Part shown: positions 1-43,065 of the stretch, one piece after another
Position numbering within the stretch: the first letter of the stretch is position 1
Layout: each line of letters starts with the position of its first letter
Source of the DNA: Nitrospirales bacterium
GTDB lineage: Bacteria; Nitrospirota; Nitrospiria; Nitrospirales; UBA8639
Length of the DNA stretch: 43,065 nt
Direction: 5' to 3'
Assembly: GCA_029261235.1 (NCBI GenBank)
Contig: JAJDBS010000134.1
Coordinates: forward strand, 1 to 43,065
Notes under the pieces: model-generated
What the model was told of the DNA's origin: nothing
The model's database searches: none
What the model saw: the letters and a program-made list of their open reading frames with translations, nothing else
Position numbers and translations under genes: made by a program

Positions 1-2
1 CT

Positions 3-1110
3 TGAATTCAAGTTCGAAGTGCAACACTTTCTTGGGAGAATCGCTGAAGCTTCGGTGTCAGGATGCGGTACAGTGAGGCGAATTTTCATGATGAACCGAG
101 AGGAGCTTCATGCAATCCTACACCCAACTGACCCTTCAAGAGCGAGTGAGCCTTGGCCACATGCGAGGAGCTCAACTCTCGTTAAGAGAGATTGCGCGAC
201 GACTAGCCCGAAGCCCCAGCACCATTGCTCGAGAAGTGCGGCGGAACTGTTGCCCGGTGGGTCCCGATTATGATGGTTGGGCTGCCCACCCTCAAGCCGT
301 CAAGCGACGGCAGATCGCTCGTCGTCCGACACGCATGGCTCATCCGACCTTAGCGGCGTACGTCCGCACGAAGTTATCCGCCACGTATTCGCCTGAACAA
401 ATTGTGGGGCGGTTACGCCAAGAACACCCGTCTCACATCCCCGTGTTCATTTCCCATCAAACCATTTATACCTGGCTGGCCCAGGATCGTCTCAGCGGCG
501 GGCAGTGGTATCAGTGTTTACGACAGCACGGGAAACGGCGGCGGCGCTACGGGAGCAAGCGAACGCGGCCTTGGCCGGACGATCGAGTGGGCATTGATGC
601 GCGCCCGGCCATCGTCGAGCGTCGCCACCGGTTTGGCGATTGGGAAAGCGATACGGTTGAAGGAAGCAAAGCTCGAGGTGGCTTTCTGGCCACCCACGTT
701 GAACGCAAATCAGGCTATGTTTGCGTGGCCAAATTGGCCAATAAGCGGGCGGACGTTTTTGCCGCAGGGACGATTCGCGTACTCCGAGGTTTTCCACCGT
801 CCTTACGGCGGACGCTGACCGCCGATAATGGGGTCGAATTCGCGCACTTTAAACAATTAGAAGCCGCCTTAGGCCTCAAGGTGTACTTTGCCCATCCGTA
901 TGCGGCCTGGGAGCGAGGCAGTAATGAGAATACCAATGGCCTCTTGCGCGAGTTCTTCCCCAAGGGCAGTGATTTCTCTACAATCAGTCATCAAGCCGTG
1001 GCCCGAGCGACGGCCTTACTCAATCATCGGCCACGCAAACGCCTTCAGTTTCGTACCCCGGCGGAAGTCCTGGCGAAAATTCCTAGTGTTGCACTTCACC
1101 TTTGAATTCA
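3..1110 (+). mobile_element. IS30-family insertion sequence, complete
   Basis: The element is bounded by imperfect terminal inverted repeats of 26 bp at 3-28 and 1085-1110, which match at 22 positions and differ only at repeat positions 10-13. A single transposase gene fills the space between them. The length of about 1.1 kb is normal for the IS30 family. The flanking bases (CT before, CCG after) do not form an obvious 2-3 bp target duplication, so either the two flanks come from different copies or recombination has occurred. The left 135 bp are present again at the far end of the window. Confidence 0.9.
110..1105 (+). CDS. IS30-family transposase (DDE)
   Basis: This 331-residue protein catalyses cut-and-paste or circle-intermediate transposition of the surrounding element. 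The N-terminal 50 residues form the HTH typical of IS30 (LTLQERVSLGHMR, then LSLREIARRLARSPSTIAREVRRN). The RNase H-like catalytic core carries GDWESDTVEG (Asp181), LTADNGVEF (Asp239) and WERGSNENTNGLLREFFPKG (Glu273). The Asp-Glu gap of 33 residues is diagnostic of the family. The ATG is preceded by GAGAGGAGCTTC, a good ribosome site. The gene is undamaged and ends five bases before the outer edge of the right inverted repeat, so the element looks potentially active. Confidence 0.95.
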   Translation: MQSYTQLTLQERVSLGHMRGAQLSLREIARRLARSPSTIAREVRRNCCPVGPDYDGWAAHPQAVKRRQIARRPTRMAHPTLAAYVRTKLSATYSPEQIVGRLRQEHPSHIPVFISHQTIYTWLAQDRLSGGQWYQCLRQHGKRRRRYGSKRTRPWPDDRVGIDARPAIVERRHRFGDWESDTVEGSKARGGFLATHVERKSGYVCVAKLANKRADVFAAGTIRVLRGFPPSLRRTLTADNGVEFAHFKQLEAALGLKVYFAHPYAAWERGSNENTNGLLREFFPKGSDFSTISHQAVARATALLNHRPRKRLQFRTPAEVLAKIPSVALHL

Positions 1111-1347
1111 CCGGACTGGGCTTTTCGATGAAAGATCAGGAATGCAAGCCGCCTCTTTCCATCGGAATCCGTCTCTCGTCAGTCGGTCTATTGGAAAGAT
1201 TGCTGCCGGTGTGCAAACGCGCAAAAGGGGCATGCCCAAGTTGAATCAATAGATTAAAACCTTTGCGCAGACATGCCCCTCATTAACGAGCGGCTTGTGT
1301 CTGTTGGCCAGAGATTTCTTTGAGCCTCTGTCCTGCATGTGGTGCGG
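1111..1347. other. intergenic segment with a 10-bp palindrome
   Basis: No credible gene was seen between the IS30 right end and the HesB-like gene. A perfect palindrome GGGCATGCCC lies at 1228-1237, and the same motif returns in inverted form near 1270-1279 (CATGCCCCT). Together they could form a hairpin with a long loop downstream of the minus-strand gene. No T-run follows, so a terminator cannot be asserted. Confidence 0.3.
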
Positions 1348-1659
1348 TCAATTCAAATTGAACACATCTAACTTTGCTTCTCCTTCTTGCTCAGGATGAA
1401 TAAATTTAAACCCGTCTGGCTCCTGGTAATCCAGGGTAATGTCTTTCATGCGCGAGACACTCCGCCCTTCAACCCCCACAGTCAATCCTTGCACCTCCTG
1501 CACCTCGTCATCCGGCTGCATCTTATCTTCAAGGGTAATGTTGTACGACAATCGGTCCTCGTCAAGGTCTTGCACCTTCAATCTGACAAAGGGATCTTCC
1601 GGGTGTTCGAGTATTAAGACCTTGAGCTTCGTCACTGCCTGTTCCGTCAGAAAAATCAT
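1348..1659 (-). CDS. HesB/IscA-like (A-type iron-sulfur carrier fold) protein lacking all cysteines
   Basis: The protein is 103 residues long, close to the usual 105-110 of A-type Fe-S carriers, and follows the family layout from an N-terminal LTEQAVTKLKVLI helix to FVRLKVQ, LTVGVEGRSVSRMKDITLDYQE and the terminal FKFIHP stretch. The three cysteines that bind iron or clusters in IscA/SufA/ErpA are absent: the CSG position reads RLSYNI, and the C-terminal CxC region reads HPEQEGEAKL. There is no cysteine anywhere. Cluster carriage by the classical route is therefore unlikely, and a structural or regulatory role is inferred. The start at MIFLTEQ was chosen because AAAGGA lies nine bases upstream. 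Longer in-frame starts exist but lack a ribosome site. Confidence 0.75.
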   Translation of the reverse strand: MIFLTEQAVTKLKVLILEHPEDPFVRLKVQDLDEDRLSYNITLEDKMQPDDEVQEVQGLTVGVEGRSVSRMKDITLDYQEPDGFKFIHPEQEGEAKLDVFNLN

Positions 1660-2056
1660 ATCGACCATTCCTTTCATCGAGGATTTCAAATTGGAGTTCC
1701 CAAGGGTATTGGCAACTTCACGATAATTGGGCCCTGAACAGACCATGCGCCTGCAGATCATCTACTGATTTGTCAGGGTTTCGATTGCAGGCTCCTCGCT
1801 TAGACAGAGCCCCATTTTGTTTATGTTAACAATACCATCCTGAAGTAAGAGAAAAATTCACGGATTGGTTGCCGATACACGGCTGTCAGAACACGCCGCG
1901 TTTGAGCACTTCCTTTCTCGCAGTCGTGTTTTCAGTGTTCCGTCTTGCTGCATCACGCCATGCATCAGTGGCAGACCGCAAGCATAGCTAGGGGTTTGCC
2001 AGGCCACATTTACTTGTTGGGCGGAATCTCGTTATACGCGACGAATCTTGCCGACG
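1660..2056. other. intergenic, no gene seen
   Basis: About 400 bp between two minus-strand genes. Short open frames occur on both strands but none has a ribosome site or recognisable similarity. The stretch directly upstream of the HesB-like gene (1790-1860) is AT-richer and probably holds its promoter, but no clear -35/-10 pair was found. Confidence 0.3.
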
Positions 2057-2788
2057 TCACCGGCCTTCGTCTTCCACGGCCACTGCGATCACGAAGAGAA
2101 CCGCATAGTCTTGCTTCTTGCATCCCTTGACTGTCGGCATTGCCGCTCCTCGAGCGACCGGAAATGCTGTCTTCTTCACGTTTACCGGAGAACACGAACG
2201 ATCACTGGTTGTCGGGATATAACGCGCGGACCGGCACGCCAAGTGGGTCACGTCATAGAGCGTCGCGAGGTCATCAAGCTCCCAGCGCCTATTTCCATCC
2301 TTGTCAGCGGGATGAATGGTCAGCACGGTCGTGACCTCGCGGTCACCCGTGACCAGATATTTGCCAGGAGGGATCGGAAAGCTCGGCTGCTCCATGATGA
2401 GACCGTGTTCCTCCAGCCACCAGTCTGTCTGGTCGAATGTCCAACGTGCTGGGGCGACTCCACCTGCCTTTTCCAACTGCTCAAAGCGGCTCAATCTCAC
2501 TCCCCGAGGACCCGGATCCAAAGGCCAGAGCCCCCACGACTGCGCGCCGTTCCCGGAGGAGGCACCTGGAGGACCCAATGCTGCGACGAACTGCGTCGAA
2601 ATGCGCTGAAACTTCGTCTGGCCTCCTTCTGCGGCGTAAACCGACGGACCCAAAGTGCCCATCATCACGAACAATGTTGTCGCAAGGCATGCGCGGCTAA
2701 ACAGGAGTATCGTTCCGCGAGGTGTCCACAACACCGTCCCTCGCGGCAAAGGAGTTCGCACTCTGATGTTCCTGAGATTTAAAATCAT
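2057..2788 (-). CDS. exported protein of unknown function
   Basis: This 243-residue protein has an N-terminal basic stretch and a hydrophobic segment around residues 29-50 (LFSRACLATTLFVMMGTLGPSVYAAEGG), with a likely signal-peptidase site after AYAA-like VYAA. The mature part is dense in tryptophan and glycine (GNGAQSWGLWPLDPGPRGVRLSRFEQL, WWLEEHGLIMEQPSFPIPPGKYLVTGDREVTTVLTIHP), has paired cysteines late in the chain, and ends in KGCKKQDYAVLFVIAVAVED. It looks like a conserved periplasmic protein, but I cannot assign a family or function. The start was chosen at the ATG preceded by GAGGAGGAACGTCGAAAT. A longer frame to 2821 lacks a ribosome site. Confidence 0.7.
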   Translation of the reverse strand: MILNLRNIRVRTPLPRGTVLWTPRGTILLFSRACLATTLFVMMGTLGPSVYAAEGGQTKFQRISTQFVAALGPPGASSGNGAQSWGLWPLDPGPRGVRLSRFEQLEKAGGVAPARWTFDQTDWWLEEHGLIMEQPSFPIPPGKYLVTGDREVTTVLTIHPADKDGNRRWELDDLATLYDVTHLACRSARYIPTTSDRSCSPVNVKKTAFPVARGAAMPTVKGCKKQDYAVLFVIAVAVEDEGR

Positions 2789-3392
2789 ATTTCGACGTTC
2801 CTCCTCGAGCGGGCCAGTCACTTCACGAAGAGGGTGAGCTATGCAGTCTCACGAGGAATAGCTGACCCAAAGGCCGCCATCTGTTACAGGTGGAGCATTA
2901 TCAAGCCTCAAAAAGTTACAAAGTTGCAAAAGCTTGGGAACGATAAACTAATCCGCAACTTTGGCATGAGACTGCACATTGAAATTTTTTCATCCATGTT
3001 GATGCATCCATGAAACGGAATACGTCTTTGGTGTCATTGTTCCTTTTCATTCCCCCACCCTACGAAAATCATTGGATAATGTAAACCGATGTGGAGTAGT
3101 CTCGAGGAGTTCTTGGGGTCAGCTCTTGCATTCACGCATCACATTTACATTGCCCCTAGCCCAAAACCCCCTTTCTTCTCCCCTCCCCTCTTTCCACTTA
3201 CCGGCATGGGGTTGGATGAGGTGAGAATTTGTCTTTTCGGTTTTCTCCGATATGCTCACCTTCACCTGAAGACCATCCTGCCTTGTGTGCAACCGAGCCT
3301 TTGGACCATGTGCTCACACTTTTGCCAACCCCTTGTCGACAAGAATATAACAGCTCACCATTGTTACAAGACCGCAAACGTAGCCCGCTGGG
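2789..3392. other. intergenic, no gene seen
   Basis: About 600 bp between the exported protein and secB. Open frames on the plus strand here (for example from 3089) have low-complexity, proline-rich translations, lack ribosome sites and partly run antisense to secB, so they are judged spurious. No tRNA, hairpin or repeat was recognised. Confidence 0.3.
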
Positions 3393-3854
3393 CTATTCAG
3401 AACTTGTTGCCGTGGAATTGTCTTCCGTCTTTTGTTGCTGTTGTTGTTGATAGATAGCCTCAAAATTAACGGGACTAAGAATGACTGCCGAAAACCCTGC
3501 TCGCGTCACAGCATCAGATACCGTTTCCCGTAAATACGGAAAGATAATATTTGCACAACCAATAGCCAACACTGGCCCTATTTCCTCTGTTGATATATGG
3601 CGAATACGAAAAACACCTGCTTGCTCCACTTCCACCAAAAACGTCACCTGCTCTTTGACCTTGGCTGTAAGCGTCGCCGTCAAAATGACTTCATATAATC
3701 CATCATCAAAATCTTGATTTTTGGCATTTAATTCTAAATGAACGGCCGGAGCATCCCGTTCAAGAAAAATACCGGGCGCATGAGGTACTTCTACGGATAA
3801 ATCCTTGACATAGATTTTTTCAATGGTAAACACTGGCTTCTGCTCTTCACTCAT
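3393..3854 (-). CDS. secB: SecB protein-export chaperone
   Basis: SecB is the cytosolic homotetrameric chaperone that keeps outer-membrane and periplasmic precursors unfolded and hands them to SecA. This 153-residue protein has the normal length and the family landmarks: FTIEKIYVKDLSVEVPHAP at the N terminus, the LELNAKNQDFDDGLYEVILTATLTAK strand region, EVEQAGVFRI, and the conserved C-terminal half IGCANIIFPYLRETVSDAVTRAGFSAVILSPVNFEAIYQQ. A run of six glutamines near the C terminus is an oddity outside the fold. The ATG is preceded by AGAGAGGATTCAAG. Its presence supports a Gram-negative cell with substantial Sec-dependent outer-membrane traffic. Confidence 0.95.
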   Translation of the reverse strand: MSEEQKPVFTIEKIYVKDLSVEVPHAPGIFLERDAPAVHLELNAKNQDFDDGLYEVILTATLTAKVKEQVTFLVEVEQAGVFRIRHISTEEIGPVLAIGCANIIFPYLRETVSDAVTRAGFSAVILSPVNFEAIYQQQQQQKTEDNSTATSSE

Positions 3855-4445
3855 CTTGAATCCTCTCTACTTGAAAGACAACAATACCCATGGGCTACAA
3901 AAACTCCGTCACATTCTATCACGTCATAAGACGGCCAATGTTGCCACCGCCACACATAGGTTATCAAGTTCCGTTCAATCGTCACGGGCATGTTGAAAAA
4001 AGACGCCAGCCTTCGCCAAGGCTACGGCTGACAGGCTAGCGGTTCCATGCCTGACGAAGCGACTTCGCGCAGGCAGATTGCCCTTTTGCCGTGCTCCCGT
4101 ACCGAAAGTACTCTCCGCGCGCCAAAAGAGCTGCGGCCTTGCTGGACGGACTTTTTTGAATAGGCCCTCTCCCTGATATGCCTCGTCTTTCCTGGAGCAT
4201 TTCTGGGACATAGACCTGAATTAGGCAAGAAGTCCATCATAGCCACCCACAAGTTCATCCTTGAGAGCCATCTGCAGAACCTTGCATCCCGCCATCTACA
4301 TTTTTCCACGACTCCACTCTTTTCCAAACGTGCTTACGCCGCGTGCATTCTCAGTAGGTCCTTCACAATTGATTCTCTCCTTCCACTCGGGCACAATCCT
4401 TTTTGTTTCATACGAGTCCTTCTTCGTAGACGAAAGACCACCCTT
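3855..4445. other. intergenic, holds the MITE-like element
   Basis: About 590 bp between the divergent secB and YIP1-family genes. Apart from the element at 3993-4160, no gene is seen. Minus-strand open frames here translate the hairpin element and have no ribosome sites. Confidence 0.3.
3993..4160. repeat. MITE-like / hairpin-rich intergenic element
   Basis: A 168-bp segment starts with TTGAAAAAAGACGCCAGC and ends with a matching inverted end (reverse complement TTCAAAAAAGTCCGTCCAGC). Inside are several nested hairpins: AGCCTT/AAGGCT near 4008-4023, GCCTG..CAGGC enclosing CGAAG/CTTCG near 4049-4074, GTAC-CGAAA-GTAC near 4099-4111, and CTTTTGCC/GCCAAAAG spanning roughly 4083-4128. No reading frame inside has coding support. 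The combination of short terminal inverted repeats, no gene and dense secondary structure fits a MITE or REP-like unit. Copy number elsewhere cannot be judged from this window. Confidence 0.5.
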
Positions 4446-4978
4446 TTGACCCCATTTGTTAGTCGGATGATTCGAGCATCCATGCTCGACGTGAACTTGT
4501 ACGAAGAAGTAGAAGCCGACAAGACCGCGATGACTCAAGCGGTCGGTGTGGTGGCGTTATCAAGCCTGGCTGGTGGCATTGGGTTTATGCAACAAGCCGG
4601 ACTGACCGGCTTGGTCATCGGCACGGCTGGATCCCTCATCAGCTGGTACGCATGGGCGTTATTGACCTACCTCATTGGGACCAAAGTATTACCCGAACCT
4701 CAAACTCAGGCTGATCATGGGAACTGCTTCGGACCATCGGCTTTTCCAGTGCCCCTGGTATGCTACGGATTTTTGGGATCATTCCAGGATTAGGCACTAT
4801 TATCAATCTTGTGGCCAGTGTGTGGATGCTGATTGCCATGGTCATTGCCGTGCGCCAAGCCTTGGATTATCACAGCACCTACCGCGCCGTTGGCGTATGC
4901 CTGATTGGCTGGGTGGTACAGGCTGTCATTCTCGCCTTGGTTTTATCTTTGACGGGTGGCACACCGCCGCCGCTGTGA
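4446..4978 (+). pseudogene. YIP1-family membrane protein, interrupted by a one-base frameshift
   Basis: Two overlapping frames together encode a YIP1-like integral membrane protein of about 175 residues. The first frame gives MIRASMLDVNLYEEVEADKTAMTQAV, then transmembrane segments ending GTKVLPEPQTQADHG. The second continues ELLRTIGFSSAPGMLRIFGIIPGLGTIINLVASVWMLIAMVIAVRQALDY and a final transmembrane helix. The switch lies at the GGG of 4719-4721, and one additional G would restore a continuous frame. The start may be the TTG at 4446 or the ATG at 4467; neither has a strong ribosome site. Because the lesion is in a short G-run, a sequencing error is as likely as true inactivation. Confidence 0.7.
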
Positions 4979-5018
4979 GAAAATACCCACATACCGTCCG
5001 TTTAATGCGAGCTCCGTC

Positions 5019-5963
5019 ATGAATATCAGATCAGAGCAAACAGCGCGCCGATTATTCGCAGCGGCGCTCCTTAGTACGACATTGTGGGTCGGATGTGCTT
5101 CAGCCCCTGCTTCATGTCCACTTCCTTCGTCACCAAATACTGATCTTCCAACGCATGGAATTTCCGCTCATCGTGGGGGCCTCCTTGGATGCCCAGGGAA
5201 TACCCTTGGCGCCTTTCAACGGGCGATCGATCGAGGCGTCCACCAGATTGAACTCGATGTGCGTCTCACCTCCGATAACATTGTGGTCGTGGCTCATGAT
5301 GATGAAGTCACGAACAAGGCCCACACCTTACACATCTCCGAATCAACGCTCCATCAGATACAAGAGTTGGATCTTGAACCATGCAAGGGAGAACCCCATG
5401 TGCAGCATGTTCCTACACTGGAACAAACTCTTGCCATCATGCCTCACAATATCTGGATCAATGTGGATATGAAAGATAATGATCCACGCGTAGCCCAACT
5501 CGTGGCTGCAACCGTCGCGAAGGCTGATCGCATGGACCAAGTGATCTTCGCTGCCCGAAAGAAAGCTGTGGCTTCCGTGCGACAAGTTGCCGATGAAACC
5601 GGAAGAAAAATCTGGGTCGCTAATATGAGTCGCGAACTTTTTCGTGGCCAGTATATTGATGCGACGATTCGTTCGTGTGCTGAATTCATTCAGCTAGTCA
5701 AAGTCCCGTACCTCCCTTTTGTACGCGGAAAACCAAGCCCAAAAACTATGGGTCGCTTAGATGAGGCTGGAATACGTGTAAATTATTCCTGGCTTAGAGG
5801 AAAAGATGAAGAGGCATTACAGCAAGACCTCCAGGACTTATTTGATCGTGGGGTTAATTTCGTACTGGTCGACCATGTTGAGCAAGCCATGAATGCAGCA
5901 GACAACCTGGGCATTCCTCGCCTCGTTCCTCATTGGGATCACATTTCTCTCCCAACCGACTAA
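5019..5963 (+). CDS. glycerophosphodiester phosphodiesterase family lipoprotein
   Basis: The protein (314 residues) hydrolyses glycerophosphodiesters to sn-glycerol 3-phosphate and an alcohol if it follows its family. It has a signal sequence ending LLSTTLWVGC, so Cys26 is a probable lipidation site and the enzyme is expected to be membrane-anchored outside the cytoplasm. GDPD landmarks follow in order: AHRGG (His51), GNTLGAFQRAIDRGVHQIELDV (Glu78, Asp80) and VVVAHDDEV (His93). Later come WINVDMKDND and the C-terminal DRGVNFVLVDHVEQA, typical of the TIM-barrel end. The start is the ATG before NIRSEQ, which gives a proper signal peptide; a longer frame from 4956 overlaps the upstream gene. Confidence 0.88.
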   Translation: MNIRSEQTARRLFAAALLSTTLWVGCASAPASCPLPSSPNTDLPTHGISAHRGGLLGCPGNTLGAFQRAIDRGVHQIELDVRLTSDNIVVVAHDDEVTNKAHTLHISESTLHQIQELDLEPCKGEPHVQHVPTLEQTLAIMPHNIWINVDMKDNDPRVAQLVAATVAKADRMDQVIFAARKKAVASVRQVADETGRKIWVANMSRELFRGQYIDATIRSCAEFIQLVKVPYLPFVRGKPSPKTMGRLDEAGIRVNYSWLRGKDEEALQQDLQDLFDRGVNFVLVDHVEQAMNAADNLGIPRLVPHWDHISLPTD

Positions 5964-6115
5964 CCGCCTTTCCGTTGCGCCACGACTCTGAGCAAACACG
6001 AACCTCTCGCAGAAAATAACACTCCACCTCCCTAACAATCAGACATTATGCTATGATGTTCCATTATTTTTTTCTCAGAACAACGTAGAATGTTCGGTCT
6101 TCACTTTTTAACCAC

Positions 6116-6973
6116 ATGGGTGCATGTATGAGTAATCTCCCTTCGGCTTCTATTGAAGAATTTATGCAGCAGGATCTAGAACTGGTCAACCAGACGACCA
6201 CGGCCGTCGAGGCGGCTGTCCATATGGCAGACAAACGTATCGGCTGTCTCGTGGTTCAGGGCGAAGGGTCTGATGCCGATCAGCAACCCATCTTGGGGCT
6301 GGTTTCTGAAACAGACTTGGCGCGGAAGGTCATGGCCGCCAATCTTTCTAGCTCAACAACCACAGTCTCTCAAATTATGTCGACCCCATTGCACACCATT
6401 GCGAGTCACCGTCCCATGCTTGATGCCAGTCATGTCATGGAGCAACAGGGCGTTCGGCATCTCTGTGTCGCCAAAGATGAGGAAATCGTTGGCCTGATAT
6501 CCATTCGCGATCTCGTTCGTTATTTTGTCTATGCCGAGTCCGGGCCCATACGAGAATTGGATAATGTCTATCGCCCACTCAGTATCCTCATGCAAAAATC
6601 AATTGAAACGATCGATGGAGAGGTTCCCATTCAACAGGCGGCCCAACAGATGGCCACAAAAAAAATTGGAGCCCTTTTAGTACAGCAAGATGGCAAGTTG
6701 AAGGGCATTGTGACCGAACGTGATTTAGTCACCAAAGTCATCAGCCAAGAAGAGGATCCGCACACCCTCACAGTCAAGACCGTCATGAACCACCCTCTCA
6801 TCGACATTGATATTAATCGGACGATCCATGATGCCAGCGATCTTATGGCCGAAAAATGGATTCGCCATCTACCCGTCACTGAAAACCATAAAATCGTGGG
6901 CATTCTTTCCGTGCGCGATCTGATCCGCATGATTGCCCTACGCGACCGTCCCAGATTCCTCAGTCAGAAATAA
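6116..6973 (+). CDS. protein of four CBS domains (two Bateman modules)
   Basis: This 285-residue soluble protein consists almost only of CBS repeats, which bind adenosyl ligands such as AMP/ATP or SAM and act as energy or redox sensors in other proteins. Four repeats can be read from their boundaries: VEAAVHMADKRIGCLVVQ..GLVSETDL (about 25-75), MSTPLHTIASHRPMLDASHVMEQQGVRHLCV..GLISIRDLVR (80-140), MQKSIETIDGEVPIQQAAQQMATKKIGALLV..GIVTERDLV (160-210) and MNHPLIDIDINRTIHDASDLMAEKWIRHLPV..GILSVRDLI (223-273). No catalytic domain is attached, so the partner is unknown. The start may be the ATG at 6116 or the one at 6128 (MSNLPSAS); neither has a clear ribosome site. Confidence 0.88.
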   Translation: MGACMSNLPSASIEEFMQQDLELVNQTTTAVEAAVHMADKRIGCLVVQGEGSDADQQPILGLVSETDLARKVMAANLSSSTTTVSQIMSTPLHTIASHRPMLDASHVMEQQGVRHLCVAKDEEIVGLISIRDLVRYFVYAESGPIRELDNVYRPLSILMQKSIETIDGEVPIQQAAQQMATKKIGALLVQQDGKLKGIVTERDLVTKVISQEEDPHTLTVKTVMNHPLIDIDINRTIHDASDLMAEKWIRHLPVTENHKIVGILSVRDLIRMIALRDRPRFLSQK

Positions 6974-7252
6974 TTTGATTACAGGGAGCTATGATGGTAG
7001 ATTTTTCCGTCAATAATGCGAAAGGTCAGGCTGCCTTTCCTTTATTGTTGGGCTCGACTTTTTCTCAAATACCTTTCCATTGATGGATAGGATTCAGCAT
7101 GACTCTTAATCTCGTCTTTCCTTTTTTCTCTCAGGCTCTTATCGTTAGAACTCTCAGCTTAATCCCCATCTTGTTCTGCCAACCGATCTTTAGACATACT
7201 TTAAGTCTATCCATTGACGAAAAGATTTATCCTGTAAAAAAGGGGGTATCTC

Positions 7253-7612
7253 ATGGGTCCAACGAAAGCTGTCGTAAAAGATTCAGGCATCTATGATGCT
7301 AAAACTGGCAATTTGATCAAAGATGGGCTCGCGACTCCCGAAGCGATTCAGGATTATGCGGCCCATCATTATCTCGTTCTCCCAGTGGTGAATAAAGCCT
7401 GCCAGCCATGGTTGCTTGATGACCAACCAATTTTCTGTTTGCGAGGTACCCGGTATGAAAATCTTCAGGACGGCGTATTGCACTTAGCGCGATGTCCGGA
7501 TTGTGGTGGCATGGGCATTCGGGATGACGAACCGCTCGTTGAATCCGACTGCATCCGATGCGTATCATGCGGACATGAATTTGATACTCGCTTGGAAATG
7601 ATGGAAAGCTAG
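7253..7612 (+). CDS. small zinc-ribbon protein of unknown function
   Basis: This 119-residue cytosolic protein carries a C-terminal metal-binding module: CPDCGGMG (around residues 81-84) pairs with CIRCVSCGHEFD (around 100-106), giving a four-cysteine zinc ribbon. The N-terminal half (TKAVVKDSGIYDAKTGNLIKDGLATPEAIQDYAAHHYLVLPVVNK) matches no family I know. The gene starts after AAAAAGGGGGTATCTC, a strong ribosome site, and stands alone between the CBS gene and the convergent rbgA. The real coding status is well supported; the role is unknown. Confidence 0.75.
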   Translation: MGPTKAVVKDSGIYDAKTGNLIKDGLATPEAIQDYAAHHYLVLPVVNKACQPWLLDDQPIFCLRGTRYENLQDGVLHLARCPDCGGMGIRDDEPLVESDCIRCVSCGHEFDTRLEMMES

Positions 7613-7687
7613 GTGTGCAATTAAGTCAAAAGTCTTAGAAGTGTCTCACCCGTACTTTTGCTAGCAATAATTACAGGAAGGAGCAGA

Positions 7688-8545
7688 TTAGACTGACGAC
7701 TCGCTTGCTTCTGGGGCTTCTAAACTGGCACGACCCAAGATGCCGTTTCGGTATTCGTGAAGCAAGATTTTTGCCGCTTTTTCCCTGTCGACTCCCCCAC
7801 CCCTACCTTTTGAAAGACAGCCTCGCTTGATTGCGATGGCTTCGAGTAGATCTTCGACATTCGGATCATCGCCCACGTACCCATACCGTTTTGTGAGCTG
7901 ATGCGGATAACGAGCGAGAAGGATATTCGCGAGAAAATCAGCGATTTCTTCGTCCACGATGATCTTCGCCGTCACCGCATAGATGGTTGCCAACTTAAAT
8001 CCCACTTCCGGGTCTTCAATTTTTGGCCACAAGAGTCCAGGTGAGTCAATGAGCGTCATATGGTCGTTCAAGGTATGACGTTGCTGCATTCTTGTCACTG
8101 CCGGCTCGTTGCCGACTTTGGCGAGACGACGTTTGATTAGCATATTCATGAATGTTGATTTACCGACGTTGGGAATGCCCATGATGAACATACGCAGCGG
8201 CTTCGTCGAGCTATTGCGATGGGGAGCGAGGGGCTGACAGAGATTCGGCACCTTAGCCGCCTGGCCTGACTGATTACAGGAGAGGGCGACGGCGCTGACT
8301 CCGTCCTGCTTGTTATAGAAATTGAGCCAGGCTTTGGTGACTACAGGGTCTGCAAGGTCGGCTTTATTGAGTACTTTGAGACAAGGCCGCTGACGCTGGA
8401 CACGCAATTCCGTGATCATCGGATTGCTGCTCGCTTCTGGCATGCGCGCATCAAGCAGCTCAATGACGACATCGATCGTTTCCATCTTTTTTTCCGCTTC
8501 TCGCCGTGCGGTATTCATGTGACCAGGGAACCATTGTATCGCCAT
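7688..8545 (-). CDS. rbgA: ribosome biogenesis GTPase, YlqF/RbgA family
   Basis: The protein (285 residues) is a circularly permuted GTPase, and this family assists late assembly of the 50S ribosomal subunit. The N terminus MAIQWFPGHMNTARREAEKKMETIDVVIELLDARMP is diagnostic. The GTPase motifs occur in permuted order: G4 NKAD at 60-63, G1 GIPNVGKS at 123-130, and G3 DSPG at 167-170. The C-terminal domain (KRYGYVGDDPNVEDLLEAIAIKRGCL and DREKAAKILLHEYRNGILG) also fits. A frame to 8701 is open but runs into nnrS; the chosen ATG gives the canonical N terminus. It lies 65 bp downstream of nnrS on the same strand. Confidence 0.92.
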   Translation of the reverse strand: MAIQWFPGHMNTARREAEKKMETIDVVIELLDARMPEASSNPMITELRVQRQRPCLKVLNKADLADPVVTKAWLNFYNKQDGVSAVALSCNQSGQAAKVPNLCQPLAPHRNSSTKPLRMFIMGIPNVGKSTFMNMLIKRRLAKVGNEPAVTRMQQRHTLNDHMTLIDSPGLLWPKIEDPEVGFKLATIYAVTAKIIVDEEIADFLANILLARYPHQLTKRYGYVGDDPNVEDLLEAIAIKRGCLSKGRGGGVDREKAAKILLHEYRNGILGRASLEAPEASESSV

Positions 8546-8610
8546 AGTGAGTCTATCCCTTACCTGAAAATTGTCTTTTCTCTTAGCGACCTGAACACAT
8601 ATCTGTGCGA

Positions 8611-9798
8611 TCAGGCTTCCTCTAGATTTTCCCCAAAGAGCACGTGCCCATAGCCCATGGCGAATAACAGATAGGCCCCACTCCAACAACCTCCAGCCCA
8701 AACAAGACTACGATCACCTACCCATTCCAGGCTGGGGCCGAATACTCGTAGTGCAGCCCCCACATTCACCAACAGAAAGATGATGATGGTTAGGGATCCA
8801 GCATGTTTGGTTCGTCCTGTATGACCCAAACTGGCACGAGTCATAACGGCCAAGGTCATCACACCAACAGCTCCAGCCGTGAGTGCATGAAGCGCGGCTT
8901 CTTGATCGATTCCGATGCCCAGGATTGATGTTCCAAAAAGCAGAAACGACATGGACAACCAGCCATATCCAATATGCAGAATCAACACTAATGGTTCACT
9001 CGCCGTCAGCCAACCATACCAACGGCTCAGCCGAAAAAGATGGAGCACTCCGGTAGTTAGAAACGCATACCCAACTCCGGTGGCCTCAGGCGCAATCATC
9101 CAAGCCACTCCGGTGACCACAAGCAGGAGAATTGAGAAACCATCAAACGAAGAAAATGCCGCCGGCTGTTTGACTATAGCTTTTTCAGCAAAGAAATCTT
9201 CAGTGAAACTTGGAATGATTTTTCCACCAATTAAGGCCAGCAACACCATCATAATTGTCAGGGCCATTCGCACTGCCACATCCACAGCAGCCTGACTCAT
9301 CCACAATCCATGAAAAAGCACGTTGGCCGAAGCAAACAGACTGATCAATACTCCCATCGGCAACCGATCCCATGCATTGGCCACAATAATCTTTTGCCAC
9401 ACAATCACAGCAACCACAAGCAGAAAGACACTATCCGCGAGAACCGAGAAAAATGGAGAAAACCAAGGAAAAGACATGGCCAATCGGCCCATCACCCATA
9501 CAGTGAGAAGCCCCATCAGGGGCACCCCCCTCATCGGGGGAGAATCGGTCCAATTCGGTAACGCTGTCAGGAGAAAGCCAGTCATGACACAGGGCAAAAA
9601 CCCAAAGACCATTTCATGTATGTGCCATGCTCTTAGAGGAATAGCTCCCTCTACATCATACGCACCAGTTAGCATGAGCAGCCAGACAGGAATCACAATA
9701 CCAGCAAATAACGCTGCGCTAAAAAAGAAGGGGCGAAATCCATGGGACCAAAACGGTAGCCCCTGTTGGTGAGTATTCTGACTGACGGCATCAGACAT
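8611..9798 (-). CDS. nnrS: NnrS family membrane protein
   Basis: This 395-residue polytopic protein has about twelve hydrophobic segments, as in NnrS, a haem- and copper-containing membrane protein linked to tolerance of nitric oxide and nitrosative stress. Family landmarks include FWSHGFRPFFFSAALFAG at the N terminus, WHIHEMVFGFLPCVMTGFLLTALPNWT, IGGKIIPSFTEDFF in the middle, and HALTAGAVGVMTLAVMTRASLGHTGR late in the chain, with several intramembrane histidines available for haem. The start ATG lacks a strong Shine-Dalgarno. In an ammonium or nitrite metabolising bacterium, an NO-handling protein would be a natural fit, but that context is inference. Confidence 0.9.
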   Translation of the reverse strand: MSDAVSQNTHQQGLPFWSHGFRPFFFSAALFAGIVIPVWLLMLTGAYDVEGAIPLRAWHIHEMVFGFLPCVMTGFLLTALPNWTDSPPMRGVPLMGLLTVWVMGRLAMSFPWFSPFFSVLADSVFLLVVAVIVWQKIIVANAWDRLPMGVLISLFASANVLFHGLWMSQAAVDVAVRMALTIMMVLLALIGGKIIPSFTEDFFAEKAIVKQPAAFSSFDGFSILLLVVTGVAWMIAPEATGVGYAFLTTGVLHLFRLSRWYGWLTASEPLVLILHIGYGWLSMSFLLFGTSILGIGIDQEAALHALTAGAVGVMTLAVMTRASLGHTGRTKHAGSLTIIIFLLVNVGAALRVFGPSLEWVGDRSLVWAGGCWSGAYLLFAMGYGHVLFGENLEEA

Positions 9799-9857
9799 AG
9801 TAGACTTGGGGTTCGGTTACTGCGAGGAATGGCACGAGAAACAATCGCACCTGAGCA

Positions 9858-11462
9858 CTACAGAGGATATGCCTTATTGACCCACTTGATGACTTTATGA
9901 AGTTCAGGTTCTGTCATAGTCGTGCGTGATTTTCGAAACTGTGAATAGACTGCGCGATTCACGGTGCCGTGGGCAAGCTTTCGAGATTGTTCGTGCGCGC
10001 GGACATGCTTTTCAATTTGTTTCCGCAAACGATCGAGTCGCTCTTTTGGCGTCTCTTGATAGATTTCTGATTGTGAGGGTGAAGGAAGATTGGCCCACAA
10101 GGCTTGATTACTCATGCCAAGGACTCCGGAATGCAGGGGTTCGATGCTTGACGCCACACGATCCATCAGCGGCAACAAGCCCTGGCCATCCAGGAAGGCT
10201 TCAGCACCAGATGCCGAAGATGTCGAACTCGCGAGGGCTGTATTGCGTTGCGACAAAATGAAATCCAAGCATTCCCTGAAAGGCCGATCATCCGGAGCAT
10301 AGATATAGGCGCGTTGCTCATCATAAGGTCCAGCCAGCGGATCCATGCGCGTCGCTCGATGCACCACTTGCTCAATCCATGGCTTCGTCCGTATATGCGT
10401 TAAACAAATGAGATGGGTAATCGCCGGGACATCCAGCCCCTCATACGCCATGGCCACCGTAATCAAGCAATCCACCGCCCCACTGCCCTGTCGCTTAAAT
10501 GCTTTGATCGCATGATGCGCTGCTGTGGAATCTTCACTTGTGGCAATTTGACCAGGTACACCGCGTAACTGAAGCCAGGCCGTGTACTTCTGCGCTTGTT
10601 CTATATTCGCGGCGACAATTAACAACTTCGATCGTGGATGGGTGGCACGATGCACTTGCCAATCCTTCACGCCTGTACCCAAAAGTTCAAGTGCTGCTTC
10701 AGTTTTCAGCGCAGTGAGGAGCGCAGCCGCCGTTTGCTTGCCAGCTTCCGCCAAACTTTCAACATGATGCTCAACTCCCCCAGCATCCAACCACGTCGCT
10801 TGGCAGTTCGCAGAATGGACCCTGAGATCAATGCACGCCTGCTCATTCAACGCATCGGCTAACGTGTAGCGAATCACAGCACGGGACTCCGTGGTGCCCC
10901 AATCAATGCGATCCCCACGCGCAGAGCCAACATATGGCAGGAATGCTATCGGCGCGGAATCCCCGCGATCGAAAGTCCCACTCATCAATACTCGCAGCAC
11001 AGCCCGATCGTACAGTGGCTGAATGGCCTCGTGCCAGATTCCTGCTTCTTCGAGATGATGCGGCTCATCCAGAACAAGCACATATCGTTTTCGTTGAAAT
11101 TCTTTTGCGTTGACCTTGCGGGTGTCAGCAGCTAAGGCTTGATAGGTGGTGACGTAGGCGGCACAACCCCTGGTTGGATGGGCTTGATTCGTGGTCATCA
11201 TGGCTTCCAGTCGATGGCCAACCAGCGTTCGATGACCCGGATTTTGGAAGCCACGAGCACCCTGATCTTGCAAGACACTACGGGGTACGATCCAACACAG
11301 CGCATCTGCGACCTTGGGAATTAAGCGTGCCGCAAGAATCTGTGGCAATAAGCTCTTCCCTCCGCCGGGGGTGACGGCACAGACGATGTCAGTCAGACCT
11401 CGTCCATCCAGTATTTCTTGGCAAATGTCCTCTATTTCTCGTTGATGCCGACGAAGCTGCAT
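9858..11462 (-). CDS. superfamily 2 helicase (DEAD/DEAH, ResIII-like)
   Basis: This 534-residue ATP-dependent nucleic-acid motor has Walker A TPGGGKS at 31-37, Walker B LVLDEPHH with Asp132-Glu133, motif III MSGTFDR near 160-166, then LLIVAANIEQAQKYTAWL and VDCLITVAMAYEGLDVPAITHLICL and the arginine-finger motif EQVVHRATRMDP in the second RecA-like domain. The C-terminal tail (KERLDRLRKQIEKHVRAHEQSRKLAHGTVNRAVYSQF) resembles the small C-terminal domain of phage-type helicases. The ATG follows one base after the stop codon of the upstream zinc-ribbon gene, so translation is likely coupled. No nuclease or methylase is adjacent, so a restriction role is not supported. The protein looks accessory or phage-derived. 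Confidence 0.85.
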   Translation of the reverse strand: MQLRRHQREIEDICQEILDGRGLTDIVCAVTPGGGKSLLPQILAARLIPKVADALCWIVPRSVLQDQGARGFQNPGHRTLVGHRLEAMMTTNQAHPTRGCAAYVTTYQALAADTRKVNAKEFQRKRYVLVLDEPHHLEEAGIWHEAIQPLYDRAVLRVLMSGTFDRGDSAPIAFLPYVGSARGDRIDWGTTESRAVIRYTLADALNEQACIDLRVHSANCQATWLDAGGVEHHVESLAEAGKQTAAALLTALKTEAALELLGTGVKDWQVHRATHPRSKLLIVAANIEQAQKYTAWLQLRGVPGQIATSEDSTAAHHAIKAFKRQGSGAVDCLITVAMAYEGLDVPAITHLICLTHIRTKPWIEQVVHRATRMDPLAGPYDEQRAYIYAPDDRPFRECLDFILSQRNTALASSTSSASGAEAFLDGQGLLPLMDRVASSIEPLHSGVLGMSNQALWANLPSPSQSEIYQETPKERLDRLRKQIEKHVRAHEQSRKLAHGTVNRAVYSQFRKSRTTMTEPELHKVIKWVNKAYPL

Positions 11463-11463
11463 C

Positions 11464-11688
11464 CTACCCTTTAGCCAGCTGAATCGGAGGATACGGATGC
11501 TCGGGGTCGCGACGGACCTTGTTTTTCTGAGTAGATGATTGGCTCACTTGCGCGCGATTGCGCGCGCTGACAGGATCTTCAATATGGCCACATTGGAGGC
11601 AGCGATCCATGAGGATCACCTGACTGCTTCCTTCCCTGTCATAGACTGACTCCTTGACAATCAGCCCACTACATCGGACACATGCCAT
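11464..11688 (-). CDS. small zinc-ribbon protein coupled to the helicase
   Basis: This 74-residue protein carries two CxxC pairs (CVRC at residues 3-6 and CLQC around 30-33), which are expected to bind one zinc ion. The tail is basic and proline-rich (KNKVRRDPEHPYPPIQL). The start was chosen at ATG-GCA (MACVRCSG) because AAGGAGG sits eight bases upstream; longer frames lack this. Its stop is one base from the helicase ATG, which argues that the two proteins are made together and may act together, for instance the ribbon as a nucleic-acid or template-binding accessory. That function is inference. Confidence 0.75.
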   Translation of the reverse strand: MACVRCSGLIVKESVYDREGSSQVILMDRCLQCGHIEDPVSARNRAQVSQSSTQKNKVRRDPEHPYPPIQLAKG

Positions 11689-12111
11689 GCTGTTTCCCCT
11701 CCTTGGTGAAATCACGATCCATTCACTCTTTGGCCTGGATGACCACGCCCTCATGACACCTTTAAACATACAGATACCCAAAAAGCAGTCAATTTGGCAA
11801 TCACTTTCTCTCAGTTCATTTGACCTAGGAATATCACCCCAAATCCTGCACCACAGAGATACTCACATTCGACCGAGGTTCCCTCACACCCATTTGCCAG
11901 AACATTGGCTCCTACTGTAGGCTTCCGTCCCTGTCCTCAATGAGCGCCCACTCTCGCATCGGCTCAAAGCATCTGCCTCGATGATTGAGCTATTCGCCTC
12001 TCATCCAATCCTTTATCGGAACGGCAATACGCGGACCCTGGAATCAAGAGATGTGCATCATAGGACGATTGCCTGACAGTCACCGACAACACGATACGAC
12101 AGGAGAACACG
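11689..12111. other. intergenic, no gene seen
   Basis: About 420 bp between the divergent zinc-ribbon gene and the Cys-rich small gene. Open frames exist but have no ribosome site and no recognisable composition. No repeat or RNA gene was noticed. The divergent promoters must lie here but could not be pinned down. Confidence 0.25.
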
Positions 12112-12279
12112 ATGCCAAAAGCGAAACGAGAAAAGAATTGCTATGTCTGCGGAGAAGACGGATGGGTCAAGCTGAGTTTTATGACCTGCGGGCAATGTTC
12201 ACGTCATTATTGCAGTAAACATGGCGACCCTAAAATGGATGAATGCACGGATTGCCTTGAAGGCGGAGAAGAGATGTAA
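12112..12279 (+). CDS. Cys-rich small zinc-finger-like protein (55 aa)
   Basis: This 55-residue protein reads MPKAKREKNCYVCGEDGW, then MTCGQCSRHYCSKHGDPKMDECTDCLEGGEEM. Cysteine pairs CYVC, CGQC, HYC..H and CTDC provide seven cysteines and two histidines, enough for two zinc sites in a cross-brace arrangement similar to small treble-clef fingers. The N terminus is basic and the C terminus acidic. AGGAGAACACG precedes the ATG. It is short but composition, motif spacing and ribosome site together argue that it is a real gene. The function is unknown; nucleic-acid or protein binding is a guess. Confidence 0.6.
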   Translation: MPKAKREKNCYVCGEDGWVKLSFMTCGQCSRHYCSKHGDPKMDECTDCLEGGEEM

Positions 12280-12464
12280 AGCATTTGAGGAAGAGCATGC
12301 CGACAGGAAGAGACAACAACCTGACAGGTACGGATGAGATCATCACCGCCCACAAGGCTGAACCATCATCACGATCGCGCTCACATATAGAGGACAAGCG
12401 CGTCGCCCACAGGGCACCCTCGATGTTTGCCTATTTCTTCATCTCTTGCTAATACTCCACAGCC

Positions 12465-12698
12465 ATGAGCATACATTCCGACTTATCTTTCAGTGACTCA
12501 CTCAAGAGCAAACAGCGTCAGGCCTTTTATGAGGGACACAAAAATATCGCCCTCCTAATGATTCTTGTGATGTTTCTGTTCCCCCTATTTGGGGTCTATA
12601 TTAGTGGCTTACTTGGAGCCGCACTGGGAATGGGCCTATCTATTGCCGCCTATCTTCTGACTCCTTACGTCAAGTCTACGCTCGACTCACAAGAGTAA
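12465..12698 (+). CDS. small two-helix membrane protein
   Basis: This 77-residue protein has an N-terminal polar stretch of 26 residues (MSIHSDLSFSDSLKSKQRQAFYEGHK) followed by two transmembrane segments, NIALLMILVMFLFPLFGVYISGL and LGAALGMGLSIAAYLLTPYV, and a short polar tail. Both ends are therefore probably on the same side of the membrane. No ribosome site of note precedes the ATG. It resembles no family I can name. The clean hydrophobic segmentation supports a real gene. Confidence 0.5.
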   Translation: MSIHSDLSFSDSLKSKQRQAFYEGHKNIALLMILVMFLFPLFGVYISGLLGAALGMGLSIAAYLLTPYVKSTLDSQE

Positions 12699-13042
12699 CC
12701 ATCGCTCTGCTAGGCCTCATGTATACATTTCGATGCAAGCTCCCCTACTCGCTATACCTTCAAAGACTATTGAAATAATTCAATAAAAATACCTAAAGTA
12801 ATAATTTAGATTCAACTTGATACTCGGCAATCACTAAGATACAAATACAGCCTTCCCTATTGAACTTTATAAATTATTTATTCATACAAGACACTCACTT
12901 ATTTAGTACAGATACCATTAGACCTGTCGCTTGGCCACGCTCCTTAATACTAACCTATAACATTATGTTTACAGACTGCCTCCACACTGACCCTACGGCC
13001 GGATTAATCCACACCCCCTCTTCATCTACTTGATATCTTTGA
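12699..13042. other. AT-rich intergenic segment
   Basis: About 340 bp with a distinctly AT-rich core at 12770-12900, richer than neighbouring DNA. No gene, clear promoter pair or terminator was identified. The composition would suit a promoter region or recently acquired DNA. Confidence 0.25.
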
Positions 13043-13705
13043 ATGACGAACGCCCTCTACTACCCTTTTCATCTCTGTCATGAGCGCACACTTGAGCGCG
13101 TATTGGAGGATTATGAGGCGGTTCACTTTCGAGATTTCATGGCTCTCCGCCTCACACCCTTGATGGGCACAACGGCATTTCCCGATCGTATGGGAGACTA
13201 TCACCCAGAACACTTCAAAGCAGGTCGAATCATTCAAGGGCATGACTTGAGTGGCTCCATGACACCCAAGACGATCTCTGCCGTCAATCATGATTTGTCA
13301 GATCCGCCATGGCGTCATCGCTTTCACGAATCAATCATGAATGATCGCCGATTTCAGCGGGGCCTCTTTGCCGCCCCCCAAGATGCAGACGAGTCAGCTC
13401 AAACTGAGAACAGTCCAGAATGGCTTCAATTCCAGGAGGAAACCTGGGAAAACGTCACGCTGAATGTGGAAATCGTTCAGGCTTTGAGCCGTCAACGACT
13501 TGAAGGACAACAAGCTCGTCAATTTGAGTATGGTTGGGCCATGATCAAAACCGCAGCATCACTCATCTATACCGTTCAACTCTGCCATCAATTCAAGCTG
13601 ACCGCTGTCACAGACTCAGCAGCTCACTCCCACCTCCTTACACAAACGTGCAGCCGAGAACACACCAAGTTAGAAAATATCTGTTTAAAGCGAGAGGGCT
13701 CTTAG
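13043..13705 (+). CDS. conserved hypothetical protein
   Basis: This 220-residue soluble protein has no signal or membrane segment. It is rich in His, Phe, Tyr and Arg at the N terminus (YYPFHLCHERTLERVLEDYEAVHFRDFMALRLTPLMGTTAFPDRMGDYHPE), with an acidic middle (DADESAQTENSPEWLQFQEETWENV) and a helical C-terminal half (IVQALSRQRLEGQQARQFEYGWAMIKTAASLIYTVQLCHQF). I do not recognise a family. The amino-acid composition and length support coding, although the ribosome site before the ATG is weak. Confidence 0.6.
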   Translation: MTNALYYPFHLCHERTLERVLEDYEAVHFRDFMALRLTPLMGTTAFPDRMGDYHPEHFKAGRIIQGHDLSGSMTPKTISAVNHDLSDPPWRHRFHESIMNDRRFQRGLFAAPQDADESAQTENSPEWLQFQEETWENVTLNVEIVQALSRQRLEGQQARQFEYGWAMIKTAASLIYTVQLCHQFKLTAVTDSAAHSHLLTQTCSREHTKLENICLKREGS

Positions 13706-13833
13706 GAGTCAGTTGAAAAAATCTGCCAACGTCTCTCTCGCCAAGCTTCAGTGCTCAAGTACAGCATGTACGCTCCACGCTCAAACTTATAATCATTTCA
13801 ATTACGTTCCAATGCATATATTCTCCTGCACCC

Positions 13834-14345
13834 ATGACTCACAGTATTGAGTTACGAAAACGGTCAGTGCCATTTGTACTGAAGGCGGCATGAAGGCGGA
13901 AGCCGCCAGACTGTGCCCTGTAAACATCTGGTGTATTCAGGATTGGTGGCAACGACCGGACTTGACTCCCAAGCGGCATAGGCCTCGTCGACACAAGTTG
14001 GATCGTCTGGCGCAACGGCACCATCTCGCTCAGCATCCTGATGCCACGCTCAAGGATCTGATTCAGCACTTTGGGATCGCCATCCATGCCAGCTGCATGG
14101 CGATCCGTCAGATGAAGATCCTCGAAAAATAACCGCTTCCAGACACACACATGATCCCATCAAGTGTGCAGCGTCTCACCGCCAACTTCGGCAGTTTCAT
14201 GCCACTCAAGAGGTAGAGCATTTGGTGGATCTTGATGCAAGTGGGGTTGAGCGTACCACGCACCGACTGCGCGGCTCTGGACGCCCCCAGGACCGTAAGT
14301 GGCTGGACAACGTGTCTTGTTCACGAAGAAAATGGTCATTTCAGT
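13834..14345 (+). pseudogene. IS630-family transposase remnant
   Basis: A decayed IS630 transposase can be read across several frames. It starts MTHSIELRKRSVPFVLKAA then stop, resumes in another frame as MKAEAARLCPVNIWCIQDWWQRPDLTPKRHRPRRHKLDRLAQRHHLAQHPDATLKDLIQHFGIAIHASCMAIRQMKILEK then stop, and continues as HDPIKCAASHRQLRQFHATQEVEHLVDLDASGVERTTHRLRGSGRPQDRKW. The usual catalytic LDE-S-G block reads LDASGVE, so the acidic pair is damaged as well. With two frame breaks and no C-terminal third, the element is dead. Confidence 0.8.
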
Positions 14346-14729
14346 AGCATCCAAACCAACCAAACCGCACGAATGTTATTCGAAAACAATTGAAAGCAGA
14401 ACGCCATGGCTTACGTTTGAGGTTAAGCACAACCCGATCCGCGTTAGAGTTTCAAAATAAAACTTCGTTTAGCACAAGGCCGAGAATGGCAGGCTATTCT
14501 TGATTTCAACCAATCACTGTCCCTTCTTCGATTAGTCACCGCCACCGTCCTCAATCACGACAAAATCCATTTCGAGTAATACTCCAAAACATACTTAAGG
14601 GGTCAGACTCGACTTAAATCAGTTCTCTGCTGTCGACTCTTCAGCAACCGTTACTTTTGCAACTCAAAAACAGAGTACCTCAAAGTCGACATCAACAAAT
14701 GTGATCAAAAATTCAGATTTTGAATTTGT
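14346..14729. other. intergenic, possible further mobile-element debris
   Basis: About 380 bp without a supported gene. The stretch at 14602-14624 (AAGGGGTCAGACTCGAC followed by TTAAAT) resembles end sequences often seen next to REP-associated or IS-type transposases, but no transposase frame accompanies it. The remainder may be the rest of the IS630 neighbourhood. Confidence 0.25.
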
Positions 14730-15104
14730 TTACTCGAAAATTTCTTTCATGCTCTCAAGGGCTGCCGAACTGGTCGTTCGGATTAATGCTTCCGTCTTTT
14801 TTGTGAGTGTCACATATTTTGTTCTTTCTCCAGTATCCGTCACTTCAAGATATTCTGCGTCTTTGGCGTTGTGTATGGCGCGTCTCGCTTGCGAGGCCGA
14901 CAATTGAGGAATCATTTTCTCGGCATCACTCATGCTCACGGGAAAATCGTGAAGTTGCTTGAGAAACAATTCAGAAAACAAGGTCCAGTAATAGGCTTGT
15001 TGTAATTTTGGTTCTCGCGCAAAGGCGTTGATCCAAACTTGAGCCGCCTTTTTGTTGATCGCCTCAATATATCTCCCAACTTCCTTGTCAGAAAAGTGTT
15101 TCAT
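14730..15104 (-). CDS. small winged-helix-like protein, possible transcription regulator
   Basis: This 124-residue protein is helical and polar. Its second half (MSDAEKMIPQLSASQARRAIHNAKDAEYLEVTDTGERTKYVTLTKKTEALI) resembles a MarR-type winged helix, with a recognition helix SASQARRAIHNAKDAEYL followed by a two-strand wing. The first half could be a dimerisation helix bundle (SDKEVGRYIEAINKKAAQVWINAFAREPKLQQAYYW). The start MKHFSDKE is preceded by CAGGGAACAAGACG; a longer frame to 15134 lacks a ribosome site. DNA binding is inference from pattern only. Confidence 0.55.
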   Translation of the reverse strand: MKHFSDKEVGRYIEAINKKAAQVWINAFAREPKLQQAYYWTLFSELFLKQLHDFPVSMSDAEKMIPQLSASQARRAIHNAKDAEYLEVTDTGERTKYVTLTKKTEALIRTTSSAALESMKEIFE

Positions 15105-15393
15105 CGTCTTGTTCCCTGGATATTGAGCTAACACCTGTCTTTGTGGCCTCTCACATTTTTAGTACGCGTAAATTTTACTACTTAATGAATCTTTATACAA
15201 GGCATTGTATTTACTATATTTATTTTGTTTATGGCACGCAAATAGAACGCAAAACAGTGTTTAATTTGACTACTAATTTGACTTTATATATGATTCTATA
15301 ATCTTACTTCTGAATTCATTTAGATGAAGAACAATGACTAAAACGCGACGAAACAGTCAGCGAATGTCACTTTATTTAAGGAGGAACTCACTC

Positions 15394-15825
15394 ATGAGCA
15401 TTTCACATTCTGCCTCACAGTATGAAAGAAATGTAGATGTGAACAATCATCCAAGAGCAAGAACAATGAAGCATATATTCATGACAGGTCTTCTTGCTCT
15501 TGTCTGTTTCACTTTTTCTCCTGCTTGGGCGGGGGATTATTCTCGTAGCGGGACTTCTGCAGCTTCAATCCAGCTGACGGGTCTTTCCATCTACATCAGT
15601 CCCGGTGGCCTGCATCTTGGTCGTGGGGGGTCTTCTTACGGTCGAAACTATGGGCGTCCACACATACATCCATTTGCCAAGCAAAATAGGAAGTATCAAA
15701 AACGTCATCAATATCGGCATGGCTATGGTTCATCAAAGCGGTTTGGACATCGTCATGGGTGGAAGAATGAGCGGCATCGAGGAAAATTTCGTGGTGAACG
15801 TTCACACCGCCGCCATCGGCAGTAA
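15394..15825 (+). CDS. exported basic, His/Arg/Gly-rich protein
   Basis: This 143-residue protein has an N-terminal signal sequence with a long n-region and a hydrophobic core (MKHIFMTGLLALVCFTFSPAWAGDYS, cleavage likely after AWA). The mature protein is glycine-rich, then becomes very basic and histidine-rich (KQNRKYQKRHQYRHGYGSSKRFGHRHGWKNERHRGKFRGERSHRRHRQ). Such tails can bind metals, nucleic acid or polyanions; no specific family is recognised. AAGGAGGAACTCACTC before the ATG at 15394 decides this start over 15334, and an internal ATG at 15466 would give a shorter signal peptide. Confidence 0.65.
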   Translation: MSISHSASQYERNVDVNNHPRARTMKHIFMTGLLALVCFTFSPAWAGDYSRSGTSAASIQLTGLSIYISPGGLHLGRGGSSYGRNYGRPHIHPFAKQNRKYQKRHQYRHGYGSSKRFGHRHGWKNERHRGKFRGERSHRRHRQ

Positions 15826-16197
15826 GAGAGCAATTCATAGACATGTTGGCAGTAATCTCAGCAAGTGCCATTCGTGCACATGAGGACTTCTGCGGGACGA
15901 TCTACAAGAGTCAGATCTCTTTTAACGCAAGCCGAGTCAGTCTCTAGTTGAGCGCATCGCGCAGGCTTGACTAGAAAGAACATGTATCCCTTGGTTCTAA
16001 AAATATATCGAACATCTGTGAATAATACACCTTCGCTAGTGCAAGCAGAGCGGATAGCGTTTTAGTCCACAGACTACCGTCCCTAGCTAGAGGACAAGAC
16101 TTCAGGAATCACATCCCCCTCTTGATGCAGCCAAACTTGGATCAACTGATCTGGCTTCACATACCACATTCATATTCTTTACTGAGGAGGGTGTTCT
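15826..16197. other. intergenic, no gene seen
   Basis: About 370 bp between two plus-strand exported-protein genes. No frame with coding support, tRNA or terminator was recognised. The end of the segment supplies the ribosome site GAGGAGGGTGTTCT of the next gene. Confidence 0.25.
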
Positions 16198-16863
16198 ATG
16201 ACCACATTACGATTAGTGCTCGCAGTCTTGTTCGTGACGGCCTGCGGATTGGGAGAAGTTCAAGCGCAGACGACATCGGATGGATTAACGCCACCGCGTC
16301 ATGGATGGGGATTTTCCACGCGTGCAGGAGCTTCATTCCCGACCAGAGACATCATTCAAAATAATGATAGCGAAGCCGGGCCAGCCATCAACGTCCAATT
16401 CTTTTACTCCTTTAAGCGAATTCTCAATGTGGGCATCATGGCTGAGTATGATCATCACCGGGTGGAACAGAATGGGTTTGGGAAAACAGGAGCCTTTCAA
16501 ACCTTTTCCCTCATTCCCTTTGTGGAAGGCCGTGTCATCGTCGGACAAGTCTCGCCCTACGCCTCATTTGGCCTAGGAGTGAATGTCAACGACTTTGATG
16601 AATCAGACAGACTGAATAATTTCTGTGGGGCCACGATCAACTGTCGAGTTAATCCGCAAAATACGATAGCGGCGCGGATAGCCGGAGGCATGGATATCTT
16701 CCTGAGTGACCACGTGGCCCTCAATCTCGAAATTGCCTGGAAAAGCAATAAAGGTGACGTGAAGTTTCGATCCAATGGAACCACAATTGCTGAAGATAAG
16801 TTTAAAGCCCACACGATCATCGGCTTAGTGGGCGCGAAGTTCTATTTCCCGTCGTCGAAGTAG
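16198..16863 (+). CDS. outer-membrane beta-barrel protein (OmpW/OmpA-like barrel)
   Basis: This 221-residue protein has a signal peptide (MTTLRLVLAVLFVTACGLGEVQAQ, cleavage after VQA). The mature part alternates amphipathic strands: GWGFSTRAGASFPT, PAINVQFFYSFKRILNVGIMAEYDHHRV, FQTFSLIPFVEGRVIVGQVSPYASFGLGVNVND, TIAARIAGGMDIFLSDHVALNLEIAWKSNKGDVKF and HTIIGLVGAKFYFPSSK. An eight-stranded barrel is expected. The aromatic or hydrophobic C-terminal strand fits outer-membrane insertion. One internal cysteine pair (NFCGATINCRV) may form a loop disulfide. The precise family (OmpW versus the general OMP b-brl class) is uncertain. Confidence 0.75.
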   Translation: MTTLRLVLAVLFVTACGLGEVQAQTTSDGLTPPRHGWGFSTRAGASFPTRDIIQNNDSEAGPAINVQFFYSFKRILNVGIMAEYDHHRVEQNGFGKTGAFQTFSLIPFVEGRVIVGQVSPYASFGLGVNVNDFDESDRLNNFCGATINCRVNPQNTIAARIAGGMDIFLSDHVALNLEIAWKSNKGDVKFRSNGTTIAEDKFKAHTIIGLVGAKFYFPSSK

Positions 16864-17076
16864 TCCGGACGATGACTGGTGGCAAAAAGAAATAGAGAGT
16901 AACTCTGCCGTTCTATGATGAGGGCAGGCGTATCAGAAAAGAATGAAGCCCTGTGTACTACCTGCTGACATGGCAACAGCAATCGATTGAGCTATCCTGT
17001 ACCTTCACCCGACGGTCGTTCCTCTTCGAAACACACGTCTCAAAGAGAGAGGAAGTTTGAAATAATCTGACTGGAG

Positions 17077-19677
17077 TTAGTTCGCTGAAGTCTCTTGGGC
17101 GGTTAAGAGGAACTTGCCATTAACCACATCGCCTACGATGGTTTGCCCGTCTAAGGCTTTACCTTGAATGATCAATCTCGACAGCGGCGTTTCAATCTCT
17201 TGTTGGATCAATCGCTTCAAAGGTCTCGCTCCATAGACTGGGTCATAACCGCGTGAAGCCAATTCAGTGACTGCTGCCGGCTTGAGTTCCAACGTCAACT
17301 GTCGATCCGCCAACCTCGCTCGCAATCGTCCTAATTGAATTTCCACGATTGGACCGAGTTCCTCTTGCGTCAGCGGATGGAAAACCACCACCTCATCCAC
17401 TCGGTTGAGAAATTCTGGACGAAAGTGTTGTTGAATTTCTCGCAGGACCAACGCTCGAAGGCCTTCATAATCCATGTTCTGCTGTTGGGCTTCCAGAATT
17501 TCCTGACTGCCCAGATTCGAGGTCATAATGAGCACCGTATTCTTGAAGTCCACAGTTCGACCTTGAGAGTCCGTCAAACGGCCATCATCTAAGACTTGGA
17601 GTAAGATATTAAATACATCGTGATGGGCTTTTTCCACCTCATCAAACAAGATGACCGAGAAAGGTTTTCGTCTGACTGCTTCCGTCAATTGCCCACCTTC
17701 CTCGAATCCCACGTATCCTGGAGGGGCCCCGATCAATCGAGCCACCGTGTGTTTTTCCATATATTCAGTCATATCGATTCGAACCAAATTGGATTCATCA
17801 TCAAAAAGCGTATGCGCCAATGCACGCGCTAATTCCGTCTTTCCCACTCCAGTTGGACCAAGAAATAAAAACGATCCTATTGGACGATCAGGATCTTTAA
17901 TACCAGACCTGGCACGAAGTACCGCGTCGGCCACCGCTCGGACGGCCTCATCTTGTCCAATGACACGTTGATGTAAATGGTCATCCAAATGTAAGAGCTT
18001 TTCTACTTCACCTTGCATCAGCCGATTCATGGGAATACCTGTCCAACGGCTCACCACTTCGGCAATATCTTCTTCATCGACTTCTTCTTTGAGTAATCGG
18101 CTTCCCTGATCCTTATTGGTGAGGCGCTCTTCTTCTTCGCGCATCTCTTTTTCCAAATGTGGCAACGACCCGTATCGCAACTCCGCCACCTTGTTCAGAT
18201 CATACTGCCGTTCCGCTTGTTCAATCTCCTGTTTCACGCTTTCAATGGATTGCCGTAATTCTTGCAATTTCCCAACAGATGCTTTTTCAGCATCCCAACG
18301 CCCTTTTAGCTCAGATAAGGTCTCTTGTTTATTCTCTAGCTCTTGTTCCAAATTGGCCAATCGTGTTTGGCTCCCGGTATCTGTTTCTTTTCTTAAGGCT
18401 TCCCTTTCAATTTCAAGCTGTAACACTTTTCGAGAAATTTCATCCATCTCGGCCGGCATACTGTCGATTTCCGTTCGCAATCTTGCGGCCGACTCATCAA
18501 TCAAATCAATGGCTTTGTCTGGCAAAAACCGATCCCCTATATAGCGATGCGATAAGCGTGCAGCCGCCACGAGTGCCGAATCTTTAATACGCACCCCATG
18601 ATGGACTTCATATCGCTCTCTCAGCCCACGTAGAATCGAAATCGTATCTTCAACCGAAGGCTGATCAACAACAACCGGTTGAAACCGTCGCTCAAGAGCC
18701 GCATCTTTTTCAATGTGTTTCCGATATTCATCGAGAGTGCTGGCACCGATTAAATGCAAGTCTCCTCTAGCCAACACAGGCTTCAATAAATTGGCCGCGT
18801 CCATCGCACCTTCCGCTGCACCTGCCCCAACGACGGTGTGCAATTCATCAATAAACAGCAAAATCTGGCCTTGCGACGATTGTACTTCTTTCAACACAGC
18901 CTTTAATCGTTCCTCAAATTCACCACGAAACTTCGCCCCTGCGATCAACGCACCCATATCTAGTACGACGAGCCGTTTTTGCTTCAGGCCTTCAGGCACA
19001 TCACCTTTGATGATACGTTGGGCCAAGCCTTCGACAATTGCGGTTTTCCCCACACCTGGTTCGCCAATAAGCACGGGATTATTTTTGGTCCGCCGCGATA
19101 AGATTTGAATAACCCGACGTATTTCTTCATCTCGGCCAATGACGGGATCAAGCTTTCCCTGACTGGCCGCCCGCGTCAGATCTCGACCATATTTTTCTAA
19201 TGATTGATACGTCCCCTCAGGGTCCTGGCTCGTCACTCGCTGATTCCCACGCACCTGCTGCAACCCAGCTAACAACTTATCCCGCTTTAATCCCAAGGAT
19301 TGAAAAATTCCGCCTTCCTCGACCATGGCTAGTAAGACATGCTCAACGCTCAAATATTCGTCATGAAGCTCTTTCATCTCGCTTTCAGCGTGATTCATGA
19401 CTTTTCCTAAGCGAGACGTGATATGTACTTGTCCCGGAGCTGAGCCGCTCACCTGCACTTGTGCAATTTTTTGGAGGACTTGCTCGGCGGCTTGGGTCAC
19501 AGACTTCGGTGACACACCCGCTTGCTCAAGAATGGGGATAGTCGAACCATCAGCCTGTTCCAATAACGCAACCAATAGATGCTCAACATCAATCCCTTGG
19601 TGATTGCGGCGCATCGCCATGCCCGACGCCACTTGCAACGCTTCCTGTAATTTCAGTGTCATGTCATTGGGATTCAT
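17077..19677 (-). CDS. clpB: ClpB disaggregase (Hsp100)
   Basis: ClpB is a hexameric AAA+ machine that, with DnaK, pulls polypeptides out of aggregates. This 866-residue protein has the full layout: the Clp N-terminal double repeat (about 1-145), nucleotide-binding domain 1 with GEPGVGKTA and LFIDELHT (about 160-400), the coiled-coil middle domain (about 405-525, [38 protein letters not shown]), and nucleotide-binding domain 2 with [20 protein letters not shown] and a C-terminal subdomain ending [18 protein letters not shown]. The middle domain separates it from ClpA/ClpX. The ATG follows GGAGAATGCCTA. It lies downstream of, and is co-oriented with, a GlnE-type gene 175 bp away. Confidence 0.97.
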
Positions 19678-19730
19678 TAGGCATTCTCCATCATCAGTAG
19701 ACTCGTCATTCGTCCCTATGCTCTATGAAA

Positions 19731-19758
19731 AAGATAAGCATCTTTAGGATACATTCAA
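19731..19758 (-). promoter_or_regulatory. candidate promoter for clpB
   Basis: On the minus strand a -35-like TTGAAT (19753-19758) and a -10-like TATCTT (19731-19736) are separated by 16 bp, placing the start of transcription about 45 bp before the clpB ATG. Matches are moderate (four of six in the -10). No CIRCE element was found nearby. It could equally reflect a heat-shock sigma promoter, but the -10 lacks a clear CCCCAT. Confidence 0.35.
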
Positions 19759-19852
19759 CCCCTTGCGGGAAGTAATCCTTTTAAGAACTAACGCATCTCT
19801 TCTATTACAGCGCTACACGCTCATGACTCTATTTCAAGATAGCATTATTTGA

Positions 19853-21499
19853 TCAATCGGAACTCTCAACGATTTGCTGATAATGGGCATGAACATTCTC
19901 GATGTGATGACGATAGTCTATTTGCAAACCTTCCGCAGTTTGCTTGACGGTTTTTCCTCTCGGGTACCCCATTCTTATCGCGCATTTTGCAAGCTCTTCT
20001 GTTTTTTCAGGAAGAAGATGCGTTTGTCGTTCATGAACCATTTGAATTTTATTTTCGAGGTTTCGTAAGAAGATATATGAGGTCTTGAGTTCCTTTATCG
20101 CTCCAATTTTCAATTTCCCCACACGAAATAATTTCACTAAACCTTTTAATGTTTGACGATCCTTAATACCAGAATACTGATACCCCCATCGAAGCTGAAG
20201 TCCTTGGACAATAAATTCAATTTCACGAATGCCGCCGATCCCTAACTTTACATTGCGTTCGAGTTCTCCTCGACGTTTCATCTTGGATACCATTTGAGAT
20301 CGTAGGGCATGAATCTCCGAAAAAATCTGAGGGGCCATTTCTCTGTTTCCATAGACAAACTTCCCTAACTTTCGGATGAGCGATCGTCCAATCTGGACGT
20401 CACCAGCAATGGGCTTCGCTTTCAAAAACGCCAAACGTTCCCATGTCCGACCACGTGTTTGGTAGTAATGAGAGGCATCTTCTACGGAGCAGGCTAAAGG
20501 CCCAACCTCCCCTTCTGGCCGCAACCGCATATCCACTCGGAACAAGGCCCCTTCAGCCGTTGGGACTGATAAAACGTTTGTCAGCTCTCTTGCTAATGCA
20601 TGAAAATAATCGACGCCTGAGACCGCCTCTTGCCCCTTTCCCGTTTTAGATATTCCCCGGGGAGCCTGAAACACATAAATGAGGTCCACATCCGAACTAT
20701 AGTTCAGTTCCCAACCACCGAGTTTCCCCATAGCCAGGACCGAAAAACCTACACGTTTTTTTGTCCGCACGGATGATGGAGAATCCCAACCACCATATTG
20801 GAGTTGGATGTGATGTTCCACTAATTCATATGCGACTTGAATCACGACTGCCCCTAAATCTGACAGCACGGTATAGGTTTCAATCGGCGTGGCAATACCG
20901 AGAAGATCACGAATCCCTAGGCGAAGCATTTCTCGTCGTTTAAAGCGCCGCAAGGCTTCGCATTTGGCGTCATAGCTTTTGACCCCTTCCTGCATGTTCT
21001 CCAATGTCGCCAAAAGTCTTGCTCCAGTTTGTTTCCGGATGAGCACCCGATCATCTTCAATCCAATAGACCAACAACGGATCTCGAAGTAGGGTTTGAGC
21101 CATCGACGGACTATTGCCAAAGACCGTACTCAGGACGTCAACAATATGCGGAGCTTTCGCGAGATATTGAAATAACTGAAGACGGTGAATCCCAGAATCA
21201 GCAAACCGCTCCCATTCGTTAAGCCCCTGATCAGGGTCAGCCGTTTGAGCTACGCTTCCAAGCAGCATAGGAAGAATTATCGCTAAGGCTTTACGTGTAG
21301 CTGGTTCCCCAGCCATCGCCTGCAGATTACGGTCAGCTTGTTGCCAATTATCCAGGCCATACGCTTGGAGAATACGAGTGACTTCTTTTGAAGCAAGGTC
21401 TGTCGCTAACAGGAGGAGTGTGGGATCGGGCAAATGAGAACGGTTCCCCGTTTTGCTGAAGGTCACTTTTCTTGTCGTGTGTGTTGAAGAAGATTTCAT
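19853..21499 (-). CDS. GlnE-type nucleotidyltransferase, single half (548 aa)
   Basis: GlnE enzymes adenylylate and deadenylylate glutamine synthetase through two related nucleotidyltransferase halves in a single chain of about 950 residues. Here only one half is present. Helical N-terminal sequence leads to GFSVLAMGKLGGWELNYSSDVDLIYVF (256-277), whose Asp270 and Asp272 are the metal-binding pair. Next comes RVDMRLRPEGEVGPLACS and TWERLAFLKAKPIAGD, then the helical GlnD PII-UTase-like segment (KLGIGGIREIEFIVQGLQL). The ELNYSSD form resembles the N-terminal, adenylyl-removing half of proteobacterial GlnE. The gene starts only seven bases from a divergent second half. A near-consensus promoter ends about five bases before the ATG and no ribosome site is present. 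Confidence 0.85.
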   Translation of the reverse strand: MKSSSTHTTRKVTFSKTGNRSHLPDPTLLLLATDLASKEVTRILQAYGLDNWQQADRNLQAMAGEPATRKALAIILPMLLGSVAQTADPDQGLNEWERFADSGIHRLQLFQYLAKAPHIVDVLSTVFGNSPSMAQTLLRDPLLVYWIEDDRVLIRKQTGARLLATLENMQEGVKSYDAKCEALRRFKRREMLRLGIRDLLGIATPIETYTVLSDLGAVVIQVAYELVEHHIQLQYGGWDSPSSVRTKKRVGFSVLAMGKLGGWELNYSSDVDLIYVFQAPRGISKTGKGQEAVSGVDYFHALARELTNVLSVPTAEGALFRVDMRLRPEGEVGPLACSVEDASHYYQTRGRTWERLAFLKAKPIAGDVQIGRSLIRKLGKFVYGNREMAPQIFSEIHALRSQMVSKMKRRGELERNVKLGIGGIREIEFIVQGLQLRWGYQYSGIKDRQTLKGLVKLFRVGKLKIGAIKELKTSYIFLRNLENKIQMVHERQTHLLPEKTEELAKCAIRMGYPRGKTVKQTAEGLQIDYRHHIENVHAHYQQIVESSD

Positions 21500-21510
21500 G
21501 CTGACATGAA

Positions 21511-21539
21511 ATTATACGAGACCGCATCCAACCTTACAA
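21511..21539 (-). promoter_or_regulatory. promoter of the minus-strand GlnE-type gene
   Basis: On the minus strand TTGTAA (21534-21539) and a perfect TATAAT (21511-21516) are spaced by 17 bp. Transcription would begin near 21504, only about five bases before the ATG at 21499. The mRNA would be almost leaderless, which agrees with the absence of a Shine-Dalgarno sequence. Confidence 0.6.
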
Positions 21540-21561
21540 CGCCATTTTTTTTCAGTATACT
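21533..21561 (+). promoter_or_regulatory. promoter of the plus-strand GlnE/ACT gene, sharing its -35 region with the divergent promoter
   Basis: CTTACA (21533-21538) and TATACT (21556-21561) are 17 bp apart. The -35 hexamer overlaps that of the opposite promoter almost base for base, so polymerase can probably occupy only one direction at a time. The predicted start lies at about 21568, next to the ATG at 21569. Confidence 0.5.
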
Positions 21562-21568
21562 CCAGGGT

Positions 21569-23827
21569 ATGAATGTTTCTGCCATGTTTGAACACATCCA
21601 AGCCCATTCGGCACATCTCCCTGAGAAATTGCTTCAAGATTTCCTCTCGCAGATGGATTCAGACTATTTCGAACAATTCCCTCTTGAAACCATTCTTCAA
21701 CATCTGGAGCTCACAGCCAAGCTCACCATTGACTCCCCTTGCTCCGTGGCGATCGACACCCTCCCCTCTCGACAATATCAAATACATTTAGTGGCGTATG
21801 ATTATTTTTCTGAATTTGCCACATTCTGTGGAGTGTTGGCCTCTTTTGGACTCGATATTCGAGAGGCCGCAATTTTCACGTCTCGAGAAATGGCTCCTGG
21901 ATCCAAGCCAAAAGCATTAACGGGGAAAAAACTGAATCCATGGAAAGGTATTTCTCTCAAGCGTCCAACAGGAGGATTGTCTCGAAAGATTGCGGTAGAT
22001 GTGTTTCGAGTCCAAGCCCTACAGAGCTGTTCATTCGATACATCAGCCCAACAAGCATTCCAACACAACATCACATCGTTGCTTCGGTTATTGCAAAACA
22101 ATCACATACGCCAGACTCGGCGAGAGGTAAATCGGCAGCTCATTGAACATCTTGGGACAACACCAAAAAAGACTGGAGATATGCTCCACCCCGTTCATAT
22201 CACATTTTCCAACCCACCATCTTCACCAGATACTGTGCTGGATATTCGGTCAACGGACACACCCGCCTTTCTCTATGCCTTTGCCAATGCGTTAGCCATG
22301 CGTGGCATTTACCTCGTCAAAGCCAAGATTGAAGTCAAAGACGACCAAGTGTTGAACCGACTCTATGTTCGAGGGCGTCACGGACGAACACTCCAGAGCC
22401 AAACGGAGCAGCAAGAGCTACGGACTGCCGCCGCACTCCTGAAAGAGTTCACCTATTATCTCAGTTGGGCACCAGACCCCGGAAAAGCCCTTGATCATTT
22501 CGATCAATTTTTGGATCAGCTTTTCGAGCAACCGCAGAAAGCTTCAACCCTGAGCGTATTAGGACAAGCGTCGACGTTAGAGCATCTCGCTCAGCTGTTT
22601 GGCAGCAGTGATTATCTCTGGGAAGATTTACTTCGACGGCAGCATGACAATCTCTTGCCCATGATGCATCAATTCCAGAAAGGCCCATTGATTCGCTCCA
22701 CACGCATTCTGAGTCATGCTATCGAGAAACGATTACAACAGGCGAAAACGATCCCACGAAAAAAACAGCAACTGAACCAATTCAAAGATGAAGAACTGTT
22801 CAGAATTGATATGCGGCATCTTCTGGAAATTAACACGCTTCCTGATTTTTCCCACGCCCTCACCAACTTGGCTGATGTGATTGTCGCGCAAGCACTCGAG
22901 CAATCCTATCTGGCCATACGACCAAAAACCTCAAAAACCATGACGCCTTTGATGGCCATTTTTGGATTGGGGAAATTGGGTGGCGGAGAATTGGGCTATG
23001 CCTCAGACATTGAAATTCTTTTTGTCTATGCCAACCCTCCATCAGTAAAGACACATCATCGATCCATCATCGCGACTGATTTCTACGAACGATGGTCACA
23101 GGAATTTCTTCAATGGATCGACGCGAAACAAGAAGGCATTTTTCATATTGATACTCGACTTCGTCCCAATGGGGACAAAGGCACATTAGCGAATTCTTTG
23201 GAAGAAATTCAGCAGTATTATTCTGTTCAAGGCAAGGCCGCCCCTTTTGAACGACAGGCCTTCATCAAGCTTCGGTTTATCGCTGGGGATCGTACGTTAG
23301 GAAAAGCGGTTGAAGCTCATCGCAACCAATTTGTCTATGGACCTGACTCTTGGGATTTGCAAACCGCGCTACATCTTCGGCAGCGACAGGTGGCTGAATT
23401 GGTTCAGCCTGGCTCAACTCATGTGAAATACGGAAAGGGAGGATTGTTGGATGTCGAATACATGGTGCAATACCTTCAGCTTCTTCATGGGCATGACAAC
23501 CCATCCCTTCGAACTCCCAACACCCTCGAAGCCATCGAACAATTGTGTCATGCCTCTCTTCTCTCTCTCTCCGAAAGGGAAGCCTTACATGATGATTATC
23601 TGTTTCTTCGCCAATTGATTGATGCCTTACGGATTGTGCGAGGTAATGCCAAAGACTTGGTTCTGCCAACTTCAGGGTCAGACGAAATGGTGTTTCTGGC
23701 TCGTCGGCTGGGAATGAGCTCCACAGATTGGCAGAAAAGCGCTCAAGCCTTTGAGCAGACCACCCTCGAGCGAATGGCAACCATTCATGAACGTTTTCTG
23801 AAGCATTTTTCACAAAAGAAAGCCTGA
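21569..23827 (+). CDS. GlnE-type nucleotidyltransferase with two N-terminal ACT-like domains
   Basis: The 752-residue protein combines parts of two nitrogen-signalling enzymes. Around residues 70-150 and 222-275 it has ACT-like blocks; the second (TVLDIRSTDTPAFLYAFANALAMRGIYLVKAKIEVKDDQVLNRLYVRGRHG) closely follows the GlnD pattern of a glutamine-binding ACT domain. The C-terminal part is a GlnE-type half: AIFGLGKLGGGELGYASDIEILFVY (463-487) with Asp480 and Glu482, FHIDTRLRPNGDKGTLANS, FERQAFIKLRFIAGD, and KYGKGGLLDVEYMVQYLQLLHG. ELGYASD resembles the C-terminal adenylylating half of GlnE, with Asp-x-Glu in place of Asp-x-Asp. An open frame begins at 21506; 21569 was chosen because the upstream part holds the promoter. 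It is convergent with glnA. Confidence 0.82.
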   Translation: MNVSAMFEHIQAHSAHLPEKLLQDFLSQMDSDYFEQFPLETILQHLELTAKLTIDSPCSVAIDTLPSRQYQIHLVAYDYFSEFATFCGVLASFGLDIREAAIFTSREMAPGSKPKALTGKKLNPWKGISLKRPTGGLSRKIAVDVFRVQALQSCSFDTSAQQAFQHNITSLLRLLQNNHIRQTRREVNRQLIEHLGTTPKKTGDMLHPVHITFSNPPSSPDTVLDIRSTDTPAFLYAFANALAMRGIYLVKAKIEVKDDQVLNRLYVRGRHGRTLQSQTEQQELRTAAALLKEFTYYLSWAPDPGKALDHFDQFLDQLFEQPQKASTLSVLGQASTLEHLAQLFGSSDYLWEDLLRRQHDNLLPMMHQFQKGPLIRSTRILSHAIEKRLQQAKTIPRKKQQLNQFKDEELFRIDMRHLLEINTLPDFSHALTNLADVIVAQALEQSYLAIRPKTSKTMTPLMAIFGLGKLGGGELGYASDIEILFVYANPPSVKTHHRSIIATDFYERWSQEFLQWIDAKQEGIFHIDTRLRPNGDKGTLANSLEEIQQYYSVQGKAAPFERQAFIKLRFIAGDRTLGKAVEAHRNQFVYGPDSWDLQTALHLRQRQVAELVQPGSTHVKYGKGGLLDVEYMVQYLQLLHGHDNPSLRTPNTLEAIEQLCHASLLSLSEREALHDDYLFLRQLIDALRIVRGNAKDLVLPTSGSDEMVFLARRLGMSSTDWQKSAQAFEQTTLERMATIHERFLKHFSQKKA

Positions 23828-23849
23828 GCCAATTTTCATCGACTCAGGC
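23822..23849. terminator. bidirectional terminator between the GlnE/ACT gene and glnA
   Basis: GCCTGAG (23822-23828) pairs with CTCAGGC (23843-23849) across a 14-nt loop, and the stop codon of the plus-strand gene lies within the stem. On the minus strand the hairpin is followed by TTTCTTTTG, a fair T-rich tail for transcripts coming from glnA. On the plus strand the tail is weaker (ATTTCAT). Confidence 0.6.
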
Positions 23850-23904
23850 ATTTCATATCGTGCGAGAGGGAAGGTTCAGGCCCCCTCAGATATCCTCGTT
23901 GTAT

Positions 23905-25314
23905 CTACACGTCGTAATACATGAAGAATTCATGAGGATGGGGTCTGAGACGCATCGGATCTACTTCGTTATCTCGTTTATAGGTAATCCACGCTTCAAC
24001 CAAATCCTCAGTGAATACGCCCCCTTTCAAGAGGAATTCATAGTCATTGGCCAAGTTGTCTAACGCTTCCTCTAAACTCGACGGCAATGTTTGAATATTC
24101 CCTAATTCTTCAGGTGCCAAATCATACAGGTTTTTGTCCATTGCTTCGCCTGGATCGATTTTATTTTGGATGCCATCCAATCCTGCCATCAGCATGGCGC
24201 TGAATGCGAGATACATATTGCACGAAGGATCGGGGAATCGGACCTCAATGCGTTTCGCTTTCGGGCTAGGTGAATACATCGGAATTCGAATGCCTGCCGA
24301 TCGGTTACGACTAGAATAGGCGAGCATCACGGGAGCTTCGAATCCTGGCACGAGTCGCTTATATGAATTGGTTGTGGGATTAGTCAACGCCGCTAATGCT
24401 GGCCCATGCTTCAAGATCCCGCCAATATAATACAGGCACTGCTGTGAGACACCAGCGTAATCTTTGCCTGCAAAGTTTGGCTTCCCACCTTTCCAAATAC
24501 TTTGATGCGTATGCATGCCCGTCCCGTTGTCGCCAAATACCGGTTTCGGCATAAATGTAGCGGTTTTTCCATGCCGCCGTGCAACATTACGGACGATGTA
24601 TTTATACATCATCATTTGATCAGCCATTTTGACCAAGGTATCGAAACGAAGATCAATTTCTGCTTGTCCCCCCGTGGCGACTTCATGATGATGCTTTTCA
24701 ACATGAATTCCTGCTTTTTCCATTTCGCGGCACATTTCAGATCGAATATCTTGTTGCGAATCGACCGGGGCTACGGGAAAGTACCCTTCCTTATGACGAG
24801 GACGGGAGCCTAAGTTTCCCCCATCTTTTCCTGAATTCCAAATGCCTTCTTCCGAATCCACGAAGTAATACCCAGAGTTGCCATTTTGGTCAAAGCTCAC
24901 ATGATCAAAGATGAAAAATTCAGCCTCTGGACCCCAGTAAGAAGTATCACCGATTTTCGTACTCTTCAGATATTGTTCGGCTCGCATGGCCACTCCGCGA
25001 GGATCGCGTTCATAGATGGTGCGAGTTATCGGGTCTTGAACATTCCCGATCATGCTCATCGTGGGAATCTCGGTAAATGGATCCATCCGACAGGTATTGG
25101 GATCTGGCACCAGCAACATATCGCTGTTTTCAATGGCCTTCCACCCACGAATGGACGATCCATCGAACCCGGATCCTTCTTTAAATAAGTCCAAGGATAA
25201 TTCGGAAGTAGGAATTGAAAAATGCTGCCATGTTCCAACCAAATCGATAAATTTAAGATCGACCATTTCGACTTTATGCTTCTTGGCAAAATCCAACACT
25301 TCTTTCGGGGTCAT
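23905..25314 (-). CDS. glnA: glutamine synthetase type I
   Basis: The enzyme makes glutamine from glutamate, ammonium and ATP, as a cytosolic dodecamer, and is the entry point of ammonium into biosynthesis. The 469-residue length is that of GSI-beta. Signatures seen include [23 protein letters not shown], the metal-binding [30 protein letters not shown], the ATP-site [21 protein letters not shown], and [40 protein letters not shown]. The adenylylation site NLYDLAPEE has its tyrosine at exactly position 397, as in the enzymes controlled by GlnE. AAGGAGGTAAGTGA precedes the ATG. It is the last gene of the porin-amtB-glnK-amtB-glnA run. Confidence 0.97.
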
Positions 25315-25397
25315 TCACTTACCTCCTTCTTAAGACATTCGTGTATAAAAACTAAATCCTTGTTCACTACGGTTTGATTCGAGAACCTCACACTTCT

Positions 25398-26702
25398 TTA
25401 TGAATAGGCTCTCTCGCTATGTTGACTGAGATCCAACCCCATTTGTTCATCTTCAGGAGAGACTCGAAGCCCGATGGTCAGATCGATCACTTTCAGGATA
25501 ATATAAGTTCCCACCACTGAAAACGCTAAGGTTACCAAAGCCAGGAAGACTTGTATACCGAACAATTCTGCATTTCCAAAAAACAACCCTGTGGCACCAA
25601 TCGACGCAAAGAGACCCGTGCCCAAGATTCCCATGAACCCCCCAACGCCATGAATTCCGACCACATCCAATGAGTCGTCATACCCTAATTTCATTTTCCA
25701 CACAACGGCGGCATAGCACACCATCCCAGCGACTAAGCCAAAAATCATGGCGGACATAGGGCCCACAAACCCAGCGGCTGGGGTAATCGTCGCTAAGCCG
25801 GCAATAATACCACTGGCAAGCCCTAACACGGTTGGCTTTCCTCGATGCACCCATTCCGCCACCATCCAACTGATTCCACCTGCGGCGGCGGCAATATGCG
25901 TGGCTACGAAGGCCACGCCGGCGGCGCCATTGGCTCCCATTGCGCTACCCCCGTTAAAGCCAAACCATCCAAACCACAACAGTCCCGTTCCCAATACCGT
26001 CATGGGTAAATTATGAGGGGGCATCGGCTCTTTTCCGAACCCTTTGCGTGGACCTAGCATCATCGCACACACCAAGGCCCCAAACCCTGAACTGATATGA
26101 ATGACTGCTCCTCCAGCCCAGTCTAACGCTCCCATTTGTGAGAGCCACCCGCCACCCCATACCCAATGGGCCAAGGGAGAATAAATACAGAGTGACCAGA
26201 CGACAGAAAAAACAAGTAACGCTTTGAAATTCATCCGTTCGGCCACTGCACCCGTAATGAGGGCGACCGTAATCGCGGCAAACATGAGTTGAAAGATCAT
26301 AAAGACCTGATGCGGAACCGTTGACGCATAATCTGGGCTCGGCTCCATGCCTACGCCCTGTAAGCCCATCCACGCTAAACTCCCAGTCACTCCACCAACA
26401 TCAGGGCCAAAGGCTAAACTATATCCGCAGATCACCCACACCAACGAAATCAAGCATAAGATGACCGCTGTATGCATGATTGTGCCGAGCACATTTTTAC
26501 TACGTACTAAGCCGCCATAAAATAAAGCCAATCCTGGAAGCATCATGCATAAGACCAACGCAGAGGACATCAACATCCAAGCCGTATCGCCCGTATCAAT
26601 CGTTGGCACACTCCCCTCTTGGGCCAAGACCACGGACCAGGCTCCCATACCAATGACCATGCCAAACACAAGGCTGACCTGTATGAGCATTTTGAATATC
26701 AT
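25398..26702 (-). CDS. amtB: ammonium transporter AmtB (first copy, glnA-proximal)
   Basis: Amt proteins are trimeric inner-membrane channels with eleven helices that pass ammonium. The 434-residue protein starts with a cleavable signal-like helix (MIFKMLIQVSLVFGMVIGMGAWSVVLAQEG), then DTAWMLMSSALVLCMMLPGLALFYGGLVRSKNVLGTIMHT. The twin pore histidines are present in GGAVIHISSGFGALV and GIHGVGGFMGILGTGLFAS. The C-terminal tail, ending GLDLSQHSERAYS, is the segment that contacts PII proteins in this family. AAGGAG lies eight bases before the chosen ATG; ATGs further upstream are too close to it or lack it. The gene sits 54 bp downstream of glnK. Confidence 0.95.
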   Translation of the reverse strand: MIFKMLIQVSLVFGMVIGMGAWSVVLAQEGSVPTIDTGDTAWMLMSSALVLCMMLPGLALFYGGLVRSKNVLGTIMHTAVILCLISLVWVICGYSLAFGPDVGGVTGSLAWMGLQGVGMEPSPDYASTVPHQVFMIFQLMFAAITVALITGAVAERMNFKALLVFSVVWSLCIYSPLAHWVWGGGWLSQMGALDWAGGAVIHISSGFGALVCAMMLGPRKGFGKEPMPPHNLPMTVLGTGLLWFGWFGFNGGSAMGANGAAGVAFVATHIAAAAGGISWMVAEWVHRGKPTVLGLASGIIAGLATITPAAGFVGPMSAMIFGLVAGMVCYAAVVWKMKLGYDDSLDVVGIHGVGGFMGILGTGLFASIGATGLFFGNAELFGIQVFLALVTLAFSVVGTYIILKVIDLTIGLRVSPEDEQMGLDLSQHSERAYS

Positions 26703-26756
26703 GATCATGTCTCCTTCAACCCACCACACATGGAATATAAAAAATAAAAAGCCAGC

Positions 26757-27131
<375 letters not shown>

Positions 27132-27212
27132 TTACCCGCAACTCGCGTGACCTGTTCATGCTGCTCAATTCTTACCGTCACATCACATTGACTAGGACCT
27201 AATTTCTAGACA

Positions 27213-28514
27213 TCAGCCATAGGCTCGTTCGCTATGCTGGGTGAGATCTAAGCCAATGACTTCCTCTTCTTTACTCACACGCAATCCCACCACACCATCC
27301 ACGATTTTCAGAATCACATATGTCCCAACACCGGCAAAAATCCAGGTTGCGCCCACGCCAACAGCCTGAATTCCCACCTGGCCAGGATTACCAAAAAAGA
27401 GTCCGGTGCCTCCACCAACACTCGCAAATAATCCTGTGGCCAAAGCCCCCCATGTTCCACCAATGCCATGAATACCCAGCACATCCAAGGCATCATCATA
27501 GCCCATCTTATTTTTCAAAAAGACACCGAGATAACACACGACTCCACCACCCAACCCAATCAGGATGGCCGAGACAGGACCGACAAATCCGGCCGCTGGC
27601 GTAATAGCCACCAACCCAGCGACCGCTCCGCTGGCCGCCCCAAGTATGGTGGGATTTCCGCGATATCCCCATTCCACAGACAACCAGGCCAAGGCCCCTG
27701 CTGCTGCGGCAACTTGGGTCGCCACAAACGCACTTGCCGCGATGCCATCAGCCGCTAACGCGCTCCCGGCATTAAAGCCAAACCATCCCACCCACAATAA
27801 CCCGGCTCCAATCACGGTAAATGGCAGGTTATGGGGACTCATATTATCCGTCCCATGCCCACGACGTTTTCCTAACACAAGGGCACAGGTTAACGCGGCC
27901 ACACCCGAACTAATATGAACAACGGTTCCCCCAGCAAAATCTAATTCGCCTAGACCCGCCAACCAGCCTCCCCCCCACACCCAATGCGCTAAGGGCGCAT
28001 AAATCAGCGTCACCCAGAGAGTCGCAAATAACACAAAAGCCGAAAACTTCATCCGTTCAGCAATGGCCCCGCTTATCAAAGCCACAGTAATGGCGGCAAA
28101 CATCAACTGAAAGACCATGAAGGCCATATGAGGAATGGTGGAGCCTTCTGCCGGTTCAGGACCAACTCCTGAAAGTCCCACCAGATCCAAACCTCCAACA
28201 ATTCCGCCAACATCTGGACCGAACGCCAGGCTATACCCCCACAACACCCACACGACGCTGACAATGCAAATCGAAATAAAACTATGCATCATCGTACTCA
28301 ACACATTTTTACTTCGTACCATTCCCCCATAAAACAACGCCAAGCCAGGAACAATCATCGCAAGCACAAGAGCTGATGAGGTCAAGACCCAAGCAGTATC
28401 ACCGGCATTTATCGTTGAATCTTCTTGTGCGAATACAGAACTCATTGAAAAGACTGACAAAATACAGACACAGAGAAAACATACACCTATCTTGTTAAAT
28501 TTATCGATGAACAT
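27213..28514 (-). CDS. amtB: ammonium transporter AmtB (second copy)
   Basis: This 433-residue second Amt channel is clearly paralogous to the glnA-proximal copy. A signal-like N terminus (VCFLCVCILSVFSMSSVFAQED) is followed by DTAWVLTSSALVLAMIVPGLALFYGGMVRSKNVLSTMMHS. The pore histidines are kept (GTVVHISSGVAALT, GIHGIGGTWGALATGLFAS) and the tail ends GLDLTQHSERAYG. AGGAGAAAATA precedes the ATG. It is separated from glnK by 117 bp and from the upstream porin by 26 bp. The two copies diverge enough that different affinity or regulation is possible, but the sequence does not show which. Confidence 0.95.
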   Translation of the reverse strand: MFIDKFNKIGVCFLCVCILSVFSMSSVFAQEDSTINAGDTAWVLTSSALVLAMIVPGLALFYGGMVRSKNVLSTMMHSFISICIVSVVWVLWGYSLAFGPDVGGIVGGLDLVGLSGVGPEPAEGSTIPHMAFMVFQLMFAAITVALISGAIAERMKFSAFVLFATLWVTLIYAPLAHWVWGGGWLAGLGELDFAGGTVVHISSGVAALTCALVLGKRRGHGTDNMSPHNLPFTVIGAGLLWVGWFGFNAGSALAADGIAASAFVATQVAAAAGALAWLSVEWGYRGNPTILGAASGAVAGLVAITPAAGFVGPVSAILIGLGGGVVCYLGVFLKNKMGYDDALDVLGIHGIGGTWGALATGLFASVGGGTGLFFGNPGQVGIQAVGVGATWIFAGVGTYVILKIVDGVVGLRVSKEEEVIGLDLTQHSERAYG

Positions 28515-28540
28515 TATTTTCTCCTACCCTCTCCAGAAAC

Positions 28541-29650
28541 TTAGAAGAGGAATATCACTTCAGTCGCTAAGGTCTCTTGATGGTTCGCTGCACGACCGCC
28601 GTACTGAAATGAATTTTGGCTAGATTTATCGTAACGAAATTCTAGGCGCGTAATTAAGGACGGAGTCAGTTTATACTGTGCGGTTGCGGTCCCTTCCCAA
28701 AGCTTTTGATCATCTCCAGTCAAGAATCCATCGGAATCTTTAAACCATTCCATACGAAACCGTGCACCCCACTGATCATCAAAGTCATGGATGACATACG
28801 CTGCAACTCCGTGCCATTGGACATCCATTCCTGCCTGCGCATTCTCCTGAGAAGCATGATAGCCTTCGAGAACAAAGGAGGTTTGATCCGAAGCCTGTAC
28901 AGTGACAATCCCACCAAGCTGAACCAGATCGGTATTTTTGGCACCCAATGCGCCTTCTGGCCCCCAGAATCCGAAGAGCGACACGCTCAACCAATCCATC
29001 GGAGTCAGCCCTAACAAGGCTTCAATAGACTTACTACGATTGGTATCGGATCGTGCACCATTCCACGCATTGATCAGACCAACAGACAAGGCCACCATGT
29101 CATTAAACTCATACGAAGCCCGAATACCCGTTGTGGTAAAGGGCTCGCCTAAACCAAAAAGCCATGAACGAGAGAAATTTGGGTTCAGCGGACTTTCAAT
29201 GACTTCATAGCCAATCAAGGTATTCATCCGACCAATTCGTAGATCGAGACCATTCCCAATGGGTGCGATATATTGGACGTACGCTTCCTGATAATCAAAA
29301 TCATCTGTGCCAGATCCCCCGGTGAGCTTTGCGTCTTCACCAAAATTTAATTTAATGCGAAATCCCGCACGATCAGCATGAGTGCCGCCTGACTTGCCTT
29401 CTTTCTCAAAGACGAGTTGAGCCATATGCGGCCGAAAGGAATTGGCATCGATATCAAAAATTCTATTGGCATTCCTTTGTGAATTTGGATTATTGAAATT
29501 CTGGGTATAGGACGCTTCGACATACCCATACAGTTTAAAGTCTTCTTTGGTTAACACTGAGGCCACACTAACGTTGATGAACCCCAAAAAGAGTAGACCT
29601 GCTAGCAGCACTACCGAAGCGACGTTTCTCAGATACCGCATCATATTCAT
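28541..29650 (-). CDS. outer-membrane porin, BBP2-type beta-barrel
   Basis: This 369-residue exported protein has a signal peptide (MNMMRYLRNVASVVLLAGLLFLGFINVSVAS). The mature protein starts with a typical porin-2 opening (KLYGYVEASYTQNFNNPN, then NANRIFDIDANSFRPHMAQLVFEK), followed by FRIKLNFGEDA, FDYQEAYVQYIAPIGNGLDLRIGRMNTLIGYEVIESPLNPNFSRSWLFG and many amphipathic strands, ending with an aromatic C-terminal strand (ETLATEVIFLF). It is expected to be a general or small-solute channel. As first gene of the ammonium cluster, it may provide outer-membrane entry for the Amt channels, which is inference. The ATG follows CGGAGGAAAGT. Confidence 0.85.
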   Translation of the reverse strand: MNMMRYLRNVASVVLLAGLLFLGFINVSVASVLTKEDFKLYGYVEASYTQNFNNPNSQRNANRIFDIDANSFRPHMAQLVFEKEGKSGGTHADRAGFRIKLNFGEDAKLTGGSGTDDFDYQEAYVQYIAPIGNGLDLRIGRMNTLIGYEVIESPLNPNFSRSWLFGLGEPFTTTGIRASYEFNDMVALSVGLINAWNGARSDTNRSKSIEALLGLTPMDWLSVSLFGFWGPEGALGAKNTDLVQLGGIVTVQASDQTSFVLEGYHASQENAQAGMDVQWHGVAAYVIHDFDDQWGARFRMEWFKDSDGFLTGDDQKLWEGTATAQYKLTPSLITRLEFRYDKSSQNSFQYGGRAANHQETLATEVIFLF

Positions 29651-29767
29651 ACTTTCCTCCGTGTTGAGAGCAGCAACATCCTTGTTACTGCCAAAATTTC
29701 AAATTTACAGGGCATCTGGCCACACGTCATTGTCATGACCGATTATGATGTGCCCATACCATAATCG

Positions 29768-29779
29768 AAGAACGTTCTT
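29768..29779. promoter_or_regulatory. 12-bp perfect palindrome upstream of the porin-amt operon
   Basis: AAGAACGTTCTT is a perfect palindrome 118 bp upstream of the porin start and just downstream, in transcription sense, of a putative leader terminator. Its size and symmetry fit a dimeric-regulator operator. No classical sigma-54 -24/-12 element was found between it and the start. Confidence 0.3.
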
Positions 29780-29791
29780 AGGGAAAACGGC

Positions 29792-29827
29792 AAAAAAAAA
29801 GCCCTCAGCCAGTTTTTCTGGTCGAGG
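29792..29827 (-). terminator. intrinsic terminator in the leader of the porin-amt operon
   Basis: Read on the minus strand, CCTCGACCAG and CTGGCTGAGG form a hairpin (eight of ten pairs, loop AAAAA) followed at once by GC and nine T residues. That is a textbook rho-independent terminator on the operon strand. It sits about 140 bp upstream of the porin start and contains the stop codon of a small open frame. It could end a separate small transcript or act as a conditional attenuator of the operon. Confidence 0.75.
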
Positions 29828-29999
29828 ACTCCATCGTCCGAATTCTCATAGTTCGATGATTAAAACGGCATTGTCTTAATTCATCGGTTGTATTTGAACT
29901 TTTACCATTGAAATAAATATGTGTCAAGAACTTTGCTTTATCAATATCTGAATGCCGCCTCCTTTCATACAATTGAATCAAAGGAATGTTCCTCTCAAT
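29805..29999 (-). other. possible leader peptide / small ORF before the terminator
   Basis: Upstream of the terminator on the same strand an AAAGGAGG sequence (near 29955) precedes an open frame that reads DIDKAKFLTHIYFNGKSSNTTDELRQCRFNHRTMRIRTMESSTRKTG and stops inside the terminator stem. No ATG lies at the right distance from the Shine-Dalgarno; only an ATT is available, or a TTG about 30 bases on. The peptide matches no family known to me. It may be a small protein with an unusual start, or an untranslated leader RNA. Confidence 0.3.
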
Positions 30000-30040
30000 G
30001 GGATTTCCTTTTAAACACCGGAATGGGTTTTGGAGCACCC

Positions 30041-31078
30041 ATGGTACTTAGCATGAGTGCCATCCCTTGTAACAATACCAAAGAATCTCGTCTTGACAAG
30101 ATTCCACGGCTTCGCCTTCCACTTCACGCCACGCAAAAGGAGAGCTCAACGAATCATTTTTTCACCGAACAACTTTCGCCATTTCTGGCGCACAAATCCC
30201 TGGGCATGGTCGAAGCCAGTTTCCGGATATTTATCATTCTTGCCGTCAGCTACATGGTCACACAGGCAATCAGATTGGGGTTAGAAAAATTTGAGAAAGT
30301 GATACTCTCCTGGTGCGAGCGAGAAGACATGGAACGTATCGCCAATGAAAAACGCGTCAAAACCCTCATTGGAATGCTACGAACCATATGTCTCACGCTT
30401 GGGTGGATCATTGGGATCAGAATGAGCCTTGATCAGATTGGTCTGGATATCACACCAATATTGGCAGGTACAGACATTGTGAGTTTAGCCGTAAGCTTTG
30501 GGGCACAAAATCTTGTACGAGATGTGATTAATGGATTTTTTATGATTCTGGAAAATCAAATTCGAGTCGGTGATGTCGCGGTTGTAAATGGAACAGGCGG
30601 GCTGGTGGAAGCGATCAGCTTTCGGACTATGACCCTACGGGACCTCTCAGGCACCGTGCATATTTTTCCCCATTGCACAATCACCACCATAGCAAACAAA
30701 ACAAAAGAATGGTCCGCCTGTGTCATGGAAATCGGCGTGAACTACCAAGAAGATACCGACCGCGTGGGAGAAACTATGAGAAACGTACAAGAAGACCTTC
30801 AGCAAGATCCACAGATGGACAGAAAAATCCTGGAACCCATTGAAATTTCAGGAGTCGATGCGTTCGGTGAGTCAGAGGTTATGATAAAAGCTCGCATCAA
30901 AAATTTTCCCATCGAACAATGGGCGGTGCGACGAGAATACCGGCGTCGACTCAAAAATATTTTGAACACGAGAACATTCAATTCTCCTTCCCGCATCGAA
31001 CCTGACATGTGGGAAAAGGCAGTCCACCTTGGCTCGTCAAAAGTATTACCACTGCCTCATGACGGTTGTCTTCGCTGA
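30041..31078 (+). CDS. MscS-family mechanosensitive ion channel
   Basis: MscS-type channels open under membrane tension to release solutes during osmotic downshock. The chain (345 residues from this start) has a first transmembrane segment FRIFIILAVSYMVTQAIRL, a second TLIGMLRTICLTLGWIIGIRMSL, and the pore helix and beta-domain signature DIVSLAVSFGAQNLVRDVINGFFMILENQIRVGDVAVVNGTGGLVEAISFRTMTLRDLSGTVHIFPH, followed by the usual alpha/beta C-terminal domain. The ATG at 30041 is preceded by GGAGCACCC; a GTG at 29921 would add 40 residues of no recognisable character and overlap the small minus-strand frame. It ends eight bases from the convergent DUF423 gene. Confidence 0.85.
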   Translation: MVLSMSAIPCNNTKESRLDKIPRLRLPLHATQKESSTNHFFTEQLSPFLAHKSLGMVEASFRIFIILAVSYMVTQAIRLGLEKFEKVILSWCEREDMERIANEKRVKTLIGMLRTICLTLGWIIGIRMSLDQIGLDITPILAGTDIVSLAVSFGAQNLVRDVINGFFMILENQIRVGDVAVVNGTGGLVEAISFRTMTLRDLSGTVHIFPHCTITTIANKTKEWSACVMEIGVNYQEDTDRVGETMRNVQEDLQQDPQMDRKILEPIEISGVDAFGESEVMIKARIKNFPIEQWAVRREYRRRLKNILNTRTFNSPSRIEPDMWEKAVHLGSSKVLPLPHDGCLR

Positions 31079-31086
31079 AAGACTCT

Positions 31087-31497
31087 TTAGCGGTCACTCT
31101 TGGATTCTAGGTTTGAGAAACCATGGAGTGGAGCCTTCCAATATCCCCTAGCCAGGAGTCCCCAACCAGTGAGGAAGGCTAATCCACCAAAGGGAGTGAG
31201 GATACCCAGCATCCGACTATCCGTAAGAGCCAAGGTATAGAGACTACCCGAGAAAATGATAATGCCAATCAGAAAACTCCAACCCGCTTTCACAAATACC
31301 CGATGATTGAACCAATGCGCACTGAGACCAGCCATCAGCATGGCTAACGCATGAATGAGATGATATCGCACTCCTGTTTCAAAAGCGGCCATCATTTTTT
31401 CCGAAAGGATAGGACGAAGACCATGTGCTCCAAAAGCTCCAGCAGCCACACCAATGCCAGCCATGACAGCTCCGATGATTAAGATTCGATTGGTCAT
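31087..31497 (-). CDS. DUF423 family membrane protein
   Basis: This 136-residue inner-membrane protein has four hydrophobic segments and the family start TNRILIIGAVMAGIGVAAGAFGAHGLRPILSEKMMAAFETGVRYHLIHALAMLMAGLSA, as in the YgdD-like DUF423 group, plus the later GSLYTLALTDSRMLGILTPFGGLAFLTGWGLLA. The function is unknown across the family. The start before TNRI gives the canonical N terminus; the frame is open to 31575 but would overlap the upstream DUF2061 gene. It lies 26 bp downstream of that gene and is probably co-transcribed. Confidence 0.85.
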   Translation of the reverse strand: MTNRILIIGAVMAGIGVAAGAFGAHGLRPILSEKMMAAFETGVRYHLIHALAMLMAGLSAHWFNHRVFVKAGWSFLIGIIIFSGSLYTLALTDSRMLGILTPFGGLAFLTGWGLLARGYWKAPLHGFSNLESKSDR

Positions 31498-31523
31498 GAT
31501 TATTTCTTTTCCCTTCGTAGTAC

Positions 31524-31745
31524 TTATGGAGAACTCGTGGGAGGAATATTTCGACCCCAGGCCACCGTTTGCCATACACGCTCATGCCCCCAAAACAACC
31601 CAACTTTAATGAGGGAATCAGCAAACCCCGCGTACAATGCCATTGAAACCTCACCAGAGATTAGCCATACCACAACTGTCGTTACTAAGACAGCAATAAC
31701 TCGCCAACTCAACCCTTTCACCACGCTTCGTAGATGCGTTTCCAT
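31524..31745 (-). CDS. DUF2061 family small membrane protein
   Basis: This 73-residue protein has two hydrophobic stretches and the characteristic layout RSVVKGLSWRVIAVLVTTVVVWLISGEVSMALYAGFADSLIKVGLFWGHERVWQTVAWG. In other bacteria DUF2061 domains occur alone or near sulfate-assimilation genes, but no function is established. The ATG with GAGGGAACAT upstream was preferred over the ATG 12 bases earlier. It sits between the Rrf2 regulator and DUF423, all on the minus strand. Confidence 0.8.
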   Translation of the reverse strand: METHLRSVVKGLSWRVIAVLVTTVVVWLISGEVSMALYAGFADSLIKVGLFWGHERVWQTVAWGRNIPPTSSP

Positions 31746-31865
31746 ATGTTCCCTCATCTCGCGTATTTAAATATTCACTTATAAAATTCACCAAATTGGA
31801 TAGTCTATTATTCAGAAATTTTGACTCACAGCAGTGGTCCTGATTTTTTGCCTGTTCTTGGCAGA

Positions 31866-32297
31866 TCATTTTTTTTGCGCATACACAAAATCTTCTAACG
31901 AATAATGATCAAGTACCGAAGCAATGGCGTTCCGAACGTCCAACATTATTCCTTGAATAGGACAGGTAGGCGTTTCAGCATGGGGACAATCCTCACACTT
32001 TTGATAAGCTGTCTGACTCACGCAGGCTATCGGAGCCAAAGGCCCGTCCAAAATACGAATAATTTGCCCTAACGTAATTTCCTTTGGAGCTTTGATCAAA
32101 AAGACTCCACCATTCATTCCGCGACGACTTCCAATAAGCCCCGCATGTTTTAACGATAAGAGAATCATTTCGAGGAAACCCAAAGGAATATTCTGGCGTT
32201 CGGCTAATATTTTTCGTTGCACTAATCCTTGCCCATATTCTTGGGTCAGTTCGATCATTGCCCGTAGACCATATTCACTTTTCTTTGAGAACCGCAT
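31866..32297 (-). CDS. Rrf2-family transcription regulator with four cysteines
   Basis: Rrf2 proteins are dimeric winged-helix regulators; several (IscR, NsrR, RirA) sense Fe-S cluster state, iron or NO. This 143-residue protein has the HTH region MRFSKKSEYGLRAMIELTQEYGQGLVQRKILAERQNIPLGFLEMILLSLKHAGLIGSRRGMNGGVFL. Its cysteine cluster lies at Cys92, Cys101, Cys104 and Cys112 (IACVSQTAYQKCEDCPHAETPTC). The cluster suggests Fe-S ligation, though the exact class cannot be told. ATGGAGATTT precedes the ATG. The DNA upstream (32305-32345) is strongly AT-rich with TAATTAATTA palindromes that could serve as its own operator. Confidence 0.88.
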   Translation of the reverse strand: MRFSKKSEYGLRAMIELTQEYGQGLVQRKILAERQNIPLGFLEMILLSLKHAGLIGSRRGMNGGVFLIKAPKEITLGQIIRILDGPLAPIACVSQTAYQKCEDCPHAETPTCPIQGIMLDVRNAIASVLDHYSLEDFVYAQKK

Positions 32298-32377
32298 AAA
32301 TCTCCATAAAGTTAATTAATTATATTAACAATATCCATAACAATTCCCAAACCCCAAAAGGAGTATTACCGACCACC

Positions 32378-32793
32378 AGGCATCACAGTTCAGAATTCAA
32401 TAAAGAAGCGGTCGCTTTGGTGGTGAAACTCGGCGACAGTTGTGCCGCCGCTGGGCGGAGCTTAGGGGGCAATGGTGCGTTGAAAAGAGGAATGGGAATT
32501 CCATCAAACAGAAGCCTTTCCTGGTCAAGGGAAGCCCTGCCGAGTAACCGCGGATCCATAGGCTCGAATCCGAGAAGCGTTGGCTGCGAATGGAGCGAGA
32601 CATCTTAAAACAGCGACGGCCTTCTTTGCCAAAGAGAGCGCCTGAGGTCTCGATTCATCGATAACTAGAAAAGGCTTGGCCGGGCACTCTCATGTGTCGT
32701 GTCCTGAACGTCTCCCGAAGTGGAGATGATGACTGGATCGCACGTAGCTTGAGTCAGCACGTGCGGGCAAATCATAGCCTAGATAACCTGTGA
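32378..32793 (+). pseudogene. IS3-family transposase remnant (OrfA plus start of OrfB)
   Basis: Pieces of an IS3-type OrfAB can be read in shifting frames: RHHSSEFNKEAVALVVKLGDSCAAAGRSLGGNGAL, then the leucine-zipper end EKRWLRMERDILKQ, then the OrfB start MCRVLNVSRSGDDDWIARSLSQHVRANHS followed by a stop at 32791. Several frameshifts and a missing catalytic domain show it is dead. Its end abuts an oppositely oriented IS481 remnant directly. Confidence 0.78.
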
Positions 32794-32797
32794 GATT

Positions 32798-33515
32798 TCA
32801 TCGCGTTCTTGACAGATGAAAGAAATAATGTGTGAGCTTTTCATCGGGCGTCATATTGGCAATTCCTACATGGGGCTGGACGGTATTATAGCAATTGATC
32901 AAGCGGGCCAGCTCCCCTTGCCGAGGCGCTCTTGAAACACACCCAGTCGCGGCATGCCACCATATCCCCTAACACTTTGATCGCACGCTCTGCCGTGCCA
33001 TTGTCCGAATAGGCAGATTCGAGCGTGTAGCGACACTCCTTGATGCCTTGTTCCAAGAATGTGGCCGCCGACTGCTGGGTTTTGTCTGGCAAGATGGCCG
33101 CATAGAGAACGCTGGAGCAATCATCAATGGCCATGAACAGATACTCCCGTGGGAGAATCCGCTTCTCGCCGGTGAGCAGCGGTAAGGGTTGCCTGTCAAA
33201 GTGGATGATTTCCCTGAGATAGCGCTTATTATAGCGCTGCGCCACCAGCTTTTGCCGGCGTTCGAGCCCCTGTTCCACCTTGGCCAGGCGCTTGATCCCA
33301 TCGTGGCCTGCAAAAACCGCGTGTTGTGCGATTTGCGCGATGCAAATTCTAGTTTGTGCGCCCGCTCCAGGGCTTTGTCAATGCTTGGCCGGGAGACGCA
33401 GAACTGCTATGCAAGCGCCTCCACCGTCTCGTGCCATGAAGCCGCCAGATCTCTTCACGATCCAGCGGCATTCACAATGTTCGTCTGTGCATCATCATGT
33501 CGACATCCTTACAAA
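32798..33515 (-). pseudogene. IS481/rve-type integrase remnant with internal deletion
   Basis: The minus strand encodes broken parts of an integrase-core transposase: an N-terminal HTH with stops (MMHRR.., then SRPSIDKALERAHKLEFASRKSHNTRFL), the catalytic stretch KRYLREIIHFDRQPLPLLTGEKRILPREYLFMAIDDCSSVLYAAILPDKTQQSAATFLEQGIKECRY..SDNGT, and then, without the usual intervening 40-50 residues, AERAIKVLGDM. The C terminus resumes in another frame as LINCYNTVQPHVGIANMTPDEKLTHYFFHLSRTR. At least two frameshifts and an in-frame deletion after the second catalytic aspartate have inactivated it. Confidence 0.8.
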
Positions 33516-33830
33516 AAGATGTAAACAAAGCTAGAGAAAATCACAGCTGAACCTTCCCCATTCATCTGTTGATTCTTCTCGCGATCAGGGGTTGGTCGTT
33601 CGTACAAATCGAGAACACCACAACCTTGTACGACAATCAACTCACTCACGAGCAGGTAGACCATTACCCATCGAACATGTTTGTAGCTCTTGATCAATTA
33701 GGAGGGAATACGACAACGTTGTCCTACTCTTCGCCTCAACAAGTATAACTTCTTTTCATTTCCCAACTTCATCATAGCCCTGAGTCTTCAACATCCCCCC
33801 GCTAATAGCGGTAAGACTTGTCATTCTGGC

Positions 33831-33859
33831 TTGACAACCAGGACTGCCACACATAATAT
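33831..33859 (+). promoter_or_regulatory. sigma-70-type promoter of the di-heme cytochrome gene
   Basis: A perfect -35 TTGACA (33831-33836) is followed after 17 bp by TAATAT (33854-33859); a shifted CATAAT (33852-33857) is an alternative -10. The predicted untranslated leader is about 115 bases. Confidence 0.55.
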
Positions 33860-33887
33860 CTAACTTTTGCCATATGTATATTAGATA
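33857..33887. promoter_or_regulatory. inverted repeat overlapping the -10 of the cytochrome promoter
   Basis: TATCTAA (33857-33863) and TTAGATA (33881-33887) are perfect inverted arms of 7 bp around a 17-bp spacer. One arm overlaps the -10 element and the other lies in the early transcribed region, a position suited to a repressor operator or a 5' RNA hairpin. Confidence 0.4.
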
Positions 33888-33981
33888 AGTGACGCCTTAG
33901 GTGTGTCATTCAAGACGAACCATCGCCCCCAAGGTCTTTGTCGAGGCGTGTGATTATCCATTCAAACTTGAGAGGAATCGA

Positions 33982-35325
33982 ATGAACAAATCTGTACGAT
34001 CAATGCCAGAGTGTCGACGTCTCGTACGTCTTGGGCTTGTCATGATGGGTCTTATCTCTTCTGTCTTTCTGAACCTAGGGGCTTCTGGATGGGCCTCCCA
34101 AGAACACCATCGGCACAACCCACAATCCCACGTTTTTTCTGACAGCCGAAAAATGATTGTCGAAGGTCGAGAAACATTTCGCTTTGATACCTTTGGGGAC
34201 GAAGCATTTTGGGGAGACACACTGCGACTGCATGAAGCTATTGCCGGCAAAAAAAATGGTGGAACAGGCCCTGGAGTCAGCCCCAATACCGCCATTGCAG
34301 TCGGCTTAAAAGTCGATAAGCGAGCATTACCACGTTCGCTCAAACGAAAAATCAGGCAAGAAAAGATCGATCTCGATGACCCTGCCACTACGTTAGCCCT
34401 CCTGAAACTCGATGCGGTTATAGGCCTAAAGGGTTTTTTTGATGAATATGGAACCTTCAAGTCCGTCGGTATCCAATGCGCCCTTTGTCATTCAACCGTG
34501 GATGATTCGTTTGCGCCAGGGATCGGCAAACGACTTGATGGATGGGCCAATCAAGACCTGAACGTGGGAGCCATTATTGCTCTCGCACCTGATTTAAGTT
34601 TTTTTGCAAACCTGCTAAACCTCTCGCAACAAACCGTTCGTAAAGTCCTCAACACGTGGGGACCAGGTAAGTTTGATGCCCATTTATTGTTAGATGGGAA
34701 AAATGCACCAACGCTTATCCCTCCAGCCTTTGGCTTAGCTGGGGTCAATCTCACAACGTGGGAGGGATGGGGCTCTATCTCTCACTGGAATGCGTTTGTG
34801 GCCGTTCTGGAAATGGGAGGGCAAGGAACATTTTATGACCCTCGCTTAAACAACGAAGAGAAATTCCCCATTGCCGCCAAAAATGGTTTTGGCAATGTGC
34901 GACGAAAACCAGACCGTGTCACCAAGAAACTCCCGGCCTTGCAGTTTTACCAATTAGCATTAACCGCCCCCTCTGCGCCTCGCGGAAGCTTTAAGAAGGA
35001 CGCAGCAAAAAAAGGGGAACGAATATTCAATGAAAAGGCAAAATGTGCACAATGCCATGTTCCGCCACTCTTTACCGAACCGGGATGGAACATGCACCCA
35101 GGAGAAGAGATAGGCATCGATAATAACCAAGCAGAAAGAGGACCAGAAAACGCCTATCGGACCTCACCACTCAAAGGCCTCTGGACTCATACCAAGCGTG
35201 GGTTTTTTCACGATGGTCGATTCCCCACTCTCTTGGCGGTCGTCAATCATTATGATGATGTGTTCAAACTTGATCTATCGACGGACGAAAAACGCGATCT
35301 CGTTGAATATCTAAAATCACTGTAA
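33982..35325 (+). CDS. exported di-heme cytochrome c (peroxidase/thiol-oxidoreductase-like)
   Basis: This 447-residue periplasmic protein has a signal sequence (RLVRLGLVMMGLISSVFLNLGASGWASQ) and two c-type haem sites, CALCH at 166-170 and CAQCH at 355-359. The second is followed by an axial-methionine candidate in GWNMHPGEE. The block FRFDTFGDEAFWGDTLRLHEAI and the C-terminal SPLKGLWTHTKRGFFHDGRFPTLLAVVNHYD (with typical cytochrome peroxidase-like features) suggest an electron-transfer or peroxidase-type role; the substrate is not evident. The start follows GAGAGGAATCGA; a frame from 33901 would put an improbable sequence before the signal peptide. A strong hairpin downstream separates it from the convergent desaturase. 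Confidence 0.85.
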   Translation: MNKSVRSMPECRRLVRLGLVMMGLISSVFLNLGASGWASQEHHRHNPQSHVFSDSRKMIVEGRETFRFDTFGDEAFWGDTLRLHEAIAGKKNGGTGPGVSPNTAIAVGLKVDKRALPRSLKRKIRQEKIDLDDPATTLALLKLDAVIGLKGFFDEYGTFKSVGIQCALCHSTVDDSFAPGIGKRLDGWANQDLNVGAIIALAPDLSFFANLLNLSQQTVRKVLNTWGPGKFDAHLLLDGKNAPTLIPPAFGLAGVNLTTWEGWGSISHWNAFVAVLEMGGQGTFYDPRLNNEEKFPIAAKNGFGNVRRKPDRVTKKLPALQFYQLALTAPSAPRGSFKKDAAKKGERIFNEKAKCAQCHVPPLFTEPGWNMHPGEEIGIDNNQAERGPENAYRTSPLKGLWTHTKRGFFHDGRFPTLLAVVNHYDDVFKLDLSTDEKRDLVEYLKSL

Positions 35326-35365
35326 AAAACTAAGATTCATTGGGAAGGGTCCGTTAGGGCAAACA

Positions 35366-35399
35366 AAGAAGGAAAAGGCGTCCATGCCTTTCCCTTCTT
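35366..35399. terminator. hairpin terminator between the cytochrome and desaturase genes
   Basis: A 14-bp stem (35366-35379 with 35386-35399) with one mismatch and a six-base loop lies between the convergent genes. On the minus strand it is followed by TGTTTGCC, a modest T-tail; on the plus strand no T-run follows. The stem strength argues for termination in both directions. Confidence 0.6.
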
Positions 35400-35508
35400 G
35401 TAAGTGGAAAAGAAATTGAAGGCCTGAAGATATGAACGATAAGGAAAATACGAAAAAAAGAGGTGCCAGGTGGAAAGAAAAATTCAATGCCTCTATATGC
35501 TATAAGTC

Positions 35509-36564
35509 TTAGACGGCAATTTTGTCAGAGTCAGCGCTTCCATCAGCCTGTTTTGAAGACGGTTGATTTAACACCCAAGCAGGCACCGGGCGAATACCCC
35601 AGATGAGGCCACAAGCTTGAAGTCCTCGCAGAAAATAGTAGGTCATATCAATTTCCCACCATAAAAATCCCTGTCTCGTCGCGCTCGGATACTTGTGATG
35701 ATTATTATGCCAACCTTCACCCATCGTGATAAGTGCAAGCCACAGATTATTCCGACTATCATCAGAGGTCTCATACCGTCGGCTACCAAAAACATGCGAA
35801 AGCGAGTTAATAGTACACGTGCCATGCCAGAGGACCACTGTAGAGATAACAAATCCCCAGATGAACATCTGCCAGCCATTCGTGCCTAAACTTGGGTACG
35901 TGCTCCCTAGCCATTCACCAAAGAAAAAGACGCTCACGCCTAAGATAGTTGGCACGAGAACATCATATCGATTGAGAAAGTGTAATTCAGGATAACGGGC
36001 AAAATCCTTAATGCGAGGCAACTGTGTGGCGAGTTGATTGTGTGCTAAGAACCAACCCATATGACTCCACCACAGACCGTGCTGGCGAGGAGAATGTACA
36101 TCTGCTGGTTGGTCAGAATGAGCATGGTGTACACGATGATTGGCCGCCCACCATAACGGTCCTCGTTCCGCCGCAGAGGCCCCAAGGACCGCAAAAACAA
36201 ACTGCATCCCTCGGGTTGTGCGAAATGAGCGATGGGAGAAATAGCGATGGTAAAAACCCGTTATCGCAAACATGCGCACGCCATAGAGAAAGACGGCAGT
36301 TGCAACAGCCACTGGACTCCAGCCAACCAAGAACACGGCCAAGACGGCAAGGTGCATCGCAAAAAATGGAATGGTGCGTATTTGATCCAACTGCTTACTG
36401 TCACGATCAACGACCAATGCGGCGTCTTCATGACCGTCAAACCAACAGGTCAACAGACGCCGACACCACATCAGCATTCGCCGTATTCCTGATACTGTCG
36501 ATCTGTCGACATTCATACTCAGTAATTCCTCATCACTGGCTGGTGGGGGCGCAGCAGTCTTCAT
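35509..36564 (-). CDS. membrane fatty-acid (acyl-CoA/acyl-lipid) delta-9-type desaturase
   Basis: The enzyme introduces a cis double bond into saturated acyl chains using a di-iron centre, oxygen and an external electron donor. The 351-residue protein has four hydrophobic stretches and all three histidine boxes: HRYFSH (106-111), HRVHH (143-147) and HNNHH (286-290), in the contexts GFYHRYFSHRSF, WWAANHRVHHAHSDQPADVHSP and GEGWHNNHHKYP that mark the stearoyl-CoA desaturase-like group. The N-terminal 60 residues and C-terminal tail are polar and specific to this protein. The start follows GGAAGGACGAT; the ATG 33 bases earlier has no ribosome site. Confidence 0.92.
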   Translation of the reverse strand: MKTAAPPPASDEELLSMNVDRSTVSGIRRMLMWCRRLLTCWFDGHEDAALVVDRDSKQLDQIRTIPFFAMHLAVLAVFLVGWSPVAVATAVFLYGVRMFAITGFYHRYFSHRSFRTTRGMQFVFAVLGASAAERGPLWWAANHRVHHAHSDQPADVHSPRQHGLWWSHMGWFLAHNQLATQLPRIKDFARYPELHFLNRYDVLVPTILGVSVFFFGEWLGSTYPSLGTNGWQMFIWGFVISTVVLWHGTCTINSLSHVFGSRRYETSDDSRNNLWLALITMGEGWHNNHHKYPSATRQGFLWWEIDMTYYFLRGLQACGLIWGIRPVPAWVLNQPSSKQADGSADSDKIAV

Positions 36565-36761
36565 ATCGTCCTTCCTTGTACCATCGGGAAATTTCATGGG
36601 TGGCTTAAGTTCGAAGGGTAAAATACAAACTCAAAACGATAAACCAAAATCATTCGTTCTGGCAAATCATTTCACACCGAATTTCACCAAAAAATTAGGT
36701 AATTCTTAGGAAATCCTACTCGCGTAACAAAGAACTGCATACATCATGAGCAGATACGTTG

Positions 36762-38462
36762 TTACGCATCACGGCTGCCGATTGGAGAACGAATATCTTC
36801 AATCATCATCTGAACCTCTATGGGAGGTGGTGGGGTGAATCGACTCACGGTGATGGCCACGATAAAGTTCAGCACCATGCCAACAGTCCCAATACCTTCA
36901 GGGCTAATCCCAAATAACCACTGATCGGCTGTGGCCGTCGGATCGATAAAGCGGAACCAGATAATATAAGCCGCCGTAAATCCGATTCCAAGAAGCATGC
37001 CTGAAATCGCACCTTCCTTGGTTGTTCGTTTGTCAAAAATTCCTAACAGAAGAATCGGGAAAAAACTGGCCGCGGCAAGGCCAAAGGCAAACGCCACAAC
37101 TTGCGCCACAAATCCTGGTGGATAAATACCAAGAATCCCCGCGATAACCACAGCAAAAGCTGCGGCAATGCGCGCCATACGCAATTCCACATGCTGAGGC
37201 ATGTCTTTCCACATGACGGATTTCAGCAAATCATGAGAGACTGAGGCCGAAATCACCAACAGTAAGCCCGCCGCAGTCGAAAGAGCGGCAGCGAGGCCAC
37301 CAGCAGCCACAAGGGCCACCACCCACGCAGGAAGTCTGGCAATCTCTGGATTCGCCAGAACCATAATATCTCGATCAACGGTGAGTTCATTTGTGTCGGC
37401 GTTCCCGCTATATTGGATACGCCCGTCGCCATTGCGATCCTTGAACACAATAAGACCCGTTTCCTCCCAACTTTTAAACCATTGAGGTGCGGCGCTATAA
37501 GGCTGTTCGTTAAGCGTCTCAATCATGTTCACTCGAGCAAACGCGCTGACCGCTGGAGCCGTGGTGTAGAGAAGACCAATAAAAATTAACGCCCACATCG
37601 CGCTCCACCGTGCCGCACGAGCATTGGGCACCGTGTAGAAACGGATTAAGACATGCGGCAGTCCTGCTGTCCCAACCATCAGCGCCATAGTAATGGCGAG
37701 AACGTCCACCATGCTCTTTTTCCCATCCACCCAGGCTCCCGTATATTCCGGAAGACCAAGATCACGATGAATGGCATCAAGCGTTTCAAGAAGGGCCATG
37801 CCCGCGTACTGACCTTCAAGCATCGTTGCACCAAACCCGATTTGTGGAATGGCCCAGCCAGTCATCTTCCAAGAAATTGCGATAGCAGGGATCAGATAGG
37901 CCACAATCAAGACACAAAATTGAGCCACTTGCGTATAGGTAATACCGCGCATTCCACCAATGACAGCATAAAAGAACACGATGCCCACCCCGATAATGAC
38001 ACCGACGGTCACATCCACTTCAAGGAAGCGAGAAAACACCACGCCCACACCGCGCATCTGTCCCGCCACATAGGTAAACGACACAAAGATTGCGCAGAAC
38101 ACCGCAATAACTCGAGCGGTTTGGGAATAGTAACGATCGCCAACAAACTCGGGAATCGTATACCGCCCATATTTACGTAAATACGGGGCAAGCAAGAGCG
38201 CTAAGAGGACATAGCCACCAGTCCAACCCATCAGATAAATCGTGCCGGTATAGCCCATGAATGAGATAAGCCCGGCCATGGAAATAAACGAGGCAGCACT
38301 CATCCAATCCGCAGCTGTCGCCATACCATTCGCAAGCGCCGGAACACCTCGTCCTGCCACGTAGAATCCAGAGGTCGTACCGACACGACTCCAAATAGCA
38401 ATCCCGATGTAGACCGAAAAGGTGATACCAACGAGCAGATAGGTCCACTCCTGAATGCTCAT
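36762..38462 (-). CDS. sodium:solute symporter (SSS family, VC_2705-type large subunit)
   Basis: This 566-residue inner-membrane carrier has about thirteen helices and uses a sodium gradient to import small organic anions; acetate-like substrates are typical for relatives. Family marks include SGFYVAGRGVPALANGMATAADWMSAASFISMAGLISFMGY, the GRYTIPEFVGDRYYS loop, and VALVAAGGLAAALSTAAGLLLVISASVSHDL. A hydrophilic insert around residues 340-365 (FKDRNGDGRIQYSGNADTNELTVDRD) contains a DxNxDG loop resembling an EF hand. Its start overlaps the stop of the DUF4212 gene by four bases (ATGA), so the two are translationally coupled, as is usual for this two-component type. Confidence 0.92.
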   Translation of the reverse strand: MSIQEWTYLLVGITFSVYIGIAIWSRVGTTSGFYVAGRGVPALANGMATAADWMSAASFISMAGLISFMGYTGTIYLMGWTGGYVLLALLLAPYLRKYGRYTIPEFVGDRYYSQTARVIAVFCAIFVSFTYVAGQMRGVGVVFSRFLEVDVTVGVIIGVGIVFFYAVIGGMRGITYTQVAQFCVLIVAYLIPAIAISWKMTGWAIPQIGFGATMLEGQYAGMALLETLDAIHRDLGLPEYTGAWVDGKKSMVDVLAITMALMVGTAGLPHVLIRFYTVPNARAARWSAMWALIFIGLLYTTAPAVSAFARVNMIETLNEQPYSAAPQWFKSWEETGLIVFKDRNGDGRIQYSGNADTNELTVDRDIMVLANPEIARLPAWVVALVAAGGLAAALSTAAGLLLVISASVSHDLLKSVMWKDMPQHVELRMARIAAAFAVVIAGILGIYPPGFVAQVVAFAFGLAAASFFPILLLGIFDKRTTKEGAISGMLLGIGFTAAYIIWFRFIDPTATADQWLFGISPEGIGTVGMVLNFIVAITVSRFTPPPPIEVQMMIEDIRSPIGSRDA

Positions 38463-38797
38463 TCAGACTTCTCCGAGAATGTTTTAGACTGACTCGCAGC
38501 TGAACCGCTTTCCACTCCATGCCGTCGGTCGATTCGATCCATCGCGAGAGCGTACACCAAAGTCAAAATGATGAAGACATAGATGGATCCTTGCTGCGCA
38601 AACCAAAATCCCAAAGGAAACCCGCCGAGATAGAATTGATTGAGAGGCTCAACGAAGACAATGCCGAGGAGATAAGAAACCACAAACCAGATAGAAAGCA
38701 GCACAAGCATCAAACGAAGATTCTCACGCCAATGAGCATGAGATGATCGTTGTCGTCGAGCGTCGTCAGAGGTATCTGATGAAGATAGTTGACTCAA
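38459..38797 (-). CDS. DUF4212 small subunit of the symporter
   Basis: This 112-residue protein has two transmembrane helices. The core ARRQ..AHWRENLRLMLVLLSIWFVVSYLLGIVFVEPLNQFYLGGFPLGFWFAQQGSIYVFIILTLVYALAMDRIDRRHG is the hallmark of the small partner of VC_2705-type sodium/solute symporters. The start is a TTG (an in-frame stop lies four codons back and no ATG is near), preceded by a weak GGAA. The C-terminal tail after the second helix is polar and variable. Confidence 0.88.
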   Translation of the reverse strand: MSQLSSSDTSDDARRQRSSHAHWRENLRLMLVLLSIWFVVSYLLGIVFVEPLNQFYLGGFPLGFWFAQQGSIYVFIILTLVYALAMDRIDRRHGVESGSAASQSKTFSEKSE

Positions 38798-38935
38798 TCA
38801 ATTCATTCCAACAAAAGGTCTAAGAGGAGATCGACAATTCTAAGCAGCCGAGAATGAGGTGCAACGACGCACAGCTGAGGAATCTCTGCCACGAGCAAAG
38901 GTTCCTCATGCTTCCATTCTAAATGTTTCGCGTGA

Positions 38936-39373
38936 CTATTTCTTTGATTTTTTCTTTTTCGTCTTGGCCTTCTTAGAGGTTTTCACTTTTGCAGAATTCT
39001 TTTTCTTTGATGTCGTTTTTTTCTTGACCTTGGCTTTCGTCTTTGATTTGGCTTTGGTGTCTGCTTTTTTCTTCGACACGGCCTTTTTCTTTGATGTCGT
39101 CTTTTTCTTGGCTTTGGCTTTCGTCTTCGACTTGGCTTTGGTGGCTGCCTTTTTATTCGACACGGCCTTTTTCTTGGTCACAGCTTTCGAGGCCTTCGAT
39201 TTTTTGGATTTCTTTACCTTCTTCCCATCCTTTTTCTCATGGCAATGCTTTTTCCCAGTTTTCTTTTTGACGTGACATCCATCAGCATTCGTGCCCCCTG
39301 GATGAGAGGAACCCTCCATAGGCAGGAAAAACAAAAACACCGACACAATCAGAACCAGACGTGCATACCACAT
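38936..39373 (-). CDS. exported Lys/Ala-rich protein with HPGGTNADGCH/HCH head
   Basis: This 145-residue protein has a signal peptide (MWYARLVLIVSVFLFFLPMEGSS) and then a short conserved head, HPGGTNADGCHVKKKTGKKHCHEKK, like the small HxGGTdxxGCH...HCH motifs of bacterial secreted proteins. The rest is a histone H1/AlgP-like tail of lysine, alanine, serine and threonine (TKAKSKTKAKAKKKTTSKKK repeats). The tail would bind polyanions such as DNA, polyphosphate or acidic polysaccharide; this is inference. AAAGGAG lies nine bases before the chosen ATG, and an upstream frame to 39427 has no ribosome site. Confidence 0.7.
   Translation of the reverse strand: MWYARLVLIVSVFLFFLPMEGSSHPGGTNADGCHVKKKTGKKHCHEKKDGKKVKKSKKSKASKAVTKKKAVSNKKAATKAKSKTKAKAKKKTTSKKKAVSKKKADTKAKSKTKAKVKKKTTSKKKNSAKVKTSKKAKTKKKKSKK
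39006..39173. repeat. 84-bp tandem duplication inside the Lys-rich gene
   Basis: Two consecutive copies of an 84-bp unit start at 39006 and 39090. They encode a 28-residue repeat (TKAKSKTKAK-KKKTTSKKK-AVSKKKAD type) and differ at several positions. The length is a multiple of three, so expansion or contraction would keep the frame. Confidence 0.75.
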
Positions 39374-39965
39374 AGTCGCCCACTCCTTTCCTAAAACATG
39401 AGGAACAACGCAAAAAAAATTTGACAATCAACTAGGAATTAAAGACTTGCGCTCAACGACTGTCGAGCATTGGAGAGGGGGTAGTGCTCGTTTCACAACG
39501 AATGAAAAATTCAGAAAGAACCTATGAAAAAACTCAACTTCATAATTATGCCTCAATCAGGCCGTAGAGTCACTTATAGAAAATGATTATATAGCCCCTT
39601 CGAATTAGAGAGCATCGCGTCACGCAGCAATTCGAGCTTCAAGCGCAGGACGTGTCATTGCGAGTTTCCTTAATCCTGCAACACCTAGTAATCCACCATT
39701 AATACCAAGAGCCTGCATTTGGGCGGGACGTTGAAGTTCCGGTAACCGTTCCAGGCTCCAATCATCTTGGTTCCACCGGCTAGTTGTGCCCCACTAGTAT
39801 CCGCGCATGTGCTGCCACGCATACTACCTGACGACTCCCCAATTATCTCGATCGTAATTGTGTGAAAGGAAGGGATCGTATTTCCTTCACTCTGAGAAAA
39901 TATCCCTGACTGGAAGACTAAACATCTATTCCAGAGGTTTTGCCTAAATTCACGTATTGGCCACC
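39374..39965. other. intergenic with a possible gene remnant
   Basis: About 590 bp without an intact gene. On the minus strand at 39620-39790 a frame reads WNQDDWSLERLPELQRPAQMQALGINGGLLGVAGLRKLAMTRPALEARIAA and stop, without a start or ribosome site; it looks like the C-terminal end of a lost gene that I cannot identify. The rest shows nothing beyond the tetR promoter at its end. Confidence 0.25.
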
Positions 39966-39994
39966 TTGACTTATGGACCGTTAAGTCCCATACT
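39966..39994 (+). promoter_or_regulatory. tetR promoter
   Basis: TTGACT (39966-39971) and CATACT (39989-39994) are spaced by exactly 17 bp. The predicted transcription start falls at about 40001, the A of the tetR ATG, and no Shine-Dalgarno is present, so the mRNA is probably leaderless. Confidence 0.6.
39968..39987. promoter_or_regulatory. TetR-type operator inside the tetR promoter
   Basis: GACTTA (39968-39973) and TAAGTC (39982-39987) form perfect inverted arms around an 8-bp centre, filling the space between the -35 and -10 elements. Binding of the repressor here would block polymerase, which indicates autorepression. A second, imperfect symmetry (ATGGAC/GTCCCAT) overlaps it. Confidence 0.55.
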
Positions 39995-40000
39995 TAAGAC

Positions 40001-40588
40001 ATGACGATTGGGAGACCACGAGAATTTGACACAGATCAGGCTCTTGAAGCGGCCATGCGCCAGTTTTGGAGCAAGGGATACGAAGCAACCTCCCTCCAGA
40101 ATCTGCTGGAGGTCATGGAAGTCTCTAAAAGCAGTTTTTATGAAACCTTTGGAAGCAAGCATGAACTGCTTGAACAATGCCTCACTCTGTATGCCAATAC
40201 CTTAATCGCGTCCCTACGCGAAGAACTTCGCCAAGCCAAAACTGGCCTGTCCTTCATTGACAAGGTGTTGATGAGCTTGATCGACGAAGCCACGGCCAAG
40301 AGTGAAAAATGTGGGTGTCTGCTCGTCAATACAACGAACGAATTGGCGCAACGAGATAAAATCATCGCCAAACTTGTCGCGAATGGAACCAAAAGTTTAC
40401 AGGGAGTATTTGAAGAGGCAGTGAGGCGAGGACAAAAGGAAGGGAATATTCCTTTGAATAAAACCCCAGAGGCCCTCTCCAATTATTTGGTGAATAGTAT
40501 GGTCGGACTCAAGACGATGGTGAAAGGAGGTGCCGATGCCAGAACCATAAAGGATATTTGCGAAATCACAATGACGGCTTTGAAGTAA
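40001..40588 (+). CDS. TetR/AcrR family transcription regulator
   Basis: This 195-residue dimeric repressor has an N-terminal HTH typical of the family, IGRPREFDTDQALEAAMRQFWSKGYEATSLQNLLEVMEVSKSSFYETFGSKHELLEQCL (residues 3-61), followed by a helical ligand-binding domain with a CGCLLVNTTNELA segment common to regulators that respond to small organic or electrophilic molecules. It precedes an alpha/beta hydrolase and a YdhR-domain protein on the same strand, 93 bp and about 850 bp away, and probably controls them. Its own promoter contains a palindromic operator. Confidence 0.92.
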   Translation: MTIGRPREFDTDQALEAAMRQFWSKGYEATSLQNLLEVMEVSKSSFYETFGSKHELLEQCLTLYANTLIASLREELRQAKTGLSFIDKVLMSLIDEATAKSEKCGCLLVNTTNELAQRDKIIAKLVANGTKSLQGVFEEAVRRGQKEGNIPLNKTPEALSNYLVNSMVGLKTMVKGGADARTIKDICEITMTALK

Positions 40589-40681
40589 TTTTTTTTGCAG
40601 CATTTTGGACCGCTCAGTACATATCTATCACTAAAGAAGCACGGTTCTCAATTTCACCGAATTCTACAAAGGAGACTAAGA

Positions 40682-41401
40682 ATGGCAACGTATCTCTTAA
40701 TACATGGGGCATGGCACGGTGGATGGGCATGGAATGATGTTAAAAATCTTTTGACAGAACAAGGTCATACCGTCTTAACGCCCGATCTGCCAGGCCATGG
40801 CAGCCAGACCACTCCACTTCATGACATAACGATGAAAGCCTATGTACAAAGCGTGAGGGACCTGCTCGCCAAGCAGTCGGAACCCGTCATTCTCGCAGGG
40901 CATAGCATGAGCGGAGCCGTGATTAGCCAAGCAGCTGATCAGCTTCCAACCAAGGTCAGCAAATTGGTGTACATCTGTGCTTTTTTGTTGGGGCATAACG
41001 GATCAGTCTTAGACGCGATGAAAAAAGACGAAGCGGGAGAATTCCTTCCGCGATTAACCTTCACCGATGATCAACGCGGCGCACAGTTCGATGAAGCCAC
41101 CTTACGCGAAGTGTTCTACAACGAAACACTCGAAGATCGTCTTCAATGGGCCAAGCCACAACTCCTCACCACTCAACCAACGGAGCCACTTGGAGTCCCC
41201 GTCCAGATCACCAACGAACACTTTGAGAATATTCCACGCGCCTATATCAAATGTATGCGGGACAAAACCCTGACACCTCAGGCGCAACAACGAATGATTG
41301 AGACATATCCTTGTGAACAGGTGTTCGAACTAGAAGCTGATCATGCGCCATTCCTTTCCAGACCGGAAGAACTTAGCGACACACTCATGTCTTTGACATA
41401 A
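40682..41401 (+). CDS. alpha/beta hydrolase (EstC/SABP2-like esterase)
   Basis: This 239-residue cytosolic hydrolase carries the oxyanion-hole motif LIHGAWHGGWAW (residues 6-17), the nucleophile elbow GHSMSG with Ser75, and a C-terminal catalytic His221 in ELEADHAPFLSRPEEL; an acidic residue between them completes the triad. This arrangement, including HGAWHGGW, places it near methyl-ester-cleaving esterases of the hydroxynitrile-lyase/SABP2 group. The natural substrate is unknown. AAAGGAGACTAAGA precedes the ATG; the frame is open to 40595 but the upstream part has no ribosome site. Confidence 0.9.
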   Translation: MATYLLIHGAWHGGWAWNDVKNLLTEQGHTVLTPDLPGHGSQTTPLHDITMKAYVQSVRDLLAKQSEPVILAGHSMSGAVISQAADQLPTKVSKLVYICAFLLGHNGSVLDAMKKDEAGEFLPRLTFTDDQRGAQFDEATLREVFYNETLEDRLQWAKPQLLTTQPTEPLGVPVQITNEHFENIPRAYIKCMRDKTLTPQAQQRMIETYPCEQVFELEADHAPFLSRPEELSDTLMSLT

Positions 41402-41436
41402 ACTATTCCAAACATCAAACGGCAAGGAGAACAGCC

Positions 41437-42081
41437 ATGTCATCAAACATATCAACAAAAGCATTTGTCTATACAGAACTACAAATTTCCGTCCCCTTTG
41501 AAAAGGCCCCGTGGCGAGAAGTGAATCCAACCTTGTTGCAGCAATCCGGGCTGTTGAATAAAACATGGCTCGCTGGCGTGGGCAACCATTCGCTTGGAGG
41601 CATGTACGCCTTCGCCAGCATCGAGCATGCGCAACAATTCGTCACGGGCTATTTTCCAAGCGAAGCAAAAAAAATTGGTGCCGCACAAACCACCCGTGTC
41701 TTTGACGCAGTCATTGTTGAAGAAGCCAGCCGCGATATGAATTCAGTCCATTTCGGGGCAAAGCCGGAGAGCAACCCTGGTGCATTCGTCTATACGGAAG
41801 TCCAACTCAACGTGCCGTTCGGTGAAGCCCCATGGCGCACGATTAACCCAACACTCAAGATTCAACGTGGCCTTCAGTCTAAAACTTGGTTGAGTGGACT
41901 GAACACAAACACGCTCGGCGGTTTTTACGCATTTGATACCATAGAGAACGCAAGAAACTTTGCATTAGTCTATTTCCCAACCGAACCGGAAAAATTTAAT
42001 GCCGCCTTTTGTACACGTGTGTTTGACGCAACCGGAGTAGAAGAGGCCAGTCGTCAATTGCATTCACCGTTTTTCATCTGA
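41437..42081 (+). CDS. tandem YdhR-domain protein (putative monooxygenase-type ferredoxin-like fold)
   Basis: The 214-residue protein is an internal duplication of a domain of about 100 residues. Residues 8-105 (AFVYTELQISVPFEKAPWREVNPTLLQQSGLLNKTWLAGVGNHSLGGMYAFASIEHAQQFV..) and 114-210 (AFVYTEVQLNVPFGEAPWRTINPTLKIQRGLQSKTWLSGLNTNTLGGFYAFDTIENARNFA..) align along their length. Both resemble YdhR, a dimeric alpha-beta barrel protein often annotated as putative monooxygenase; a fused pair could form the dimer within one chain. AAGGAGAACAGCC precedes the ATG. It is the last gene of the TetR cassette; a hairpin follows. The reaction is unknown. Confidence 0.8.
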   Translation: MSSNISTKAFVYTELQISVPFEKAPWREVNPTLLQQSGLLNKTWLAGVGNHSLGGMYAFASIEHAQQFVTGYFPSEAKKIGAAQTTRVFDAVIVEEASRDMNSVHFGAKPESNPGAFVYTEVQLNVPFGEAPWRTINPTLKIQRGLQSKTWLSGLNTNTLGGFYAFDTIENARNFALVYFPTEPEKFNAAFCTRVFDATGVEEASRQLHSPFFI

Positions 42082-42097
42082 CCAGGAGCATATCTCA

Positions 42098-42126
42098 GAC
42101 GTCCCTCACTATTCACGGGGGACGTC
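42098..42126 (+). terminator. hairpin after the YdhR-domain gene
   Basis: Perfect 8-bp arms GACGTCCC (42098-42105) and GGGACGTC (42119-42126) enclose a 13-base loop, 17 bases past the stop codon. The 3' tail is not T-rich, so termination efficiency is uncertain; position and stability support a 3'-end hairpin. Confidence 0.5.
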
Positions 42127-42182
42127 CTGATGTTACTCATGTTCAAAATTTTGCACCATAAAGCATTAAGAGACACCCAACG

Positions 42183-42473
42183 ATGAAACACCTATATCTT
42201 GCCCTGGCCATTGCCGGTGCCATACTCCCCTACTTTTTCTTTACACAATTTCTCATCACTGACTGATTCAACCTCCCCGGTTTTGTCTCGGCATTATTTG
42301 CCAATCCCCCCGCATCAGGCTTTACGTCAGACCTCCTGTTTAGTTCGTTCGTATTTAGGATCTTGATGTTTCAAGAAAAAAGCCGCCGAAACGGACCTCA
42401 CCCTCTAATCTTTATAGCCCTCAATCTTACGATCGGACTATCATGCGCCCTCCCAGCCTATCTCTATGCGTAG
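42183..42473 (+). pseudogene. DUF2834 family membrane protein with in-frame TGA
   Basis: A continuous frame encodes MKHLYLALAIAGAILPYFFFTQFLITD, a TGA at 42264-42266, then FNLPGFVSALFANPPASGFTSDLLFSSFVFRILMFQEKSRRNG..IFIALNLTIGLSCALPAYLYA and a TAG. Together these 96 codons match the length and three-helix layout of DUF2834 proteins, whose first loop normally reads on through this position with a glycine or similar residue. A single substitution (for example GGA to TGA) explains the stop. No ribosome site of quality precedes the ATG. It is called a pseudogene, though sequencing error or readthrough is not excluded. Confidence 0.7.
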
Positions 42474-42665
42474 AGTCCAAATCATAGAAGAGGGCTTGTT
42501 TGGAATAAGGAGTTCAAAGGAGAAGAATTCGAGGTGAGGTTTAGTAGGCAACCATCAAAAACCTGGATGTTGGCGCGCAAATTTCAGGGACGATCAAAAA
42601 AGATAAAGATAGGTCTAGATAGTAGCGGAGTGCCTGTACGAAATAAGGGCACGCCTCAATTCAGA

Positions 42666-42716
42666 AAGGGCAAGAGGCATGCTTAAAACTTAAAGCAACC
42701 GACTTGCCCACTTTTT
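42666..42716 (+). terminator. terminator-like hairpin
   Basis: GGGCAAG and CTTGCCC flank a central region that can itself pair (GCTT/AAGC), and the 3' arm is followed by AC and six T residues. The pattern fits an intrinsic terminator on the plus strand for the DUF2834 region, although it lies about 200 bp after that stop. Confidence 0.4.
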
Positions 42717-42729
42717 TGAATTGACTACC

Positions 42730-42923
42730 TGGACTTCCCCATGATTCGTGGACACCTGGTTAAGCTGCCATCGTCATTTCCGCAAACTCGGTTGGAGTCC
42801 AATAGCCGAGCGGCTTCGACCATGAAGACCTACGTACAACTTCTCCGTGGTCTGCCCTTTGACACCTCCTTCAAGGAGAGTATTCATACTTAATGACGTG
42901 TCCACAAAACCTGGGAAAGATCA
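42730..42923 (-). mobile_element. IS3-family remnant, internally deleted, both terminal repeats kept
   Basis: Inverted ends lie at 42730-42755 and 42898-42923, matching at 19 of 26 positions and both carrying GTGGACAC at the inner edge. Between them the minus strand reads SKPLGYWTPTEFAEMTMAA and stop, the usual C-terminal end of an IS3 OrfB (the HS-LGY-TP-EFA motif). Nearly all of OrfAB is missing. The right end is followed after seven bases by the left inverted repeat of an IS30 copy. Confidence 0.65.
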
Positions 42924-42930
42924 TGTTTCT

Positions 42931-43065
42931 TGAATTCAAGTTCGAAGTGCAACACTTTCTTGGGAGAATCGCTGAAGCTTCGGTGTCAGGATGCGGTACA
43001 GTGAGGCGAATTTTCATGATGAACCGAGAGGAGCTTCATGCAATCCTACACCCAACTGACCCTTC
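42931..43065 (+). mobile_element. IS30-family element, left end only (runs off the window)
   Basis: From 42931 the sequence repeats the left end of the element at the start of the window, including the inverted repeat, the leader and the first codons of the transposase (ATG at 43038, MQSYTQLTL). The identity from 42929 to 43065 with 1-137 is complete. The gene is cut by the window edge. Confidence 0.9.
43038..43065 (+). CDS. IS30 transposase, N-terminal fragment cut by window end
   Basis: The frame starts as in the copy at 110 (MQSYTQLTL) with the same GAGAGGAGCTTC ribosome site. Only about nine codons lie inside the window, so nothing can be said about its integrity. Confidence 0.8.

Follow-up and report, generated by a model that had tools for sequence, protein, structure and literature searches.

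Glutamine synthetase is controlled by GlnE, PII, and GlnD, which form the textbook two-cycle cascade. To our knowledge, a glutamine site on the adenylylating half of the classical GlnE has not been located so far. The window analyzed here, a stretch of 43,065 nucleotides from a Nitrospirales bacterium, carries a GlnE system divided between two genes, one of which also encodes an ACT cassette of the GlnD type.

Two GlnE halves in divergent genes

The features of the locus, with their coordinates in the window, are as follows.

19853..21499, minus strand: AR half, GlnE N-type (AMP-removing), 548 aa (PF03710, PF08335, tree grouping)
20384..21133, minus strand: nucleotidyltransferase core of the AR half, SDVD and VDMRLRP motifs, D270/D272/D323
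21500..21568: probable intergenic region with promoter-like hexamers overlapping on both strands (consensus matches only)
21511-21539, minus strand, and 21533-21561, plus strand: promoter-like hexamers (consensus matches only)
21506..23827, plus strand: ACT-AT half, GlnE C-type (AMP-adding) with an N-terminal GlnD-type ACT cassette, 773 aa in the longest ORF
21740..22096, plus strand: ACT1, residues 79-197, with D99 (AlphaFold2, hhalign to GlnD, conservation)
22196..22468, plus strand: ACT2, residues 231-321, D251-T-P-A-F-L-Y motif (AlphaFold2, hhalign, conservation)
22580..23314, plus strand: nucleotidyltransferase core of the AT half, D501, E503 (SDIE), D549
23417..23797, plus strand: helical GlnD_UR_UTase-type domain (PF08335) of the ACT-AT half
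23905..25314, minus strand: glnA, type I glutamine synthetase, presumed substrate (TIGR00653, 686 bits)
24124-24126, minus strand: Tyr397 codon of glnA
25398..26729, minus strand: amtB-like ammonium transporter (ORF; neighbor in related loci)
26757..27131, minus strand: glnK (PII), Tyr51-equivalent at residue 63 of the long ORF
27213..28514, minus strand: second amtB-like transporter (ORF; neighbor in related loci)

In the ORF list, the AR and ACT-AT frames lie head to head at these positions. The ORFs 25398..26729 and 27213..28514 are those that we take to belong to the amtB family; neighbors in related loci were examined in 40/44 relatives with a linked pair. The adjoining glnA does encode Tyr397 in the GlnA alignment, as had been read from the sequence, and this residue is found in 40/40 aligned GlnA proteins, all encoded on the fetched loci.

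Both proteins match PF03710 (206.1 bits for the minus-strand protein and 149.7 bits for the plus-strand one, with a cut-off of 24) and PF08335, in agreement with the sequence-only reading, which had assigned one GlnE-type nucleotidyltransferase half to each gene. The scores of the two halves with the bifunctional GlnE equivalog PRK11072 (311.9 and 202.1 bits) are below its cut-off of 487, which is to be expected of halves. PF03710 has no further match in the whole assembly; a full-length GlnE elsewhere that could do the job was not found by this search of the 82.8% complete assembly.

The roles of the halves follow from their phylogeny. In a tree of 60 rows, all taken from the 90 rows of a quick tree, the AR half falls into the N-type clade with the N-halves of canonical GlnE (support 100/98), and the ACT halves form a clade (100/100) beside the C-type halves; the sister of this ACT clade is the canonical C-half of L082 (97/86). 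The 90-row quick tree contains the same two clades (support 98 and 100) with no settled position of the ACT clade relative to the canonical C-halves. All 18 non-ACT partner halves of the tree set (18/18) are inside the N-type clade. Both trees thus support the earlier assignment, and do not support reversed roles: the minus-strand protein is confirmed as the AMP-removing half of GlnE, and the plus-strand protein as the AMP-adding half, located behind two ACT domains. Sequence searches of PDB alone leave the roles unsettled, as 1v4a is the better-scoring match, ahead of 3k7d, for each of the halves. Foldseek matches are to the N- and C-domains of E. coli GlnE, and the AlphaFold2 model of the whole plus-strand protein has a pLDDT of 88.7.

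The true start of the plus-strand gene may be the ATG at 21569 (Met22), giving 752 aa, and then the intergenic gap would be ~69 bp instead of 6. In the close relatives L037, L038, L100, and L102, the longest ORF starts at the equivalent position or one codon from it, in L039 and L101 it starts further upstream, and residues 1-13 of the plus-strand protein have a pLDDT <50 in the AlphaFold2 model. The competing promoters previously suggested between the halves are putative, being based on two overlapping consensus matches, where 0.5 would be expected.

The ACT cassette of the AMP-adding half

Two ACT-like blocks of the GlnD kind, described earlier at the N-terminus of the plus-strand protein, are borne out by GlnD profiles, hhalign, and the predicted fold. 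TIGR01693 (GlnD) matches residues 39-308 (E 1.1e-17), only from model position 616 of 850 on and with 63.6 bits versus a cut-off of 519.4, and PRK05092 (GlnD) has its best stretch at residues 162-308 (E 1.8e-21). The protein lacks the full GlnD set of UTase, HD, and two ACT domains, as the GlnD models match with their ACT end only. The cassette aligns with the C-terminus of GlnD over 192 columns (hhalign probability 99.9, E 5e-32), and this homology includes the linker, not just the two ACT domains. No Pfam ACT family matches the plus-strand protein at E<=1, and its ACT likeness is visible through the GlnD profiles only. Among the profiles named in the sequence-only reading, those of GlnE and GlnD_UR_UTase are recovered in both proteins, but the Pfam ACT profiles are not. 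AlphaFold2 predicts a ferredoxin-like fold for this N-terminal region, for which structure prediction had been proposed, with two repeats at approximately residues 79-197 and 231-321 (pLDDT 88.6). Foldseek relates the cassette to the regulatory domain of threonine dehydratase (prob 1.00) and the ACT-like domain of GL3 (prob 1.00, TM 0.76).

Residue D99 of ACT1 is conserved in 59/59 proteins, that is, 58 of 71 references and the window (one later step dropped one more, which was too short). The glycine of the β1-α1 loop of ACT domains, situated at the serine site of PGDH, is reported to be nearly invariant (PMC3173338). Here it is replaced by S102 in ACT1 and A254 in ACT2, and across the ACT-GlnE family it is present in 23/59 and 12/59 proteins, respectively. 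Since the loop glycines are not kept, ligand binding by the cassette may differ or be lost.

A tree built from 38 GlnE cassettes, out of 58, and 22 GlnD proteins (L276 was left out) places the GlnE and GlnD cassettes on opposite sides of one branch (support 99). Because of this separation, a recent capture of the ACT domains from the genome's own GlnD is unsupported.

GlnD, PII, and the proposed wiring

The sequence-only reading suggested that the adenylylating half by-passes GlnD. This does not hold for the genome considered here, where a full-length GlnD (709.5 bits) rules out its absence and the neighboring GlnK keeps the uridylylation tyrosine (Tyr51-equivalent), but it fits the lineages missing both. 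In other ACT-GlnE lineages, GlnD and PII Tyr51 are absent together. Among the non-Nitrospirota ACT-GlnE genomes, 26/41 have no GlnD over the cut-off, and Tyr51 is found in 25/25 PII proteins where GlnD is present versus 2/23, from 17 genomes, where it is absent (kinship uncorrected); no PII match at all was found in 7 of the 26 GlnD-less genomes. The Tyr51 position was read in 63 of 81 PII loci, the other 18, with no alignment at that residue, being 15/30 from Nitrospirales (mostly weaker PII-like paralogs) and 2/25 and 1/26 in the other sets. In Spirochaetota (19 of 20 loci read), the tyrosine is present in 1/9 PII of ACT-GlnE genomes without GlnD and in 10/10 PII of the four genomes with a GlnD-like protein. 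Many of the genomes in all these comparisons are MAGs, and shared ancestry is uncorrected.

Eight genomes of one Nitrospirales genus (~99% complete) keep the pair and have no GlnD at E 1e-60; the PII regions fetched for five of them have glnA after PII, and no GlnD lies between the two. Tyr51 is kept in 7/7 PII read from GlnD-less Nitrospirales, and thus the uridylylation limb is not completely lost there. GlnD is missing at E 1e-60 also from 9/52 canonical-GlnE genomes of the phylum Nitrospirota.

We consider it likely that the pair consists of a glutamine-sensing adenylyltransferase and a separate AMP-removing partner; here we infer the ligand, the direction of its effect on adenylylation, and, by analogy, the PII control of the AR half. 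Computation establishes which half is which, the homology and fold of the ACT cassette, the conserved acids and target tyrosine, the kept arrangement, and the joint absence of GlnD and PII Tyr51. The GlnE system is split into two polypeptides, ACT-AT adding AMP and AR removing it. As the half that switches glutamine synthetase off has a sensor usually found on GlnD, it may itself sense glutamine directly: when nitrogen is plentiful, an amino acid, presumably glutamine, on the ACT cassette would most likely lead to AMP transfer to Tyr397 of the neighboring GlnA, and the AR half would remove AMP, most likely under control of PII or PII-UMP as in E. coli. Since GlnD and a uridylylatable PII remain in this genome, glutamine could enter at two points, from GlnD via PII to the AR half and from the ACT cassette to the AT half. 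For spirochaetes and other bacteria that have neither GlnD nor PII Tyr51, the only GlnD-type input of glutamine left would be the cassette.

The replaced loop glycines, the presence of GlnD and Tyr51 in this genome, and the binding of other amino acids by the matching ACT folds are consistent with another role of a real ACT cassette, namely recognition of a different amino acid, dimerisation, or docking of PII or a partner, with glutamine control left to GlnD and PII. We regard this as unlikely, though deserving of weight, as the cassette is of GlnD's own kind, linker included, the GlnE cassettes form one clade (99), and the cassette is still present in lineages without GlnD and Tyr51. Returning to the glutamine-sensing pair, we tentatively suggest, as a possible history, that the GlnD cassette moved once, anciently, onto the AT half, which thereby became a self-sufficient glutamine-sensing adenylyltransferase and made PII uridylylation dispensable, so that many lineages lost GlnD and PII Tyr51 and two cycles became one; Nitrospirales would have both inputs on two separate antagonists.

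Layouts, catalytic acids, and comparison with known systems

The ACT-GlnE family is found in many phyla (the best 80 of 587 entries were taken in from one search), as divergent genes, as tandem genes, or fused as AR-ACT-AT or ACT-AT-AR; the ACT domains are on the same (AT) half in all four layouts seen. Membership in this widespread family had escaped the sequence-only reading. Both fused forms, with two-half frames of 1,165-1,345 aa, occur in Spirochaetota, Planctomycetota, Lentisphaerota, Fibrobacterota, and others. Separate genes were observed in Nitrospirales, in L127 and L130 (as tandem pairs), and in a few genomes where each half is on its own contig. On 20/42 non-Nitrospirota loci, glnA or PII/amtB genes are present. 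The divergent arrangement, recognized earlier in the window, is kept in 56/56 Nitrospirales pairs observed on one contig, several of them from single-contig genomes.

Since other phyla fuse these halves in either order, covalent linkage looks optional, as would be expected if the split were purely structural and both proteins came together again as an ordinary two-headed GlnE, their separation having no effect on function. This explanation, in our opinion rather improbable, accounts for the separation but not for the ACT cassette or the fixed SDxE of the AT half.

The AR half keeps SDxD plus the third Asp, and in the AT half the third Asp is combined with SDxE. The same division, SDxE in 59/59 ACT halves versus SDxD in 58/58 non-ACT halves, would suit a sensor half whose catalysis is altered or lost and that is no GS adenylyltransferase, since the second metal ligand is Glu. 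We find this very unlikely: according to PMC8097203, the motif of the nucleotidyltransferase superfamily permits Asp or Glu at the second-acid position, all three acids of the ACT half are invariant within the ACT-GlnE family (n=59), and it groups with the C-type halves. Finally, an assembly or frameshift artefact of a single GlnE gene, conceivable in a fragmented assembly of 264 contigs, is ruled out for practical purposes by the opposite strands of the halves and the layout conserved in all linked pairs, single-contig genomes included.

A GlnE with the GlnD sensor on its adenylylating half, often without GlnD and PII Tyr, would represent a simpler wiring and, if true, would place a glutamine site on that half. 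The split pair makes the opposing activities purifiable and measurable apart with no engineering, and bears on ammonium handling in Nitrospirales, an order including nitrifiers. The GlnE and GlnD systems are known; the GlnE variant with a GlnD-type cassette, split in two genes, appears to be new with respect to the open-access literature, where we found no description of ACT-GlnE and no text pairing "GlnE" with "ACT domain" (most subscription journals are outside this scope).

E. coli GlnE (1v4a, 3k7d) resembles the pair in both homologous nucleotidyltransferase halves and in its GlnA target Tyr397. However, it is one AR-AT chain with SDxD and with no ACT cassette by profile at E 1e-5, whereas here two genes in opposite orientation encode the halves, and the AT half has SDxE and the ACT domains. 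GlnD, the PII uridylyltransferase/uridylyl-removing enzyme, shares the homologous linker and two ACT domains, but in the order nucleotidyltransferase-HD-ACT-ACT, whereas here ACT-ACT is ahead of a GlnE-type AT half. The fused ACT-AT-AR and AR-ACT-AT forms of GlnE have the same ACT-AT module, N-type AR half, and SDxE; they are single chains with two domain orders, whereas here the halves are encoded by separate genes.

Divergent genes for two GlnE halves

ACT-GlnE, the family in which the AMP-adding (C-type, AT) half of GlnE lies behind a GlnD-type linker and two ACT domains (the ACT cassette), is a genuine GlnE variant with wide conservation. In the window it is represented by two genes:

19853-21499, minus strand, gene of the AMP-removing (N-type, AR) half, 548-aa ORF
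21506-23827, plus strand, gene of the cassette-bearing AT half (ACT-AT), longest ORF 773 aa

The sequence-only reading of one GlnE nucleotidyltransferase half per divergent gene agrees with the Pfam search, in which PF03710 (cut-off 24 bits) matched both products, the minus one at 206.1 bits and the plus one at 149.7; each also has the helical domain PF08335. A full-length GlnE elsewhere was also looked for; the assembly, 82.8% complete, contains no PF03710 beyond these two proteins. The plus gene may actually start at ATG 21569, because the longest ORFs of four relatives (L037, L038, L100, L102) begin at the equivalent position or one codon away and residues 1-13 are of low confidence in the AlphaFold2 model; those of two others (L039, L101) start upstream. 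As for the proposed competing promoters, two promoter-consensus pairs were found against 0.5 expected, these being consensus matches only.

In the maximum likelihood tree of 60 GlnE halves (supports are ultrafast bootstrap/SH-aLRT), the minus protein falls into the clade of canonical N-type GlnE halves (29 rows, 100/98), and the ACT-bearing halves form a single clade among the C-type halves (20 rows, 100/100), with the C-half of a canonical Nitrospirota GlnE (L082) as its sister (97/86). A quick tree of 90 rows recovered both the N-type (98) and the ACT (100) clades; there the L082 C-half joins the other canonical C-halves (82) and the ACT clade is unplaced among C-halves. In E. coli GlnE the N-terminal half takes AMP off and the C-terminal half puts AMP on (PMC12409994, PMC8097203). 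This placement, read with the E. coli roles, identifies the minus product by homology as the AR half and the plus product as the AT half, the assignment originally proposed. Sequence searches of the PDB alone were indecisive on this point, because 1v4a outscores 3k7d for both halves.

Near the pair, two amtB-like genes stand on either side of glnK (25398-28514), and this arrangement is retained together with glnA in many fetched relatives. Beside the amtB-glnK-amtB-glnA cluster lies a 369-aa ORF (28541-29650), a putative beta-barrel porin by appearance; of the 40 fetched Nitrospirales loci, 18 have a relative of this ORF close to that cluster.

ACT cassette and catalytic signature

Two GlnD-type ACT blocks had been noticed on the plus protein, and profile matches, alignment and predicted fold all confirm them. 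The ACT ends of the GlnD models TIGR01693 (residues 39-308, E 1.1e-17) and PRK05092 (best stretch 162-308, E 1.8e-21) match it, and 58 cassettes align with 22 GlnD C-termini at an hhalign probability of 99.9 (E 5e-32, 192 columns); the linker before ACT1 resembles that of GlnD in alignments judged by eye. Of the profiles proposed for the search, those of GlnE and the ACT ends of GlnD models match, and the Pfam ACT families gave no match to this protein. The structure prediction suggested by the same reading yielded, with AlphaFold2, two ferredoxin-like repeats (mean pLDDT 88.7 for the whole protein, 88.6 for the cassette). Foldseek retrieved E. coli GlnE domains with the whole protein. With the cassette, the first rows belong to the large glutamate dehydrogenase of mycobacteria, which superposes poorly (E 2.4e-4); ranked below it, with modest E-values, are the threonine dehydratase regulatory domain, an ACT domain (probability 1.00, E 7.9e-3), and the ACT-like GL3 (probability 1.00, E 8.4e-3). 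Since one branch (99) separates GlnE from GlnD cassettes in a 60-row tree, the data fit gain of the cassette by one old transfer.

In all 59 ACT halves the position of E503 is Glu (SDxE) and the third catalytic acid is Asp; non-ACT GlnE halves have SDxD in 58/58. The nucleotidyltransferase superfamily motif tolerates Asp or Glu at the second-acid site (PMC8097203).

Most likely, glutamine at the ACT cassette would trigger adenylylation of GlnA at Tyr397 (kept in 40/40 GlnA aligned), and the AR half would strip AMP from GlnA under PII control. The ACT domains of GlnD are regarded as its glutamine sensors (PMC3173338), and GlnD is reported with one glutamine site only (PMC4285133). The loop glycine described in PMC3173338 is replaced by S102 in ACT1 and A254 in ACT2 of the window, and is Gly in 23/59 and 12/59 across the family; the replacement counts against glutamine in particular as the ligand.

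Distribution and gene layouts

Both genes share a contig in 45 of 59 Nitrospirales genomes, the window's own included; three have the ACT-AT half alone and 11 neither half. Genomes with codes f1-f4 were taken as the order, their named records reading Nitrospirales, Nitrospira or Nitrospirae. A second sample added 11 Nitrospirales genomes with a linked pair. The head-to-head arrangement first seen in the window holds in 56/56 linked pairs (hand count from coordinates) and in 40/40 fetched loci checked directly, with a median gap of 57 bp between longest ORFs. Of these 40 stretches, 22 also carry a glnA gene. Nitrospira sp. RSF12 has two additional short matches of AR type (50 and 44 bits) close to its pair (L161, ~26-1270), and another Nitrospirales genome has a second AR-like match (G040, contig C117).

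Elsewhere in Nitrospirota, GlnE was found in 52 sampled genomes, mostly as a single frame. Twenty fetched representatives (928-1,308 aa) each join the two halves in a single frame, with a shorter match for the second one in L095 and L091, and none of the 20 contains the ACT cassette.

Among the best 80 of 587 relatives in a scan of named genomes, 42 are outside Nitrospirota by title (L116, titled Nitrospinota, was counted with Nitrospirales). By profiles, 27 of the 42 encode ACT-AT-AR in a single frame (two with a weak AR piece only), five AR-ACT-AT and two tandem genes, and eight have ACT-AT without AR on the stretch examined. The AR-ACT-AT chains (L131, L142, L144, L163, L172) come from Planctomycetota and one Verrucomicrobia record; single chains elsewhere are ACT-AT-AR. 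In whole-genome searches of ten genomes, three (G163, G166, G170) had the second GlnE half on a separate contig and two (G167, G168) had it adjacent to the first; none was found in five, all MAGs (G164, G165, G169, G171, G172). For instance, the Glassbacteria and Phycisphaerales MAGs G164 and G165 (loci L132, L157) possibly have one-way adenylylation, or else a MAG gap. The ACT cassette sits on the same half throughout all layouts seen.

GlnD, PII and the known cascade

The proposed by-passing of GlnD did not hold for the window's genome: GlnD is not by-passed there for want of it, because a full GlnD (709.5 bits) is present and the window GlnK retains the uridylylation Tyr. For other genomes, the GlnD and Tyr51 figures are raw counts across related genomes, MAG gaps included: among the 41 ACT-GlnE genomes from outside Nitrospirota, GlnD passes the cut-off in 15 and does not in 26. 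PII Tyr51, read at 63 of 81 loci in three sets, occurs in 25/25 sequences from the GlnD-bearing genomes and in 2/23 (17 genomes) from those without GlnD over the cut-off, both exceptions being in odd contexts of one genome; PII had no match in seven of the 26.

In Spirochaetota (100 genomes requested at at least 95% completeness, centre G182 included), no GlnD exceeded the cut-off. A GlnD-like protein matching along the length of GlnD (~880 aa, 450-459 bits, below the curated cut-off) is found in four genomes (G222, G227, G245, G265), and weaker or broken matches in three further ones; six carry the ACT within a frame of 1,243-1,319 aa and lack a long GlnD-like match. Tyr51 is present in 10/10 PII sequences from the four GlnD-like genomes and in 1/9 from the ACT-GlnE genomes (19 of 20 loci readable; G182 without a PII match).

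Eight genomes of one Nitrospirales genus (~99% complete) keep the pair and have no GlnD at E 1e-60, which is found in 16/24 Nitrospirales relatives of the same sample. In the five PII regions fetched from these GlnD-less genomes (L267, L268, L269, L270, L273) PII is followed directly by glnA, the order being PII-GlnD-glnA in G053 (L271). Judged from gene content and order, GlnD has been cleanly lost in this lineage. Full loss of the uridylylation limb is disfavoured, because Tyr51 is kept in 7/7 PII sequences read from the eight genomes. Nor is GlnD absence peculiar to ACT-GlnE, since 43/52 canonical-GlnE Nitrospirota genomes have GlnD at E 1e-60 (hand count) and nine do not.

Searches of an open-access library, in which most subscription papers are not represented, yielded no description of ACT-GlnE. 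The family offers a testable rewiring of the textbook cascade. Its AT half has SDxE, whereas other GlnE halves have SDxD, and the 20 canonical Nitrospirota GlnE fetched from outside Nitrospirales are single frames with no cassette, whereas Nitrospirales have a divergent gene pair with the cassette on the AT half.
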